63,376 bases of DNA from Sphaerochaeta sp. Phil3 (GTDB lineage: Bacteria > Spirochaetota > Spirochaetia > Sphaerochaetales > Sphaerochaetaceae): NCBI GenBank assembly GCA_001940825.1, contig MSGT01000026.1, positions 1-63,376 of the forward strand, given 5' to 3'. The translations under genes were made by a program, and so were the position numbers. The stretch's first letter is position 1. Every line of letters begins with the position of its first letter. The notes below the pieces were generated by a model. It was given only the letters and a program-made list of their open reading frames with translations, was not told the origin of the DNA and did not search any database. Of the stretch, positions 1-63,376 are shown one piece after another.

Positions 1-204
1 GACGAGGACTGGAGGCAGGGCTATATGAAGTACGAACTGAACCTCATTGAAAGATACAAGGACGGAGAGGCGAAGGGAATCTCCATTGGCGAAGCCAACG
101 CTACAAACCGCATGGTCAAGAGCTTCAAGGAACAAGGTTTCCCTATTGAAGCCATCGCCAAGGCCGCGAACCTCAGTATAGAAGAAGTCAACAGAATCAA
201 CTGA
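1..204 (+). CDS. Rpn-family nuclease/transposase, C-terminal fragment
   Basis: The frame is open from base 1 to a TGA at 202-204 and gives 67 residues; the start lies outside the window. The sequence MKYELNLIERYKDGEAKG followed by a short helix-turn-helix-like end (AIAKAANLSIEEVNRIN) is the usual tail of Rpn/PD-(D/E)XK recombination-promoting nucleases (PF12784 type). In that family the nuclease core precedes a charged linker and this tail. Family role, from knowledge: RecA-independent DNA cleavage and horizontal transfer of short segments. The catalytic part cannot be seen, so activity cannot be judged. A second, shorter relative of this tail lies at 29936-30163. Confidence 0.7.
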   Translation, partial: DEDWRQGYMKYELNLIERYKDGEAKGISIGEANATNRMVKSFKEQGFPIEAIAKAANLSIEEVNRIN

Positions 205-243
205 GACAAGTTTTTTTGCAATGATTTGAACTCTCAAAAGACA

Positions 244-272
244 ACCGCTCTGCAAGTCTGTAGCAGAGCGGT
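244..272 (+). terminator. 10-bp hairpin behind the Rpn-family gene
   Basis: ACCGCTCTGC at 244-253 pairs perfectly with GCAGAGCGGT at 263-272 around a 9-nt loop. There is no T-run directly after it on the plus strand, so it may be a weak or bidirectional terminator, or only a stabilising 3' hairpin. It sits 40 nt after the stop of the upstream gene. Confidence 0.4.
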
Positions 273-291
273 ATTCGTTCACGGAAATATG

Positions 292-332
292 GGCGCTTTG
301 GGCCGTTGGGGCTGTTGAAGACCGTTGAATTG
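292..332. repeat. 9-nt periodic repeat, dispersed family member
   Basis: GGCGCTTTG, GGCCGTTGG and GGCTGTTGA follow each other in 9-nt steps and end in AGACCGTTGAATTG. The 25 bases at 308-332 recur with one mismatch on the opposite strand at 18726-18750, and a looser copy ends the tract at 10697-10757. This marks a dispersed repeat family rather than chance similarity. Confidence 0.65.
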
Positions 333-369
333 AAGCACGAAGCGAACATCTGAAACGAGGAAAAAAGCG

Positions 370-402
370 CAAAAAAACCGCTGCAGTAGAAACCGCAGCG
401 GC
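370..402 (-). terminator. Rho-independent terminator of groEL
   Basis: On the minus strand CCGCTGC pairs with GCAGCGG (plus-strand arms 378-384 and 395-401, loop of 10) and is followed by seven T (plus-strand A run 371-377). It lies about 60 nt past the groEL stop codon. Confidence 0.85.
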
Positions 403-462
403 CTCATGGAATCATGAATTAAAATCCAAGGATATCGGCCTAGGGCATATCCTGGGAAAGCA

Positions 463-2112
<1,650 letters not shown>

Positions 2113-2156
2113 TTATATGTTTCTATATCCGGCCCGCATACCGCCGACCAATCCCA

Positions 2157-2185
2157 AAGATACAAAAGAATCATCCAGAAATCAA
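2157..2185 (-). promoter_or_regulatory. Probable sigma70-type promoter of groEL
   Basis: Read on the minus strand: TTGATT (2180-2185), a 17-nt spacer, then TATCTT (2157-2162), about 65 nt before the groEL start codon. The match is by eye only. Confidence 0.5.
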
Positions 2186-2200
2186 GTAAACGCTAGAAAA

Positions 2201-3073
2201 CTAGAAAAGAATCGAGGCCATTCCAAATGCGAACACTGACGAGAACACATTCGAAAGGAGGTTCACCATGTCGTTGTCCACCCAGCGCACACCCTGCACG
2301 AGCTCGAACGGCCTACCGTCTTTGGAATCCTGCTCGGTGAGCATTCCAGTGTCTGGATCCCTATAGCGGGCCTGAACGCACGCACCTAGATACGAATCCA
2401 CAACGCTTCCCACGAAACCCGTCAGGCATATCACGCTTGCAGCCACCAAACCCTCCTTCACGCCAAACAGCACGAACCAGCATAGCCCGATGATGATGGA
2501 GGAAACGAACGCAGCAACCGTTCCAAGAAGCGTGACGCCGCCTGAAAGCCCTTTTGGAACAGGAGTGAATGTCCTTATCGATACAGGAGGATTCTTGCTT
2601 AACCTTCCAATCTCACCGGCAAAGGTATCGGCTGCAGCCTCAGAAATGGAAGCTCCAAACATCACAAGAGCCGGAAAGCTTCCGCACACATACCATATCA
2701 ACCCTGCAACTATTGCCATGAGGCCGTTTGCAAGGACCTGCATCAAGTCACGCCTTAAGCCTTTCTTCTCGATGATTCCAATGGAAGCCTCTCCAAAGGC
2801 CTTGGCTTGGATACGCTTTGAGACCTTCCCAACGACATTGGCCCCAACGAAGAAAAGAAGGAGCAGCAAAAGCCCCTCCACTTGGGTCGTCCACAAGACA
2901 ACGACCCCCATTGTTGCCGCAGCAATGGCCCCACTTGGGTCAAGAGAGCGTTTTTTCAAGGCAATGATAGCAAAGACGACCATCGTAGAGACCACAACCA
3001 CCAAAGGAAGCGGCCAAGCAAGGCCAAAGAGCCACGTATCTATACGTTCTACAAGTCGTCCTACAGCATCCAT
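2201..3073 (-). CDS. DUF92 family membrane protein
   Basis: A 290-residue polytopic membrane protein of the DUF92/TIGR00297 family. Hydrophobic helices fill residues 20-75, 110-145 and 180-240, and the family block with GASISEAAADTFAGEIG and TPVPKGLSGGVTLLG lies in the middle. Plant members (VTE6) phosphorylate phytyl phosphate in prenyl-alcohol salvage; most bacterial members are uncharacterised. The start overlaps the end of the upstream kinase-like gene by 13 bp, so the two are translationally coupled. That pairing with a CTP-dependent alcohol-kinase-like protein supports a two-step phosphorylation of a lipid alcohol, which is inference. Confidence 0.85.
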   Translation of the reverse strand: MDAVGRLVERIDTWLFGLAWPLPLVVVVSTMVVFAIIALKKRSLDPSGAIAAATMGVVVLWTTQVEGLLLLLLFFVGANVVGKVSKRIQAKAFGEASIGIIEKKGLRRDLMQVLANGLMAIVAGLIWYVCGSFPALVMFGASISEAAADTFAGEIGRLSKNPPVSIRTFTPVPKGLSGGVTLLGTVAAFVSSIIIGLCWFVLFGVKEGLVAASVICLTGFVGSVVDSYLGACVQARYRDPDTGMLTEQDSKDGRPFELVQGVRWVDNDMVNLLSNVFSSVFAFGMASILF

Positions 3074-3810
3074 ACCAACCTCATCACAGCAGCTGCAACA
3101 TATATCACAAGCGGAACCGTCACGTTGTCAAATCCAGACGGAGTGTATGCTTCAGCAAAAGTGGATGCCAAAGCGGCAAGAAGTCCAAATACCAAAGAGG
3201 CTCCAACTCCAAAACCGCCAAGAAGGACATTTAGAAGAACGAACGAAACAAGAACCACAAGGAACATGGTCAAAGAACCTTCGACTGTCTTGCTCCTGCG
3301 CTTGGAGGCATCGCTCCCGCCCTCTCGCAGAGAACACAGGCCATGCCTTCCAAACCTCATTCCAACAAGAGCGGCAAGACCGTCCCCATAGCCCATTCCA
3401 ATGAGGGCATAGCCAACGCACAGTTCGTCACCAAAGCCAAAGTCCGCAAGGACTATGAGAAGCACGATAGACAAGGGATAGTAGACCATCCCCCAGTTGC
3501 GCTTGTTCGAAGTCTGGTCGAACAGAACCCCCATGGCTCCCGTCAAATTGAAGACTGCATTGACTGCAGCGAACGAACACAGGCCTACAATGGCCCAGAA
3601 TGAACGCTCAAATACGAAATAGTATATGAAGAACCAATTGGAGACACCAATGTGCACGATCTTCCTTGCAATCTCAGGGTATAGGGAACCTCCACTTGCA
3701 TTGGAACAACGGGAGCGGCCCCTTCCTATGCGGACCACAAGCAAGGCAAGCAGTCCGCATAGGCCAATGAGACATACAGAGAAGACTATGCCAAGGACAT
3801 CACCATGCAC
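3061..3810 (-). CDS. Phosphatidate cytidylyltransferase/phytol-kinase-like membrane protein
   Basis: About 249 residues with some seven hydrophobic segments. The PEIARKIVHIGVS block and the late acidic motif with YTPSGFDNVTVPL resemble the dolichol/phytol kinase and CdsA-like superfamily (SEC59/VTE5), which use CTP or transfer CMP at the membrane. The likely start is GTG at 3810, overlapping the DUF2207 stop (TGA at 3800-3802). An ATG at 3858 is possible but would lie deep in the Gly-rich coding end of DUF2207. Downstream it overlaps the DUF92 gene by 13 bp. The substrate is not known; a prenyl or fatty alcohol is a guess from the DUF92 partner. Confidence 0.65.
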   Translation of the reverse strand: MHGDVLGIVFSVCLIGLCGLLALLVVRIGRGRSRCSNASGGSLYPEIARKIVHIGVSNWFFIYYFVFERSFWAIVGLCSFAAVNAVFNLTGAMGVLFDQTSNKRNWGMVYYPLSIVLLIVLADFGFGDELCVGYALIGMGYGDGLAALVGMRFGRHGLCSLREGGSDASKRRSKTVEGSLTMFLVVLVSFVLLNVLLGGFGVGASLVFGLLAALASTFAEAYTPSGFDNVTVPLVIYVAAAVMRLVWML

Positions 3811-5725
3811 GGCCTCCGCCTCCTCCAAATCCACCGCCGGAGAAACCACCGCCGCCAAAGCTGCTGCCGCCTACATGGGCGCCAGGATTGGACGAACTGG
3901 AGGTCTTTGGAATTGCAGCGGCAGGAACGACACGCGACATGCGCGAAGCCATCCTTGAGAAATAGTACACATCAAATGCCGTAGGTCCATTGTACCAAGT
4001 TGCAGGAGGAATCGTGATACCCTTGAACTTGTTCGCCCACGAGTCCTCAAGACCAAGGACGACGGCATAGCCCAACACATGGTAGTAGACCATGGGGTCC
4101 TCGTCTATGAGCATTCTGAGCACGGACATCTCAACCTTGTCTATGAACTCGCGGTACCCCAAAGTCTGCTCAAGCATCTTGTTGCCGTAGGCGCTGCGCT
4201 TTGGCATGATGGCGGAGAGGAACGAAATCATCGTTGAGCACAGCACGGACACAGCGGCTTGTACTACACCTGACGTTCCATACATCGCCATACCCTCTGA
4301 GGCAAGGATTCCAAACATGCAGACCGATGGCACTGCACACAGCAGCACAGGAAGCACATTGGACTTTCTAAGATACCATTTCCTGAAAAGCAGGAAGAAT
4401 GCAGTCGTGTTCGCAATTGGAAGCAGAAACGCCGCTATGAAGCTTCCAAACGCCAAGTCGTTTGAAAATTCCATGAGAGACAGTCTACAGAAGAACAACA
4501 GCATTGGAATGATGGCAACGAATCCAAAGACCGCAGCAATAACCTCGCTCTTGGTCTCGGCAAGGCGTCTTTCCTTTCTGAAATAGCCCTGGACTCTGCC
4601 CTTCACGGACATCATGCACTCATAGAAATTGTTCTTTCCAAGTTTCTTGAAGTCTATGGTATCACCTACCTGGCAACCCTTGAAGAAGCCATTGAAAAGC
4701 TGCACCTCAAGGGAAGGGACATCGGTTCCCGTCTCTATGGCATACTGCTCTATGTCCTTAAGCTTTGTGAACGTGAACTTGTCGGTCTTTTCCTCCGTTA
4801 TGGAAAGAAGACCCTTGTCCGCCCAATAGAAGAGCATGGAAATGATATCCTTGTCGTCGGCGGACTTGTCTGCAAGGTAGCCTACAAGTAGAGGGGAAAG
4901 ACCATCAGGGGCCTCGAATCTTGCCGAAACGATTGGAATAGGATCCCTTCCGTATAGCATCCATACAACTGCCGCAAGGACAAGAAGCAACACAGAGAAC
5001 ACAGGGTTGATGATTGCAAAGGCATCTCGCAGATCCCATGGCTGACGTGCATCCTTGTACCATCCGTCTGGAAGCTGGACCCTTAGGGTAAGCGCTTCGT
5101 ATGGTGCAAAGGAGGACGCACTGCCTCTTATCACGGCGGAGCCGTCGCTTTGAATCTCAATGCTGTAGGTCACACCTTTGGAAGAGGTGGAACCATAGCT
5201 ACCACGTGTGAACCACACATTCTCCTTGAGGATTGATGCAAGGTCATATCCCTGCACGTATGGGAGCCTTATGGAGAACGATACATTCCGGACAGGGCAT
5301 TCCCATCCTGCACCAAGAATATTGAAGTAGAACTCGTCGTAGCCTTCGTTGGTATCGGCATAGAGGTCGTAGTCGTATGAGATTTCGTATGTCCTGCGAC
5401 CTTGGACCGTCGTGTCCGCAGAACCTATCTTCATGACAAGATATCCGTTGGAGCGTTCCGTCTCGTATGGATCGGAGCAGCTAAGGTGCGTTATGCGGGC
5501 CTCGACTCCGCTGTAGTCCGTGTAGTCGTATGGAATCTCACGATAGAAGCCGTGGCGAGGGTTCTGGAAATTGAACAGAAGAGTCTCCTGTACGGAGTGC
5601 ACTGCATTGTTCCCGACCTCTACGTCCACGTTGTAGTCCTCTATGTAGTAGTCCGTTGCAAACGCACCTGCGCACACGGCAACGGACACAATGAGAACGA
5701 AAACTAATGAGATTGATTTCTTCAT
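3800..5725 (-). CDS. DUF2207 domain membrane protein with Gly-rich tail
   Basis: 641 residues: a signal peptide (ISLVFVLIVSVAVCAGAFA), then a beta-rich extracytoplasmic DUF2207 domain with the YYIEDYNVDVEV start. A transmembrane helix follows near residue 245, then a cytoplasmic region, a cluster of helices near 400-500, and a Gly-rich tail ending GGGGGRAW. DUF2207 proteins are found next to LemA across bacteria, and here lemA lies 3 bp upstream. The pair is thought to act at the envelope, but no biochemical function is established. The downstream kinase-like gene overlaps its stop. Confidence 0.85.
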   Translation of the reverse strand: MKKSISLVFVLIVSVAVCAGAFATDYYIEDYNVDVEVGNNAVHSVQETLLFNFQNPRHGFYREIPYDYTDYSGVEARITHLSCSDPYETERSNGYLVMKIGSADTTVQGRRTYEISYDYDLYADTNEGYDEFYFNILGAGWECPVRNVSFSIRLPYVQGYDLASILKENVWFTRGSYGSTSSKGVTYSIEIQSDGSAVIRGSASSFAPYEALTLRVQLPDGWYKDARQPWDLRDAFAIINPVFSVLLLVLAAVVWMLYGRDPIPIVSARFEAPDGLSPLLVGYLADKSADDKDIISMLFYWADKGLLSITEEKTDKFTFTKLKDIEQYAIETGTDVPSLEVQLFNGFFKGCQVGDTIDFKKLGKNNFYECMMSVKGRVQGYFRKERRLAETKSEVIAAVFGFVAIIPMLLFFCRLSLMEFSNDLAFGSFIAAFLLPIANTTAFFLLFRKWYLRKSNVLPVLLCAVPSVCMFGILASEGMAMYGTSGVVQAAVSVLCSTMISFLSAIMPKRSAYGNKMLEQTLGYREFIDKVEMSVLRMLIDEDPMVYYHVLGYAVVLGLEDSWANKFKGITIPPATWYNGPTAFDVYYFSRMASRMSRVVPAAAIPKTSSSSNPGAHVGGSSFGGGGFSGGGFGGGGGRAW

Positions 5726-5728
5726 GTA

Positions 5729-6283
5729 TTAGAACTGCACCTTGACGTTCTGCCTCTCGGCTTCTGCAACTTCAAGGTAGGCCATCTTCTTGAACTTTGA
5801 GCCAAAAAGTCCAACTATGAGAGATGTTGGGAACGTCTCTATAGTTGTGTTGAACGTCTTGACCACTGCATTGTAGTACTTCCTTGCCTGAAGGATGTCC
5901 TTCTCAAGTGAGGACAACTGCTTCTGGAGATCCATGAAGTTGGTGTTGGCCTTGAGCTCTGGATATGCCTCTGAAAGAGCGAAAAGGCTCTTGAGGGTTC
6001 CTGCAAATGCGTTGTCAGCCTTGTCCTTCTCCTCTATGCTGCCGGCGTTCATAGCCTTGTTGCGAGCTTCTATGACTGCAGTAAGGGTCTTCTGCTCATG
6101 TCCTGCATAGCCCTTTACAGTCTCCACGAGGTTTGGTACGAGATCGTATCTCTGCTTGAGGTGGGCGTCGATCTGAGCGTATGCCTCCTCTCCCTGATTC
6201 TTGAGTCTCACACACTTGTTGTATGCAGACATGATGAGTAGTAGCAGTACGACAACCACTGCAATGATAATGAAAGCTGTCAT
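5729..6283 (-). CDS. lemA: LemA family protein
   Basis: 184 residues, the normal LemA length. A single N-terminal transmembrane helix (AFIIIAVVVVLLLLIMSAYN) is followed by the coiled helical LemA domain with the family signatures QIDAHLKQRYDLVPNLVE and TVKGYAGHE. It ends near FPTSLIVGLFGSKFKKMAYLE. LemA is an envelope protein of uncertain role; the name comes from a Listeria antigen. The start has GGAGGGTTGAAAA in front. It is the first gene of a lemA-DUF2207-kinase-like-DUF92 operon with 3-bp spacing or overlaps throughout. Confidence 0.93.
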   Translation of the reverse strand: MTAFIIIAVVVVLLLLIMSAYNKCVRLKNQGEEAYAQIDAHLKQRYDLVPNLVETVKGYAGHEQKTLTAVIEARNKAMNAGSIEEKDKADNAFAGTLKSLFALSEAYPELKANTNFMDLQKQLSSLEKDILQARKYYNAVVKTFNTTIETFPTSLIVGLFGSKFKKMAYLEVAEAERQNVKVQF

Positions 6284-6335
6284 TTTTCAACCCTCCAAAC
6301 TAATTTCTACCCTACTTTATATACCACGAGCAGAT

Positions 6336-6371
6336 GCTTACGAAAAAAATCTTCATACTTTTTTCGTAAGC
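6336..6371. repeat. 13-bp perfect inverted repeat across the pgi stop codon
   Basis: GCTTACGAAAAAA at 6336-6348 is the reverse complement of TTTTTTCGTAAGC at 6359-6371, with a 10-nt loop. The pgi stop codon (6353-6355) lies in the loop. The T-run is inside the stem rather than after it, so it is not a standard terminator, though it is placed where one would be expected. Confidence 0.6.
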
Positions 6372-7960
6372 AACTGCGAGTACTTTTCTAGATTACCATC
6401 CCCTTCGCATCCTGCCAGCACTTTCTTGGCAAGGATCTTTCCCAGCTGCACGCCTTCCTGGTCAAAGCTGTTTATGTTCCACACGAACCCCTGGAACATG
6501 ACCTTGTTCTCAAAGTGAGCCAGGATGGAACCAAGTGCAAACGGAGTGAGTCTGTCCGCAACGAGGACGCTTGAAGGCCTGTTTCCATCGAACGCCTTAT
6601 TTGGATTCTCTTCATCGTCCTTTCCGCAGGCGAATGCCACCATCTGGGCCACAAGGTTCGCATTGAGCTTCTCATGGCTCGTAGAACCTCCGCTTACGCT
6701 GTCAAGGTCACCCTGAGCCTCGCGGAACCCTATAAACTGCATGGGAACTATGTCAGTCCCCTGATGAAGCAGTTGATAGAACGAATGCTGACCGTTCGTG
6801 CCCGGCTCGCCAAAGATAACAGGGCCTGTCTTGTACGAAAGCCTTTCGCCGTTTCTATTCACATGCTTGCCGTTTGACTCCATGTCAAGCTGCTGCAGGT
6901 GTGCTGGAATCCTATAAAGCTCCTGGCTGTACGGCAGCACCGCACTGTACGGATACCCAAGCACATTCCTGAGGAAGACTCCAATCATGGCATCCATGAG
7001 CACGCCGTTCTTCCTCACATTGGACTCCAACGCCACGACGTCCTCTGCATGCGCACCGTCAAGCAGCTGTCTGAACACGTCAAAACCATACACCAACGAT
7101 AGCACCACTCCCCCGACAGCGCTTGTGGAGGAATATCTACCGCCAATGTAGTCGTCCATATAGAAGGCTTCCAAAATACTGGAGTCCGATGCCAATGGGC
7201 TTGTATTGCTCGTAACGGCCACTACATGCTTTTCAGAAACAAGGTTCGCTATGCCGCTGTCACGCATGACCTTGAACACAAGGTCCCTGTTTGCAAGGGT
7301 CTCCTGAGTGGTCCCGCTCTTGGAGACGAGGATGAAGAGGGTCCTTTCAAGATCCAGCCCTTCCATTACGTTTGCAGCATCGTCAGGGTCCACGTTGGAA
7401 AGGAACCTGGCATTGAGCTTCTTGGTGCAACCATCAGCCTCTCCAATAAGATTGAGGGCGTAGCACAACGCTCTTGGCCCCAAATCAGAGCCTCCTATGC
7501 CAATCTGGACCACCGTTGTTATCTCCTTGCCGGTCGATCCCTTTATCTCTCCGCTACGGACCTTGTCGGAGAACTCCTTTATTCTGGAAAGCTCCTTCTC
7601 ATAGAAGGCACCCTTCTCTACACCATCGGCCATCACGGAAACGCCTTCTAGGACGCGTCCTCTTGTAAGTTGATGCAGCACCAGCCTCTTCTCCCCAACG
7701 TTCATGATTTCACCAGACAGGAGGGCCTTGTATTTTCCAATGAGCTGCTGCTCGTCTGCAAGAGCTTGAAGTGCATCCAGTATTTCGTCATCCACAGGAA
7801 GTGATGCATAGTTGAACGAAAGCGATCCCGCTTCTTCTATCGTCGAGTTCTCTATCCTGCTTGGAGAAAGTCCTTTCCTGACATCAAAGGGCTTGCATCC
7901 CATAAGCCTTCCATAGGCTTTGGTCTTGTCCATGTCGTTGTATTTCAAAGAGCAATCCAT
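6353..7960 (-). CDS. pgi: Glucose-6-phosphate isomerase
   Basis: 535 residues. It converts glucose 6-phosphate and fructose 6-phosphate in the cytosol (glycolysis). Visible family blocks are GIGGSDLGPRALCYAL, the YIGGRYSSTSAVGG segment, and GEPGTNGQHSFYQLLHQG carrying conserved active-site residues. The start at 7960 (MDCSLKYND) is chosen because AAGGAG lies 7 nt upstream; the frame is open further, but without a ribosome site. It stands alone between argR and the lemA operon on the same strand. Confidence 0.97.
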   Translation of the reverse strand: MDCSLKYNDMDKTKAYGRLMGCKPFDVRKGLSPSRIENSTIEEAGSLSFNYASLPVDDEILDALQALADEQQLIGKYKALLSGEIMNVGEKRLVLHQLTRGRVLEGVSVMADGVEKGAFYEKELSRIKEFSDKVRSGEIKGSTGKEITTVVQIGIGGSDLGPRALCYALNLIGEADGCTKKLNARFLSNVDPDDAANVMEGLDLERTLFILVSKSGTTQETLANRDLVFKVMRDSGIANLVSEKHVVAVTSNTSPLASDSSILEAFYMDDYIGGRYSSTSAVGGVVLSLVYGFDVFRQLLDGAHAEDVVALESNVRKNGVLMDAMIGVFLRNVLGYPYSAVLPYSQELYRIPAHLQQLDMESNGKHVNRNGERLSYKTGPVIFGEPGTNGQHSFYQLLHQGTDIVPMQFIGFREAQGDLDSVSGGSTSHEKLNANLVAQMVAFACGKDDEENPNKAFDGNRPSSVLVADRLTPFALGSILAHFENKVMFQGFVWNINSFDQEGVQLGKILAKKVLAGCEGDGNLEKYSQLLTKKV

Positions 7961-8086
7961 CAACGTCTCCTTATGCGGCACCAAGCCGCTTTTGTGGAGA
8001 TTATACCCTCCAACAGCGCAATGCACAAGGACATCGGTCTATGGGTATATACCAAATGAGAATGCCGTGATGTGTACGTGATGGAA

Positions 8087-8557
8087 TCAGTCGTCGGACT
8101 CAGGGATCCTTGTCTTGAAGCTCTCAAGAAGGTCTTCGCGGGTATAGCCTTCACGAAGAAGGACAAGGATTGTGTCGTCTCCGGCAAGGGTTCCAAGGAT
8201 CTCTGGAAGGCATAGGGTTTCAAGTGCGAATGCAACGCCTGTTGCGTGGCCGGTCCTCGTCTTGATGACCCCCACGTTGCCGCTGAACTCTATGGACACG
8301 ACTCCACGGCGCACGTCCTGGATGTAGCTCTTCTCGGACTCGGCGACAAGGTCGTTCTCTGGCAGTGAATAGTAGTAACCACTCCACCCGTCCGATATCT
8401 TTCCAACCTTGAGGGTCTTGAGATCCCTCGAAAGGGTGGCCTGCGTCACGTTGTAGCCTTCTTCCTTGAGAAGGTTGAGAAGGGTGTCCTGGTTGTCTAT
8501 GCGGTTCTTTTTGATAAGATCCTTTATGGCGGAAAGCCTGTTGTATCTCTGTTTCAT
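8087..8557 (-). CDS. argR: Arginine repressor ArgR
   Basis: 156 residues with the two ArgR domains. The N-terminal winged helix contains the recognition segment TQATLSRDLKTL. The C-terminal hexamerisation/arginine-binding domain contains GTLAGDDTILVLL. It represses arginine biosynthesis or activates catabolism when bound to arginine. Start at 8557 (MKQRYNRL) with AAAGGATG upstream. No arginine genes are in the window. A TGAATATTCA palindrome lies upstream near 8710, but it lacks the 4-bp centre of a typical ARG box. Confidence 0.95.
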   Translation of the reverse strand: MKQRYNRLSAIKDLIKKNRIDNQDTLLNLLKEEGYNVTQATLSRDLKTLKVGKISDGWSGYYYSLPENDLVAESEKSYIQDVRRGVVSIEFSGNVGVIKTRTGHATGVAFALETLCLPEILGTLAGDDTILVLLREGYTREDLLESFKTRIPESDD

Positions 8558-8725
8558 TTCATGCACATCCTTTTGTTTTCCACAAGGCTTCAATTGACGT
8601 TGCATCTTCGTTTCAGAAAGGAATGCATAAACAAAGCCTTAGTGTTTGACCGCTAACAACCATACACCAACGCATTACAAGATGCAACATTTACTTGCAG
8701 TTTTTTGCATGAATATTCACTTTCT

Positions 8726-10525
8726 TCAACTCGTCTTCGTCTGCTTTGGGGAAACGAACTCAGGAACTGCGGCATGGAGCCTTGCAACAAGCTCTTCAGG
8801 GGAAAGCCCTGGAAGGTCGTTGACCATCTGCGCCAAATAATCATGCGTGTACTTTGGATTGTGGAGAACCTTTGCCTTGAATATCTTCTGGTTCGTCGTG
8901 GGAATCGTATTGTCCTTGTCCGCGAGAAGCTCCTCGTACAGCTTCTCGCCAGGTCTAAGTCCCGTTACTACGATTGAGCTTCGGCCATCGCCGAACACAT
9001 CTATGAGCTTCTCTGCAAAATCGTATATCTTCACAGGTTCTCCCATATCAAGGACCATGACCTCTCCTCCATGGGCAAGCGTCGCAGCCCTGAACACCAG
9101 GCTGACCGCCTCAGGGATTGCCATGAAGTATCTTATGATCCGCTTGTCTGTGACCGTTATTGGCTTCCCTTCCTTTATCTCCTCAAGGAACAACGACAGC
9201 ATGGAGCCTCTGGAACCTATCACGTTTCCAAACCTCACGCAGCAGAACTCCGTCCTGTCATCCGTCATTGCACAGGCCATCATCTCCACAACCCTCTTGG
9301 TCGCCCCCATGATATTCGTTGGGTTCACGGCCTTGTCGGTCGATATGACGATGACCTTGCCAACGCCGCAGTCCTTTGCGGCTTTGAACACGTTGTACGA
9401 ACCGCATACGTTGTTCAGTATGGCCTCTTCTGGATACAGCTCCATAAGAGGGACGTGCTTGTATGCAGCGGCATGGAGGATGATGTCAGGCTTGTACTTG
9501 GACATTATCCTCTCCATCTTTGCAGCGTTCTTTATGTCGCACACGACAGGAACCACATCGTTGGACCATTCCTGTCTGTAGTCGAGCAGTCTAAGGCAAA
9601 GGTCGTGCAGCTCTGTCTCGTCTATGTCCAAAAGCACAAGCTTCTTGAGATTGTAGCCCATGAGCTGCCTTGAAATCTCGCTACCTATGCTTCCTCCTGC
9701 ACCAGTCACCAGAACGGTCTTGCCGTGGAACATCTCCTCGACAGGTTCCTTCTCTATGGTTATGAGGCTGCGCCCCAAAAGGTCTTCGTAGTTTATGTCC
9801 CTTACGCTCACGCTCGAACGTCCCTTGGACTCGAACAGGTTTGGAACTATCTTCACGCCCACCCCGTACTTCCGGGAGGAATCGACCATCGTCTGTATCT
9901 TGGATGCTCCTATATGGGTGATTGCAATCACAAGGGTGTCAACGTCATATTCCCTAAGGACCTTCTCGACATCGCCAGAATTCCCCAATATTGGAAAGCC
10001 TACGACCATCCCTCCCTGTAGCCCTGGATCGTCGTCAAGGAATCCGAGTATCTTGTAGTCGAACTTGCCTTTGAGGCACATCCTTGCCATTGCACATCCA
10101 AGTTCGCCAGCCCCGTATATGATTGCACTTGGGTTCTTCGATGCCGCCAGATGGCTGTTGTATCCAAGCATCCTATACAGAATCCTCATCCCCAGCACTG
10201 CACAGAAGGAAACGATGAAGAACACTATCACCCATCTGGTTTGGAGAGAGTTGAACCCAAAGGCAAGGCCTTCGTATATGAATGAGACAAGACCAACGGG
10301 GACAAGTCCTTCAAGTGACATCGTTATAACTTCAACCGAGCTTGATGCGACCCTTATCCTGTAGAATTTGACCAAGAAGAGTGCAGCTATGGATGCAACG
10401 ACCATGATGGCAAAGTGCAACATTGGAATCCTGGATGTTCCTCCCATGACTATCCAACCAGCGAATATCCCGGAAACCGCCATTGCCACAGCATCAAGAA
10501 AAACAAGAAAAACCCTTCTAGCCAT
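8726..10525 (-). CDS. Nucleoside-diphosphate-sugar epimerase/dehydratase of the CapD/WbpM/PglF type
   Basis: 599 residues. Four N-terminal transmembrane helices (residues 1-115) are followed by a first Rossmann-like domain (IIYGAGELGCAMARM near 137) and a second NAD-binding domain (VTGAGGSIGSEISRQL near 270). The latter has the downstream STDKAVNPTN...K block typical of UDP-GlcNAc 4,6-dehydratases. The family makes UDP-4-keto-6-deoxy sugars for capsule, O-antigen or protein glycosylation. Which product is made cannot be read from sequence. No other polysaccharide gene is adjacent, so it is a detached member of such a pathway. Confidence 0.9.
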   Translation of the reverse strand: MARRVFLVFLDAVAMAVSGIFAGWIVMGGTSRIPMLHFAIMVVASIAALFLVKFYRIRVASSSVEVITMSLEGLVPVGLVSFIYEGLAFGFNSLQTRWVIVFFIVSFCAVLGMRILYRMLGYNSHLAASKNPSAIIYGAGELGCAMARMCLKGKFDYKILGFLDDDPGLQGGMVVGFPILGNSGDVEKVLREYDVDTLVIAITHIGASKIQTMVDSSRKYGVGVKIVPNLFESKGRSSVSVRDINYEDLLGRSLITIEKEPVEEMFHGKTVLVTGAGGSIGSEISRQLMGYNLKKLVLLDIDETELHDLCLRLLDYRQEWSNDVVPVVCDIKNAAKMERIMSKYKPDIILHAAAYKHVPLMELYPEEAILNNVCGSYNVFKAAKDCGVGKVIVISTDKAVNPTNIMGATKRVVEMMACAMTDDRTEFCCVRFGNVIGSRGSMLSLFLEEIKEGKPITVTDKRIIRYFMAIPEAVSLVFRAATLAHGGEVMVLDMGEPVKIYDFAEKLIDVFGDGRSSIVVTGLRPGEKLYEELLADKDNTIPTTNQKIFKAKVLHNPKYTHDYLAQMVNDLPGLSPEELVARLHAAVPEFVSPKQTKTS

Positions 10526-10696
10526 ACATTCCCTTCTTTATTCAAAGACTCTCCCCATAGAGGGATGTTAACCTCAATTGTCTTGAGAAGCTTTCAAGTC
10601 CCGATTGTATCAGATGCCATTTGCATCCTCAATCCCTTTGTATCATATGCCGAACACACGCCTTTGTCGTTGTTTTGGAGTCCTTTACAGGCTTTC

Positions 10697-10757
10697 GTGG
10701 CGGTTGTGGCTCTTGTGGCGGTTATGGCGGTTGTGGCCCTTGAAGACGGTTGAATCT
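10697..10757. repeat. 9-nt tandem repeat GTGGCNNTT
   Basis: Five 9-mers run in register (GTGGCGGTT, GTGGCTCTT, GTGGCGGTT, ATGGCGGTT, GTGGCCCTT). They end in GAAGACGGTTGAATCTCC, which resembles the tract at 292-332. Positions 6-7 vary while the rest is nearly fixed. It lies in the 870-bp gap between the CapD-like gene and serC, which holds no recognisable gene. Confidence 0.75.
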
Positions 10758-10807
10758 CCAGAACTGCAGCATTTCAGCATCTCACGGAGCTTTTGCACAT
10801 ACAGTTT

Positions 10808-10896
10808 TGATGCGTCCTAATGCGCCATAGTCCACCGTGATGCGCCTTGGTACGCCCTAGTGCGCCATACTCCGCCCTTCAACGCCACACAACGCC
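10808..10896. repeat. 10-nt tandem repeat ending in CGCC
   Basis: Nine consecutive units of 10 nt (one of 9) end in CGCC or a close variant: TGATGCGTCC, TAATGCGCC, ATAGTCCACC, GTGATGCGCC, TTGGTACGCC, CTAGTGCGCC, ATACTCCGCC, CTTCAACGCC, ACACAACGCC. The first five bases of each unit vary freely. The tract directly precedes structured array A. Confidence 0.8.
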
Positions 10897-10924
10897 AAAG
10901 ATCCTCCGCAACAATGCACTCAAA

Positions 10925-11250
10925 GGCCAAGAAACCCTTCGTAGGTATTCGTGATGCAGTACAAGGAAGAAAGGCACAGACAGTACTATCTGTACGGCTG
11001 TGCCTGAACTGACGAGGTAATGCGCACGAAGACCAAGAAGTCCTTCGCAGGTATTCGTAGTGGGATACTAGAAGCAAGACATGGGACAGTGCTGTCTGCA
11101 CGGCCCATGTCGCTGCGACAACGTAGACCACACGAAGACCAAGAAGTCCTTCGCAGGTATTTTGGCGCAGCTACAAGGAAGGGAACAAGGGGCAGTACTT
11201 GCTGTACGACCCGAGTGAACCAACGCAGTAGATGACCAAAAGACCAAGAA
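10925..11250 (-). repeat. Structured repeat array A, three units
   Basis: Three units start at 10925, 11031 and 11137, each 105-106 nt (plus-strand description). Each has the linker GACCAAGAAG, a small hairpin P3 (CCT, loop TCGC or TCGT, AGG), an outer helix P1 and an inner hairpin P2. P1 arms: TTCGTGaTGCA/TGCGCACGAA (10948-10958, 11021-11030); TTCGTaGTGG/CCACACGAA (11054-11063, 11128-11136); TTTTGG/CCAAAA (11160-11165, 11236-11241). P2 outer arms: GGCACAG/CTGTGCC, GACATGGG/CCCATGTC, GGG/CCC. Each P2 then has an NCA/GR internal loop, a GTAC or GTGC inner stem and a 5-nt loop. The array lies behind serC (stop at 11394). Confidence 0.8.
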
Positions 11251-11339
11251 GAAAAAAGACCATTGCGTGGCCCTTCCCTTTAAAAGAGACGAGCCCCGCA
11301 ACAGCCTGGGTGGTTACTTTTGAAAACCGAACCTTGGAA

Positions 11340-11376
11340 AGGCGGGATACAAGCCAAATCGGCGAAGACCCCGCCT
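11340..11376 (-). terminator. Possible serC terminator hairpin
   Basis: On the minus strand AGGCGGG pairs with CCCGCCT around a 23-nt loop, followed by TTCC. The T-run is short. It starts 18 nt after the serC stop and precedes array A. Confidence 0.35.
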
Positions 11377-11393
11377 CAAAAACCAGTGTCCGA

Positions 11394-12482
11394 TTATTTG
11401 TTGTGCTTTGCCTCGAAATCCTTGAGGAAGTTGACAAGAGCCTCGACGCCTTCCTTTGGCATTGCATTGTAGATGGAAGCCCTGAGGCCGCCAACGGACT
11501 TGTGACCCTTGAGGTTGTCGTAGCCGGCCGCTTTGGTTGCAGCGACGACTTCAGCATCAAGCTCAGCGCTATCGGTGACGAAAGGAACGTTCATGAGTGA
11601 GCGGTCCTTTGCAACGACCGTACCCTTGAACATCTTGGAGGAGTCGAGGAAGTCATAGAAGACCTTTGCCTTGTCCTCGTTGATCTTTGCCATAGCTTCA
11701 AGGCCGCCAAGGTTCTTGAGGTACTTGAAGACCTTGCCGCAACAGTAGATGGCCCAGCAGTTTGGAGTGTTGTACATGCTTCCGTTATCAGCGTGAGTCT
11801 TGTACTGGAGGTAGATTGGAAGATCCGTAAGATCGTCTCTGATGAGGTCTTCGCGGATGATCACGACGACCATTCCTGCAGGACCAACGTTCTTCTGGAC
11901 GCCGGCATAGATGAGACCGTAGTCGGAGACGTTGCATGGTCTTGAAAGGAACATGGAGGACTGGTCGGAGACAAGGACGTGGCCCTTTGTATTTGGAAGT
12001 GTATGCCATGTGGAACCATGGATGGTCTCGTTCTCGCAGATATAGACGTAGTCGGTATCCTCTGGGATGTCGAGGTCGGAGCAATCTGGAATGTATGTGT
12101 AGTTCTTGTCCTTTGAGGATGCAGCCACGATGACATCCCCAACCTTCTTTGCCTCTGCAATGGCTTTCTTGGACCAAGCACCGGTCTCGATATAGACAGC
12201 CTTGCCATTCTTCATGAGGTTCATTGGAATCATCGAGAACTGAAGGGTCGCTCCACCCTGGATGAAGAGGACTTTGTAGTTGTCTGGGATGCCCATGAGG
12301 TCTCTGAGATCCTTCTCTGCATCGTCGATGATCTGCTGATAGACCTTTGAGCGGTGGCTCATCTCCATTACACACATTCCGCTTCCGCGGTAGTTCATCA
12401 TCTCGTCGCGAATCTCTTCAAGGACAGGCTCCGGCATCATAGCAGGACCAGCTGAGAAATTGAAAGTGCGTCCGTATTTCAT
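11394..12482 (-). CDS. serC: Phosphoserine aminotransferase
   Basis: 362 residues, a PLP-dependent class V aminotransferase. It transaminates 3-phosphohydroxypyruvate with glutamate to give phosphoserine (serine and vitamin B6 routes). The N-terminus RTFNFSAGPAMMPEPVLEE is the SerC signature; FIQGGATLQFSMIPMNLM and the GLIYAGVQKNVGPAG block with the PLP-binding lysine follow. The start at 12482 is set by GGGAGG 8 nt upstream; the 43 codons further upstream lack family similarity. It is a single gene, divergent from the MATE exporter. Confidence 0.97.
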   Translation of the reverse strand: MKYGRTFNFSAGPAMMPEPVLEEIRDEMMNYRGSGMCVMEMSHRSKVYQQIIDDAEKDLRDLMGIPDNYKVLFIQGGATLQFSMIPMNLMKNGKAVYIETGAWSKKAIAEAKKVGDVIVAASSKDKNYTYIPDCSDLDIPEDTDYVYICENETIHGSTWHTLPNTKGHVLVSDQSSMFLSRPCNVSDYGLIYAGVQKNVGPAGMVVVIIREDLIRDDLTDLPIYLQYKTHADNGSMYNTPNCWAIYCCGKVFKYLKNLGGLEAMAKINEDKAKVFYDFLDSSKMFKGTVVAKDRSLMNVPFVTDSAELDAEVVAATKAAGYDNLKGHKSVGGLRASIYNAMPKEGVEALVNFLKDFEAKHNK

Positions 12483-12676
12483 AAAACAATCCTCCCATTG
12501 TTCTTCTTTTTGTTCTTCGTTTTCGCTTCTGCTTGGGGTTTGTTTCAAAAGCAAAGCATACAGTCTTAAGCCTACTACACAACGCAACAGAATGCAACAA
12601 CAATTTACCATCGGTTTACATTTGGAAACCTATCTGTTAGCATGGTTTCAAGAAGGGATTTCAAGGAAAAGGGCCT

Positions 12677-14092
12677 ATGGAAAAACAAGAGGAAAGCAGA
12701 CTTCAAGGCATAAGATCCAGATTGCTCGCGAGGGGAAAGACAGAGGTCGATATGACACGTGGGGGCATTGTGGCGCTGCTTCTCAACTTTGCGGCACCCC
12801 TTCTTCTTGGCAACATCTTCCAGCAGCTGTACAACACGGTGGATACATGGGTCGTTGGCAACTACGTGGGAAAGAACGCATTCTCCGCAGTTGGCACGCT
12901 CAGTCCCATCATCAACACGATCATAGGGTTCTTCATTGGATTCTCCAACGGCGCATGCGTGATAATCTCAAGGCACTTTGGAGCGGGAGACAAGGAGAAG
13001 GTCCAACGGTCCGTGCACACATTCGTAGCCGTAACGCTCATACTATGCGTAGTGTTCACAATCCTTGGAATCGCACTCACACCGCTCATGCTGGACCTGA
13101 TAAAATCGCCCGCCGAGGTCCGCAGCGAGCAATACACCTACCTATCAATCTACTTTGCAGGTGTGACGGGACTTCTTTTGTACAACATGGGGTCCGCCAT
13201 ACTGCGCGCCGTAGGCAACTCCGTCTACCCGTTCCTGTTCCTTGTCGTGTCAGCCCTACTTAACACCGCAATGGACCTCGTCTTTGTGATAGCCTTCGAT
13301 ATGGGGACCGCCGGCGTGGCATACGCAACCATCGCGGCGCAGCTGGTATCCGCCATACTTGTAATGGCCATGCTCTTCAAGACCGATTCCTCTGTGCGTG
13401 TCCGTTTGAAGTCACTCCACATAGACAAGAGCATCCTAGGAGGAATCTTCAGGATTGGACTTCCTGCAGCCCTGCAAATGTCAGTCACAGCGTTCTCGAA
13501 CATCTTCGTGCAGTCATACATAAACTTCTTCGGTTCAGACTGCATGGGAGGCTGGACAGCATACTCGAAGATCGACCAGCTGCTGTTCCTCCCAATGAAC
13601 TCCCTGTCCCTTGCAACACAGACCTTCGTAGGCCAGAACCTTGGCAGAAAGCTTACAGACAGAACCCGTCGAGGTGTAAGGACATCCCTGACGATGTCCA
13701 TGCTCTGCACCGCAGTGCTGATAATCCCAGTGGTTGCATTCGCACCTTCCCTAGTACGTTTCTTCATAGACGAAAGCGAAGCCGGCGTCATCCACTATGG
13801 CACACTGTTCCTTAGGATGATATCACCTTTCTACGTAATGTGCTGTCTCAACCAAATATACGGCGGAGCCCTGCGTGGTGCAGGAGAGGCAAAGGTCTCC
13901 ATGGTCATAATGCTTGGCTCGTTCGTCCTCTTCAGACAGATCTATTTGTTTGTGGTTTCAAACTATGTCAGCAACACGGTCGTTGCCATTTCACTGGGCT
14001 ACCCATTTGGCTGGCTGTTGTGCAGCATCCTCATGCTGGTGTTCTACAAACGCATCTTCAAAGACGAACGGCTGTTGAAAGAGAAAATATAG
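12677..14092 (+). CDS. MATE family multidrug/metabolite exporter
   Basis: 471 residues with twelve predicted hydrophobic helices. The MATE pattern shows in NFAAPLLLGNIFQQLYNTVDTWVVG in helix 1 and its internal duplicate (GIFRIGLPAALQMSVTAFSN) near residue 255. The family expels drugs or metabolites in exchange for Na+ or H+; the substrate is unknown. The start at 12677 has GGAAAAGG in front. A second MATE gene of different sequence lies at 36708-38096. The 740 bp downstream hold only repeats. Confidence 0.92.
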   Translation: MEKQEESRLQGIRSRLLARGKTEVDMTRGGIVALLLNFAAPLLLGNIFQQLYNTVDTWVVGNYVGKNAFSAVGTLSPIINTIIGFFIGFSNGACVIISRHFGAGDKEKVQRSVHTFVAVTLILCVVFTILGIALTPLMLDLIKSPAEVRSEQYTYLSIYFAGVTGLLLYNMGSAILRAVGNSVYPFLFLVVSALLNTAMDLVFVIAFDMGTAGVAYATIAAQLVSAILVMAMLFKTDSSVRVRLKSLHIDKSILGGIFRIGLPAALQMSVTAFSNIFVQSYINFFGSDCMGGWTAYSKIDQLLFLPMNSLSLATQTFVGQNLGRKLTDRTRRGVRTSLTMSMLCTAVLIIPVVAFAPSLVRFFIDESEAGVIHYGTLFLRMISPFYVMCCLNQIYGGALRGAGEAKVSMVIMLGSFVLFRQIYLFVVSNYVSNTVVAISLGYPFGWLLCSILMLVFYKRIFKDERLLKEKI

Positions 14093-14117
14093 GCTGCACA
14101 TCCTGCCCGTCCCACCG

Positions 14118-14207
14118 CTCTGGGCAGTCTAGCCTTTCCAGACACTCTAGCCACTCTGGGCGAACTAGACGCTCCAGCCAGTCCAGCCAATCTAAAACGG
14201 TCTAAAC
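14118..14207. repeat. 9-nt tandem repeat, ten units
   Basis: Ten 9-mers are in strict register, among them CTCTGGGCA, GTCTAGCCT, CTCTAGCCA, CTCTGGGCG, CTCCAGCCA and GTCCAGCCA. The core resembles the TGGGC units flanking the transposase at 59 kb. Confidence 0.7.
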
Positions 14208-14227
14208 TTTGTGTCTTTTGGGACACT

Positions 14228-14325
14228 CAGGTGCGGTCAGGTACCATCAGGTACAGATTCAACCATGCTCATATCACTCACAATGCTTACCAACCCACCA
14301 TACTCACCAAGCTCACCATCGCTAC
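14228..14325. repeat. 10-nt CAGGTACCAT repeats and 9-nt CTCAC repeats
   Basis: CAGGTGCGGT, CAGGTACCAT and CAGGTACAG (14228-14256) are 10-nt units shared with 18664-18717. From 14272 to 14325 six 9-mers follow, most of them carrying CAC or CTCAC cores: TATCACTCA, CAATGCTTA, CCAACCCAC, CATACTCAC, CAAGCTCAC, CATCGCTAC. Confidence 0.65.
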
Positions 14326-14484
14326 AAAACGCTGACAATTTCCAAACGAAAGTCCCAAAACAGTGCGTTTTGGTGCGTGCAGTCCGTGAAGTGAGTGTGC
14401 AGTGCGTGATGTTCGAAATGAGCAAGACATCCCCGCAATACAAGAAGGGTTATATCCTCATAGTCGATTAAAGCGTATCAGCAG

Positions 14485-14529
14485 GCGTAGTGAGAGTAGT
14501 AAGCGTAATGAGCATAGTAAGTTTAGTGC
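14485..14529. repeat. 9-nt tandem repeat GCRTARTRA
   Basis: Five units: GCGTAGTGA, GAGTAGTAA, GCGTAATGA, GCATAGTAA, GTTTAGTGC. Its reverse complement resembles the 14272-14325 tract, so the two form a loose inverted pair. The last unit runs into array B. Confidence 0.65.
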
Positions 14530-14540
14530 ACGAAACAAAA

Positions 14541-14822
14541 AAGGACATAGACAGTACTTGCTGTACGGCCGTGCTCGAACTGACAAAGTAATGCGTTCAA
14601 AGACCAAGGATGGCTCCGTTCGACGGGATTTGAGGCGAGGACAAGGAGGAAGAACAGCGACAGTATTTGCAATACGGCGCTGTTCGAACCGACAAAGTTA
14701 TGGCCTCAAAGCCCTAGGAGGGTTCCGTTCGACGGAGATTGGGGCGTATTCGAGGAGACAGCGAAGGATAGTACTAGCTGTACAGCCTGAGCGTAACGAC
14801 GAAGAAGACGCCTCAAGATCCT
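14541..14822 (-). repeat. Structured repeat array B
   Basis: One partial and two full units. The first has only a clear P2 hairpin (CATAG/CCGTG around ACA, GTAC, TTGCT, GTAC, GG at 14546-14573). Unit 2: P3 CCG-TTCGA-CGG, P1 TTTGAGGC/GCCTCAAA (14629-14636, 14703-14710), P2 GAACAGCG/CGCTGTTC (14652-14659, 14678-14685) enclosing ACA/GG and GTAT/ATAC. Unit 3: P3 TCCG-TTCGA-CGGA, P1 TTGGGGCGT/ACGCCTCAA (14739-14747, 14808-14816), P2 AGG/CCT enclosing ATA/AG and GTAC/GTAC. It ends 9 bp before the mglC stop. A plus-strand ORF reads through but has no family similarity. Confidence 0.8.
14590..14821. repeat. 232-bp direct repeat, left copy (flanks mgl operon)
   Basis: Bases 14590-14821 recur at 18798-19029 at a constant offset of 4208 with only about two differences (for example CTCCG versus CCCCG in P3, GCAAT versus GCGAT in P2). 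Both copies have the same orientation and bracket the complete mglBAC operon. Confidence 0.9.
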
Positions 14823-14830
14823 AGAACAGG

Positions 14831-15844
14831 TTATTTTTTGGCGATGTATTTGCGAATATCAAGTGCCACGGCAACAACTATGACAAGTCCTTGTGCAATA
14901 TAGTTGTAGTATGGGTTGACGCCAAGGAACTGAAGAATAATCTTTAGAACCTCAAAGACAAGTACTCCTACAAGAATGCCAGGAACAGTGCCTATTCCAC
15001 CAGTAGTCGAAACACCACCAATGGTACATCCTGCTATAGCTTCAAGCTCGTAGCCTTGTCCCATCGAAGCAGCGGCTCCTCCAGACTTCGCAGCCAGAAG
15101 ATATCCGGCAAAAGCATACATGAGACCTGCAACGGTATAGATCCTAATGATCTCACGGCCAGTGTTTACACCGGAAACCTCTGCGGCGACTTCGTTTCCT
15201 CCTATGGCATACATATACTTGCCATGGGTTGTCTTGTTGTAGATGAACCAGAACAGCGCCCCAAACGCAATGGCGACAATGAGGAGGTACGGAATGTTGA
15301 AACTACGTACATTGCCTATGCGTCCAGTTATGAGGTTTATGTACGGCTTTTGGAAACCGCCAATAGGCTGTGCGTCTGTGAATATAAGACTTATCCCGTA
15401 GATTATCGTCTGCGTTCCAAGCGTAGCAATGAAGGGAGGGACCTTCAACTTTGAAATGATGAGACCATTCACGATTCCAAACACCGCCCCAGCGGCAAGG
15501 ACTATCAAAAGGACAACGAACATGTTCATCTCAGGGATGTTCTTATAAAGTCGTCCAGTATAATCCCCCCTTTGGACAAGCACTCCTGCAAGGCAGGCTG
15601 CAAATCCCACTTGCCGTCCTGCGGAAAGATCCGTTCCTTTCGTTATGAGACAACCTGAAACACCTATTGCAATTAGAAACCTTATTGCAGTGTTGCTCAC
15701 AAGATTTCCAAAGTTGCCCCATGAGAAGAAGTTGTCAACAGAGAATCCTACTACAATGGATGCAACTATAAGAAGAACAACTATTGGATTGGCTTTCACC
15801 AAAGCCCAGAATTTATCTAAAAAAACTTTTTTTCTCAACTCCAT
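14831..15844 (-). CDS. mglC: Sugar ABC transporter permease, MglC type
   Basis: 337 residues of the RbsC/MglC BPD_transp_2 family. About nine hydrophobic segments are present, with the family motif AIAGCTIGGVSTTGGIGTV near residue 278. It forms the membrane channel of a galactose/methyl-galactoside-type importer with MglA and MglB. The N-terminus MELRKKVFLDKFWALVKANP fits the MglC subgroup, but the sugar is inferred. It is 19 bp after mglA. The structured repeat array starts 9 bp past its stop, so no separate terminator is seen. Confidence 0.93.
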   Translation of the reverse strand: MELRKKVFLDKFWALVKANPIVVLLIVASIVVGFSVDNFFSWGNFGNLVSNTAIRFLIAIGVSGCLITKGTDLSAGRQVGFAACLAGVLVQRGDYTGRLYKNIPEMNMFVVLLIVLAAGAVFGIVNGLIISKLKVPPFIATLGTQTIIYGISLIFTDAQPIGGFQKPYINLITGRIGNVRSFNIPYLLIVAIAFGALFWFIYNKTTHGKYMYAIGGNEVAAEVSGVNTGREIIRIYTVAGLMYAFAGYLLAAKSGGAAASMGQGYELEAIAGCTIGGVSTTGGIGTVPGILVGVLVFEVLKIILQFLGVNPYYNYIAQGLVIVVAVALDIRKYIAKK

Positions 15845-15863
15845 ACAAGGAACTCCCTAAAGA

Positions 15864-17387
15864 CTATTTATGATCGAACTGAGTGGCATAAGTCATTATG
15901 GCTTCCTGGGTGGCGTTTGCCCCCTCTACGAAACCTGTTACTTTGCCATCGCACATGACCATGATGCGGTCTGACATGCCTATGAGCTCACCCATTTCAC
16001 TTGAAATCATGATTATGCTCTTGCCCTGCTTTGCAAGGTCAGCGATTATGCAATAGATTTCATATTTCGCACCAACATCGATGCCTCTTGTGGGTTCATC
16101 CAGGATTAGAACATCCGGGTCGTTGGCAAGCCAGCGCCCAACAAGAACCTTTTGTTGATTTCCACCTGAAAGGCTTTTTATCAACGTCTTACCTGAAGGC
16201 GTTTTTATGTTCATTTTATGAACATTTTCATCAACAAGTTCATCTATCCTACGGAGATCCAACGTTATGCCGTTCTTCAAATAAGTATAGTGTTTCAAGG
16301 CGGCAATCGAGATGTTGTCGGACACCGGCAGAACTCCCATAATGCCAGAACCTCGTCTGTCCTCTGTGAGCATCGCGATGCCTTGGTCTATTGCATCTTT
16401 TGGCCTGTTAACTACAATCTCCTTTCCTTTGTACCTTATCGTTCCAGAGACATGGCTTCTGACTCCAAACAAACCTTCCATAAGTTCTGTTCTCTGCGCT
16501 CCTACAAGCCCTCCTACGCCAAGGATCTCCCCCTTGCGAAGAGCAAACGAAACATTTCTGAAGCTTTTGGGGTTTATTGAAGTAAAATCCTCCACTTCGA
16601 ACACGACCTCTCCTGGGACATTCTCTCTCTTTGGATATAGATTGGAAAGCTCCCTTCCCACCATTTTCGTTATTATCACATCGGTCGTAAGCTCGTTTGC
16701 AGGCCAAGTTCCAATGTACTTTCCATCACGCATAATGGACACATCATCGCTTATACGTAGAATTTCATCCATCTTGTGCGATATATAGACTATCGCAACA
16801 CCTTCAGCTTTAAGATCCTCCACGATTCTGAAAAGCGCTTCAACTTCGTTCTGCGTGAGGGAAGAGGTTGGTTCGTCAAGAATCAGCACCCTGCAGTTTG
16901 CGGAAACCGCCTTGGCTATTTCCACTGACTGCATCTGAGATACGCTTAGATTCCCAACCTTCTCCCTTGGATCAAAATCCATCCTGACCTTTTTCAGAAG
17001 AGCTGTAGTATCATCGTACATTTTCTTGTGATCCACCATAGGAATGAATCCAAGAGCCTTCTTCATTGGATATCGGCCAAGAAATATGTTCTCCCCTATA
17101 GTTCTTGCAGGTATGGGCTGCAGTTCCTGGTGAACCATCGCAATCCCTTTCATAAGAGCTTCCATTGGGTCTTTGATTTCTGTTCTGACACCATCGATAA
17201 GAATCTCACCCTCGTCCATCTTGTATATTCCAAACATACATTTCATAAGGGTGGATTTCCCTGCTCCGTTCTCACCCATCAAGGCATGAACCTTTCCAGG
17301 ACGAAGCCTAAGCTGAGCATTATCCAAAGCCTTTACGCCTGGAAAAGACTTGCTTACATCACGCATTTCAAGAAGGAATTCCGACAT
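15864..17387 (-). CDS. mglA: Sugar ABC transporter ATP-binding protein, MglA type
   Basis: 507 residues with two fused ABC domains. The first has Walker A GENGAGKST, signature LSVSQMQSVEIAKA and Walker B RVLILDEPTSSL. The second has a degenerate Walker A region (GGLVGAQRTELMEGL) as usual in this family, signature LSGGNQQKVLVGRWL and Walker B DVLILDEPTRGID. It powers sugar import with MglB and MglC. The start is at 17387 (MSEFLLEMRDVSK) with GAGG just upstream; the longer frame to 17456 crosses the intergenic hairpin. Confidence 0.95.
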   Translation of the reverse strand: MSEFLLEMRDVSKSFPGVKALDNAQLRLRPGKVHALMGENGAGKSTLMKCMFGIYKMDEGEILIDGVRTEIKDPMEALMKGIAMVHQELQPIPARTIGENIFLGRYPMKKALGFIPMVDHKKMYDDTTALLKKVRMDFDPREKVGNLSVSQMQSVEIAKAVSANCRVLILDEPTSSLTQNEVEALFRIVEDLKAEGVAIVYISHKMDEILRISDDVSIMRDGKYIGTWPANELTTDVIITKMVGRELSNLYPKRENVPGEVVFEVEDFTSINPKSFRNVSFALRKGEILGVGGLVGAQRTELMEGLFGVRSHVSGTIRYKGKEIVVNRPKDAIDQGIAMLTEDRRGSGIMGVLPVSDNISIAALKHYTYLKNGITLDLRRIDELVDENVHKMNIKTPSGKTLIKSLSGGNQQKVLVGRWLANDPDVLILDEPTRGIDVGAKYEIYCIIADLAKQGKSIIMISSEMGELIGMSDRIMVMCDGKVTGFVEGANATQEAIMTYATQFDHK

Positions 17388-17418
17388 ATCCTCAAAACTC
17401 CCAACAAAATCCACGGAA

Positions 17419-17443
17419 GCGGGCAAGTTGAACACTCGCCCGC
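17419..17443 (-). promoter_or_regulatory. Hairpin between mglB and mglA
   Basis: GCGGGC with three more weaker pairs forms a stem with GCCCGC (arms within 17419-17443) in the 89-bp mglB-mglA gap. There is no T-run. Hairpins in this position commonly protect the binding-protein mRNA 3' end and let mglB be made in excess of mglA/mglC; here that is inferred from position. Confidence 0.5.
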
Positions 17444-17476
17444 CTCCAACAAACAATCTAAAGAGACGAAACCAAC

Positions 17477-18478
17477 TTACTTGACCATTACGTAATCAAC
17501 CCAATAGTAGTTGTCTATCTTTTCTCCTTTGAGAAGCATTACTGTAACGTCTACGGCCTTATGAGACTGTCCAATGTGGTCGTTGAGAACGGTACCTGTC
17601 ATTGTTCCGTTCTTTACCATCTCCTGGCACTCCTCAAGAGCATCGACACCAACGAGGTATATGTCCTTGCCAACAGTTCTTCCTGCAGCCTGGATTGCAG
17701 CCGCAGCTCCAATTGCCATGGCATCGTTGTTGCAGAACACCACTTCCACCTTGTTTCCAAACTTGGCAAGGTCGTTGGCGCAAATCTCCTGGCCTCTAGC
17801 AAGCTGCCAGTTTCCAACCTGATCATCGAGACACTCAACCTTGTATCCAGCATCTGTCAGGTACTTGATTGAGAACTGGGTCCTGTACTGTGCATCGATG
17901 TTTTCAGGGTCGCCTTCGATCATGATGTAGGAAATCACTCCATCGCCGTTTATATCACCATGGTTTGGAAGCTCTGCAATGATTCTTCCTTGGAACGAAC
18001 CGGACTGCCTAGCATCGGCTCCAACATAGCACACCTGAGGATTGGCAAGGATCCCCTCGTAGGCTTCGTCAAGAGTGTTGCCGTTTGCATCATATGCAAG
18101 AGGTTCTCTGTTTATAAGAACACATGGGATTCCAGCTGCGACAATCTTGTCTATCACGGCATCTGCAGATGATGTCTGCACAAGGTTGAGTATGATTGCA
18201 TCCACTCCCTGTGCAATAAAGGCATCGATCTGGTTCGTCTGTTCTGCCATATCGTTCTTTCCATCGGCGAACGTAAGATTGTACTTGACGCTGTCTGTTT
18301 CAAGCGTTCCAAAATAATTGGCGATTTCGTTTCTGTAAAGCGTCATGAAGTTGTCATCGAACGTATAGATTGCGACTCCAACCTTGTAGGTCTTGACCCC
18401 CTGTTCCCCAGCACCCTGAGCAAAGACCGCCGTTAGGGCAACAAGAGCTACAACGAATACAACAAATAGTTTTTTCAT
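17477..18478 (-). CDS. mglB: Periplasmic sugar-binding protein, MglB type
   Basis: 333 residues. The signal peptide is KKLFVVFVVALVALTAVFA with a likely cut after AFA and no lipobox cysteine, so the protein is probably soluble in the periplasm. The Peripla_BP_4 fold follows: YKVGVAIYTFDDNFMTLYRN at the start, then FCNNDAMAIGAAAAIQAAG and DIYLVGVDALEECQ. It captures galactose or a related sugar for MglA/MglC. The start at 18478 has AAGGAG 7 nt upstream. As the first gene of the operon it should carry the promoter in the 18480-18600 AT-rich leader, where GTTGCA occurs twice. Confidence 0.95.
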   Translation of the reverse strand: MKKLFVVFVVALVALTAVFAQGAGEQGVKTYKVGVAIYTFDDNFMTLYRNEIANYFGTLETDSVKYNLTFADGKNDMAEQTNQIDAFIAQGVDAIILNLVQTSSADAVIDKIVAAGIPCVLINREPLAYDANGNTLDEAYEGILANPQVCYVGADARQSGSFQGRIIAELPNHGDINGDGVISYIMIEGDPENIDAQYRTQFSIKYLTDAGYKVECLDDQVGNWQLARGQEICANDLAKFGNKVEVVFCNNDAMAIGAAAAIQAAGRTVGKDIYLVGVDALEECQEMVKNGTMTGTVLNDHIGQSHKAVDVTVMLLKGEKIDNYYWVDYVMVK

Positions 18479-18663
18479 ACGATTTCTCCTTTTTCTAAGC
18501 ATAAACGTCTCGCTGACGTCATTAACAGTCTAAACGCTGAAAAGAGAGTTGTAAACAAAAATTAATGCAACACTTTGCAACACAAAGATTTACTAAACAT
18601 AACTGATATATCACTTCGAACAGACGAAAACAGAAACTTCTAGACTGGAAGCTGTTGGACTCT

Positions 18664-18717
18664 CAGGTACCATCAGGTACTCACAGGTACTATCAGGCAC
18701 GCTCTAGAGCGCTCTAG
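18664..18717. repeat. 10-nt tandem repeat CAGGTACNNT
   Basis: CAGGTACCAT, CAGGTACTCA, CAGGTACTAT, CAGGCACGCT and CTAGAGCGCT run in register. It shares units with 14228-14256. It lies in the 320-bp gap before mglB together with the 18726-18750 element. Confidence 0.75.
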
Positions 18718-18725
18718 TTCCTCCA

Positions 18726-18750
18726 CAATTCAACGGTATTCAACAGCCCC
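18726..18750. repeat. Inverted copy of the 308-332 element
   Basis: The reverse complement of these 25 bases equals 308-332 with a single change (AATACC versus AAGACC). It supports a dispersed, REP-like family in this genome. Confidence 0.7.
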
Positions 18751-18797
18751 AAACGCCCAATAAGACCAACGAATGAGACTGCTCACACTGATGCAGC

Positions 18798-19029
18798 AAT
18801 GCGTTCAAAGACCAAGGATGGCCCCGTTCGACGGGATTTGAGGCGAGGACAAGGAGGAAGAACAGCGACAGTATTTGCGATACGGCGCTGTTCGAACCGA
18901 CAAAGTTATGGCCTCAAAGCCCTAGGAGGGTTCCGTTCGACGGAGATTGGGGCGTATTCGAGGAGACAGCGAAGGATAGTACTAGCTGTACAGCCTGAGC
19001 GTAACGACGAAGAAGACGCCTCAAGATCC
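18798..19029 (-). repeat. Structured repeat array C / right copy of 232-bp direct repeat
   Basis: Two full units, almost identical to units 2 and 3 of array B (same P1, P2 and P3 arms). The last nine bases encode the stop codon and last two residues of ridA (19021-19029), so the element has replaced or supplied the gene end. The plus-strand ORF across it (18799-19221) is not supported by any family. Confidence 0.85.
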
Positions 19030-19404
19030 AAGAACGGCGATGGCTTCCACTTCGCAGAGGACGTTCTTGGGCAGGGTCTTGACCGCCACGCAAGACCTTG
19101 CAGGCTTTGCGTCAGAGGTGAAATACTGGGAGTATACGGAATTGAAGGCAACGAAATCATCCATGGAAGAGATGAAGCAAGTCGTCTTGACGACTGCGGA
19201 GAAATCAACATCGGCCTCTAGGAGGACTGCCTTGAGGTTCTCCATGACCATGCGGGCCTGGGATTCGATGCCACCTTCTACGACGAGACCCGTGGTGGGA
19301 TCGACGGGGATCTGGCCGGATGTGAAGAGGAGTCCGTTGGCGGCGATTGCCTGCGAGTATGGACCTATTGCGGCGGGTGCTTTGGTGGTGTTGATGACTT
19401 TCAT
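19021..19404 (-). CDS. ridA: RidA family enamine/imine deaminase
   Basis: 127 residues, the standard RidA (YjgF/YER057c) length. It hydrolyses reactive 2-aminoacrylate and related enamines from PLP enzymes to keto acids, in the cytosol as a trimer. Signatures include TKAPAAIGPYSQAI, FTSGQIPVDP, and near the C-terminus PARSCVAVKTLPKNVLCEVEAIAV with the substrate-binding Arg and Glu. The start at 19404 has AAGGAG upstream; an in-frame ATG at 19479 is less likely. The final Gly-Ser and the stop codon lie inside the structured repeat, while the family core is intact. Confidence 0.96.
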   Translation of the reverse strand: MKVINTTKAPAAIGPYSQAIAANGLLFTSGQIPVDPTTGLVVEGGIESQARMVMENLKAVLLEADVDFSAVVKTTCFISSMDDFVAFNSVYSQYFTSDAKPARSCVAVKTLPKNVLCEVEAIAVLGS

Positions 19405-19578
19405 GACTGCTCCTTGGGTTGGCGTGGAGATTGCACGGAACCCTTTTGGAATAATGGACCAATAGGTGGTAGTTGTCAAATGGAATAGGTGGAATGCATT
19501 TTTTGTAAAGACAGAATCGCCGATATGTGATAGATTTCCTATTATAAATGTAGAAATACGAAATCAGGAGGATTTTGG

Positions 19579-20271
19579 ATGATCTATACAACAGAAGTAC
19601 AGCATATGTGTCCTGTTGCAAAGGGTGCATATCATGGACCTGCTCCAATTCCAGAGGAAGGAAAATGGGTACAGTCCAAGGAAATCAAGGACATCAGCGG
19701 ACTTACACATGGTGTTGGCTGGTGCGCTCCTCAGCAGGGTGCCTGCAAGCTTACACTGAACATCAAGGATGGAATCATTGAAGAGGCCCTCGTAGAGACT
19801 ATTGGATGCTCAGGCATGACACACTCTGCAGCAATGGCTTCTGAAATCCTCATTGGAAAGACGATCCTCGAGGCTCTCAATACAGACCTCGTTTGCGATG
19901 CAATCAACACTGCAATGAGAGAGCTCTTCCTCCAGATCGTCTACGGAAGAAGCCAGACGGCTTTCTCCGAAGGCGGACTTCCAATCGGAGGTGGACTTGA
20001 GGACCTTGGAAAGGGCCTCAGATCCCAGATTGGAACGATGTATGCAACGAAGGAGAAGGGACCAAGATACCTTGAACTTGCTGAAGGCTACGTCACAAGG
20101 ATCGCCCTCAACAAGGAAGATGAGATCGTTGGATACGAGTTCGTCAACATGGGCAAGATGATGGAGTTCATCAAGCAGGGACTCAGCGGAAACGAAGCCC
20201 TCGAAAAAGCCAAGGGCCACTATGGCCAGTGGGACGATGCCGCAAAGTACATTGACCCAAGGCACGAGTAA
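19579..20271 (+). CDS. Iron-sulfur cluster assembly scaffold-like protein (NifU N-terminal type)
   Basis: 230 residues. Cysteines at HMCPVAKG, GVGWCAPQQGACK and ETIGCSGMTHSAAMASEIL match the NifU/IscU-like scaffold annotated next to GGGtGRT genes in anaerobes. It may assemble or hold an Fe-S cluster; this is family inference and no SufB, SufC or cysteine desulfurase lies nearby. AGGAGG stands 8 nt before the start. The GGGtGRT gene follows after 11 bp, so the two form an operon. It is divergent from ridA. Confidence 0.85.
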   Translation: MIYTTEVQHMCPVAKGAYHGPAPIPEEGKWVQSKEIKDISGLTHGVGWCAPQQGACKLTLNIKDGIIEEALVETIGCSGMTHSAAMASEILIGKTILEALNTDLVCDAINTAMRELFLQIVYGRSQTAFSEGGLPIGGGLEDLGKGLRSQIGTMYATKEKGPRYLELAEGYVTRIALNKEDEIVGYEFVNMGKMMEFIKQGLSGNEALEKAKGHYGQWDDAAKYIDPRHE

Positions 20272-20282
20272 GGAGGACGGAC

Positions 20283-21284
20283 ATGGCTCTATTTGAAAGT
20301 TACGAAAGAAGAGTAGATCACATAAACGAAGTCATTGCACAGTATGGAATCAAGAGCATCGAAGAGTGCCGCCAAATCTGCAACGACCACGGCTTTGATC
20401 CGTATGACATCGTGAAGAGCATCCAGCCAATTGCATTCGACAACGCGGGTTGGGCATACACGGTTGGTGCTGCAATCGCCATCAAGAAAGGAGTCAAGAC
20501 GGCAGCCGAGGCAGCCGAGGCAATTGGCATTGGCCTTCAGAGCTTCTGCATCGCAGGTTCAGTCGCAGATGACAGAAAGGTTGGTATAGGCCACGGAAAC
20601 CTTGGCGCAATGCTTCTCAGAGATGAAACAAAGTGCTTCGCATTCCTTGCAGGACACGAAAGCTTTGCAGCTGCCGAGGGTGCAATTGGAATCGTCAAGA
20701 ACGCAAACAAGGCAAGGAAGGAGCCTCTTAGGGTCATCCTCAACGGTCTTGGAAAGGATGCAGCCCAGATCATAAGCAGAATCAACGGCTTCACATACGT
20801 TCAGACACAGTTCGACTACTACACAGGAAAGCTCAACATCGTCCGTGAGATTGCATACTCCAAGGGCGAGAGAGCGGCAGTGCGCTGCTATGGTGCAGAC
20901 GATGTCCGCGAAGGCGTTGCAATCATGCATCACGAAGGCGTAGACGTCTCCATCACTGGAAACTCCACCAACCCAACTAGATTCCAGCATCCAGTTGCAG
21001 GAACATACAAGAAGGAATGCATCGAACAGGGCAAGAAGTACTTCTCAGTCGCTTCCGGCGGCGGTACGGGAAGAACTCTGCATCCAGACAACATGGCTGC
21101 AGGTCCTGCATCATACGGCATGACGGACACAATGGGAAGAATGCACTCGGACGCTCAGTTCGCAGGCTCCTCTTCCGTTCCAGCGCACGTCGAGATGATG
21201 GGCTTCCTTGGAATGGGAAACAACCCAATGGTTGGCGCTACGGTTGCAGTTGCAGTCGCAGTTGACCAGGCTCTCAACAAGTAA
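20283..21284 (+). CDS. GGGtGRT protein
   Basis: 333 residues, named for the motif ASGGGTGRTLHPDNM near residue 258. It is a soluble, Ala- and Gly-rich protein with no transmembrane segment. Other conserved-looking blocks are FDNAGWAYTVGAAIAIKKG and VGIGHGNLGAMLLRDETKCFAFLAGHE. The family is widespread in anaerobes, always next to the Fe-S scaffold gene seen upstream, and has no assigned reaction. The Shine-Dalgarno AAGGAGG overlaps the end of the scaffold gene. A strong terminator follows (21305-21343). Sequence identification is firm; function is unknown. Confidence 0.92.
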   Translation: MALFESYERRVDHINEVIAQYGIKSIEECRQICNDHGFDPYDIVKSIQPIAFDNAGWAYTVGAAIAIKKGVKTAAEAAEAIGIGLQSFCIAGSVADDRKVGIGHGNLGAMLLRDETKCFAFLAGHESFAAAEGAIGIVKNANKARKEPLRVILNGLGKDAAQIISRINGFTYVQTQFDYYTGKLNIVREIAYSKGERAAVRCYGADDVREGVAIMHHEGVDVSITGNSTNPTRFQHPVAGTYKKECIEQGKKYFSVASGGGTGRTLHPDNMAAGPASYGMTDTMGRMHSDAQFAGSSSVPAHVEMMGFLGMGNNPMVGATVAVAVAVDQALNK

Positions 21285-21304
21285 GAGCTAAACTACACAA
21301 AAGG

Positions 21305-21343
21305 GCTTCCTCAGCTTTTTGCTGCAGGAAGCTCTTTTTTTGT
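21305..21343 (+). terminator. Rho-independent terminator after GGGtGRT
   Basis: GCTTCCTCAGC pairs with GCTG(C)AGGAAGC over a TTTTT loop, followed by TCTTTTTTTG. It is a textbook terminator 20 nt after the stop. Confidence 0.92.
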
Positions 21344-21368
21344 ATAGCCACAAAGAAAAGGAGAACCC

Positions 21369-21659
21369 ATGCTTCACCACATAATCGTAAAGTTCAACGA
21401 CGACATCACTCCAGAGCGCAAGAAGGAAATAGCCGCACAGGCTGCAGCCCTCTTCGAAGGTCTCAGGCAAATGCCAGGCATCCATGACGTAGCACTTCAC
21501 ACCTCATGCATAGACCGCCCCAACCGCTATGACCTCATGATTGCAATTTCCATGGACAAGGACGCCCTACCCTCCTACGACGACTGCAAAATCCACCACA
21601 AATGGAAGGCCGATTTTGGCGAGTTCATCAAGAGCAAGGCAATCTTCGACTGCGAGTAA
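21369..21659 (+). CDS. Dabb (stress-responsive A/B barrel) domain protein
   Basis: 96 residues, a single Dabb ferredoxin-like domain. It begins with MLHHIIVKFNDDITPERKKE and has HDVALHTSCIDRPNRYDLMI and the YDDCKIHHKWKADF end, typical of this family. The domain forms dimers; bacterial members are mostly uncharacterised, and plant and fungal relatives act in stress or polyketide cyclisation. AAGGAG precedes the start. It lies behind a strong terminator, so it needs read-through or its own promoter. Confidence 0.85.
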   Translation: MLHHIIVKFNDDITPERKKEIAAQAAALFEGLRQMPGIHDVALHTSCIDRPNRYDLMIAISMDKDALPSYDDCKIHHKWKADFGEFIKSKAIFDCE

Positions 21660-21674
21660 AATGACACAAAACGA

Positions 21675-21714
21675 CTCAAAATGAAGGTTTGTGTGCATTC
21701 CAGTGCACACAAAT
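21675..21714. repeat. Hairpin with 10-bp TTTGTGTGCA stem
   Basis: TTTGTGTGCA and TGCACACAAA flank a TTCCAG loop just after the Dabb gene. A further TTTGTGTGCATT occurs about 40 bp later (near 21728). No T-run follows, so it is more operator-like than terminator-like, or a 3' stabiliser. Confidence 0.5.
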
Positions 21715-21810
21715 AGTAAAAAAAGGTGTTTGTGTGCATTTTCATATACTGCAATTACTGCAAGCGGAAAAAGGGTATAAAAAACCCCATGGGAAAAAGG
21801 AGGTCAAACC

Positions 21811-21894
21811 ATGGGGGAACAAAAGGAGGCTGAGATATTTCATCTCACGGCTAGGAAATTACTTCTTTCTAAGAAAAAATGCAATACTTTTTAA
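21811..21894 (+). CDS. Small ORF (27 aa) with start hidden in a hairpin
   Basis: ATG at 21811 is preceded at 6-nt spacing by a perfect AAGGAGGT. It opens 27 codons (MGEQKEAEIFHLTARKLLLS...NTF) to TAA. The CCCCATGG at 21785-21792 and CCATGGGG at 21809-21816 are an 8-bp perfect inverted repeat that encloses the ribosome site and ties up the ATG, so translation would be blocked unless the hairpin opens. No similarity is recognised. It could be a leader peptide or toxin-like peptide, or the arrangement may be chance. The 350-bp gap around it is AT-rich and otherwise empty. Confidence 0.35.
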   Translation: MGEQKEAEIFHLTARKLLLSKKKCNTF

Positions 21895-22004
21895 TGGAAA
21901 AATATAATATTTTTTGTGAAAATAAAAACAAATATAGTTTAATTTTATTTCTATAAAAGAATTACATAAACAAAAAAACAATAAATTCCAGTCTTGAAAA
22001 GCCT

Positions 22005-22367
22005 TCAAACCTCTTCGATTTTTTTAAGGTTTTCGCAAAACGCATCAAAAGGGGCCTTGAGCATGGCCTTGCACTCCTTTTGGAAATCATCGTAGAGGGT
22101 CATGAAGGCAAGGCCATAAGGGGTGATTGAGGCTCCAGTTCTGGTAGCCCCTCCCCTCTTGCGGGAAAGGACCTCATGGCCAAGGGCCTTTTCCAGATTC
22201 TCTATCATCTTGAAGGCCTTTGAATAGGAAATGCCAAGGTCAATGGCCGCAGCGCGCAACGAACCGCACCTGGAAACTCCTTGAAGCAGCCAAAGCACGC
22301 CAATACCCATGAACTTATCGTCTTCGTTCTCCACATAGAGCTTCACCTTTAGATTGTAGTCGTTCAT
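22005..22367 (-). CDS. ModE-type winged-helix regulator (DNA-binding domain only)
   Basis: 120 residues of the LysR-like ModE N-terminal domain: FMGIGVLWLLQGVSRCGSLR, then the helix-turn-helix AAAIDLGISYSKAFKMIENLE and RGGATRTGASITPYG. Full ModE also has two molybdate-binding TOBE domains; they are absent here, as in many anaerobes. Such short forms may sense metal differently or regulate constitutively. It starts 13 bp after ligA, at the end of the series that begins with the molybdenum-hydroxylase genes. A link to molybdenum metabolism is therefore plausible but inferred. Confidence 0.88.
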   Translation of the reverse strand: MNDYNLKVKLYVENEDDKFMGIGVLWLLQGVSRCGSLRAAAIDLGISYSKAFKMIENLEKALGHEVLSRKRGGATRTGASITPYGLAFMTLYDDFQKECKAMLKAPFDAFCENLKKIEEV

Positions 22368-22379
22368 GAAAACCTCCGT

Positions 22380-24596
22380 TCAACCAAAAAGATCGGGTTG
22401 GATATCCTGTCCGGAAGAAGAGTCCTGCACCACAGACGAAACTGCAGGAGCCTCATGCTCAACAGAATCAGAAATGCCTCCTTCTTTGAGCATCTCAAGG
22501 AAATCGGCCTCAGTGACGATGCGCACTCCAAGCTCGCGGGCCTTTTCAAGCTTGCTTCCAGCCCCCTCGCCAGCAAGAAGGCACGTCGTCTTGCGTGAGA
22601 CGGCAGAGACCTCCGTGCCGCCACGGCGCTTGATTTCGTCCATTGCCTTGCTACGTGGTGCAAAGTGCTCGAACGTGCCGGTGACGCACCAGGACTGACC
22701 TGCGAAGATCTGCTCCAAGGCAGGCCCTTCTTCGCCGACACCACTCCCGCCAGAGGACTCCTCCATTCTAAGCCCTGCTTCACGTAGGCACTCTATGGTC
22801 CTACGTATGCTGGGATCTTTGAAGCCTTCGATTATGAGGCGAGCCATGACGGAGCCAAGGCCCTTTATGTTGGAAAGAGCCTGGATGGACTGTTCCATGT
22901 CCGTTTCAGGGACATCCACCAAGGCGAGAATCTTGTCCATTGTATCGTATCCGGCCTTGACGACAAGTTCTGCGGCCTTCTTGCCAAATTCAGGAACCCC
23001 AAGGGATATGAGCACACGCTGAAAAGGAGCCTTCTTGCTGGCTGCAAGACCATCCTTTATTATGGAGACCTTCTTCCCCTCGGCTCCAAAGCCTTCGTAG
23101 GCGACAAGGGAGTCGAAGTCAAAGGAATAGAGGTCCTCGACATTCTTCACAAACCCCTTGTCGTATAGGAACTCCGTCGTCTTTGGGCCAAGCCCCTCTA
23201 TGTCCATCTGGCTTTTTGCGCAGAAGAACGCAAGCCTTCCCTTGGCCTGCGCAGGACAATCGTGATTTGGACAGAAATGGTGGGCACCCCGTTTTACAAG
23301 AACGGAGCCGCATTCAGGACATTTCTCAGGCATTCGCCATGTCGTGTTACCCAATTCGTTCTTCTCCACCACGGACTCAACGGCAGGTATGACGTCACCT
23401 CTCTTGGAGATTGCAACCGTATCTCCCACGGCAAGCTCAAGCTGGTCTATGTAGTCCTGATTGTGGAGCGTTATGTTCCTTATGGTGCTGCCTGAAAGCG
23501 GAGTCTCCTTTATACGGGCCATTGGCGTTATCCTACCCGTCCTTCCAACCTGTACGTCTATGGATTCCACGGTGGTCTGAGCCTGAGGAGCCTCGAACTT
23601 GTATGCAATGGCCCATCTTGGATGATGTCCTGTATAGCCAAGCTCCTCACGGGTGGAAAGTTCATTGACCTTCACGACAAGGCCGTCTATCTCATAGGAC
23701 AGACCACCACGCCTTGCCGTGGCATCCTTTATGGCCTGAGGGATATCATCGAACGAACCGGCATCTCCATCAAGGCCTGCTTGGGCCAACCTCAAAGAAG
23801 CCTCCTCCTTCGTCCTGCAGAAGTATGAAAGATGAGGATTCACGGTGAAGCCCAAAGCCTTGAGACGACTGAGAATTTGGATATGGTCTGTGATGTCGGC
23901 ATTGGGTTGTGTCCAGAATCCCTCGTATACGAAGATGGAAAGAGGGACCTGTGCAGTCTCACTGCTCTTGTTCCTTCTTATCGTACCCGCCGCAAGGTTC
24001 CTTGGATTGGCATACGGCTCTTCAAGCGTGGAGTTTATGCGCTCGAAGACTTCCTTTCCAAGGTATATCTCACCCCTGACGGCGACATCCACGGGCTCTG
24101 AAAGTCTAAGGGGGATGGTCTGTATCGTCTTGGCGTTTGCAGTCACATCGTTTCCAACGAAGCCGTTTCCCCTCGTGACAGCACGTGAGAGCACACCCTT
24201 TTCGTAGTAAAGGACCACAGAGAACCCGTCTATCTTCTCCTCCAGCACGAACGAAAGGTTCTCGCCCGTATTCTTCATGGTCTTTGAAATCCAGTTGAGA
24301 ACCTCGCTGTCGCTATAAGCCTTGTCCAGACTCAGCACGGGGATTGTATGCTCCACCTCTGGAAAGTCCGATGTCAGATCGCTCCCAACCCTTTGGGTGG
24401 GAGAATCAGGGGTTCTCAGAGAGGGGTTTTCCTTCTCGATCAACGAAAGCTCATCGAAGAGCCTATCGTACTCAAGGTCTGACACCAAAGGCCTTCCATC
24501 CACATAGTAGGCTCTCTGGTACTTTTCAAGAAGAGTCCTAAGTTCCGCAGCACGGGAGAATTTGTCAACGGGAAGGGAGTCGTCAGTCATTGGCAT
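22380..24596 (-). CDS. ligA: NAD-dependent DNA ligase
   Basis: About 738 residues. The domains in order are Ia, the adenylation domain with the lysine in VLEEKIDGFSVVLYY, the OB fold, a Cys4 zinc finger (CPECGSVLVK...CPNHDC), helix-hairpin-helix repeats, and a C-terminal BRCT domain (SWCVTGTFEHFAPRSK). It seals nicks in replication and repair using NAD+. The start is taken as ATG 24596 (MPMTDDS), 7 nt after AAGGAG; ATG 24590 is also possible. It overlaps the rsmD stop by 14 bp, so coupling is likely. A Ser-, Val- and Gln-rich tail after BRCT is longer than usual. Confidence 0.96.
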   Translation of the reverse strand: MPMTDDSLPVDKFSRAAELRTLLEKYQRAYYVDGRPLVSDLEYDRLFDELSLIEKENPSLRTPDSPTQRVGSDLTSDFPEVEHTIPVLSLDKAYSDSEVLNWISKTMKNTGENLSFVLEEKIDGFSVVLYYEKGVLSRAVTRGNGFVGNDVTANAKTIQTIPLRLSEPVDVAVRGEIYLGKEVFERINSTLEEPYANPRNLAAGTIRRNKSSETAQVPLSIFVYEGFWTQPNADITDHIQILSRLKALGFTVNPHLSYFCRTKEEASLRLAQAGLDGDAGSFDDIPQAIKDATARRGGLSYEIDGLVVKVNELSTREELGYTGHHPRWAIAYKFEAPQAQTTVESIDVQVGRTGRITPMARIKETPLSGSTIRNITLHNQDYIDQLELAVGDTVAISKRGDVIPAVESVVEKNELGNTTWRMPEKCPECGSVLVKRGAHHFCPNHDCPAQAKGRLAFFCAKSQMDIEGLGPKTTEFLYDKGFVKNVEDLYSFDFDSLVAYEGFGAEGKKVSIIKDGLAASKKAPFQRVLISLGVPEFGKKAAELVVKAGYDTMDKILALVDVPETDMEQSIQALSNIKGLGSVMARLIIEGFKDPSIRRTIECLREAGLRMEESSGGSGVGEEGPALEQIFAGQSWCVTGTFEHFAPRSKAMDEIKRRGGTEVSAVSRKTTCLLAGEGAGSKLEKARELGVRIVTEADFLEMLKEGGISDSVEHEAPAVSSVVQDSSSGQDIQPDLFG

Positions 24597-25170
24597 TGGT
24601 CTTCTCCTTTTGGGATGCATCCTGAACGTTCCTATAGAACTTGAGCATGTTGCGCCCATACTTACGGGTATCTACTAGCTTTAGACTTCCAAAAGACTCG
24701 CCCCACTGGTCCTGCTCGACCGTTGGGAAGTGGATTATGAAGAGACCTTCAGGCTTGACCATGCCGCGGCGTTCGACCAACTGTGCAAGCTGGACTTTGT
24801 TCGACATTGGGAAAGGAGGGTCTGCATAGACGATATCGTACTCGATTCTTGATGTAGGAATGAATTTCAGAACATTGGAATTGAATATCTTAATGTCGCA
24901 CTCCTTCAAAGCCCAGGAAATGTTCTTCTCCATGATGGGACGCTTGGCCCTATCCATTTCCACAAGGTGCACAAGGGAAGCTCCACGGGATGCGGCCTCA
25001 AGCCCAACGCACCCGCTGCCTGAGAACAGGTCGCAGAACGAGACACCGTCCAGAGGACCAAGGATTGCAAAAAGGGACTCCCTCATTCTATCCATTGCAG
25101 GACGAATCTCCATCTCGCCGTTTGGAACGACGACCTTCCTCCCGCAATATTTTCCACCAGTTATTCTCAT
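24583..25170 (-). CDS. rsmD: 16S rRNA (guanine(966)-N2)-methyltransferase RsmD
   Basis: 195 residues, an SAM-dependent Rossmann methyltransferase. MRITGGKYCGRKV is the usual RsmD start. FCDLFSGSGCVGLEAASRGA is the SAM-binding loop, and DIVYADPPFPM is the (N/D)PP[FY] catalytic motif that recognises the guanine amino group. It modifies 16S rRNA in the 30S subunit. It lies between the Mo-hydroxylase set and ligA on the same strand and overlaps ligA. Confidence 0.94.
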   Translation of the reverse strand: MRITGGKYCGRKVVVPNGEMEIRPAMDRMRESLFAILGPLDGVSFCDLFSGSGCVGLEAASRGASLVHLVEMDRAKRPIMEKNISWALKECDIKIFNSNVLKFIPTSRIEYDIVYADPPFPMSNKVQLAQLVERRGMVKPEGLFIIHFPTVEQDQWGESFGSLKLVDTRKYGRNMLKFYRNVQDASQKEKTNAND

Positions 25171-25239
25171 ATCAAAACCCTTTCATATCGAAATTCTTGC
25201 ACCAATTCCTACAGCAATCCCTGCTGCGTTCCCAGGAGG

Positions 25240-26121
25240 TCAACCAGCCAGGAACGTTGTGTTTATTTCGCTCAGCACGGACTCGAACAGCCTTGAAGCC
25301 CTTTCCAGCTGCAAGGCCGAAGCATTCAAGGAAGCGTTCTTCAACTCGGAGACAAGACGCTTGGATATCTTCATTATCTTGTCGGACGTCAAAGGAAGGT
25401 TTATGGATGCAAGCAGGTTGTCGAAATCCTGCGACATGTAGAAACACGACGAAGGAAATACCATGCACATGCTTGGAAGCATAATGTTGGCTTGGTTTAT
25501 GGAGTATTGAAGCCCAAAGACCACAGCCTCCTCCGGCTTCTGCATTGGAAGCCCAATGGAGCGGAACACCTGAAACTGCTTGTTCTCGGTTGGGATCCTC
25601 ACCTTGGTGAGAAGGGCCTCACCTTCATAGATGAAAACGCCTTTTCTGTCATACAGCTTCGTTATCGGCATCCAACGCGCAGGAGCGGACTTCGTAATCA
25701 TCCTAAGCTCGACCTGAGCGTTGAGAGTAGCCAGTATGCAGCACAGGGAGAACCTCATGTTGCTTGTACAAAGGGCACCACCAACGGTTGCCTGATTGCG
25801 GATGACGGAGCTTCCAATGGAAAGGATCGCATCGTTCAGTTCATGAGAGAAGAGGTAACCCCCCATATTGGAAAGCTGCTGTATAGTGACCATGGAACCA
25901 ACTTCAACGAACCTGTCCGAATGATAGACCTTTGAAAGGTCCACTATCCCCTTCAGGGATATTATGTCCCTTTGGCTTGGATTTGGATAGAAACCAGGAC
26001 GGCTCATTATGAACGTACCGCCTGCCCAGAAGCAGGCATTTGGATTCTTTAGCTTTGCGGCGACGGACTCGCCTATCGTCTTTGGATTGAAGACCGTTGG
26101 TGATCTAAGTCCTTCTTGCAC
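25240..26121 (-). CDS. Molybdenum-hydroxylase FAD-binding subunit (XdhB/CoxM type), divergent
   Basis: 293 residues of the FAD_binding_5 plus CO_deh_flav_C architecture. CFWAGGTFIMSRPG matches the first FAD loop (usually AGGTDL), and IGSSVIRNQATVGGALCTSN matches the second (usually RNxATxGGN). The usual Asn after GGAL is absent, and the Asp/Pro of the following ASPxxD block are replaced (MRFSLCCIL). FAD binding may therefore be altered. It would pass electrons from the Fe-S subunit to NAD or another acceptor. The start overlaps the Fe-S gene by 17 bp. The family call is clear, the activity uncertain. Confidence 0.8.
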   Translation of the reverse strand: MQEGLRSPTVFNPKTIGESVAAKLKNPNACFWAGGTFIMSRPGFYPNPSQRDIISLKGIVDLSKVYHSDRFVEVGSMVTIQQLSNMGGYLFSHELNDAILSIGSSVIRNQATVGGALCTSNMRFSLCCILATLNAQVELRMITKSAPARWMPITKLYDRKGVFIYEGEALLTKVRIPTENKQFQVFRSIGLPMQKPEEAVVFGLQYSINQANIMLPSMCMVFPSSCFYMSQDFDNLLASINLPLTSDKIMKISKRLVSELKNASLNASALQLERASRLFESVLSEINTTFLAG

Positions 26122-26710
26122 GGCGTCTGCTCCTGTATTTGTACGCTAGATTGACTATCTTCTCTAGTTCCGACAGTTCTATGCACTGGCATCTGCACAT
26201 GGAGAATTCCTGAGAGAGGACCTGAGGATCCACGCTGCCACCTCCAAGTCTGCCTCTTGCTGCCATTTCATTGGCATAGCCCTGGCTTGCGGTCGGAATT
26301 GGAGAGAACCCCATGGACCTTCCAAGGTTCACGACGTCCTTTCTGCTTTGGCTCTCCTTGTCCATCCTTATGAGAAGGGATTCTATGAGAAGGGTCTTGG
26401 ATGCATAGCATTGCGGACATGGCTGGTTGCCAACATCGTTGTATGCCCGCTCTATATCATGATAGAAGCGCGTCTTCCTGAAACCATCGAACGTAAGTAT
26501 GCTCGACCCATTGAGGCTGAACGCAGGGACGAGACAGCTCAAGGTCGCCACTCCGTTGAGAAGGACAACACAGTTGCCGCACGAAGCTCCAAGGCACTGA
26601 TTGTTGTCAGGAAACGAATCCACGACATCCTTGAGAATATTGCTAAGAGGCTTGTCGGAATTCACCACAAGGGACAATTGATTGCCGTTGACGTTGCAAT
26701 TGAGCCTCAT
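26105..26710 (-). CDS. [2Fe-2S] subunit of molybdenum hydroxylase (XdhC/CoxS type)
   Basis: 201 residues. The plant-type cluster cysteines are visible as CLGASCGNC plus a distal SCLVPA. The second cluster is seen as CPQC and, after an insert of about 70 residues, CRCQC. The usual LSGNLCRCTGY context is changed (FSMCRCQCIELSE), and the insert makes the protein longer than the typical 155-165 residues. It relays electrons from the Mo subunit to FAD. ATG at 26710 overlaps the stop of the Mo subunit in an ATGA arrangement. Cluster ligands are kept although the surroundings diverge. Confidence 0.8.
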   Translation of the reverse strand: MRLNCNVNGNQLSLVVNSDKPLSNILKDVVDSFPDNNQCLGASCGNCVVLLNGVATLSCLVPAFSLNGSSILTFDGFRKTRFYHDIERAYNDVGNQPCPQCYASKTLLIESLLIRMDKESQSRKDVVNLGRSMGFSPIPTASQGYANEMAARGRLGGGSVDPQVLSQEFSMCRCQCIELSELEKIVNLAYKYRSRRRARRT

Positions 26711-28815
26711 TGTTCGCCCTCCTTGTCTTCACGGGCCATCGTATCACCGGAATCCACCAAGCCCTTGGACTCCTTGGCATTATCCAAAACCGATTCCTTT
26801 GAATCCTTGGCTTTGTCAGAGACAGCTACGGAAGAACGGTTGGAGGAAGACCCCTTGAGAAGGGCCAGTATGGAGGACTCCGTAATTGGAACCGCATTCA
26901 CATAGCGTCCAATGGCCTGCGACACGGCGCTTATCAAGGCGGCCATCGTCAAGCCTCTGACCGCAGCGGTGACGGACGATGGCGTGTAGTCGGAATCCTG
27001 AGAGACCTCAAGGTCTATGTTCAAATCACCAGACCAGTTTGGAAGGACCTCTGAGATTACGGAGAATATGGAAAGACGGGCTTTGTTCACGAGCTTTTGG
27101 ACATCGAATACATGTCCCATGTGAAAGCGCGCCCATACCTTGTCTATAACAGGTGAAAGCGAAACGGTGTCCAAGTGGAGCTCCACCGCCACGGTTCCAA
27201 AGCATGAGCTGAAATAGTATGGATCAGAGAGATCGGCCTCAGAATAGGCGGTGACGGTTATTGGAAGCCTGGAAAAAGCCTTCTTCTTGGAAATTTCGGA
27301 ACAGGCCTTTATGAGAAGCCTTGTGACGATTCCAATCCTTCTTGAAAGGACATCGGGGCCAATGTCTATTATGTCCGCATCGTTCACGCTCTTGAACACA
27401 ATGCTGTCTTCATCGACATCCAGGAACTGCCTGATGGCCTGTTTCCACACCGCCATCATGTTCTTCCCTGCCTGCATGCCGGTATTGACCACCACTCTTT
27501 CGTCCTGTGTAAGGGTGACTGAAAGCGAATACCTTACAAGTGCATTGTACTGCTGGGAGAATCCCATTATCCCCTCGCCGGTTGCAATCCCAATGCCACG
27601 GCTGTAGTTCACAAGAGGGTTCATCCTCTCGGTGAAAAGGGCCTTCTGGGCATTCGCCGCATACTTTCTGGAATACCAGGAGGAGGACACTACATCGTCA
27701 AGCGTCTTTGCCAGGTTGTCGAACCCGGAGGACTCCCTTACGCACTCGCTCATTGGAGTCCCTTTGTGACCGCATTCCTTGACCTGTTCAAGCTTCCACA
27801 GCCCTGGCTGCTGGCCGTATGCAAGAGCAAGCTGTGTGAAATGGTTCTCAACAGCGGCCAAAGACATGGAATACCCAAGGTCTCCAAAGAAGTTCGCAGG
27901 AGGTGTACAGCTTTTCATAATGGTCACTGTTACATCCAAAGCCTTCATTGGGTAGACGGGAACAATTCCAGCAAGGATGTTGTAGCACACCTCTTTCGAG
28001 AATATTGGAAACGCCCCCATGTCTATGGTGCACTTGTACCTGCCTGCCGCGCAGCCTCCATCCTGAAGCACAGCCGTTCGGAACTCAAAGTCCATCTTTG
28101 GTTGCCAAGAGACAAGCGGCGCATACAGTCTCACGAGCTCACCTGTCATGGATGCGGCCTTTGCCGCTATGCACGAGAGCAAGGACGGCATCATTATAAG
28201 CTGGTCGAACGATGCAAAATAAGGCTGGACGTCTATATGGACGTCCTCGAACGGAAGTCCAAGGACATTTGCAACAGAGCGTCTTACATGCACAGGCCAC
28301 TGGGTCTCCATCTGGAGTTTCACGACACCTTCGTCCATGACGGCGAATATCTTCTGGTCCCCCAGCATGTTGCAGGAATGGCTTCCAACGCTGAACGTCG
28401 TCTTCAAGGTCTTGGATCCCTGCACAAAGTATTCGTCGGTGTTTCCATACGACCAATTGAAAGGTTCTCCAAAAACCTGTGGCGCAGAGGACTCGGAATC
28501 CGGAGTTATCTGATATGAGACCTTGACTGCATTGCAGAACAGCTCCACATCCTCAGAGACGGTTCCAAAGACAGCAAGGACGGGCTGGCCCTTGTACGAG
28601 ACCTCGTCCTTCGCAAAGATTGGAACGATTTCACCCATGACGTCTATGAAGTTGCATTCTCCAAAATCCTTGGCTCCTATCACGACAAGGTCTGAGGAAG
28701 CACCGCCTTCAGGCAGTTCGATGCCTGCTATGACACCATTCGAGACCGTGGATGTCACAAGCTTTCCTACAAGATGTTTTCTGTTCACTGCAAATAGTTC
28801 GCTCTGCTCGGGCAT
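26707..28815 (-). CDS. Molybdopterin-binding subunit-like protein of the xanthine dehydrogenase family, degenerate
   Basis: 702 residues and alignable along its length with Ald_Xan_dh_C2. VVKLQMETQWPVHVRRSVANVLGLPFEDVHI corresponds to the E...TQ.p..vr..vA block in outline. The next conserved loop, GGGFGGK, which binds the Mo cofactor, reads YFASFDQL here. The later R-G-F-G region reads ANFFGDLG, and no C-terminal GVGE glutamate motif is evident. A Ser/Lys/Asp-rich tail of some 60 residues is added. It may be a non-catalytic or neofunctionalised member. It is first gene of the set, with both partners overlapping in order. Substrate unknown. Confidence 0.75.
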   Translation of the reverse strand: MPEQSELFAVNRKHLVGKLVTSTVSNGVIAGIELPEGGASSDLVVIGAKDFGECNFIDVMGEIVPIFAKDEVSYKGQPVLAVFGTVSEDVELFCNAVKVSYQITPDSESSAPQVFGEPFNWSYGNTDEYFVQGSKTLKTTFSVGSHSCNMLGDQKIFAVMDEGVVKLQMETQWPVHVRRSVANVLGLPFEDVHIDVQPYFASFDQLIMMPSLLSCIAAKAASMTGELVRLYAPLVSWQPKMDFEFRTAVLQDGGCAAGRYKCTIDMGAFPIFSKEVCYNILAGIVPVYPMKALDVTVTIMKSCTPPANFFGDLGYSMSLAAVENHFTQLALAYGQQPGLWKLEQVKECGHKGTPMSECVRESSGFDNLAKTLDDVVSSSWYSRKYAANAQKALFTERMNPLVNYSRGIGIATGEGIMGFSQQYNALVRYSLSVTLTQDERVVVNTGMQAGKNMMAVWKQAIRQFLDVDEDSIVFKSVNDADIIDIGPDVLSRRIGIVTRLLIKACSEISKKKAFSRLPITVTAYSEADLSDPYYFSSCFGTVAVELHLDTVSLSPVIDKVWARFHMGHVFDVQKLVNKARLSIFSVISEVLPNWSGDLNIDLEVSQDSDYTPSSVTAAVRGLTMAALISAVSQAIGRYVNAVPITESSILALLKGSSSNRSSVAVSDKAKDSKESVLDNAKESKGLVDSGDTMAREDKEGEQ

Positions 28816-28878
28816 GCCTAAAGAATAACATCAGAACGGCCTTTTGTGAACTCACACCAGAAGAACTACGACCTGAGC

Positions 28879-29934
28879 CTATGCCTTGCCTTCAGGTTCT
28901 CTTTTCTCTGATTCCTCTTTTCTGTGCCATTTACCCAAAACATCCTCAACTTGTTCGACAAGAAGATCCTTGTTTGGCATGTAAAGAATATAGCGGGATG
29001 CAAAGACATTGTTCGACAAACCACCCAAAGCGTATTCAGCCGAGACTTCATTCTTTTCCGTACAAAGAATAATTCCTATTGGAGGATTGTCACCATCATC
29101 ATTGACCTCTGCGGCATAGTAGTTCAGATACATGTTGATTTGCCCAGCTGCTTCCGGCGTTAATTTTGTCGTCTTCAATTCGATAAGCACATAGGCATGG
29201 AGAATTTTGTTATAGAAGACCATGTCAACATAGTAATGCGTATTGTTTATCGTAATCCTTTGCTGGGTCCCAACGAACATGAATCCTCTACCAAGTTCAA
29301 GCAAGAACTCTTCCAACTGCCGCAGCAAAGCCCTTTCAAGATCTTTCTCCATGACGGGCTTGTCTTCAGGGAGACCTAAGAACTCGAAGACATACGGGTC
29401 TTTGATGATATCGGAAGGTTTGGCAACGTCATTGCCCTTCATAGCCAAAGCCAATACCTGTTCCTTGTTCGACTCTCCCCTAGATAGAATCAATCGTTCG
29501 AACAAAGAACTATCAATCTGCCTTTTCAGTTCACGGACGGACCAGTTTGCATTTATGGCTTCCTTTTCATAGAAGCTACGTTTGTCGGAATCCGTGATTG
29601 TCAGCAATTCGCAGTAGTGGGACCACCCCAATTTAACAGACACCGTCTGTTGAATTGAGTATGTCAGGTAGAACCGTCTCATGAATTGCAAATTGGATAC
29701 GGAAAATCCTTTGCCAAACTCTCGGGTCAATTCCTTTGACAGGTTTTTCATTATCTGCTTTCCATAATCCGCCCTTTCAGGAGCAGACTGTTCATATTCG
29801 CAGACAATACGTCCAATATTCCAGTAGGCCTTCAATAGTTCACCATTCACTTGGCTGACGACATTGCTACGGGCTTTGTAGAGAATGGACTTAATCTGTC
29901 CAACAACATAGGACAATTCACAGGAGGTTCGCAT
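28879..29934 (-). CDS. PDDEXK nuclease domain protein (DUF1016/YhcG type)
   Basis: About 351 residues. An N-terminal DUF1016_N helical domain (VVSQVNGELLKAYWNIGRIVCEYEQ) precedes a C-terminal PD-(D/E)XK nuclease with YYVDMVFYNKILHAYVLIELKTTKLTPE, where D and ExK form the catalytic set. The family (YhcG) is found near phage, restriction and toxin genes and is thought to act on nucleic acid, possibly in defence; no firm role is known. The start at 29934 lies 1 bp from the stop of the Rpn-like remnant upstream (TGA at 29936-29938), so the two are translated together. Confidence 0.9.
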   Translation of the reverse strand: MRTSCELSYVVGQIKSILYKARSNVVSQVNGELLKAYWNIGRIVCEYEQSAPERADYGKQIMKNLSKELTREFGKGFSVSNLQFMRRFYLTYSIQQTVSVKLGWSHYCELLTITDSDKRSFYEKEAINANWSVRELKRQIDSSLFERLILSRGESNKEQVLALAMKGNDVAKPSDIIKDPYVFEFLGLPEDKPVMEKDLERALLRQLEEFLLELGRGFMFVGTQQRITINNTHYYVDMVFYNKILHAYVLIELKTTKLTPEAAGQINMYLNYYAAEVNDDGDNPPIGIILCTEKNEVSAEYALGGLSNNVFASRYILYMPNKDLLVEQVEDVLGKWHRKEESEKREPEGKA

Positions 29935-29935
29935 T

Positions 29936-30163
29936 TCACTCAAGCTCCATGAAATCGTCGCAAAGAGGGTTTCCCCGCACAAGGCGGTCCACTGAAGAAT
30001 CCTCCACTCCAAGGCATGTGGCTATTGCATGCTGCGATATCCCAAGAGCCTTCATTCGCCTGGCGACATTGCACAGAGCTCTGAACTCACCCCTGCGCAA
30101 GCCCTCCTCCAAGCCAATCGAGACAAAACGCATCTGAAAATCGTTTTCATACGACATAGACAT
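29936..30163 (-). pseudogene. Short Rpn-family tail remnant
   Basis: About 75 residues from ATG 30163, which has GGGAGG in front; the frame is open to 30214. SYENDFQMRFVSIGLEEGLRRGEFRAL followed by the helix-turn-helix-like end MKALGISQHAIATCLGVEDSSV resembles the C-terminus of Rpn nucleases/PD-(D/E)XK transposases. The nuclease domain is missing, so I read it as a remnant that still carries a usable ribosome site. It sits between recG (66 bp gap) and the DUF1016 gene. It could instead be a small DNA-binding partner of DUF1016. Confidence 0.55.
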
Positions 30164-30229
30164 GGAACCTCCCATGTCCACTCCGCAAGATCCTACCCAA
30201 CTATATTCTCTCACAGCAGTTGGAAGAAT

Positions 30230-32299
30230 TCAAGCCTTTGACCCAAGGACCTTTCGTATCACGCAGTTGTCAAGCTCAATGAGCCCTGGGTCTCTCTCCA
30301 GAATGGCGGAGACCTCGTCCCTAGCCGCTGCCATCATGGAGACATCGGTTTCAAGGTTTGCGTATTTGAGGTGCATGAAGCCGCTTTGTCGTAGGCCGGC
30401 CAGTTCACCGGGACCACGAATCCTGAGGTCCTCCTCTGCAATCTCAAAGCCGTCGTTGGTGCGTTTGAGGACCGCAAGGCGCTTTTTGCCATCGACCGAT
30501 ATGCTGGGTTCGTATGCAAGGAAACACCAGCTTTGGAGGCTGCTACGGCCAACCCTACCACGAAGCTGATGCAACGCAGAAAGGCCGAACATCTCAGAAT
30601 GCTCCACCACCATGCACGTTGCGTTTGGCACGTCTATTCCAACCTCGACTACTGACGTAGAAACAAGATAATCCAAATCACCCCGTGAGAATGCATCTAG
30701 AATCGAAAGCTTTTCGTCCTCCGGCAGGCGGCTGTGTATCAAAGCCCCCTTGAACGATGGATATTTCACATGAGACAGAAAATCGTACATGGTCTGCACA
30801 TCGCGCAGGTCTGAATTGCCCTCGTCGTCTATGCGGGGGTACACGAAATAGGCCTGGTGCCCACGCTTCATCTCAACCCCAACCGCATTGTACATGTCAT
30901 CCCTTCTCGACTCATCCACAAGGTACGTGACGATTGGAAGACGCCCCTTTGGCATGGTCCTTATCGTCGAGACGTTGAGGTTTCCAAACACCGTAAGCGC
31001 AAGGGTCCGTGGAATTGGAGTGGCCGTCATGAGAAGCACGTCAGGGTCCACACCCTTTGCAAGAAGGGCCTCCCTCTGCTCCACTCCAAACCGGTGCTGC
31101 TCGTCTATCACCACATAGCGAAGGTTCCTGTAGACGACGTCCTTTGAGAAAAGCGCATGCGTACCAATGAGAAGGTCTATGTTTCCACAAGCCAGTTCCT
31201 TCAAGAGAGCTTCACGCGGCCGCCCGTGTACCTCCCCGTCAAGGTAGGCCACCCTTAGACCGATATCCTTGAAAAGAGCATCCGCAACCTGCGCATGCTG
31301 CCTTGCCAAAAGCTCCGTAGGGGCCATGAATGCAACCTGAAGCCCTTGGCTTGCGACATGGAGGGCGCTAACCCATGCAACCAACGTCTTTCCAGAGCCG
31401 ACATCCCCCTGCAGGAGTCTGTTCATGCTTGCATCGCCTGCCATGTCGCTTCGTATCTCGTCAAGGACCTTGGTCTGATCATCCGTCAGAGAGAACGGAA
31501 GCGAGGCTATGAAATGGGACTCAGCCTGGTCTATTCTGGAAGGAATCGGGACCCGTGGCGCGGCAGCATCCGCTGCAGGCCTTCTCTTTGCCTCAAGCTG
31601 CAGGTAGAAGACCTCCCTGAAGGCAAACGTCCTGCGGGCGGCCTTCAGGTTCTTTTCGTTGGAAGGGAAATGAATCTCCTTGAAAGCCTGCCCCAAAGGC
31701 ATGAAGCCGTACTTTTCAATCAAGGAACGCGGAAGCTCGTCCTCTATCCTGTCTGCGTACATTGCAAGGACAGCCTTCACGTCTCGCCTTATGGACTTTT
31801 GCGTAAGGGAACCTGACAGGCTGTAGACAGGAAGGATTCCGCCATCCAAGGCAATTGCAACGGCGGCTTCGTTGTAGACTTCGTCCTCCCTCATTGGAGA
31901 GAGCTCGAACTGCGTGGACTGTAGTGATGTTCCGTACTTCCCAACGCTTGCGTATAGATGATAGAAGGAGCTTGGAAAGACCGTCTTTGCAAGATAAGTT
32001 CTGTTGAACCCCATGAGAAAGGCTTTGTGTCCGCTCATCTGATCCCTTACGACAATCTTCACATCCTTGCGCCCACGCCCAAACGTCCCAACGCTCTCCA
32101 CACGCACCACGGTGTTGACCCAACCTCCGTCAGGAGCCTCTCCAATACCTATGCGCTGGCTGCGGTCCTCGTAGCCTCGAGGTGTCATTGATATGAGGTC
32201 GCAGAACGTGGAGACCCCAATGTTCGAATAGTCCGCAAGGGTCTTCTTTCCAACCCCTGTGAGTTCTCCAACGCTCTGTGAAAGGCTACCTACGAACAC
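30230..32299 (-). CDS. recG: ATP-dependent DNA helicase RecG
   Basis: 689 residues. An N-terminal wedge/OB domain (residues 1-230) is followed by superfamily 2 helicase motifs: LLQGDVGSGKT (I), DEQHRFGVEQR (II), LLMTATPIPRTL (III), and the C-terminal VSTSVVEVGIDVPN and QLRGRVGR (VI). It remodels stalled forks and Holliday junctions. The likely start is GTG at 32299, with AAAGGAG about 10 nt upstream; an out-of-frame ATG lies between. YggT is 28 bp upstream on the same strand. Confidence 0.97.
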   Translation of the reverse strand: MFVGSLSQSVGELTGVGKKTLADYSNIGVSTFCDLISMTPRGYEDRSQRIGIGEAPDGGWVNTVVRVESVGTFGRGRKDVKIVVRDQMSGHKAFLMGFNRTYLAKTVFPSSFYHLYASVGKYGTSLQSTQFELSPMREDEVYNEAAVAIALDGGILPVYSLSGSLTQKSIRRDVKAVLAMYADRIEDELPRSLIEKYGFMPLGQAFKEIHFPSNEKNLKAARRTFAFREVFYLQLEAKRRPAADAAAPRVPIPSRIDQAESHFIASLPFSLTDDQTKVLDEIRSDMAGDASMNRLLQGDVGSGKTLVAWVSALHVASQGLQVAFMAPTELLARQHAQVADALFKDIGLRVAYLDGEVHGRPREALLKELACGNIDLLIGTHALFSKDVVYRNLRYVVIDEQHRFGVEQREALLAKGVDPDVLLMTATPIPRTLALTVFGNLNVSTIRTMPKGRLPIVTYLVDESRRDDMYNAVGVEMKRGHQAYFVYPRIDDEGNSDLRDVQTMYDFLSHVKYPSFKGALIHSRLPEDEKLSILDAFSRGDLDYLVSTSVVEVGIDVPNATCMVVEHSEMFGLSALHQLRGRVGRSSLQSWCFLAYEPSISVDGKKRLAVLKRTNDGFEIAEEDLRIRGPGELAGLRQSGFMHLKYANLETDVSMMAAARDEVSAILERDPGLIELDNCVIRKVLGSKA

Positions 32300-32327
32300 G
32301 GCATCTCACTCCTTTGGTCGGCTTGGT

Positions 32328-32996
32328 CTAAAGGGACACAAGGAAATCCACAAGAAAACCAACGCCTACCTTCAAGGCTACGAATATGATCAAGTAGAAT
32401 ACTATGGAGGCAAGAACGAGCTTTTGATCGTCTGGATTGACCATCTTGCGAAAGAAAAGCTTGTAGACCCTCTTGACTGGGTCATCAAGGATTGGATCTA
32501 TTGCATTGATCCAGTTCTGAGCCTGATACGATGGGCTGCGACCAAGGAAGTAGCGCACCACAAGCAGGATTATCAAGAACACAAAGAGGTATGCAAACAA
32601 AGAGCTCCAAAGCCCCTGCACTGCAATGGCAAGGAGGACTCCAATGGAGACCCTGCCCGTGCGGGCCACCATCTCCAAGAGGCTCTGTATGAGATTCAGG
32701 ACTATGAGGGCCACAACAGGCGTGAAATCCACCCTCGAACGGCGAAGAGACGTAATACCCTTGAAAAGGTTCAGGTAAGGATCCACGATACGCCCTATGA
32801 CATCCGAGGCCTTCTCCACTCCAGAGGGGCCGGCACCGTTGCCATTTGCATAACCATAGCCGCCATAGCCGCTGCGCCAACCGTTCATCCTGCTGAATCC
32901 AACGATCCACGAAAGGATTATCCTCACGACTATGAGAAACGAATACGGGCCGGCAAGACCTGCAAGAAAAGAGCAAACACCTTTGAAGAACTCCAT
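32328..32996 (-). CDS. YggT family membrane protein
   Basis: About 222 residues with two YggT repeats, each a pair of hydrophobic helices. The first contains SFLIVVRIILSWI and DPYLNLFKGITSL; the second runs through VVRYFLGRSPSY and DPILDDPVKRVYKLFF. A Gly/Tyr/Asn-rich loop (GYGGYGYANGNG) near residue 40 is unusual. YggT proteins are linked to cell-envelope or division functions and osmotic stress, without a firm role. ATG 32996 has GGAGGGG upstream. It follows dnaE by 57 bp. Confidence 0.85.
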   Translation of the reverse strand: MEFFKGVCSFLAGLAGPYSFLIVVRIILSWIVGFSRMNGWRSGYGGYGYANGNGAGPSGVEKASDVIGRIVDPYLNLFKGITSLRRSRVDFTPVVALIVLNLIQSLLEMVARTGRVSIGVLLAIAVQGLWSSLFAYLFVFLIILLVVRYFLGRSPSYQAQNWINAIDPILDDPVKRVYKLFFRKMVNPDDQKLVLASIVFYLIIFVALKVGVGFLVDFLVSL

Positions 32997-33053
32997 CAAA
33001 GCCCCTCCAAAACTACAGCACGCAGCGATTGCGGCTACAGTCCGCAACAAAGA

Positions 33054-36000
33054 TCATTCGGCGTACACGTCATGCACGCTCTGGCATTCCAACAATGCCT
33101 CCATGAGAGCAGGAGAACCATCCACATTGAACCTTTGGTCGGCAACGACCCTGCGGGGACGGCCTTCAAGGTTGCCGTCGTCGCCAACGTTTGGATAGAC
33201 GACGAACATGAGCTCCGCAGTACCTCTGTGCTTCGAGCACACGCTGCGTATCTCCTTTATGGCGCTTCTTCCGCTCTGGCTCTGGTCAAGCTCAAGGCAG
33301 ACCCTCACTGGACGGGAAGGCTTCATTTGCATTGGATCTCCAAAGACGCTGTCTGCGCTGAAGCCCAGCTTGTCGTTGTATGTCTTGAAGCTTCCATGCA
33401 CCCCAATTATCTTCCCTGTAGCAATCCCCATAGAACACAGGGCCCACTGCTTTGGAAACACGGTGACATCCACCTTGCCGTTGTAGTCCTCTATGGAGAT
33501 GTGCCCCATCTTTGAACCGGTCTTGGTAGTGATTTCACGCATCTCGGAGACCATTCCAATGAAGTCGTACTTCACGCCCTCATGTATGCGGTCAGGCTTG
33601 GAAAGGTCAAGCCTCACACAGGCATCCCAACAGGCCTTGTACCTGTCCAAAGGATGTCCCGATACATAGAACCCAAGGTATGACTTCTCTATCTCAAGCT
33701 TCTCCATGAAGTCATAGTCAGGCATGGTCTTCATCTCAAAGCTGGAAGTGCCCTCCTCTGCAGCATCGAACAGGAGGTTCTGTCCAAAAGTCTGTGCCTC
33801 CTTGTCCTCCTTTACGGACTTTATTGCATCGTTGTAGTTGGCGATCAGGGTTGGGCGGTTGTAGCCAAACGAGTCGAACGCCCCTGCGTTGATAAGTCCG
33901 TCCAGTACACCTGAGTTCAAGACCTTGGGGTCGCTGCGGCGGATGAAGTCAAGGAAATCGGTATAAGGGCCGTTTTCGTGCCTTTCGTCAAGGATAGCCT
34001 GCACTGTCGTTGCGCCAACGCCCTTTATACCCGCAAGCCCGTATATGAGTTCGCCGTTGACGACGTTGAAGTATGTCTCGGAGTCGTTGATGCTTGGTGG
34101 AAGTATCTTGATTCCAATGCCCTTCACGTAGTCCAGGTATTCCTTGTACTTGTCGCCGGAACCTATTTCGTTGGTGAGGTTGGCGGCCATGAACTCTGCC
34201 TTGTAGTGGCACTTGAGATATGCCGTCCTGTAGGCAAGAAGCGTATAGCACACACTGTGGCTCTTGTTGAATCCGTAGCTTGCGAAAGGTTCAAGCATCG
34301 TGAAGATGTCCGCTGCATGCTGGGCGTCCCTGCCCATTGCCACGGCTCCGGCTATGAACTTCTCCCTTTGCGCCGGCATCTCCTTCTTCTTCTTCTTTCC
34401 CATTATCTTTCGCAGGGTGTCTGCTTCAGCAAGGGAGAACCCCGCTATGATCTGGGCTACACGCATGACCTGCTCCTGGTAGACGATGACGCCATAGGTT
34501 GGCTTGAGAAGGTCCACCAAGTCAGGATCGGGGTACACGACAGGGTGCCTGCCCTGCTTGGAATCAATGTACTGCGGGATGTACTGCATTGGACCCGGAC
34601 GGTAAAGCGATACCATTGCGTCCAGCTCGTCGAACCTCGTAGGTTCAAGGAGTCTCAGGTTCTTCTGCATCCCAGGACTTTCAAGCTGGAACACCATCAT
34701 GCTGTCGCCCTTGGACAGCATGGCGAATGTATCCTTGTCGTCGTCAGGGACCTTCTCAAGGTCGAACGAAGGGTCCTTCTTGTGGATCAGCCTAACGGTG
34801 TTCCTAAGAAGGGTCAGCGTCTTGAGTCCAAGGAAGTCCATCTTCACAAGACCGCACTGCTCAAGGAACGTCATTGTATACTGAGTGGAGATGCCACCTG
34901 TCTTTGGATCACGATAGAGCGGCACATAGTCCTTTAGGGCCGTCTTTCCAATGACGACGCCGCAGGCGTGGGTGGATACGTGGCGGGCAAGGTTCTCAAG
35001 CCTTAGCGAAACATCGAAGAGCTCTTCGTATACACCGCCTCTGTCCCTCACTTCCTGAAGCTCTGGGGATGTGCGTATGGACCACTCCAGAAGCGACGAT
35101 ACATGAGCCTCCTTGGCTTCGTCAGGAAGAACGTCCAATATGAACTTGGTTATGCGGTTGGACTCATCGAAAGGTATGTCAAGGACTCTGGCTACGTCCT
35201 TTACGACGGCCTTGGCCTTTAGGGTTCCAAACGTGGCTATCTGACCCACTCGGTCCACCCCGTAGTGGTCCGTCACGTAGTCTATGACACTCTGGCGTCC
35301 TTCGAAGCAGAAGTCTATGTCAAAGTCAGGAAGCGAGACCCTTGAAGGGTTGAGGAACCTCTCGAACAGCAGGTCGTGGGCTATGGGGTCCACGTTCGTG
35401 ATGTCAACGCAGTAGGCCACGAGCGAACCTGCGCCTGAGCCTCTACCTGCACCTACAGGTACATCGTGGGTCTTGGCCCAGTAGATGTAGTCGCGCACTA
35501 TGAGGTAGTAGCCGTCGAACCCCATCCTGAGTATGACGCTCAGCTCATAGTTGAGCCTTTCTTCAAGCACTTTGCGCTGCTCCGGATTGTCCTTGTATCC
35601 TGGGTAGCGTCTCTCAAGGCCCTGCCACGAAAGGGCCGACAGATACTCCTTGGTGTCCTTGTACTCAGGAGGGACGTCTACGCTTGGAAGCAGAGGACCA
35701 GGGAACTCTATCTTGAAATTGCAGCGCTCGGCTATCTTGACCGTGTTCTCAATGGCATCGGGGTATTTGGAGAAGAGGTCGGCCATCTCGTCGCCGCTCT
35801 TCATGTAGAACTCCTCGGTTTGGAACCTCATTCTGTCGGTATCGGACTTCTTTTTCACGGTTCCAATACAAAGTAGGACATCGTGTGCGTTGTGGTCTGA
35901 CTTCTCTATGTAGTGTATGTCGTTGGTGGCCACGATTGGGATGTCCAGGTCCCTTGCCAGCTTCACAAGCCTTGGAAGGACCGTTGTCTCCTCAGGGATG

Positions 36001-36527
36001 AAGTGGTTCTGGATTTCAATATAGTACCTGTCGCCAAAGAGCTCCTTGTACCATTTGGCCTTCTCGTAGGCCTCGTCCATGTAGTCGTTGAGAAGCTTCT
36101 GGGGGATCTCGCCCGCAAGGCAGGCTGACATGCATATAAGCCCTTCGCTATGCTCCTTGAGGGCCTCCTCGTCTATCCTTGGCTTGTAGTAGAAGCCTTC
36201 CAGATATGAGATGCTGTTGAGCTCCATGAGGTTGTGGTATCCCTTGTCGTTCATTGCAAGGAGGATGAGGTGGTAGTAGCGGTTGCCGGGGTCCTTGTTG
36301 GCCCTGCCTGCCGGGGAGATGTAGAACTCGCACCCAGGGATTGGCTGTATCCCCGCATCGTTGCAGGCCTTGTAGAACTCCATGACGCCAAACATGTTGC
36401 CGTGGTCGGTTATGGCAAGGGCCTTCATGCCAAGCTCCTTGGCTTTAGCAACGTATTTGGAACACGAAGCGGCTCCGTCAAGCAGAGAATAGTCCGTATG
36501 GTTGTGGAGGTGTACGAATTCCGTCAT
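33054..36527 (-). CDS. dnaE: DNA polymerase III alpha subunit
   Basis: 1157 residues, the catalytic replicative polymerase of the DnaE1 type. An N-terminal PHP domain begins with HLHNHTDYSLLDGA. The polymerase core has VGAGRGSGAGSLVAYC and SLPDFDIDFCFEGR with the catalytic Asp pair, then YQEQVMRVAQIIAGFSLAEAD and the helix-hairpin-helix region. An OB fold (MGHISIEDYNGKVDVTVFPK) is followed by a short C-terminus. It acts in the replisome with clamp and clamp loader. It is first gene of the minus-strand series and divergent from a MATE gene. Confidence 0.98.
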   Translation of the reverse strand: MTEFVHLHNHTDYSLLDGAASCSKYVAKAKELGMKALAITDHGNMFGVMEFYKACNDAGIQPIPGCEFYISPAGRANKDPGNRYYHLILLAMNDKGYHNLMELNSISYLEGFYYKPRIDEEALKEHSEGLICMSACLAGEIPQKLLNDYMDEAYEKAKWYKELFGDRYYIEIQNHFIPEETTVLPRLVKLARDLDIPIVATNDIHYIEKSDHNAHDVLLCIGTVKKKSDTDRMRFQTEEFYMKSGDEMADLFSKYPDAIENTVKIAERCNFKIEFPGPLLPSVDVPPEYKDTKEYLSALSWQGLERRYPGYKDNPEQRKVLEERLNYELSVILRMGFDGYYLIVRDYIYWAKTHDVPVGAGRGSGAGSLVAYCVDITNVDPIAHDLLFERFLNPSRVSLPDFDIDFCFEGRQSVIDYVTDHYGVDRVGQIATFGTLKAKAVVKDVARVLDIPFDESNRITKFILDVLPDEAKEAHVSSLLEWSIRTSPELQEVRDRGGVYEELFDVSLRLENLARHVSTHACGVVIGKTALKDYVPLYRDPKTGGISTQYTMTFLEQCGLVKMDFLGLKTLTLLRNTVRLIHKKDPSFDLEKVPDDDKDTFAMLSKGDSMMVFQLESPGMQKNLRLLEPTRFDELDAMVSLYRPGPMQYIPQYIDSKQGRHPVVYPDPDLVDLLKPTYGVIVYQEQVMRVAQIIAGFSLAEADTLRKIMGKKKKKEMPAQREKFIAGAVAMGRDAQHAADIFTMLEPFASYGFNKSHSVCYTLLAYRTAYLKCHYKAEFMAANLTNEIGSGDKYKEYLDYVKGIGIKILPPSINDSETYFNVVNGELIYGLAGIKGVGATTVQAILDERHENGPYTDFLDFIRRSDPKVLNSGVLDGLINAGAFDSFGYNRPTLIANYNDAIKSVKEDKEAQTFGQNLLFDAAEEGTSSFEMKTMPDYDFMEKLEIEKSYLGFYVSGHPLDRYKACWDACVRLDLSKPDRIHEGVKYDFIGMVSEMREITTKTGSKMGHISIEDYNGKVDVTVFPKQWALCSMGIATGKIIGVHGSFKTYNDKLGFSADSVFGDPMQMKPSRPVRVCLELDQSQSGRSAIKEIRSVCSKHRGTAELMFVVYPNVGDDGNLEGRPRRVVADQRFNVDGSPALMEALLECQSVHDVYAE

Positions 36528-36707
36528 CTAAACTCCTTGAGGCTTCCAGTTTCATTTCTGTTTAACCCCTGTTTCATTTTCAGTTTTGTTTTCAGTTTCA
36601 CAGTGAAAAAGCCTCACATTCCAATTTAGCAGAAAAACTTCTTTCTGCACAGATTCCTGTTGCCGTTTGCTGTTGCCAATCCTCCTCCGTTGGAGTAGTT
36701 TTACGCC

Positions 36708-38096
36708 ATGCAGAGAAACCAACAGCGAAATCAAGGTGGAAATCAAGATAGAAGCTTCCTGGCAGAGGAGCCAGTGGGAAGGCTCATGGCAAAGCTAGCC
36801 CTTCCAACGGTCGTGGCGCAGCTTATAAACATGCTCTACAACATAGTTGACCGCATATATATAGGCCATATTCCAGAGACAGGAGCGTTGGCCCTGACAG
36901 GCGTTGGCGTATGCCTTCCGATCATACTCATAGTCTCTGCATTCGCAGCTCTTGTTGGAAGCGGAGGAGCCCCAAGGGCATCCATAGCAATGGGCCGTGG
37001 CGACAACAAGCAGGCAGAGCTCATAATGGGCAACTGCTTCACCCTCCAGATTCTTATCTCCATAGTGCTCACGGCGTTGATATACGTCTTCTGCGAGCCA
37101 ATACTGCTTCTATTTGGAGCCTCCCAGAACACGATTCCATACGCGGTTGACTACATGAAGATCTACTCCCTGGGGACGCTCTTCGTGCAGTTCTCCCTTG
37201 GAATGAACATGTTCATCACAACCCAGGGCTTTGCAACCACAAGCATGGTCACAATAATCGTAGGGGCCGTAAGCAACATAGTTCTGGACCCAATCTTCAT
37301 CTATGCACTTGGAATGGGAGTCAAAGGAGCGGCGCTTGCAACCATAATCTCCCAGGCGTTGTCAGCTGCATGGATAATCTCGTTCCTTTTTGGAAAGAAG
37401 ACCACACTTCACATGAGACGCGAGAACCTGAAGCTGCAATCCTCAGTGATCGTCCCCGTCATCACCCTTGGCCTTGCCACCTTCATAATGCAAAGCACAG
37501 AGAGCATAATATCGGTCTGCTTCAACTCCTCCCTTCTCAAATACGGCGGAGACATAGCCGTTGGAGCCATGACGATATGTTCAAGCGTCATGCAGTTCGC
37601 CCTACTTCCTCTCAACGGACTTGGACAGGGCACGCAGCCAATCATAAGCTACAACTTTGGAGCCCGCAACAAGGGCCGCGTAAAGAAGGCCTTTGGACTG
37701 CTCGTCAAGGTCAACGCCATATATGCCTTCACTCTTTGGCTCTGCGTCATGTTCTTCCCTCAGGCCTTTGCGCGCATCTTCACGGACGTAGAGGCCCTGG
37801 TCACCTACACCGCACCGCTTCTTAGAATCTACATGGCAATCACGGGTCTCTTCTCCATCCAAATGGCATGCCAAACCACATTCACCTCAATAGGCTACGC
37901 AAAATCCTCAATCATGGTCGCATGCATGAGAAAGATAATCCTCCTCATCCCCCTCATCTACATCATGCCCGCCATTCTCCCCAACCAGGTCGTTGCGGTC
38001 TTCCTCGCAGAACCCATCGCCGACATCCTCTCGGTCGCCTTCTGCACAGCCCTCTTCGCCTCCCAATTCAAGAAGGCCCTGCACTCGCTTGACTAG
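36708..38096 (+). CDS. MATE family exporter (second copy)
   Basis: 462 residues, twelve hydrophobic helices. The first half has MAKLALPTVVAQLINMLYNIVDRIYIGHI, and the internal repeat near residue 240 has VIVPVITLGLATFIMQSTES with ISYNFGARNKGR later. Na+ or H+ antiporter; substrate unknown. It is clearly a different paralogue from the gene at 12677-14092. It is divergent from dnaE across a 180-bp AT-rich gap with repeated TTTCAGTTT-like words, where both promoters should lie. Only a GGAG at long spacing precedes the ATG. Confidence 0.92.
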   Translation: MQRNQQRNQGGNQDRSFLAEEPVGRLMAKLALPTVVAQLINMLYNIVDRIYIGHIPETGALALTGVGVCLPIILIVSAFAALVGSGGAPRASIAMGRGDNKQAELIMGNCFTLQILISIVLTALIYVFCEPILLLFGASQNTIPYAVDYMKIYSLGTLFVQFSLGMNMFITTQGFATTSMVTIIVGAVSNIVLDPIFIYALGMGVKGAALATIISQALSAAWIISFLFGKKTTLHMRRENLKLQSSVIVPVITLGLATFIMQSTESIISVCFNSSLLKYGGDIAVGAMTICSSVMQFALLPLNGLGQGTQPIISYNFGARNKGRVKKAFGLLVKVNAIYAFTLWLCVMFFPQAFARIFTDVEALVTYTAPLLRIYMAITGLFSIQMACQTTFTSIGYAKSSIMVACMRKIILLIPLIYIMPAILPNQVVAVFLAEPIADILSVAFCTALFASQFKKALHSLD

Positions 38097-38121
38097 GCCG
38101 ATTTCTTTAAACGTTGCATCC

Positions 38122-38150
38122 GCGCAACCCCTCTCGCATATTGGTTGCGC
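38122..38150 (+). terminator. 8-bp hairpin behind the MATE gene
   Basis: GCGCAACC (38122-38129) pairs with GGTTGCGC (38143-38150) 25 nt after the stop, followed by AAAAGTTCC. The missing T-run makes it an imperfect terminator. Confidence 0.4.
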
Positions 38151-38209
38151 AAAAGTTCCTCCAAAACGTTTAATAAAAACGGCATTTTCTCTGAATTATT
38201 AAACTTTCA

Positions 38210-38244
38210 TTGCATAAAAAGTGTTTTTTTCCGTTTTTATGCAA
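38210..38244. repeat. 11-bp inverted repeat TTGCATAAAAA
   Basis: TTGCATAAAAA (38210-38220) is mirrored by TTTTTATGCAA (38234-38244) across 13 nt containing seven T. It may be a bidirectional terminator between the MATE gene and the minus-strand slyX/array D, or an operator. Confidence 0.5.
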
Positions 38245-38280
38245 AACCCCACTTCTGCAAAGACGTAGGAGCAAAGCATA

Positions 38281-38452
38281 TGACAGTACTTAGTGCACGA
38301 CTTGAGCGCATCGACAACGACTGACATCAAAAGAGCAAGAGAAAAGTCCCTTCGCAGGGATTTGAGCCGTATTCAAGGATACGAACGAAGGATAGTACTC
38401 CTTGTACAGCCTGAGCGAAGTGACGCAGAAGACGGCCCAAAGGCCAAGAAGT
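38281..38452 (-). repeat. Structured repeat array D
   Basis: A degenerate first unit (38281-38332, GACAGTACTTAGTGCAC) is followed by a full unit of 109 nt. In the full unit P3 is CCC-TTCGCA-GGG at 38348-38359. P1 is TTTGAGCCGT/ACGGCCCAAA (38361-38370, 38432-38441; one A-C mismatch). P2 is AGG/CCT enclosing ATA/AG and GTAC/GTAC with loop TCCTT (38389-38412). The linker GGCCAAGAAGTC then runs into the slyX stop codon at 38452-38454. Confidence 0.75.
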
Positions 38453-38682
38453 CAATAATGGGGTGGGCGACGGTTGGGCCTGGCCTCAGTATCCAGTTCC
38501 TCCACCCTCTTGGCAAGCACCTCGTTCTGCCGTTCAAGGCGGGAGACCAACAGCTGCTGCTCCGTCACGATGTCGTTGAGTTGGCGGACGGTGTCCTGAA
38601 GATATGACATGTTGGTTTCAAGCTTGGTCAAGGCTTCAGTTAGCGAATCAACAGATTCAACCTTTTTTGTTGCAATATCCAT
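38452..38682 (-). CDS. slyX: SlyX family protein
   Basis: 76 residues, a single coiled coil (SLTEALTKLETNMSYLQDTV through RLERQNEVLAKRVEEL) ending in the SlyX tail RPPHY. SlyX is a small conserved protein of unknown function, found near slyD in enterobacteria. The length and the terminal PPHY are diagnostic. The stop codon overlaps the end of structured array D. It is divergent from the WYL-type regulator across about 120 bp. Confidence 0.85.
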   Translation of the reverse strand: MDIATKKVESVDSLTEALTKLETNMSYLQDTVRQLNDIVTEQQLLVSRLERQNEVLAKRVEELDTEARPNRRPPHY

Positions 38683-38802
38683 ATACGGGGATTATACTTC
38701 ATGTTGCATGTTGTTGCAATTGACAATTGATTCGAGAATCTACAAGGGATAGTGCAACATGGAAAAATGCGACGCAAAGAACATAAGGAGACGCGCAGCA
38801 GA

Positions 38803-39843
38803 ATGAAGGGAGAACGTGTTGCACAGCTGGAGCTTATACTACGAAGCCACCCGGAGGGACTGAGGAAATCGGAGATAGCACGAAGAATAGGCGTACATAG
38901 AAGCACCATTGGGAGGTACATAGACGAGCTCAAGCAGTACAGCGACATATACGAGGACAAGAACCTCGTGAAGATACTGCCCAAGGACGGAGAGGAGCCC
39001 CTTGCACTGAGCATCTATGAGAGCCTTGCGCTGAACATGGGCGCCGAGATGCTGCTGAGCAACTCCGAATTCACGAACCCTCATCTGGCATCGGGCTTGA
39101 GGAAGATTGCCATGGGGATGCAGAACTACGCCCCCAAGATAAGTGCCAACATCGTGCAGCTTGCAGACGAAATAGAGAACGAGGCGTACAGAAAGGCGTC
39201 CTCCAGCCAATGCAACGCCGTGCTGGATACACTCATCGATGCGTGGGTATCAGGCAAGATAGTGAGGATAGTGCACTCATCGAAGATCCCAAAAGCGACC
39301 GCAGCCCAGGACGAGGGAAGCAAAGGCAGCGGAGGCCAAACCCAGGACGACACGTTCCTACCTGTGGATGAAGAAACGGAGCTTGCCCCCTACTTCATTG
39401 GATACGTGGAGAACGAGCAGGGACGCAACCCAATCACGGTGACGGGGAGACTTCGCCACACTGCAGAGATAGTGACCATTGATATATCGGCAATAAAGGA
39501 CGTGGCAATACTCAACGAGACGTACACGATTCCTGACAACCTCAAGGCGTTCAGGCGCAGGGAGCCGCTGTACTCGGACGACGTCATAGACACCATACAC
39601 CTGGAGCTCTTGGTGCATCAGAAGAGTGCACTCAACTCGTTCGACACGCTGGCCCACGGCAAGATAGAAAGCAGGAAGCAGGAGGACGGCTCGCTTAGAT
39701 GCACGTTCGATGCAGAGAACTCCATAGAGCTCATCCTAAGGATAATCCAATGCGGCAACGCAGTGGAAATCCTAGGACCTGCATCGTTCAGAACGCGCTT
39801 TGTGGGATACCTGTCCAAGATACTCTCCATGTACGAAAAATAG
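38803..39843 (+). CDS. HTH/WYL-like transcriptional regulator
   Basis: About 346 residues from ATG 38803; GTG 38752 and ATG 38767 in the same frame are alternatives, and AAGGAG lies 12 nt before 38803. The N-terminal DeoR-type helix-turn-helix is LRKSEIARRIGVHRSTIGRYIDEL. A long middle region of WYL type follows (ELAPYFIGYVENE...NPITVTGRLRH), then a C-terminal WCX-like part with AENSIELILRIIQCGNAVEILGPASFR. WYL proteins sense nucleic-acid or nucleotide ligands and often regulate defence or DNA-damage genes. The canonical W-Y-L triplet is not obvious. Its target is unknown; slyX is divergent. Confidence 0.75.
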   Translation: MKGERVAQLELILRSHPEGLRKSEIARRIGVHRSTIGRYIDELKQYSDIYEDKNLVKILPKDGEEPLALSIYESLALNMGAEMLLSNSEFTNPHLASGLRKIAMGMQNYAPKISANIVQLADEIENEAYRKASSSQCNAVLDTLIDAWVSGKIVRIVHSSKIPKATAAQDEGSKGSGGQTQDDTFLPVDEETELAPYFIGYVENEQGRNPITVTGRLRHTAEIVTIDISAIKDVAILNETYTIPDNLKAFRRREPLYSDDVIDTIHLELLVHQKSALNSFDTLAHGKIESRKQEDGSLRCTFDAENSIELILRIIQCGNAVEILGPASFRTRFVGYLSKILSMYEK

Positions 39844-39922
39844 GACCACGCAGGACACGAAAAAGCCAACGAAAGGACATGGACCCAACATAGCCCGATG
39901 TCTCTGAAAACGCATTTCTCTA

Positions 39923-39951
39923 TTGTAAATATATCGTTTTGCGATTATCCT
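39923..39951 (+). promoter_or_regulatory. Probable nifJ promoter
   Basis: TTGTAA (39923-39928), a 17-nt spacer, TATCCT (39946-39951), 130 nt before nifJ. ATCG and CGAT flank TTTTG within the spacer as a short inverted repeat, a possible operator. Confidence 0.5.
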
Positions 39952-40083
39952 ATACGAAAGACATGGGAAGGGATATTGCGCCCTTTCCCCTTGCCGTCTG
40001 TCCAAGGACCAACACAAGGCAGGCGGTCCAGAACCAAAAGCAATGCCTGAAGATGCAGGCTAATAAATCGAGGAGGATTTTTC

Positions 40084-43000
40084 ATGGTAAGAAAAATGAA
40101 ATCCATGGACGGCAACAACGCAGCCGCGCACGTAAGCTATGCGTTCTCTGAAGTTGCTGCTATCTACCCTATCACTCCATCCAGCCCAATGGCTGACTTC
40201 GTAGACCAGTGGAGTGCAAATGGACTGAAGAACATCTTTGGAACACAGGTCAAAGTTGTTGAAATGCAGTCTGAAGCAGGAGCAGCGGGAGCTGTCCACG
40301 GAGCTTTGGGATCAGGCGCCCTCACAACCACATACACCGCCTCCCAGGGACTTCTTCTTATGATCCCCAACATGTACAAGATCGCCGCAGAACAGCTTCC
40401 ATGCGTGTTCCACGTAAGCGCGCGTACAGTCTCCACACATGCCCTGAACATCTTTGGCGACCACAGCGACGTCATGGCATGCCGCCAGACAGGATTCGCA
40501 ATGCTCTGCGAAGGCAACGTCCAGGAAGTCATGGACCTTGCACCGGTTGCACACCTTGCAGCACTCACTGGAAAGGTTCCATTCATCAACTTCTTCGATG
40601 GTTTCCGCACAAGCCACGAGATCCAGAAGATCGCAGTATGGGACTATGAGGACCTCAAGGACATGTGCGACATGGACGCAGTCAAGGCATTCAGAGCACA
40701 TGCACTCAATCCAGAGCACCCACACATGAGAGGAAGCCACGAGAACGGAGACATCTTCTTCCAGCACAGAGAAGCCTGCAACAAGTACTATGACGAGCTT
40801 CCCGCAGTCGTCGAAAGCTACATGGACAAGATCAACGCCAAGCTTGGAACGGACTACAAGCTCTTCAACTACTACGGCGCTCCTGATGCAGACCGCGTAA
40901 TCATAGCAATGGGATCCATCTGCGACGTTGCAGAGGAAGTCATCGACTACCTCAACGCACACGGAGAGAAGGTTGGTCTCATCAAGGTCAGACTCTACAG
41001 ACCATTCGCTGCAGACAGACTCATATCCGCTCTTCCAAAGACCGCAAAGAAAGTCGCGGTCCTCGACAGAACGAAGGAACCTGGCGCACAGGGCGAACCT
41101 CTCTACCTTGATGTCGTAACGGCGTTTGCAAACGCTGGCCTCAATGACGTAAAGGTCATTGGCGGACGCTACGGCCTTGGATCCAAGGACACACCACCTG
41201 CAAGCGTGTTTGCAATCTACAACGAGCTCAAGAAGGATGCTCCAAAGCACCAGTTCACGATTGGAATCGTCGATGACGTCACGGGACTCAGCCTTGAAGA
41301 GGACAAGAACTGTCCTAACACAGCAGCTCCTGGCACGATCGAATGCAAGTTCTGGGGCCTTGGCGGAGACGGCACGGTTGGTGCGAACAAGAACTCCATC
41401 AAGATCATTGGCGACTACACGGACAAGTACGTACAGGCCTACTTCCAGTACGACTCCAAGAAGACCGGCGGCGTGACGATAAGCCACCTGCGCTTTGGCG
41501 ACAACCCAATCAAGTCACCTTACTACATCAACAAGGCCGATTTCGTTGCATGCCACAACCCAAGCTACGTTACAAAGGGCTTCAAGATGGTCCAGGACGT
41601 CAAGCCAAACGGCGTCTACATGATCAACTGCCAGTGGAACATGGACGAACTCAACCACCACATGGATGCAGCATCCAAGCGCTATATTGCAAAGAACAAC
41701 ATCCAGCTCTACACGATTGACGCAATCGACCTCGCACAGCAGATTGGAATGGGAAAGAGAACCAACACGATCCTCCAGTCCGCATTCTTCACACTTGCAA
41801 AGGTCATGCCTCAGGAAGAGGCAATCGCCCACATGAAGGAGAAGGCAACGCAGTCCTACCTCAAGAAGGGACAGGATGTCGTTGACATGAACCACAAGGC
41901 AATCGACCTTGGTGCAACGGCTTTCAAGAAAGTCGATGTCCCAGCCGATTGGGCGAACGCAACGGACGACAAGAAGGAAGTCAAGCTCGAAGGCAAGCCA
42001 GAGCTCGTCAAGATGGTCCAGAGCATCCTTGAGCCAGTTGACAGAATGGACGGCGACAGCCTTCCAGTATCGGCCTTCATGGATCACGTGGACGGCCAGT
42101 TCGAACTTGGTGCAGCAGCATACGAGAAGCGTGGCGTTGCAGTGGCGGTTCCAAGATGGGAGTCTGCAAAGTGCATACAGTGCAACAACTGCTCCTATGT
42201 ATGTCCACACGCAACGATCAGACCTTACGCACTCACAGAGGAAGAGGCAAAGAACCTCCCAGCTGCAGCACAGGTCATGGACGTCAAGGCTGGAAAGGGC
42301 AAGGGTGTCTACAAGTTCACAATCGCAATCTCCCCTCTCGACTGTATGGGTTGCAGCGTTTGTGTAGGCGCATGTCCAGTTGGAGCCCTCACGATGGTTC
42401 CACAGGAAGAAGAGCTTGCTCAGCAGGAAGTCTTCGACTACTGCGTATCCAAGGTCGCTCCTAAGAAGGAGATGGAGGACAACACAGTCAAGGGCAGCCA
42501 GTTCAGACAGCCAATGCTCGAGTTCTCCGGCTCATGTGCAGGTTGTGCAGAGACATCATACGCACGCCTTGTCACACAGCTCTACGGCGACAGGATGTAT
42601 ATCTCCAACGCAACAGGATGTTCATCGATCTGGGGCGGTCCTGCTTCCACATCCCCATACTGCACGGACAAGAACGGCCACGGCCCGGCATGGTGCAACT
42701 CACTGTTCGAAGACAACGCAGAGCATGGTCTTGGAATGTACATTGGCCAGCAGAAGATCCGCGAAGACCTTGCAGCAATGATCAAGGACCTCGCAGGTTC
42801 CGACAAGCCAGTCAAGGCACAGGCTCAGGCTTGGCTCGACACAATGGAAGACGGAGAAGCCAACAAGAAGGCTACGGCAGAGCTCATCGCAGCACTCGAG
42901 AACTGCGGATGTGAAACAGCCAAGGAAATCCTGGACAAGAAGGAATACCTTGCGAAGAAGTCCGTATGGATCTTTGGTGGTGACGGTTGGGCATACGACA

Positions 43001-43602
43001 TTGGCTATGGTGGTCTCGACCATGTAATTGCTTCCAAGAAGGATGTAAACATCTTCGTATTCGACACAGAGGTCTACTCCAACACAGGTGGACAGGCTTC
43101 CAAGGCTTCCAACCTTGGTCAGGTCGCACAGTTCGCAGCAGCTGGTAAGGACGTCAAGAAGAAGAGCCTCTCAGAGATTGCAATGCAGTACGGCTACGTC
43201 TATGTCGCACAGGTTGCAATGGGTGCAAACCCAGCCCAGACCATCAAGGCCATTACAGAGGCAGAGTCCTACCACGGCCCATCGCTCATCATTGGATATG
43301 CTCCATGCGAGATGCACTCCATCAAGGGCGGAATGGCCAACTGCCAGAAGGAAATGAAGAGAGCGGTCGATTGCGGCTACTGGAACCTTTTCCGCTACAA
43401 CCCAGTTGCAGAGAAGAAATTCACTCTCGACTCCAAGGCCCCAGCCGGCGGCTACCAGGACTTCCTCATGAACGAAGCCCGCTACAGCAGACTCACACGC
43501 GAGTTCCCGGAGCGCGCAACCGAGCTGTTCGAAGCCAACGAGGAAGAGGCAAAGAAGCGCTACGAGCACCTGCTCAAGCTCATTGCCATGTACAACGACT
43601 GA
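40084..43602 (+). CDS. nifJ: Pyruvate:ferredoxin (flavodoxin) oxidoreductase
   Basis: 1172 residues, the homodimeric single-chain PFOR. It oxidises pyruvate and CoA to acetyl-CoA and CO2, reducing ferredoxin or flavodoxin. Domains in order: I/II (AAHVSYAFSEVAAIYPITPSSPM near the start), III (GLGGDGTVGANKNSIKIIG), a 2x[4Fe-4S] ferredoxin domain (CIQCNNCSYVCPH and CMGCSVCVGACPVG), then the TPP domain with CAGCAETSYARL and FGGDGWAYDIGYGGLDHV. Cysteines for the third cluster are present. GAGGAGG precedes the start, and promoter and terminator make it monocistronic. It is a central anaerobic enzyme and strongly supports a fermentative lifestyle. Confidence 0.98.
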   Translation: MVRKMKSMDGNNAAAHVSYAFSEVAAIYPITPSSPMADFVDQWSANGLKNIFGTQVKVVEMQSEAGAAGAVHGALGSGALTTTYTASQGLLLMIPNMYKIAAEQLPCVFHVSARTVSTHALNIFGDHSDVMACRQTGFAMLCEGNVQEVMDLAPVAHLAALTGKVPFINFFDGFRTSHEIQKIAVWDYEDLKDMCDMDAVKAFRAHALNPEHPHMRGSHENGDIFFQHREACNKYYDELPAVVESYMDKINAKLGTDYKLFNYYGAPDADRVIIAMGSICDVAEEVIDYLNAHGEKVGLIKVRLYRPFAADRLISALPKTAKKVAVLDRTKEPGAQGEPLYLDVVTAFANAGLNDVKVIGGRYGLGSKDTPPASVFAIYNELKKDAPKHQFTIGIVDDVTGLSLEEDKNCPNTAAPGTIECKFWGLGGDGTVGANKNSIKIIGDYTDKYVQAYFQYDSKKTGGVTISHLRFGDNPIKSPYYINKADFVACHNPSYVTKGFKMVQDVKPNGVYMINCQWNMDELNHHMDAASKRYIAKNNIQLYTIDAIDLAQQIGMGKRTNTILQSAFFTLAKVMPQEEAIAHMKEKATQSYLKKGQDVVDMNHKAIDLGATAFKKVDVPADWANATDDKKEVKLEGKPELVKMVQSILEPVDRMDGDSLPVSAFMDHVDGQFELGAAAYEKRGVAVAVPRWESAKCIQCNNCSYVCPHATIRPYALTEEEAKNLPAAAQVMDVKAGKGKGVYKFTIAISPLDCMGCSVCVGACPVGALTMVPQEEELAQQEVFDYCVSKVAPKKEMEDNTVKGSQFRQPMLEFSGSCAGCAETSYARLVTQLYGDRMYISNATGCSSIWGGPASTSPYCTDKNGHGPAWCNSLFEDNAEHGLGMYIGQQKIREDLAAMIKDLAGSDKPVKAQAQAWLDTMEDGEANKKATAELIAALENCGCETAKEILDKKEYLAKKSVWIFGGDGWAYDIGYGGLDHVIASKKDVNIFVFDTEVYSNTGGQASKASNLGQVAQFAAAGKDVKKKSLSEIAMQYGYVYVAQVAMGANPAQTIKAITEAESYHGPSLIIGYAPCEMHSIKGGMANCQKEMKRAVDCGYWNLFRYNPVAEKKFTLDSKAPAGGYQDFLMNEARYSRLTREFPERATELFEANEEEAKKRYEHLLKLIAMYND

Positions 43603-43645
43603 TTGCCTAGGTTCGCCTAGAGCCCGTTGAACACAGTTCAAACAC

Positions 43646-43680
43646 AGAGGGGATTCCGTTCGGGGGCCCCTCTTTTTTTG
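43646..43680 (+). terminator. Rho-independent terminator of nifJ
   Basis: AGAGGGG pairs with CCCCTCT around a 14-nt loop; the final T begins a run of seven T. It lies 44 nt past the stop. Confidence 0.9.
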
Positions 43681-43818
43681 TTGTTTCAAAACTGCCGTTT
43701 AGTCTCGGTTTCGCGGTTCCATGTGACTTCTACGCTGTTTGATGCGTCAGAAAAACCTTTTCAGGACAAATAGTCTATGGATTCAAAGACAGTTCAGAAT
43801 CTCTCCAAACACCAATGT

Positions 43819-43846
43819 TTGCACCAGCGAACTTTTAATGTATTAT
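43819..43846 (+). promoter_or_regulatory. Probable promoter of the CmpB-like gene
   Basis: TTGCAC (43819-43824), 16-nt spacer, TATTAT (43841-43846), 34 nt before the GTG start codon. Confidence 0.55.
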
Positions 43847-43879
43847 CTATGTGTAAGCAACAGCACGGAGGAAGGGAAA

Positions 43880-44716
43880 GTGTCCGCAACATTCGCTACA
43901 GTCGTCAACTATGTTTGGTTCTTCTTCATCTACGCATTTTTGGGATGGGCCACGGAAGTCGTGTTCGCCGCCTGTGCAAGAGGCGTGTTCGAAAACAGAG
44001 GCTTCCTCAACGGCCCAGTGTGTCCAATCTACGGCTTTGGAGTCGTCATAGTCGTATTCCTCTTGGAACCACTCAAAGAGAATTTCTGGATACTGTTCGT
44101 TGGCTCAGTAGTACTTACATCCGTACTTGAACTCATAACGGGATTCCTAATGGAAAAGATCTTCCACCATCGCTGGTGGGACTACTCCCGCATGCCACTT
44201 AACATTGGAGGCTACGTGTGCCTCGCCTTCTCTCTCATCTGGGGCCTTGCATGTGTATTTCTCATTGATATCGTACACCCATCGATTGCATTCTTCGTCA
44301 ATCACATACCTTCGCTTGTAACGTACATCGTCCTTCCAATCCTAGAAGTCACATTCATAGCCGATATCATTGCTACCTCCACAAGTGTTTTCCACTTCAA
44401 CAAGAAGCTCGAGGAAATAGACAAACTCGCCGCCCAAATACACCAAGTCTCGGACGAGATTGGCAAGAGGCTCTCCGACGGAGCACTCAAAGCAAAGGAA
44501 AGCGAAGGAATCAAGAAGCTCACAGACACAGTCATGGAATCGAGAACCGATGCACAGTCCCGCCTTGAAGTTCTCAAATTCACCATAAGCGAAAAGGAAA
44601 AGGAAATCACAAGGATGCAAAAGCGCCTCATAAAGGCATTCCCAACCATGCATTCCACAAACCACGCAGAAGCCTTCGCCAAGATAAAGGAAAAGCTCTC
44701 TATCAAAAAGAAGTAA
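43880..44716 (+). CDS. Putative ABC transporter permease (ABC_trans_CmpB family)
   Basis: About 278 residues from GTG 43880 with GGAGGAAGGG upstream. The frame is open further upstream, but that would place the start ahead of the promoter. The N-terminal membrane domain has four to five helices and the family motif GFLNGPVCPIYGFGVV near residue 45. LELITGFLMEKIFHHRWWDYS follows, which is typical of CmpB-like proteins. A cytoplasmic coiled-coil tail of some 100 residues ends Lys-rich. Despite the name, no ATPase partner is nearby; the real function is unknown. Confidence 0.85.
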   Translation: MSATFATVVNYVWFFFIYAFLGWATEVVFAACARGVFENRGFLNGPVCPIYGFGVVIVVFLLEPLKENFWILFVGSVVLTSVLELITGFLMEKIFHHRWWDYSRMPLNIGGYVCLAFSLIWGLACVFLIDIVHPSIAFFVNHIPSLVTYIVLPILEVTFIADIIATSTSVFHFNKKLEEIDKLAAQIHQVSDEIGKRLSDGALKAKESEGIKKLTDTVMESRTDAQSRLEVLKFTISEKEKEITRMQKRLIKAFPTMHSTNHAEAFAKIKEKLSIKKK

Positions 44717-44725
44717 GAACTCAAC

Positions 44726-44765
44726 GCAAACCGATTCTTGATATCTTAGGTTTGCAGTTTTTTTC
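44726..44765 (+). terminator. Terminator of the CmpB-like gene
   Basis: GCAAACC (44726-44732) pairs with GGTTTGC (44749-44755), followed by AGTTTTTTTCG. It is also the left border of the AT-rich restriction island. Confidence 0.85.
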
Positions 44766-44789
44766 GTTGCATTTGACACAGGAGACGAA

Positions 44790-45137
44790 ATGAAATTTAT
44801 AGAAGTATTGTCTTTTACAAACAATCTGAAAGACCTATTGGGAAAACCCGATGTTAAAGTTTCAAATTTGACCATCGAGATGGATGAGGATTTCAGCCAC
44901 ATCTATATAAAGAATATCGGAGATGCAGAAGCGTACAATATTTCGATGGAGTTCAAAAACTCAAATTGGAACAATCCTATGAAAGGCAATTTGTTTTCGC
45001 TTTCACCGAAGCAAACAAAAAAAGTAGGAATATTTCTAATGGATTGGAATACCGACTCTTCAACTGTAGAATTAATCTGGACAGATGAAACCAAAGGGGA
45101 TTTCTACAAAACTTTTCTTATTGGATATCTAAGATAA
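44790..45137 (+). CDS. Hypothetical protein beside the restriction genes
   Basis: 115 residues, start with AGGAGACGAA in front. No known motif. The pattern HIYIKNIGDAEAYNISMEF and SPKQTKKVGIFLMDW suggests a small beta-sandwich of the Ig/CARDB kind, without signal peptide. It is AT-rich like the next two genes and converges on the endonuclease gene with only 4 bp between the stops. It probably arrived with the island; any role in restriction is speculation. Confidence 0.6.
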   Translation: MKFIEVLSFTNNLKDLLGKPDVKVSNLTIEMDEDFSHIYIKNIGDAEAYNISMEFKNSNWNNPMKGNLFSLSPKQTKKVGIFLMDWNTDSSTVELIWTDETKGDFYKTFLIGYLR

Positions 45138-45141
45138 CAAG

Positions 45142-46497
45142 CTACTTCTCAACCACATTTTGTAAGATGTACTCTCTATTCAAAAAGAAACACTTCTTCT
45201 TTTCAAATCCTCCCTGTGGAGTCGCCATCAGATCTTCGCTGTTTTTTCCCTTTGGGCGAACATGAATGATAGGATTCTCTGATTCTTTTGGAAAGTGATT
45301 GTAATCTCCATACATGACCAGATACTTGGTCTTTTCCCAAACCTCTTCACAGACATCAATATCCTTTTGCGACATATTCCAAAACCTGACATTGTCGAGG
45401 ACATAGTCCATGCCATCTGATTCCCGTCTGAAAATTACCATTATAAACTTGGATGTCAGCTCTTCGTACAAGTCGGAATCCTCCCAATCCTGACCCACAA
45501 TCTCACAAAAGTTTACGTTTCTAAAAGACATTGACTCCCTGTTTTTGCCATTCTTTTCAAGCCTAATCGTTTTTACTTGGATATTTGCAACATCAAATTC
45601 ATAAAATGATTCGTTCTTCTTGGAAAACCCAATGATTCTACGAGAAATATATGCCAATCTTGATTTTCCTCCTACGTGATAATCCAAGGCATCTTCGATT
45701 TGCGCAGAAGTCTTTCCAATGTATGGTTCAAACATAGCCAAAACAGCCTGCTCAAGATTTCGCTCCTTCTTGTTTGCCATAAAACGAATTTCGGAATCTT
45801 TTCTAGCTCTACGAGATTGCATGACATCGTAAATATGACTCGCATACCCATGCTTGAAGCAAAGAGCTCTCTGTTTTGCCAAAACAGGCGAAAATGGTTG
45901 CTGAACCAAAGAGGTAGCAGCAGTCGAACCCTTGGTACACGCACCCAAAAGAAAGGTATCCCCTTCAGAAATATCTTCAGCATGTCCAGAACAAATCTTT
46001 GCTTTTATTGTCTCCCAATCCTGCTTTATCTGCTCAAAGTCTTCTTCCAAACATTTCCAAACTCCGACCAAATCGATTTCTTTGTCTGGATTTTCAAGAT
46101 TCTTGTCGTGAACATACCAAACCAGAAGGATACTCTCGTTTTTGAATTTAAAGTGAGAGTTCTCAAAAGTCTCTCCCGCCATTTCACGATAGTTTATTAT
46201 ATTCAATACAATTCTTTCCTTGGCAGTAAGATCTCCGTTTTTAAGTCTTTTCAAAGGAGAAGCTTTAAGTTCCAATGGTATAGGCCAGAAATCAGGCCGA
46301 GATTCGTTGTTTGTTCTGATTCCAAAGTAGGCTTTCTCCAAGTATTGACCAAACGAACCTTTCCCTGAACCAGTTTCTTCTCCCACACTTTCGACAATAA
46401 TGGAATATGGACTGTTTTGCTTTCCAACAGTACTTCCCTCAAGTTTCATAGCAAAAACTACTATTTTGTCAAATTGCCTTTCCTTGTTTTCATCCAT
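45142..46497 (-). CDS. Sau3AI-type type II restriction endonuclease
   Basis: 451 residues. The N-terminal MutH/Sau3AI catalytic domain contains GSFGQYLEKAYFGI and the D-(x)n-ExK set in PDFWPIPLELKASPLKRL. The C-terminal part contains the second MutH-like fold region. FSPVLAKQRALCFKHGYASHIYDV matches the conserved QPYS..KQRAF..K block of the Sau3AI family. Sau3AI cuts 5' of GATC; the same site is inferred here from the family and the paired C5 methylase. It is divergent from that methylase across 86 bp with overlapping promoters. Confidence 0.88.
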   Translation of the reverse strand: MDENKERQFDKIVVFAMKLEGSTVGKQNSPYSIIVESVGEETGSGKGSFGQYLEKAYFGIRTNNESRPDFWPIPLELKASPLKRLKNGDLTAKERIVLNIINYREMAGETFENSHFKFKNESILLVWYVHDKNLENPDKEIDLVGVWKCLEEDFEQIKQDWETIKAKICSGHAEDISEGDTFLLGACTKGSTAATSLVQQPFSPVLAKQRALCFKHGYASHIYDVMQSRRARKDSEIRFMANKKERNLEQAVLAMFEPYIGKTSAQIEDALDYHVGGKSRLAYISRRIIGFSKKNESFYEFDVANIQVKTIRLEKNGKNRESMSFRNVNFCEIVGQDWEDSDLYEELTSKFIMVIFRRESDGMDYVLDNVRFWNMSQKDIDVCEEVWEKTKYLVMYGDYNHFPKESENPIIHVRPKGKNSEDLMATPQGGFEKKKCFFLNREYILQNVVEK

Positions 46498-46515
46498 ATT
46501 TCAATCGTAACACAG

Positions 46516-46565
46516 CAAATACACTTCCGCTAGAGCTTGATCAAATCAAAAAGATCTGGTAAATT
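46516..46565. promoter_or_regulatory. Divergent R-M promoters sharing a GATC palindrome
   Basis: Plus strand: TTGATC (46537-46542), 17-nt spacer, TAAATT (46560-46565) for the methylase. Minus strand: TTGATC (46539-46544), 17-nt spacer, TATTTG (46516-46521) for the endonuclease. Both -35 boxes are halves of the palindrome TTGATCAA (46537-46544), and a second GATC (46553-46556) lies in the methylase spacer. The methylase's own likely target thus sits in both promoters. Confidence 0.55.
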
Positions 46566-46583
46566 TTAAACACAGGTAGAAAA

Positions 46584-47777
46584 ATGTTGGATAAAACCGT
46601 TGTGGAACTGTTCGCCGGAGTCGGTGGATTCAGAGTAGGTCTCGAGAAAAGCGGATGGAAAACCCTCTTTGCAAATCAGTGGGAGCCAGGAGCAAAGACT
46701 CAGTGGGCATTTGATTGCTACAACAGACATTTTCCAGATTCGACAAATTCAAATATAGACATTGCGAAGGTTCCAGAGTCTGAAATACCAAATCACGAAC
46801 TTCTTGTTGGAGGCTTCCCTTGCCAAGACTATTCCGTAGCAGCAACACTTGCAACTTCAAAAGGGATACAAGGAAAGAAAGGAGTTCTTTGGTGGGAAAT
46901 CAGACGAATAGTGGATTCAAAAAGACCAAGATTCATTCTACTTGAAAACGTTGATCGCCTCTTGAAGTCCCCTGCAAAACAACGAGGGAGAGACTTTGGC
47001 ATTATCCTGTCGTGCCTCAACTCTCTTGGATACTCAGTCGAATGGAGAGTAATCAATGCTGCAGATTATGGATTTGCACAAAGACGAAGAAGAACATTCA
47101 TTTTTGCAACAAGAGATGAATCAATACAAAATACTCTATACAAAAACAGCTATCTAGAGGAAGGATTCTTCAAAAGAGCATTCCCATGCTCAGCAAAGGT
47201 CTCAAACACAGGGGGTTCGAAAAAGAAAAACTTCTCTATTCCAGAGAACCTCGTAGAACTTACCGAAAAGTTCAAAGCCGAATTTGGGAATTCAGGATTC
47301 TGCAGAGACTTCAAAGCGCATACGAACGAAGTAACGCCATTATTCAATGGTCCATATACAGTTCTTGGAGATATACTCCAAAAGGACGTTCCAGAAAAAT
47401 ACTATGTAAAGGATTTGGATATTGCAAAATGGCAATACATGAAAGGCGCAAAAAAAGAGAAACGTGTTACAAAGGAAGGCTTTGAATACAACTATTCAGA
47501 GGGCCCTATTGCATATCCTGATTATCTAGACAAACCAGCAAGAACAATGCTGACAACGGAAGGTTCAAAAAACAGATCTTCACACATAGTAGAAGACCCC
47601 CAAACTCATAGACTTAGGATTCTCACCCCTGTCGAATGCGAACGCATAGATGGATTCGACGACAACTGGACGAGTGGAATGACCGACCACATGCGTTATT
47701 TCTGTATGGGTAATGCCCTTGTTGTTGGATTAATAGAAAAAATGGGCAGAGTCTTATCCGAACTAATTGAAAACTAG
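46584..47777 (+). CDS. C5-cytosine DNA methyltransferase, partner of Sau3AI-type enzyme
   Basis: 397 residues with the ordered m5C motifs. I is VVELFAGVGGFRVGLE. IV with the catalytic Cys is GGFPCQDYSVA. VI is ILLENVDRLL, VIII is FAQRRRRTFIFA, and X is YFCMGNALVVGLIE. The target-recognition domain lies at about residues 200-320 between VIII and IX. It should methylate the inner cytosine of GATC to protect against the divergent endonuclease; the specificity is inferred from the partner. Lower GC and A-ending codons set it apart from neighbours, pointing to recent transfer. Confidence 0.92.
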   Translation: MLDKTVVELFAGVGGFRVGLEKSGWKTLFANQWEPGAKTQWAFDCYNRHFPDSTNSNIDIAKVPESEIPNHELLVGGFPCQDYSVAATLATSKGIQGKKGVLWWEIRRIVDSKRPRFILLENVDRLLKSPAKQRGRDFGIILSCLNSLGYSVEWRVINAADYGFAQRRRRTFIFATRDESIQNTLYKNSYLEEGFFKRAFPCSAKVSNTGGSKKKNFSIPENLVELTEKFKAEFGNSGFCRDFKAHTNEVTPLFNGPYTVLGDILQKDVPEKYYVKDLDIAKWQYMKGAKKEKRVTKEGFEYNYSEGPIAYPDYLDKPARTMLTTEGSKNRSSHIVEDPQTHRLRILTPVECERIDGFDDNWTSGMTDHMRYFCMGNALVVGLIEKMGRVLSELIEN

Positions 47778-47830
47778 TTAGCTTAAAAATTCAATCCTCA
47801 AATTCGTTCGTGTATTCTGTAAACCAACTT

Positions 47831-47995
47831 CTAGGACTCTCTGTCGTTGCTGTCCTTTCTCTTTCCAAGCTTGTTGAGGATAAGGACAACAAGGAAGATT
47901 CCACACATCGAGAGGGCTAGAAGGCCCCATGCACGAAAACCCATACTTACGGCAGCGTTCACAGTAGACGTTGCAGCACTAGACAAAGCAAACAC
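47831..47995 (-). CDS. OadG-like small subunit of a sodium-pumping decarboxylase
   Basis: 54 residues from GTG 47995 to TAG 47831-47833. GAGGAGG lies 6 nt upstream, overlapping the oadB stop. It has one transmembrane helix (AWGLLALSMCGIFLVVLIL) followed by a basic stretch NKLGKRKDSND, the OadG/MmdD build. Gamma subunits anchor the soluble carboxyltransferase and biotin protein to the membrane beta subunit. Position directly behind oadB supports the call; such genes are easily overlooked because of size. Confidence 0.7.
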   Translation of the reverse strand: MFALSSAATSTVNAAVSMGFRAWGLLALSMCGIFLVVLILNKLGKRKDSNDRES

Positions 47996-48006
47996 AAACG
48001 ACCTCC

Positions 48007-49092
48007 TCAACCAAACATGGACAGTATAAGACCACCAGCGAGGACAGAGCCTATCTGACCCGCAACGTTGGCGCCAATTGCAAACGGAAGAAGGTGGTTC
48101 TGTCTATTGGCCTCGTTGCCCACCTTCTGTACGACCCTTGCAGACATTGGAAAGGCCGATATCCCGGCCCCGCCAATCAAAGGATTGACCTTGGAGTCCT
48201 TTGGAAGGAACAAGTTGGCAATCTTTATGAAGAACACACCACAGGCGGTGTCGAACACAAAGGCAAGGAGACCAAACCCTATGATCATTATGGTCTGGAA
48301 AGTCAAAAGATCCGTTCCCTTCATCATTGGAGCAATGGATAGGCCAAGCAACAGAGTGATCAATGGAGAAAGAACGTTCTGAGCAGCAATGGACAAGGAG
48401 TCAAGGACTTCGCATTCCCTAAGAAGGTTTCCAAACATGAGCATTCCAACCAAAGCCGCGGAATCCGGAGCCATAAGAGAACATATAATCGTGACTGCAA
48501 TCGGGAACACGATTCTTGTGAACCTCGACACATCCCCTGCCCTATACGTCATTTGAATCTCCCTCTCGTGCTTTGTGGTCGTGGCTTTCAGAACCGCAGG
48601 CTGGATTATTGGAACAAGAGCCATATAGCAATAGGCCACTATGAGTATTGGAGCCATGAACTGCGAGTTCAGGCGCTGAGAAACCAGAATTGCAGTTGGA
48701 CCGTCCGCAGCTCCAATGATTCCAATGGAGGCGGCATCGTTCAAAGGAAAGAACAAAGAGGCGAGCATCATTGTAAGGAATATTCCACCCTGGCCTGCAG
48801 CGCCAACGAACAGGAGCCATGGCTTTTGGATAAGCGGCCCAAAGTCTATCATGGCACCAATACCAATGAAGAGAAGCAATGGAAACACTTCGAACGTATC
48901 TATGCCAAAGTTGTAAAGCCAAGAAAGAATGCCAATGTCATTTGCTATGACGGAACCTGGAAGATTCACCAGAATGGCACCAAAACCCATAGGAAGCAAC
49001 AGCGCAGGCTCCATCTTCTTCTTTATTGCAAGATAGATGAGCAGGATGCCCACAAGAATCATTATCAATTGATATATCAGTTCGTTTTCCAT
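48007..49092 (-). CDS. oadB: Sodium ion-translocating decarboxylase beta subunit
   Basis: 361 residues, polytopic (about nine to eleven helices). Family blocks are LLLFIGIGAMIDFGPL, SIGIIGAADGPTAILVSQRL with the ion-path Asp, and PLIGGAGISAFPMSARVVQK with conserved Ser and Arg. It couples decarboxylation of carboxybiotin to export of Na+. Substrate (oxaloacetate, methylmalonyl-CoA or glutaconyl-CoA) depends on an alpha subunit that is not in this window, nor is a biotin carrier. It is followed by the OadG-like gene with an 11-bp gap. Confidence 0.95.
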   Translation of the reverse strand: MENELIYQLIMILVGILLIYLAIKKKMEPALLLPMGFGAILVNLPGSVIANDIGILSWLYNFGIDTFEVFPLLLFIGIGAMIDFGPLIQKPWLLFVGAAGQGGIFLTMMLASLFFPLNDAASIGIIGAADGPTAILVSQRLNSQFMAPILIVAYCYMALVPIIQPAVLKATTTKHEREIQMTYRAGDVSRFTRIVFPIAVTIICSLMAPDSAALVGMLMFGNLLRECEVLDSLSIAAQNVLSPLITLLLGLSIAPMMKGTDLLTFQTIMIIGFGLLAFVFDTACGVFFIKIANLFLPKDSKVNPLIGGAGISAFPMSARVVQKVGNEANRQNHLLPFAIGANVAGQIGSVLAGGLILSMFG

Positions 49093-49211
49093 ATCGCCAT
49101 ATTACCTTCAAAACCGGTTTAGAAACGGCAAAGAACCATGGGAGGGTGTAAAACCTTCGTAAAACCACATCCTTTGACAAAGCCAAGTCCAATCAAGTTA
49201 GTCATAAACTA

Positions 49212-49250
49212 TAGAAAAAGGACCGGTGCGGAAATCCACAACGGTCCTTT
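49212..49250 (-). terminator. Terminator downstream of gdhA
   Basis: AAAGGACCG and CGGTCCTTT (49217-49225, 49242-49250) form a 9-bp stem. On the minus strand its final T's extend into TTTTTCTATAG. It lies about 95 nt past the gdhA stop. Confidence 0.7.
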
Positions 49251-49344
49251 GTTTGTCAATCGAAAATGTGAGGGTCGGTGTACCAAGGCCAACAGGAGGA
49301 AACCATCAAGCCTCAATAAGCACCGGCGTTGAAAAACAAATCAA

Positions 49345-50682
49345 TCAATAGCCAAGTTCACACATTGCATCGGCGACCTTCCTGAAGCCGGCAATGTTTG
49401 CACCCTTTACGTAATTGACTGTTCCGTCAGCTTCCTTTCCTTCCCTTACGCAAGCATCGAAGATGTTCTTCATGATTGTGTGGAGCTGCTTGTCGACCTC
49501 TTCTGCAGACCACTTGAGATGCTCGGCGTTCTGGCTCATTTCAAGACCGGATGTAGCTACGCCACCAGCATTGACAGCCTTGCCTGGGCAGAATGGAATC
49601 TTTGCAGCCTGGAAGGCTGCGATTGCCTCTGGAGTGCATCCCATGTTGGAGACTTCGATTGCATACTTGACACCGTTCTTGATGAGGAGTTTTGCATCGT
49701 CGCCATTGAGCTCATTCTGAAGAGCACATGTGAATGCGATGTCAACCGGGAGCTCCCAGACCTTGCGGCCAGGAACGAACTTTGCACCGAACTTCTCTGC
49801 GTAAGGAGCGACGACGTTCTTGTTGGAGCTTCTGAGCTCAAGCATGTATGCCCACTTCTCTGGGGTGTTGATTCCATTTTCGTCAACTATGTATCCATCA
49901 GGACCGGAGATTGCAACGACCTTTGCACCAAGCTGGGAGGCCTTCATGGCTGCACCCCATGCAACGTTGCCAAAGCCGGAGATGGAAACCCTCTTGCCCT
50001 CGAACGAATCACCGTTGAGCTTGAGGACTTCGTTCGTGAAGTACATTGCACCAAAACCCGTCGCTTCAGGTCTTATGAGGGAACCGCCCCAGTTCTGGCC
50101 CTTGCCGGTGAGAACACCTGTGTTCTCCTGGCGGATTCTCTTGTACTGACCATAGAGATAACCAATCTCCCTTCCGCCAACACCAAGGTCGCCGGCTGGA
50201 ACGTCCGTATCAGGACCAATGTACTTGTAAAGCTCCGTCATGAAGCTTCTGCAGAAACGAAGGATTTCATTGTCGGACTTTCCAACTGGATCGAAGTCAG
50301 AGCCACCCTTTCCGCCACCCATTGGGAGGGTCGTAAGGCTGTTCTTGAATGTCTGCTCGAAGCCCAGGAACTTGAGAGTTCCAAGTGTGACGTTCTTGCT
50401 GAACCTAAGTCCGCCCTTGTAAGGTCCTATTGCGCTGTTGAACTGTACTCTGTAACCACGGTTGACCTGGATCTGATGGTTGTCATCCTCCCATTCGACT
50501 CTGAACTCGATCACTCTCTCAGGTTCTACGATTCTGTCGAGAATCTTGTTTGCAAGATACTTTGGATTGTTGTTTACGACATCGATGACAGACTCGATGA
50601 CTTCACGAGCAGCCTGAATGAACTCTGGCTGAGCAGGATTCTTCCTCTCAAGTTCAGCCATGAACTCGTCTAAATTGTACAT
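49345..50682 (-). CDS. gdhA: Glutamate dehydrogenase
   Basis: 445 residues, the hexameric class I type. It aminates 2-oxoglutarate with ammonium, probably with NADPH, though coenzyme choice cannot be fixed by eye. Motifs: YKGGLRFSKNVTLGTLKFLG, LPMGGGKGGSDFDPVGKSD with catalytic lysine, DVPAGDLGVGGREIGYLYG with catalytic Asp, and the nucleotide loop VSISGFGNVAWGAAMKA. The start at 50682 (MYNLDEFMAEL) has GGAGG upstream; the ORF is open to 50769 without support. It is monocistronic. Confidence 0.96.
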   Translation of the reverse strand: MYNLDEFMAELERKNPAQPEFIQAAREVIESVIDVVNNNPKYLANKILDRIVEPERVIEFRVEWEDDNHQIQVNRGYRVQFNSAIGPYKGGLRFSKNVTLGTLKFLGFEQTFKNSLTTLPMGGGKGGSDFDPVGKSDNEILRFCRSFMTELYKYIGPDTDVPAGDLGVGGREIGYLYGQYKRIRQENTGVLTGKGQNWGGSLIRPEATGFGAMYFTNEVLKLNGDSFEGKRVSISGFGNVAWGAAMKASQLGAKVVAISGPDGYIVDENGINTPEKWAYMLELRSSNKNVVAPYAEKFGAKFVPGRKVWELPVDIAFTCALQNELNGDDAKLLIKNGVKYAIEVSNMGCTPEAIAAFQAAKIPFCPGKAVNAGGVATSGLEMSQNAEHLKWSAEEVDKQLHTIMKNIFDACVREGKEADGTVNYVKGANIAGFRKVADAMCELGY

Positions 50683-50767
50683 ATAGATAGCCTCCACTTT
50701 GTAGCACGGCGGAAGACATAGCAACCACCAAGTCCGATTGTAAAGCCCATGTAAGAGAGTTGTCAAC

Positions 50768-50791
50768 AATTGATTTTGAAAACAATCAATT
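50768..50791. promoter_or_regulatory. AATTGATT inverted repeat upstream of gdhA
   Basis: AATTGATT (50768-50775) and AATCAATT (50784-50791) are perfect 8-bp arms, spaced by 8, located 86 bp before the gdhA start and 70 bp before the end of the rluA-type gene. It is an operator candidate for gdhA. Confidence 0.45.
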
Positions 50792-50861
50792 TTCCACGAA
50801 GAATTGAGGTATACCTAAAAATACAATGTCAAAAATTGCAAAATTGCGCAAAAAGCAAAAA

Positions 50862-51620
50862 TCAGCGATTGCAGCCTTCAACTTCATCCAAAAAGAAGTC
50901 CCAGAGCGGATCCACAGGGGGATCAGCCACCACATGCACGTTCAGTCCCGATACTGGATGCACGAACGAGATGCTGCGGGAATGCAGGCTTATGCCACCA
51001 TCGGGGTTGGAACGTGGGAAGCCGTATTTCAAGTCCCCTTTGATATGAACCCCGCATGCAGCGAGCTGGGCCCTTATCTGATGGTGCCTTCCTGTAAGGA
51101 GTTGGATTTCAAGCAATGTGTAGCGGTCTGACCATGCAATCTCATGGTAGCGTAGACGAGCCTCCTGCAACGATGAGGAAGGGACACCTCGCACAGCTGG
51201 AACGCCGCCGGTCACGGAATCCGGCTTGTACGCAAAACTCTTGTTCTTGGCGCCGTCCCTATACAGGAAATGCCTAAGCTCGCCTTCCTTGGCCCCAAGT
51301 CCATGGTCCACGATGGCCCAATAGACCTTGTTCATGGAACCTTCCTGGAACATTCTGTTGAGACGTCCAAGGGCCTTGTCAGTGCGCGCAAAGACGACAA
51401 TCCCGCTCGTTGGCCTGTCCAGTCTATGAGGAAGGCCAAGGAACACATTGCCCGGCTTGTTGTATTTCTCCTTGAGGTACGCCTTCACATCATCGCACAA
51501 TGTCCTGTCTCCAGTCTTGTCCCCCTGAACTATCTCGCCGGGAAGCTTGTTCACGACGACTATATGGTTGTCCTCATAGAGAATCCTGTCCGCAACGTCC
51601 TCAAAACCATCGAAACCCAT
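50862..51620 (-). CDS. RluA family pseudouridine synthase
   Basis: About 252 residues. The catalytic motif is LPHRLDRPTSGIVVFART with the conserved Asp; LLTGRHHQIRAQLAACG and IKGDLKYG are the later family blocks. No S4 domain precedes it, so it is a short RluA/RluC-like form. The rRNA or tRNA target is not predictable. The start at 51620 is preferred for its GAGGTGA site. It begins 8 bp after parC, suggesting one transcript with parE-parC. Confidence 0.92.
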   Translation of the reverse strand: MGFDGFEDVADRILYEDNHIVVVNKLPGEIVQGDKTGDRTLCDDVKAYLKEKYNKPGNVFLGLPHRLDRPTSGIVVFARTDKALGRLNRMFQEGSMNKVYWAIVDHGLGAKEGELRHFLYRDGAKNKSFAYKPDSVTGGVPAVRGVPSSSLQEARLRYHEIAWSDRYTLLEIQLLTGRHHQIRAQLAACGVHIKGDLKYGFPRSNPDGGISLHSRSISFVHPVSGLNVHVVADPPVDPLWDFFLDEVEGCNR

Positions 51621-51628
51621 CACTCACC

Positions 51629-53701
51629 TCAATCCACGTCATCAAAGAGACCCGGCATCTCATCCGAGCCCTTCTCTGGCTTCTCACTTGAAGGCCTTTC
51701 CTCCAAGACCGATGTCTCTGCACCCTGCTCTTCAAGTTCCTCGTCAAGCCCTGCGTCCGACTCTTCCTTTGGAGGAGTGCTTACGGCCTTGCATGGCTTT
51801 ATCCTAATGGAGGCTATCTCCTTCTTCGTGATGGTCACACCACCAGCCTTTGCACCCTTGACCCTGAAGTCCGAGAAGTAGAACGTCGTCTCCTTAACGC
51901 GTGACGGACCCTTGTATGTCACAGTCACCTCTGCATTCTCGAGTACAGACAGCTTCTTGAGGGAGCAGGTCTCAGGTTCAGGCAAAAGCTCATACGGCTT
52001 GTTCATTATGAAGCCAGAGAGCTTGCAGCGCTTTATGTATGAAACCTTAGTCTTCTTGTCCTGGTATATGACGGTGAACACGACGTTCTCAAGGCTCTCC
52101 TTGTCCGCAAGCCCGCAGTATGCAAGGTCCTTGCCCACAAAAGTCCTGTCAGATACGTTGGTGCAGTAGTAGGTGCCGTTCTTCTGGACAATGAGTATCT
52201 TATCGAACTCGGAGACCTTGAACAGGGCGTTGCCCGTCTTGACGTTCGTTCCAAGGTAACCTGTAAGGCCATCGTATCTAAGGTCGATGTCGCGCTTGGC
52301 CACTTCCTTCACATCTATCATGTTGAAGTCGCCAATGACCGTCTTGCGTCTATGAAGCTCGTTGTCCAGCTCACCCTTTATGTCCTTGAGGACTCCAATG
52401 GAATACTCTGCAAGGTGTCCAAGGTTGTACTCGACGCGCTTTATGTCTTCGTTTATCTGCTCTATCTCCTGACGGTTCTTCTCAATGTCGAAGAGGGAGA
52501 TCCTTCTGATGGGGATCTTGAGGAGTCTTTCCACGTCTTCGTCGGACACTTCTCGTACAAGCTGGTCGCTGTATGGGTCAAAGCCCGTCTTGACGGCAGC
52601 GGACACAGCCTCCTGGGTGCGCTTCTGCTCAATGCGCTTGTAGATGCGTTCCTCTACGAAGATTCGCTCAAGGGTACGATAGTGCAGTTTGTCATAAAGG
52701 TGGCCTTTTTCGACCTCAAGCTCCGCTTTCGAGACATCGATTATGTGGTTTGCATGATAGTTCACGACATCGGACACTGTGCACACATGCGGAAGCTTGT
52801 CCTTTATGACAAGGCAGTTGACCGATATCTTCTGCTCGCACAGTGTGTATGCATACAGGGCGTCCACGATGTCCTTGGTGTACGTGCCCTTTGCGAGGGA
52901 TATCTCTATGTTGACCTTGTCTGCCGTGAAGTCGCTTACGCTCTGTATCTTGAGACGGCCCTTCTTTATGGCATCCTCTATGGAGTGGATCATGCTCTCG
53001 CTGTCCACGCCAAAAGGCAGTTCCTCTATCACAATCTTCTTTGCATTGGAGGTATCCAGCTTTGCACGCACCGCAACGCTGCCAAGACCATCCTGGTAGT
53101 CCGATACATCCATGATGCCACCGCCAGGGAAATCGGGGTAAAGCTGGAACGGCTCGCCTTTGATTGCCGATATCTGGGCGTCTATGACCTCAAGTGCATT
53201 GTGAGGGAGGATCTTCGTGGACATGCCTACGGCTATGCCCTCCGTGCCCTGGATGAGGACTACGGGTATCTTTGCCGGGAATGAGACGGGCTCCTTGCCA
53301 CGACCGTCGTAGGACTCCACGTAGTTGGTTATCTCCGGATTGTAGAGGACCTTCTTTGCAAACGGAAGGAGACGGCATTCTATGTAACGTGCCGCAGCGG
53401 CGCCGTCGCCTGTCATGAAGTTTCCAAAGTTCCCCTGTTTTTCAATGAAAAGGTCGCAGTTGGCAAGGTTGACAAGTGCGCTGTAGATGGAGGCGTCTCC
53501 GTGCGGGTGGTAGTGCATGGTGGATCCCACCACGTTTGCAACCTTGTTGAAGCGCCCGTCGTCCATCTCTATGAGGGTATGGAGGATTCTCCTCTGTACT
53601 GGCTTGAGGCCGTCCTCTATGTCTGGAATGGCCCTGTCCTTGATGACATAGGAGGCATATTCTATGAAGTTCTGTCTGAAAAGCTCTTTTGCGTTCGCCA
53701 T
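51629..53701 (-). CDS. parC: DNA topoisomerase IV subunit A
   Basis: 690 residues, shorter than GyrA. The breakage-reunion domain starts at FIEYASYVIKDRAIPDIEDGLKP; HYHPHGDASIYSALVNLA and AAARYIE, with the active-site tyrosine, follow. The C-terminal part is short and beta-rich, without a clear full six-blade pinwheel or GyrA box, which favours a decatenase. The last 60 residues are acidic and Ser/Glu-rich. It forms a heterotetramer with ParE, encoded 12 bp upstream. Confidence 0.93.
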   Translation of the reverse strand: MANAKELFRQNFIEYASYVIKDRAIPDIEDGLKPVQRRILHTLIEMDDGRFNKVANVVGSTMHYHPHGDASIYSALVNLANCDLFIEKQGNFGNFMTGDGAAAARYIECRLLPFAKKVLYNPEITNYVESYDGRGKEPVSFPAKIPVVLIQGTEGIAVGMSTKILPHNALEVIDAQISAIKGEPFQLYPDFPGGGIMDVSDYQDGLGSVAVRAKLDTSNAKKIVIEELPFGVDSESMIHSIEDAIKKGRLKIQSVSDFTADKVNIEISLAKGTYTKDIVDALYAYTLCEQKISVNCLVIKDKLPHVCTVSDVVNYHANHIIDVSKAELEVEKGHLYDKLHYRTLERIFVEERIYKRIEQKRTQEAVSAAVKTGFDPYSDQLVREVSDEDVERLLKIPIRRISLFDIEKNRQEIEQINEDIKRVEYNLGHLAEYSIGVLKDIKGELDNELHRRKTVIGDFNMIDVKEVAKRDIDLRYDGLTGYLGTNVKTGNALFKVSEFDKILIVQKNGTYYCTNVSDRTFVGKDLAYCGLADKESLENVVFTVIYQDKKTKVSYIKRCKLSGFIMNKPYELLPEPETCSLKKLSVLENAEVTVTYKGPSRVKETTFYFSDFRVKGAKAGGVTITKKEIASIRIKPCKAVSTPPKEESDAGLDEELEEQGAETSVLEERPSSEKPEKGSDEMPGLFDDVD

Positions 53702-53713
53702 CCTGCTGCCTCC

Positions 53714-55546
53714 TTACACCAGATTTTCCATTATGAAGTCACGTCTTTCAGGCGTGTTCTTGCCCATGTAGAAGTTCATGGCTTTGCGCGCCTCAGCCAA
53801 ACTGTCTATGGTCACGGGAATGAGGCGCATGTCCTCTCCTATGAACTGCCCGAACTCCTTGGCAGATATCTCTCCAAGTCCTTTGAATCGTGTGACCTCA
53901 GAGCCCCTTATCTGACGCATCATGTTGTCACGCTCCTCCTCTGAGAAGCAGTACGTCGTTACGCTCTTGTTCCTGACCCTGAAAAGAGGGGTGTCAAGTA
54001 TCCACACCCTACCTGCGTTTATCAAATCCTCGAAATACGAAAGGAAATACGTGAGAAGAAGTATGCGAATGTGGAAGCCATCGATATCGGCATCCGTTGC
54101 GAATATGACCTTGCCGTACCTAAGGCCCTCTATGCCGTTCTCTATCCCAAGTGCGGCCATGACGTTGTACAGCTCTGCGTTCTTGTACATGTCGCTCATG
54201 GACATCCCGTTGGTGTTCAAAGGCTTTCCCCTAAGGCTGAAGACCGCCTGCGTCATGACATCCCTTGCAGTATTGAGCGTCCCCGATGCGGAGTCTCCCT
54301 CCGTTAGGAATATCATTGAGCGCTCGCCCATGTCCGCATGGGGGCCTGTCTGTCCAAGATGGAACTTGCAGTCCTTGAGCTTTGGAATGTTTATGGAGAT
54401 CTTCTTTGCATTCTCCTTGGCTATCTTCTTGACCTCTGTAAGCTTCTTGCGGATGTTCTCGTTGGTGAGGATCTTTTGGTTGAGTAGCTGAGCCGCCTCT
54501 GGATTCTTGTGAAGGAAGTCCACAACTGCTTCCTTGACCTCGTTTATGATTGGCATCCTCACTTCCGTGTTGCCAAGCTTGTTCTTCGTCTGGCTTTCGA
54601 AGACCGGGGTCTGGACCTTTATGGCTATGGCCCCCACGATGCCTTCACGCACATCCTGCGGCGCCCACTGCGGTTTTTTGAAGAACTCCTTCACTCCTGC
54701 AAGGATGCCTTCCTTGAAGGCCGCCTGGTGCGTTCCACCATCGCTCGTGTACTGTCCGTTGACGTATGAGAAATAGGTTTCGCCGCTGTACTCGCGTGTA
54801 TGCGTAAATGCGAATTCAAGCGTCTTGCTTCTGTAGTGGATGGTCTGGTAGATTCCGTTGTCCTCTACTTCCTTGTCCAAGAGGTCAAGAAGTCCGTGCT
54901 GGCTTCTGAACACCTTCTTGTTGTACTCAAGGGTAAGGCCTGTGTTGAGGTAGCAGTAGTTGTTGAGCCTCTTTACTATGAAGTCGTCGTTGAACTGGTA
55001 CTGTCCAAAGACCTCAGGGTCCGGAGTGAACTCCGTGAGGGTTCCGTTTGGCTCGTCGGTCTTTCCTTCGTGCTTCTCTGTAAGGATTCCCTGCTTGAAG
55101 AAGGCCTCGAAGTAGCGACCGTCCCTGAACGACTTTACATGGAACCACGAACTCAGTGCGTTGACTGCCTTGGTGCCAACACCGTTGAGCCCTACGCTGA
55201 ACTGGAAGACGTCGTCGTTGTACTTGGCTCCTGTGTTTATCTCCGATACGCAGTCTATGACCTTTCCAAGAGGGATTCCCCTTCCTTGGTCGCGCACGCT
55301 CACTGTGTTGTTCTCCAGCTTTATGACAATCCTGTTGCCGGCTCCCATTATGAACTCATCTATGCTGTTGTCTATGACTTCCTTCATGAGGACGTATATG
55401 CCGTCATCCACATGGGTTCCGTTGCCAAGCCTTCCAATGTACATACCGGGTCTGAGCCTTATGTGCTCAAGAGGAGACATGGTCTTTATAGCCGCTTCGT
55501 CGTATATGGGCTTTGAGGATTTTCTATCTGTCATTCTGTCTGCCAT
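53714..55546 (-). CDS. parE: DNA topoisomerase IV subunit B
   Basis: 610 residues. GHKL ATPase domain: EVIDNSIDEF, DQGRGIPLG, GLNGVGTKAVNALSSWF. Transducer domain in the middle. TOPRIM domain with IFLTEGDSASGT and DADIDGFHIR. It lacks the GyrB insert. It supplies ATP-driven strand passage for chromosome decatenation with ParC. No clear Shine-Dalgarno stands before the first ATG or the ATG four codons later. First gene of parE-parC-rluA-type operon. Confidence 0.93.
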   Translation of the reverse strand: MADRMTDRKSSKPIYDEAAIKTMSPLEHIRLRPGMYIGRLGNGTHVDDGIYVLMKEVIDNSIDEFIMGAGNRIVIKLENNTVSVRDQGRGIPLGKVIDCVSEINTGAKYNDDVFQFSVGLNGVGTKAVNALSSWFHVKSFRDGRYFEAFFKQGILTEKHEGKTDEPNGTLTEFTPDPEVFGQYQFNDDFIVKRLNNYCYLNTGLTLEYNKKVFRSQHGLLDLLDKEVEDNGIYQTIHYRSKTLEFAFTHTREYSGETYFSYVNGQYTSDGGTHQAAFKEGILAGVKEFFKKPQWAPQDVREGIVGAIAIKVQTPVFESQTKNKLGNTEVRMPIINEVKEAVVDFLHKNPEAAQLLNQKILTNENIRKKLTEVKKIAKENAKKISINIPKLKDCKFHLGQTGPHADMGERSMIFLTEGDSASGTLNTARDVMTQAVFSLRGKPLNTNGMSMSDMYKNAELYNVMAALGIENGIEGLRYGKVIFATDADIDGFHIRILLLTYFLSYFEDLINAGRVWILDTPLFRVRNKSVTTYCFSEEERDNMMRQIRGSEVTRFKGLGEISAKEFGQFIGEDMRLIPVTIDSLAEARKAMNFYMGKNTPERRDFIMENLV

Positions 55547-55648
55547 GAGGGGAATTATATCAAAGATTGATTTGGATTTAAAGGGAATGGGGTTTCAGAG
55601 ATATCGGTCTAAGGACGAAGGCCAATGATGGGTGCAGGGGAAAAGACC

Positions 55649-56323
55649 CTACAGTTGAAGAAGCAGCATTCCAAGTATGATGAGGCTTTGTCCTGCGATG
55701 TATGTGGACATGACGGTCATTTGGCCAAAGAGGGGCATTCTGACAAGTCTCCTTTCAATGCAGTAGTCTGAAAAGCAGAAGAGTCCAACGCCAATCAGAG
55801 CTATGATGGTTGCAGCCGGGTGAGAGCCATTGCCAAAGGTACTTGCGACTGAGACTGCAAGGACTGCAAGGCCCAGGGAGTAAGGGAGGAGCTTTGGGGC
55901 ATAGCGCCTTGGCCCCAGCATGAGATGTCTGTAGAGGAAGTACTCGCACACTGCAACTATCACGAACGTCAAGAGTGCAACCTTCACGGAGTGTCCAACA
56001 GGTGCGTTTCGGAACCATGCTATGTAAAGGAAGTGTCCAACGAGGAACGAAAGCATACCAGCATAGAAGAACGCCTTGGTTTTGTTTCTTGGAAAAAGAA
56101 GCAGCATGTCGCCCAAGGTGTGGAACATAAGGGCCAACACGACGTATTTTTGGTAGTCCATCCTCCTGAGCTGAACAGGAAGGAACAGCAGATAGACTCC
56201 GCACAGAAGAGGCATGAGAAACGGCTTCGTAAGGGCGTACTCATGTGAATCCTTGTTCTTCACAGCCCTAAGGCAAAAGAATATATCTGCGGCGTATATA
56301 GCCAGAACAAGCCACTTCTTCAC
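55649..56323 (-). CDS. YhhN/TMEM86 family membrane protein (lysoplasmalogenase-like)
   Basis: 224 residues with about eight transmembrane helices. Family features are MFHTLGDMLLLFPRNKTKAFFYAGMLSFLVGH near residue 70, FCFSDYCIERR near 180 and GQSLIILG at the end, including the conserved acidic residues in GDML and FSD. Characterised relatives cleave the vinyl ether of lysoplasmalogens. Plasmalogens occur in many anaerobes, so such a role is plausible here, but it is inferred. Divergent from leuS. Confidence 0.85.
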   Translation of the reverse strand: MKKWLVLAIYAADIFFCLRAVKNKDSHEYALTKPFLMPLLCGVYLLFLPVQLRRMDYQKYVVLALMFHTLGDMLLLFPRNKTKAFFYAGMLSFLVGHFLYIAWFRNAPVGHSVKVALLTFVIVAVCEYFLYRHLMLGPRRYAPKLLPYSLGLAVLAVSVASTFGNGSHPAATIIALIGVGLFCFSDYCIERRLVRMPLFGQMTVMSTYIAGQSLIILGMLLLQL

Positions 56324-56415
56324 TTCACCTACCTCTTTCCCTCCCCTATTCCACCATCATTCAACAACATTGTAAACCACTTGTTACAGAAAGTGAAACA
56401 AATTATCATTGAGCC

Positions 56416-58944
56416 ATGAGCAGATATCCGTTTGACAAAACAGAGCCCAAGTGGCAGAAGTACTGGGCGGACAACAAGACGTTCGCCGTTACGGAAGACC
56501 CCTCCTACCCAAAGGAGAAGAGGGCCTACGTCCTTGACATGTTCCCATATCCATCGGGGGCAGGACTCCATGTAGGACACCCGGAAGGCTATACGGCCAC
56601 AGACATATACTGCCGCTACCTTAGGATGAACGGCTACAATGTGCTGCACCCAATGGGATTCGACTCGTTTGGACTTCCTGCGGAGAACTATGCAATCCAG
56701 ACGGGAACGCACCCTGCGATCACAACGGAGAAGAACATAGACACATTCAGGCGCCAGATAAAGAGCCTTGGTTTCTGCTACGACTGGGACAGAGAGATCT
56801 CCACATGCGACCCCGACTACTACCACTGGACCCAGTGGATATTCGAAAAGCTCTACGAGAAAGGCCTTGCATACGAGACGCAGGCTCCAATCAACTGGTG
56901 CCCCAACTGCAAAACGGGCCTTGCCAACGAAGAGGTCAAGGAAGGCCACTGCGAACGCTGCGGAGCCCAGGTGGAGAAGAAGAACATACGACAGTGGATG
57001 CTCAAGATAACGGCATACGCACAGAGGCTGCTCGACGACCTTGACCTTGTGGATTGGCCGGAATCCGTCAAGATGATGCAGCGCAACTGGATTGGAAAGA
57101 GCGAGGGCGCATCAGTGCTCTTCCAGGTCAAAGGACTTGAAAACGACCCTGCTGGCAAGCTTGAAGTATTCACGACAAGGTGCGACACCCTCTTTGGTGC
57201 AACCTACATGGTCGTCTCCCCAGAGCATCCACTTGTTGCAAAGCTCACCACAAAGGAACAGGAAGCCCAGGTCAAGCAGTATATCGCAGATGCAGCCAAG
57301 AAAAGCGACCTCGACAGAACGGACCTTGCAAAGGAGAAGACCGGAGTGTTCTCAGGAAGCTACGCAATCAATCCGGTCAACGGCAAGGAGATTCCAATCT
57401 GGATAGCGGACTACGTACTCATTTCATACGGCACGGGCGCAATCATGGCAGTCCCGGCACACGACACCCGAGACTGGGAGTTTGCAAAGAAGTTTGGACT
57501 CCCTATAATCGAGGTCCTCAAGAGCGATGTGGACGTGCAGACCCAAGCCTGGACACAGGACGGCATCCACGTCAACAGTGGCTTCTTGGACGGACTCAAC
57601 AAGGCCGATTCCATTGAGAAGATGCTTTCCTACCTTGAGGAAAAGGGCATTGGACACAAGACGATAAACTTCAAGCTCAGGGACTGGGTGTTCAGCAGAC
57701 AGCGCTACTGGGGAGAGCCAATCCCACTCGTCCACTGCCCTCACTGCGGAACCGTCCTCGTTCCGGAGAACGAGCTTCCTTTGAAGCTTCCAGAGGTAGA
57801 CAGCTACCTGCCATCAGGCACAGGCGAAAGCCCTCTTGCCAATATCACCGACTGGGTGAACTGCAAGTGTCCAAAGTGCGGAGCCCCTGCAAAGCGCGAG
57901 ACGAACACCATGCCGCAGTGGGGCGGCTCCTGCTGGTACTACCTGCGCTACATAGACCCAAAGAACAACGAAAGGTTCGTCGATCCAGAGAAGGAGAAAT
58001 ACTGGATGCCCGTGAACCTCTATGTTGGAGGAACGGAGCACGCCGTACTGCACCTGCTCTATGCAAGGTTCTGGCACAAAGTGCTGTTCGACCTTGGCCT
58101 TGTCTCCACACCGGAGCCTTTTGCAAGGCTTGTGAACCAAGGAATGATAACCTCATTTGCATACCAGAGACCAAACAAAACGTTGGTGCAGGCGGATCAG
58201 GTCATCGAAAAGGAACCCGGAGTGTTCGTGGACAAGAACACAGGAGAGATTCTTGAGCGCGTCATTGCCAAGATGTCCAAGAGTCTCAAGAACGTCATAA
58301 ACCCTGACGATGTGGAAGCCGAATACGGTGCGGACACCATGAGGATGTACGAAATGTTCATGGGACCGCTTCAGGTCTCAAAGCCTTGGTCAACATCTGG
58401 AATCGCCGGTGTATGGCGCTTCATAGACAAGATATGGCGCCTTGCAGACGAAAGGGAGATTGTGGACGAAAAGGCTCCTGCAGATCTCATGAAGAGCCTT
58501 CACAAAACCATAAAGAAGGTCACGGACGACACGGCCTCCTTGAACTTCAACACCGCTATAAGCCAAATGATGATTTATGTAAGCGACCTTTCGAAGATGG
58601 AGAAGCTGCCTCGCGAAGCTTGGGAGCCGTTTGTCCTAATGCTAAGCCCTTACACTCCACACCTTGCAGAGGAACTATGGGAGAAGGCTGGACACAAACC
58701 TTCCATTGCAAACGAAAAGTGGCCGGTATACGACCCGGCAATGGTCGTTGACGCAGAAGTCTCCATAGTCGTTCAGATCAACGGCAAGGTGCGTGCAAAG
58801 CTCACCATTGCCAAGGACACTCCAAAAGATGAAATGGTTGCTTTGGCAAAGGACAACGAGAACGTCAAGCGATACCTTGACGGAGCTACGATACTCAAGG
58901 AGATCGTCGTTCCAAACAAGCTTGTGAGCTTTGTGATAAAGTAA
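56416..58944 (+). CDS. leuS: Leucine-tRNA ligase
   Basis: 842 residues, bacterial LeuRS. HIGH region: [21 protein letters not shown]. The CP1 editing domain lies at about residues 215-400. A zinc-ribbon-type Cys set is seen in [22 protein letters not shown] and CPHCG/CPKCG. KMSKS appears as [16 protein letters not shown] near residue 620, followed by the anticodon-binding helical domain and the C-terminal tRNA-binding domain. It charges tRNA-Leu. Monocistronic with its own terminator. Confidence 0.97.
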
Positions 58945-58999
58945 AACGTTTTTACAGCAGCGCGAGGCTGCAGCGCAACATTGCAGCTTTGCAGATTCG

Positions 59000-59046
59000 A
59001 GGCCGGTGCTCAATGCAGGTTATATGCAGAGGCATCGGCCTTTTTG
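59000..59046 (+). terminator. Rho-independent terminator of leuS
   Basis: GGCCGGTGC (59001-59009) pairs with GCATCGGCC (59032-59040) with one G-T, followed by TTTTTG. Confidence 0.85.
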
Positions 59047-59072
59047 TATGTGTGGCTTTGTTAGGTGGGTGG

Positions 59073-59124
59073 TGGGCGCACTGGGCGGTCTGGGCTTACT
59101 GGGCAGTCTGGGCGGACTAGGGCG
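59073..59124. repeat. 52-bp terminal inverted repeat, left
   Basis: Exact reverse complement of 59935-59986. Internally it is a 9-nt tandem repeat TGGGCNNNC: TGGGCGCAC, TGGGCGGTC, TGGGCTTAC, TGGGCAGTC, TGGGCGGAC, TAGGGCG. The transposase stop codon (59117-59119) lies within it. Confidence 0.9.
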
Positions 59125-59848
59125 CACCGATTTCATCATCAAACCACGGAGAGGAGGGATCAACCTTGAAGAAGGCATCGGAATCCTCCTTTTTCCAAGA
59201 GGAAAAACGCTGTTCCATAAGCCTTTCGACTTCTTTTGTCGAACTCTTCTCGAAAAAATCCACCAAACATTGCACATCCATTCCATAGACAAATTCATAA
59301 AGGTCTTTTTGATAAGGTGGAGTTGGAACATATCCATTTCGCATTCCAAAGAAACAACTGAAAGGCACGAACTTGTTCAGTCGTTCATAAGGAGCAGCGT
59401 TTTCATATATGTATTTTCCCACAACTCCAAGATGCCGAATGTTCTTTATCGCTATATAGATGGGTCTTTCGTCAAACACTCGAACGTCCCGCTTTTTGAA
59501 TCTATGGGGACTGTTTTTGCGAATGAAGCGCGAGACCTGAGTATTCAGTTCACGCATCACTTCAGATATCCGTTCCACGCTCTCTGCATAAAGCAAGTCA
59601 TGTGTATGGTTTGGCATTACAACGGAAAACATTATCCCAACACCATGTTTTACACACAAGCGGCAAAGCAAATCATGTCTATACCTTGCAGATTGCATAT
59701 CATACAGGTCCTCTCTGTTGCGGCACCTCTGCACCATGTGGAAAAAACGACCATTCTTCTCTATCCCTCCCCTTTTCGATGTTTTTGAATCTTTGTATGC
59801 ATCTTTTCTGGGTAGAAACTCCCTGACATTTTTTGTAACTTCAGCCAT
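59117..59848 (-). CDS. REP-associated tyrosine (Y1/HUH) transposase
   Basis: 243 residues. The HUH motif is VVMPNHTHDLLY (His-x-His) near residue 80, and the likely catalytic tyrosine lies in VGKYIYENAAPYERL near residue 148. The N-terminal NGRFFHMVQRCRN is typical of IS200-like REP transposases. The enzyme nicks single-stranded DNA at structured repeats. The gene is complete. Its last codons and the TAG stop lie inside the left inverted repeat. Confidence 0.85.
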   Translation of the reverse strand: MAEVTKNVREFLPRKDAYKDSKTSKRGGIEKNGRFFHMVQRCRNREDLYDMQSARYRHDLLCRLCVKHGVGIMFSVVMPNHTHDLLYAESVERISEVMRELNTQVSRFIRKNSPHRFKKRDVRVFDERPIYIAIKNIRHLGVVGKYIYENAAPYERLNKFVPFSCFFGMRNGYVPTPPYQKDLYEFVYGMDVQCLVDFFEKSSTKEVERLMEQRFSSWKKEDSDAFFKVDPSSPWFDDEIGAP

Positions 59849-59934
59849 AGTTCAGCCTCCTAATATACTTATCCAAAAAACCATGCGTTTCCATTCACGT
59901 TTTCAGAGAACTTTCTTCAAAAACCAAAACAGTC

Positions 59935-59986
59935 CGCCCTAGTCCGCCCAGACTGCCCAGTAAGCCCAGACCGCCCAGTGCGCCCA
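59935..59986. repeat. 52-bp terminal inverted repeat, right
   Basis: Mirror copy of 59073-59124, located 86 bp upstream of the transposase start. The following 140 bp to xpt contain short AAC/GCAAC runs and no recognisable gene or purine riboswitch. Confidence 0.9.
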
Positions 59987-60123
59987 ACAAAACTGCAGCG
60001 ACAAGCAACAGCAGCAACAAGAAAAGACAAAAAGAGCAGAGAAACGCAACAAAAACGTCGTATTTCACCCCGTTTACCAAACCACCAATTGACACTCACA
60101 GCGTTTTTGCACCATAGTTTTGT

Positions 60124-60699
60124 ATGGACGAATTAGAAGCACGAATATTGGAGGAAGGCAAAGTCCTTCCTGGGAACATCATCAAGGTGGGTTCTTTTCT
60201 GAACCACAGAGTAGACACCGCATTCATGTCCAAGATCGCTCAGGAATTCAAGAAACACTTCGACATTGGCAAGGTAACGCTCATACTGACAGCCGAAGCC
60301 AGCGGAATAGCGCTTGCCGCCGTGTGTTCGTACATCTATGGGATTCCCATGCTCTTTGCAAAGAAGGCCAAGAGCGACAACATAGAAGGCGGTCTGATAT
60401 GCAGTGAAATCCACTCGTACACCTACAACAAGACTGTCACACTCATGGTGGAGTCGGACATGATAAAACCCACTGACAACGTGCTCATAATCGATGACTT
60501 CCTCGCAAATGGAGAAGCGCTCAAGGGGCTTATCCACATAGTGGAGAAAACAGGAGCCCACCTTGAGGGCATTGGAATTGCAATAGAAAAAGGATTCCAA
60601 GGAGGAGGCGACAGGCTAAGGGCTGCAGGAGTGAACCTGAAGTCTCTTGCAATAATAGACTCCGTGGAAGACGGCATACGCTTCAGAAGCGAGGCCTGA
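60124..60699 (+). CDS. xpt: Xanthine phosphoribosyltransferase
   Basis: 191 residues, the Bacillus-type Xpt length. The PRPP-binding motif is [16 protein letters not shown] near residue 120. [15 protein letters not shown] at the N-terminus and [26 protein letters not shown] fit Xpt rather than Hpt. It converts xanthine and PRPP to XMP. No Shine-Dalgarno is seen (CATAGTTTTGT before ATG), so the start is uncertain or the mRNA near-leaderless. guaA follows 1 bp after the stop, and XMP is the substrate of GuaA, so the pair completes xanthine-to-GMP salvage. Confidence 0.94.
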
Positions 60700-60700
60700 A

Positions 60701-62311
60701 ATGGAAGCATCCAACATTGCAAACTCCAACACCACAAACAAAACGAAAGAATACGACAAAGTCCTTGTCCTCGACTTTGGAGGTCAGTACAACCAACTCA
60801 TAGCCCGCCGCGTTAGGGAGATGAACGTCTACTGCGAAGTGCATCCATACAACTGGTCTTTGGACGAAATCAAGGCATACGATCCAAAGGCTATCATCTT
60901 CACAGGAGGACCTTCAAGCGTATACGAAAATGGTGCACCAAAGCCCGATGCCCTTGTTTTTTCGCTAAACATCCCAATTTTAGGCATTTGTTATGGCTCC
61001 CAACTCATGGCCCAGACCCTTGGAGGGGAGGTCGTTCCAGCACCATCAGTGGCATCACGCGAATACGGAAGGACAGAGACGAAGTTCGACAGGAACTCCA
61101 CTCTTTTCAGGGGCATCCCAGAAGAAGGCATAGTTTGGATGAGCCATGGAGACAGCGTGAAGAAACTGCCTGAAGGTTTCCATGCAACAGCAATTACACA
61201 ATCATGTCCCTACGCCGCATTCGAAGATCCTTCTCGTGGTTTCTATGCCGTACAGTTTCACCCAGAAGTGAACCATACACAGCATGGATTTGATATTCTC
61301 AAAGCCTTCGTTCTGGATATTGCAAGAGCCCGTCAAAATTGGAAGATGACGGACTTTCTGGAAACATCGGTCTGTGAACTGAGGGAGAAGATAGGCCAGT
61401 CCAAGGCGCTTCTGGCCCTTTCCGGTGGAGTGGACAGCTCCGTTGCTGCAGCGCTCATGTCAAAAGCCATTGGAAGGAACCTCACCTGCGTCTTCGTGGA
61501 CCATGGTCTTCTTCGCAAGGACGAAGCAAACCAAGTGGAGGAAGTCTTCTCCAAGTACCCAATCAATTTCGTGCGTGTGGATGCCCGTAGGCGTTTCCTT
61601 GGCAGGCTCGCCGGTGTCACTGAACCGGAACGAAAGCGCAAGATCATTGGAGAGGAGTTCATAAGGGTCTTCGAGGAGGAAGCTCGTAGACTGGCAGGCG
61701 AAAACGATAGCTTGGAATATCTTGTACAAGGCACAATCTACCCCGATGTCATTGAATCAGGCCTTGGAAATGCAAGCGTCATCAAGAGTCACCACAACGT
61801 AGGAGGACTGCCTGAGGACATAGGCTTCAAAGGTATAGTCGAGCCGCTGCGCCTATTGTTCAAAGACGAAGTGAGGACTCTTGGACGAGAACTTGGACTC
61901 CCCTCCTCGCTTGTTGACAGGCAGCCGTTTCCAGGACCTGGACTCGCAATAAGGGTCATTGGCGACATCACGGAGGAAAAGCTCTCCATACTGCGCGAAG
62001 CCGATTGGATATTCAGAAGCGAACTTGAAAAAGCTTGTATCCACGGTGAATGCTCCGTTCCCAAGAGCCAATACTTTGCGGTTCTCACCAACATAAGAAG
62101 CGTTGGGGTCATGGGAGATGGAAGAACCTACGACTACACAATAGCCCTGCGCTGCGTGGACACAAGCGACTTCATGACGGCAACCTTCTCACGCATCCCA
62201 TACGATGTATTGGAGAAAGTCTCCCACCGCATCGTAAACGAAGTGCCCCACGTGAACCGCATCGTCTACGACATAACCTCCAAACCACCCGCAACGATCG
62301 AGTGGGAATGA
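60701..62311 (+). CDS. guaA: GMP synthase (glutamine-hydrolysing)
   Basis: 536 residues. Class I glutamine amidotransferase with [18 protein letters not shown], the nucleophile in [18 protein letters not shown] and FHPEVNHT. The ATP pyrophosphatase has the P-loop [17 protein letters not shown]. The dimerisation domain has [15 protein letters not shown] and ends in KPPATIEWE. It aminates XMP to GMP. About 15 N-terminal residues rich in Asn and Thr exceed the family start. Translationally coupled to xpt. Confidence 0.97.
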
Positions 62312-62340
62312 TTGCATTTTCAAGCTAATTCATTATAAAA

Positions 62341-62372
62341 CCGATAATTAGTTGTCGGATTTTTCTTGTTTT
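62341..62372 (+). terminator. Rho-independent terminator of guaA
   Basis: CCGATAA (62341-62347) pairs with TTGTCGG (62352-62358) over a TTAG loop, then ATTTTTCTTGTTTT. The 280 bp beyond it are AT-rich and hold no supported gene; TGCAACTTACT occurs twice there. Confidence 0.85.
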
Positions 62373-62653
62373 GGATTACTTTTGGATTACTTTCCATTGA
62401 AAAAGAATATGAATAATGAGAGGAATAAAGAACAAGAGAACCTTCTCCGTCCAAGGAATCAACGAACAAGGGTCTTTGCTTTCTCTTTGCAAGAGACAGA
62501 ACCCCCATCAAAGGCAAGTACGTATTGTTCCAACCCCTTTTGATTCTGTGTATTGCAACTTACTGCAACTTAATTTTTCTGCTACAAAACCTTATTGCAT
62601 GGTACTTTTAAAAATCAATTACCTACTAAAAATCATGGTTCTGCAACTTACTT

Positions 62654-63376
62654 TTACTCGTTAAGTTCCCAATGACCATTATTTCCACTACCTACATATT
62701 GCAAATTATCTATTTCCTTCAAAGTTCTTTGTATCGTCTTTACACTTACCCCTGCACCTTCTGCAATAGCCTGTCTTGTAATTTTATTATTTAATCTTAC
62801 TTGTGCTTTTATAAATTCAATCAGTTCATCTCTGCCCTGAGGGACATCGTGAGGGACACTGTGAGGGACATCGTGAGGGACATTCCCTCCACCCACCTTT
62901 TGCGTCGCTATCTTCTTCAAAGGAATAATCGTTCTGAATATATCTCCTTCCTCAAATAGCGGATTTTGTCCTGAATAAAGCTGTGTGTACTTGTAGGTAT
63001 TTCTCATTCCTGAGCCTAATTCATCAGCAAGACCTATTTCTCTAAATACCTTTGATATAGCAGGGTTTTTAGGAAATGGCTCAAATTTCTGCAAGTCTAA
63101 TGCTCCCATACCATGAGCCAAGTTGCTGTTTTCAACAGTAATTTTCTCATCATCAATAATCATCTTTGCTGGATACCCACTTGAATAATCCCTATGAGCC
63201 AATGTATTGGAAACTATCTCTCTAAGTATCCTATCTCTTGCATTGACATTGACAATTCCGTCCAATACAAATAAATCATTCAAATGCTTTTGCCCAAACT
63301 CAATAAGCCTATCATAACTATCAATCAGATTTGTTATGACAACATCTCTATCTGTTAGCGCCCGCATTAAATAACC
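62654..63376 (-). CDS. COG2865-type ATP-binding/transcriptional regulator, partial
   Basis: The frame is open to the window end, so the N-terminus (usually an AlbA_2 domain) is missing; 240 codons are visible. The GHKL-like HATPase_c_4 part shows REIVSNTLAHRDYSSGYPAKM and IGLADELGSGMRNTYKYTQLY. A linker of four VPH(D/S) repeats is encoded by four 12-bp DNA repeats (62839-62886). A C-terminal winged helix follows with NKITRQAIAEGAGVSVKTIQRTL. Such proteins are regulators or accessory factors of mobile regions; the ligand is unknown. Confidence 0.85.
   Translation of the reverse strand, partial: GYLMRALTDRDVVITNLIDSYDRLIEFGQKHLNDLFVLDGIVNVNARDRILREIVSNTLAHRDYSSGYPAKMIIDDEKITVENSNLAHGMGALDLQKFEPFPKNPAISKVFREIGLADELGSGMRNTYKYTQLYSGQNPLFEEGDIFRTIIPLKKIATQKVGGGNVPHDVPHSVPHDVPQGRDELIEFIKAQVRLNNKITRQAIAEGAGVSVKTIQRTLKEIDNLQYVGSGNNGHWELNE
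62839..62886. repeat. 12-bp in-frame tandem repeat
   Basis: GAGGGACATCGT, GAGGGACACTGT, GAGGGACATCGT and GAGGGACATTCC encode the VPHD/VPHS linker of the ATPase-domain protein. Slippage here would change linker length without breaking the frame. Confidence 0.85.

Follow-up and report, generated by a model that had tools for sequence, protein, structure and literature searches.

The window analysed here, a 63,376-nucleotide stretch of Sphaerochaeta sp. Phil3 DNA, carries a repeat family that is real and apparently undescribed: mobile hairpins with a conserved fold. In our best reading, they are a new REP-like type of mobile hairpin in which structure is the conserved property. With a confidence of roughly 60%, we regard the units as copies of a mobile DNA element that is non-autonomous and that works, most likely, as a folded single strand. 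The first-pass annotation of this DNA had read the fold in part correctly; the main point that it lacked was mobility, which is apparent from empty orthologous sites in sister species.

An interrupted hairpin with covarying helices

The region 10925–11250 consists of three full tandem units, and the units and helix strings of arrays A to D were present as first reported (Table 1). A covariance model trained on 31 units was run on the host genome (a draft of 2.36 Mb in 72 contigs) and on the genomes of relatives. This search, which the first-pass annotation had proposed, returned 84 units in the host, grouped one to four at a time into 48 arrays, and 40 further units in the relatives; the annotation had let its claim stand or fall with such copies in related genomes, and the relatives do carry them. 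The units are about 100 nt long and are separated by linkers of only a few nucleotides. No Rfam family scored above its gathering threshold in the window, and we found no description of such a family in the open-access literature, in agreement with the first-pass annotation, which recognised no named family.

Table 1. Positions of the structured units and of two associated features in the window
Feature	Position	Strand	Evidence
Array A, unit A1	10934..11037	+ (structured strand = +)	CM 105.4 bits; ssDNA fold z -6.2, model reproduced
Array A, unit A2	11040..11143	+	CM 96.3 bits; ssDNA fold z -5.7
Array A, unit A3	11146..11248	+	CM 91.0 bits; ssDNA fold z -2.2
Array B, unit 1 (without 5' arm, fused to 9-bp-period leader)	14541..14608	+	nhmmer start 14541; CM 42 bits
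Array B, unit 2	14615..14717	+	CM 91.6 bits
Array B, unit 3 (B3)	14724..14824	+	CM 80 bits
Array C, unit 1	18823..18925	+	CM 90.2 bits
Array C, unit 2 (C2)	18932..19032	+	CM 80.7 bits
Array D, unit 1 (5' side truncated)	38266..38318	+	CM 25.7 bits
Array D, unit 2 (D2)	38347..38448	+	CM 88 bits
Terminator-like hairpin and T tract	11252..11278	-	terminator scan
RAYT-like Y1 (HUH) transposase, 243 aa (candidate enzyme)	59117..59848	-	PF01797 E 2.4e-9; alignment A7

One unit, read on the plus strand, forms a single interrupted hairpin in which the Watson-Crick segments P00, P0, P1, P1c, P2 and P2b alternate with non-canonical motifs that stay constant, namely a WAGGA/GACRAM internal loop, tandem GA, a single bulged A and mismatches of the A.G or G.A type. 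At the foot stands P00 (TTC/GAA, CTC/GAG and others), followed by a small loop of unequal sides, GCA/AA or GAC/TA, the 3-bp helix P0 (GGT/ACC, GCT/AGC, GTT/AAC, GGG/CCC or GGA/TCC) and an A.G mismatch. The next helix, P1, spans about 13 bp; it contains one mostly purine-purine mismatch and is topped by the WAGGA/GACRAM loop, above which come the 2-bp helix P1c, a small loop and P2 (either 7–8 bp or 5 bp with tandem GA). The apex consists of an A.G mismatch, a single Watson-Crick pair, which is either C-G or T-A, a bulged A, and the GTAC-like helix P2b with its loop, in which 5 nt is the usual length. Part of this apex had been described as a constant "ACA/GG" internal loop; it is indeed constant, but it is actually the A.G mismatch, the Watson-Crick pair and the bulged A.

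The helices covary strongly. In covariance alignment A1, 88% of the helix cells were paired and the covariation score was 0.557, compared with 0.164 after shuffling; sliding the helix partners lowered it to 0.12 or less. Over all of the host's own units, the score was 0.537 (0.167 shuffled). The relatives' units, which lay outside the training of the model, were 86.7% paired with a score of 0.496 (0.158 shuffled), values that lean towards structure to the extent that this alignment was fitted to the model. Even P1c, which has only 2 bp between two loops, was paired in 94% of the relatives' cells. For P0 and P00, the Watson-Crick fractions were 84% and 81%, levels reached by none of 500 shuffles. 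Covariation was present in four alignments, and in P0 and P00 besides. The non-canonical positions are also kept: the P0/P1 and apex mismatches were purine-purine in all 31 units, and swaps between A.G and G.A occur among them.

The first-pass annotation had proposed three covarying helices. P1 and P2 are borne out far beyond chance, both in the host's units and in those of relatives. The third, P3 (CCT/AGG around TTCG), is not a real helix: all three of its pairs formed in only 12 of 72 units, near the shuffled level, and we rejected it. Its supposed arms instead pair across the base of the hairpin, forming P0 and P00, which had been missed. A hammerhead-like core (CTGANGA) was also considered and, being unconserved among units on inspection by eye, was dropped. 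Folding with DNA parameters, unguided by the model, recovered the architecture in four of the six window units tested (z -2.2 to -6.2); for B3 and D2, the minimum-energy DNA fold differed from the model, local alternatives winning.

This covariation implies selection on a folded nucleic acid rather than on protein, as had been claimed. The fold is practically the sole constant feature of the family, which suggests that the machinery that moves the units reads shape and not sequence.

Mobility, placement at gene ends and distribution

Five loci were compared across congeneric species, and at all five the element was missing from some genomes. At the first, G009 has a unit between a TAA stop codon and the next gene, G010 has a copy whose apex is deleted, and the site is empty in G002, G004, G005, G006 and G007. 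At the second, G009 and G001 carry a unit that is decayed in G007, and G002, G005 and G006 are empty. The third has a unit in G010; in G009 and G002 there is no element, and the genes nearly touch. At the fourth, a tRNA gene's terminator is directly followed by a unit in G010; G009 keeps a remnant of 14 nt, and the site is empty in G001, G006, G007 and G008. At the fifth, a G009 unit follows a terminator, a diverged element occupies the same place in G002, and G010 has none. Orthologous sites have therefore gained or lost copies; the units are mobile, and the apex deletions of the G010 and G007 copies show decay. No target-site duplication of fixed length, which in a DDE-type MITE accompanies terminal inverted repeats, was seen at the compared loci, where inverted arms are present; because the flanks have diverged between species, this absence is not decisive. 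The interspecies comparison defined no exact excision product.

The units lie in one orientation, directly behind stop codons or intrinsic terminators. When ORFs of at least 75 codons were considered, 56 of 86 arrays had a stop codon no more than 15 nt from the 3' end of the structured strand, and 9 of 86 had one equally close to the other end (p = 6e-11; shifted controls gave 2 to 11). Of the 80 arrays with a gene on the model's 3' side, 72 ended beside a gene that lies on the opposite strand and turns its 3' end towards the array. The window offers several examples. Array A adjoins the T tract of a minus-strand terminator-like hairpin, itself downstream of an aminotransferase gene (11394–12611, minus strand; Pfam Aminotran_5). 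Seven base pairs separate the end of B3 from the 3' end of an ABC permease gene (14831–15844, minus strand). The RidA-like gene at 19021–19479 (minus strand; Pfam Ribonuc_L-PSP) has its stop and last codons within or at the edge of C2, such that the protein's C-terminus, ..AIAVLGS* (19021–19035), is encoded by the unit. At locus L076 of a relative, a unit stands right behind a terminator and upstream of a gene that we named dapA-like by eye.

Different helix types are often mixed within one array, and the short linkers tend to be array-specific. Many arrays have partial units at their gene-distal end, a pattern consistent with recurrent insertion at a single site close to the end of the gene. 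Complete units showed no steady score trend along the arrays, the age gradient being partial only; polar growth of the arrays is accordingly a suggestion. Arrays B (14572–14827) and C (18780–19035), which flank a transporter gene cluster, are 96% identical over 256 bp, a similarity that reflects recent copying of two whole units. A few units are chimeric (L017:2207–2311 and L005:2435–2537), with arms of different types that cannot pair fully. A leader (..GTGCACGAAACAAAA or a close variant) is joined near one point to 5'-truncated units of differing helix types; it occurs at 14480–14545 of the window and in L002, L005, L015 and L017. Degenerate arrays with a 9-bp period also lie near many of the structured-unit arrays. 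Elsewhere in the window, a minus-strand ORF contains a 12-bp tandem repeat, TGAGGGACATCG (62838–62883).

A core model derived from 35 diverse units served to survey the distribution. Among 139 genomes of the family, units were found in 10 of the 11 species of the genus, the exception being a genome 63% complete, and beyond the genus in both match-bearing species of g10, in one g12 species and, as a weak match, in g13. Across 393 genomes of the phylum, there was one further clear match in another family (G487, 5.5e-9), near gene ends; matches in f24 were weak and shared the basal loop while differing at the apex. One f24 hairpin (L288:1501–1584) has the shared basal loop CAAGGCGC/GCAACGCAG and a longer, different apex, and possibly hints at a wider superfamily. 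A loop-pattern search of the f24 and f33 genomes yielded isolated matches only. A pattern scan of genome contigs gave mostly chance matches, its single match in Spirochaetaceae (L158) containing no unit.

Single-stranded DNA, RNA and other explanations

RNA under selection is expected to show a clear preference for G.U pairs on its own strand. In the host's well-paired units, the model strand carried 38 G.T vs. 44 A.C mismatches, and the relatives' units carried 21 vs. 26; the P00 pairs taken alone ran against this parity, with 16 G.U vs. 9 A.C. For comparison, tRNAs within the fetched loci had 32 G.U and no A.C, an outcome that the tRNA finder favours. Moreover, the purine-rich, stackable mismatches lie on the strand antisense to the adjacent gene. 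Together, the parity and the antisense position of the mismatch-rich strand favour single-stranded DNA over a transcript as the working form, and we infer it on that basis, G.U parity counting as indirect evidence. The original formulation, "RNA or single-stranded DNA", can thus be narrowed towards DNA.

The one-sided placement by stop codons and terminators, together with the very strong covariation, would also suit a cis-acting 3' UTR RNA that is cotranscribed with the upstream gene and keeps its helices since the RNA is useful, be it in stabilising the mRNA 3' end, in pausing or terminating transcription, or in insulating cistrons. Even with these roles taken jointly, we consider such an RNA unlikely: a wobble excess is found on neither strand, the pyrimidine side of the mismatches would fall to the sense RNA, sister species have the orthologous genes without the element, and decayed copies are tolerated. 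Several copies also lie behind an existing terminator, so a terminator function was not missing there. Trans-acting sRNAs or other noncoding RNA genes, expressed from the structured strand and spread by duplication, might be recognised in the covarying stems, the conserved loops and the 84 copies in a single genome. However, the structured strand runs opposite to the adjacent gene (and to both neighbours in 38 of 86 arrays), no promoter-like site was found on it near array A, and both a G.U preference and an Rfam match are absent, all of which makes this origin very improbable.

A mutational process could likewise mimic selection: arm-to-arm copying, by intrastrand template switching or gene conversion, would keep a palindromic MITE complementary and leave covariation as its trace. 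In favour of this, the changes are strictly Watson-Crick with few intermediates, and chimeric units with mismatched arms exist (those at L017:2207 and L005:2435). Yet copying of this kind would erase mismatches, and the purine-purine mismatches of the apex and of P0/P1 are kept in all units examined, even exchanging A.G for G.A; helices of 2–3 bp also covary between preserved loops. We judge the process an improbable source of the pattern. Integron attC sites, finally, are conserved in shape and free in sequence, fold as the bottom strand and follow genes, and the units resemble them in their placement after genes and in conserving shape over sequence. That the units are attC-like recombination sites is nevertheless largely refuted, with a negligible residual chance. 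The integron integrase model TIGR02249 stayed below its cut-off in the genus (G000–G010) and in the tested g10 and g12 genomes (G019 and G021), inspection of the hairpin feet revealed no RYYYAAC or GTTRRRY core boxes, and the units are dispersed behind ordinary genes rather than arranged as cassettes.

Relation to known repeats and a possible enzyme

The units resemble MITEs in behaviour: ERIC, BOX, Correia and similar MITEs, too, are mobile intergenic imperfect palindromes, of about 100–150 bp and often located between cistrons. To our knowledge, free drift of the stems around constant loops is not a feature of any of them. CRISPR arrays consist of identical short repeats with unrelated spacers and are accompanied by cas genes; the units share fold and loops and are therefore unlike CRISPR spacers.

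The closest parallels are with REP elements and BIMEs. REPs are 20–40 bp long, carry a GTAG or CGTC tag and often lie within 20 bp of ORF 3' ends (PMC3733652); complementary stem changes are known in those of Stenotrophomonas (PMC2817692), and E. coli TnpA-REP reads single-stranded DNA strand-specifically, requiring GTAG and a stem bulge (PMC8266576). The units are similarly dispersed extragenic imperfect palindromes near ORF 3' ends with conserved stem mismatches and complementary stem changes, and RAYT-like genes occur in this genus; strand-specific recognition of single-stranded DNA is the corresponding E. coli feature. In contrast to REPs, the units are about three times longer, lack a GTAG or CGTC tag, have several mismatch motifs and form head-to-tail arrays of one orientation instead of head-to-head dimers, and the RAYTs here are flanked by other repeats. 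The GT pairs reported to be frequent in GTAG REPs (PMC3733652) have no such counterpart in the units. At the hairpin foot, we found mostly GGTA, GGGA, GGAG, GCTA or GTTA in the host and typically ACGA in relatives, rather than GTAG or GTRG. Neither the CGTC end tag nor an 8–9-bp stem starting with A/T pairs, as in CGTC REPs, was seen; GCGTCGC is confined to the interior of the hairpin, on the complement, and the stem architecture differs. Thus, despite REP-like position, dispersal and stem irregularities, the units are not classed as REPs, given the absence of the tags, their size and the flanks of the RAYT genes.

Several RAYT-like Y1 transposases are encoded in the genus, one of them in the window (Table 1). 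They have the HUH-type HTH motif and a conserved tyrosine, and close homologues of these proteins are confined to the genus. Instead of the cognate repeats that flank the RAYT of a GTAG REP, most of these genes have on both sides their own inverted, degenerate 9-bp-period arrays, private to each gene; a structured unit lay near only 1 of 21 Y1_Tnp loci (L057). The window's RAYT-like gene has such arrays at 59073–59124 and 59930–59986, and L206–L225 are alike. This layout recalls TIRYTs and TIRtrons (PMC3733652) in that the transposase genes are flanked by inverted repeats other than GTAG REPs, and it differs in that the flanks are the 9-bp-period arrays and not the structured units. The unit-bearing genera g10 and g12 gave no RAYT match in genomes 72–88% complete. 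With units that do not flank RAYTs, and with two unit-bearing genera in which none was detected, we rejected the RAYT as an established partner and treat it as a candidate only: that the enzyme is a RAYT/TnpA-REP-like HUH transposase is weakly supported, the odds lying against it. Reverse transcriptase (PF00078) gave scattered weak matches in the genus and none in G019 (g10) or G021 (g12).

For the folded single-stranded element that we favour, we infer a recombinase that would act in trans and recognise the shape of the hairpin. The hairpin would be moved as single-stranded DNA and inserted beside a gene's 3' end; where such insertions recurred at one place, arrays of differing unit types would build up. 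More tentatively, and with less than even confidence, the units may represent a class of element read by shape alone: a single-stranded DNA hairpin of about 100 nt in which the purine-purine mismatches are fixed and the helices free in sequence, and which a recombinase would insert in one direction at the 3' ends of transcription units, stacking arrays.

These repeats caution that strong covariation among bacterial intergenic repeats need not signal a functional RNA. They also show clearly that mobile DNA can settle precisely where genes end; there, one copy supplies the last codons and the stop of a host gene. If the fold alone is the signal for mobility, the family provides more than 100 natural compensatory variants with which shape reading by single-stranded DNA recombinases could be tested, as could the way in which a repeat spreads despite the drift of its sequence.
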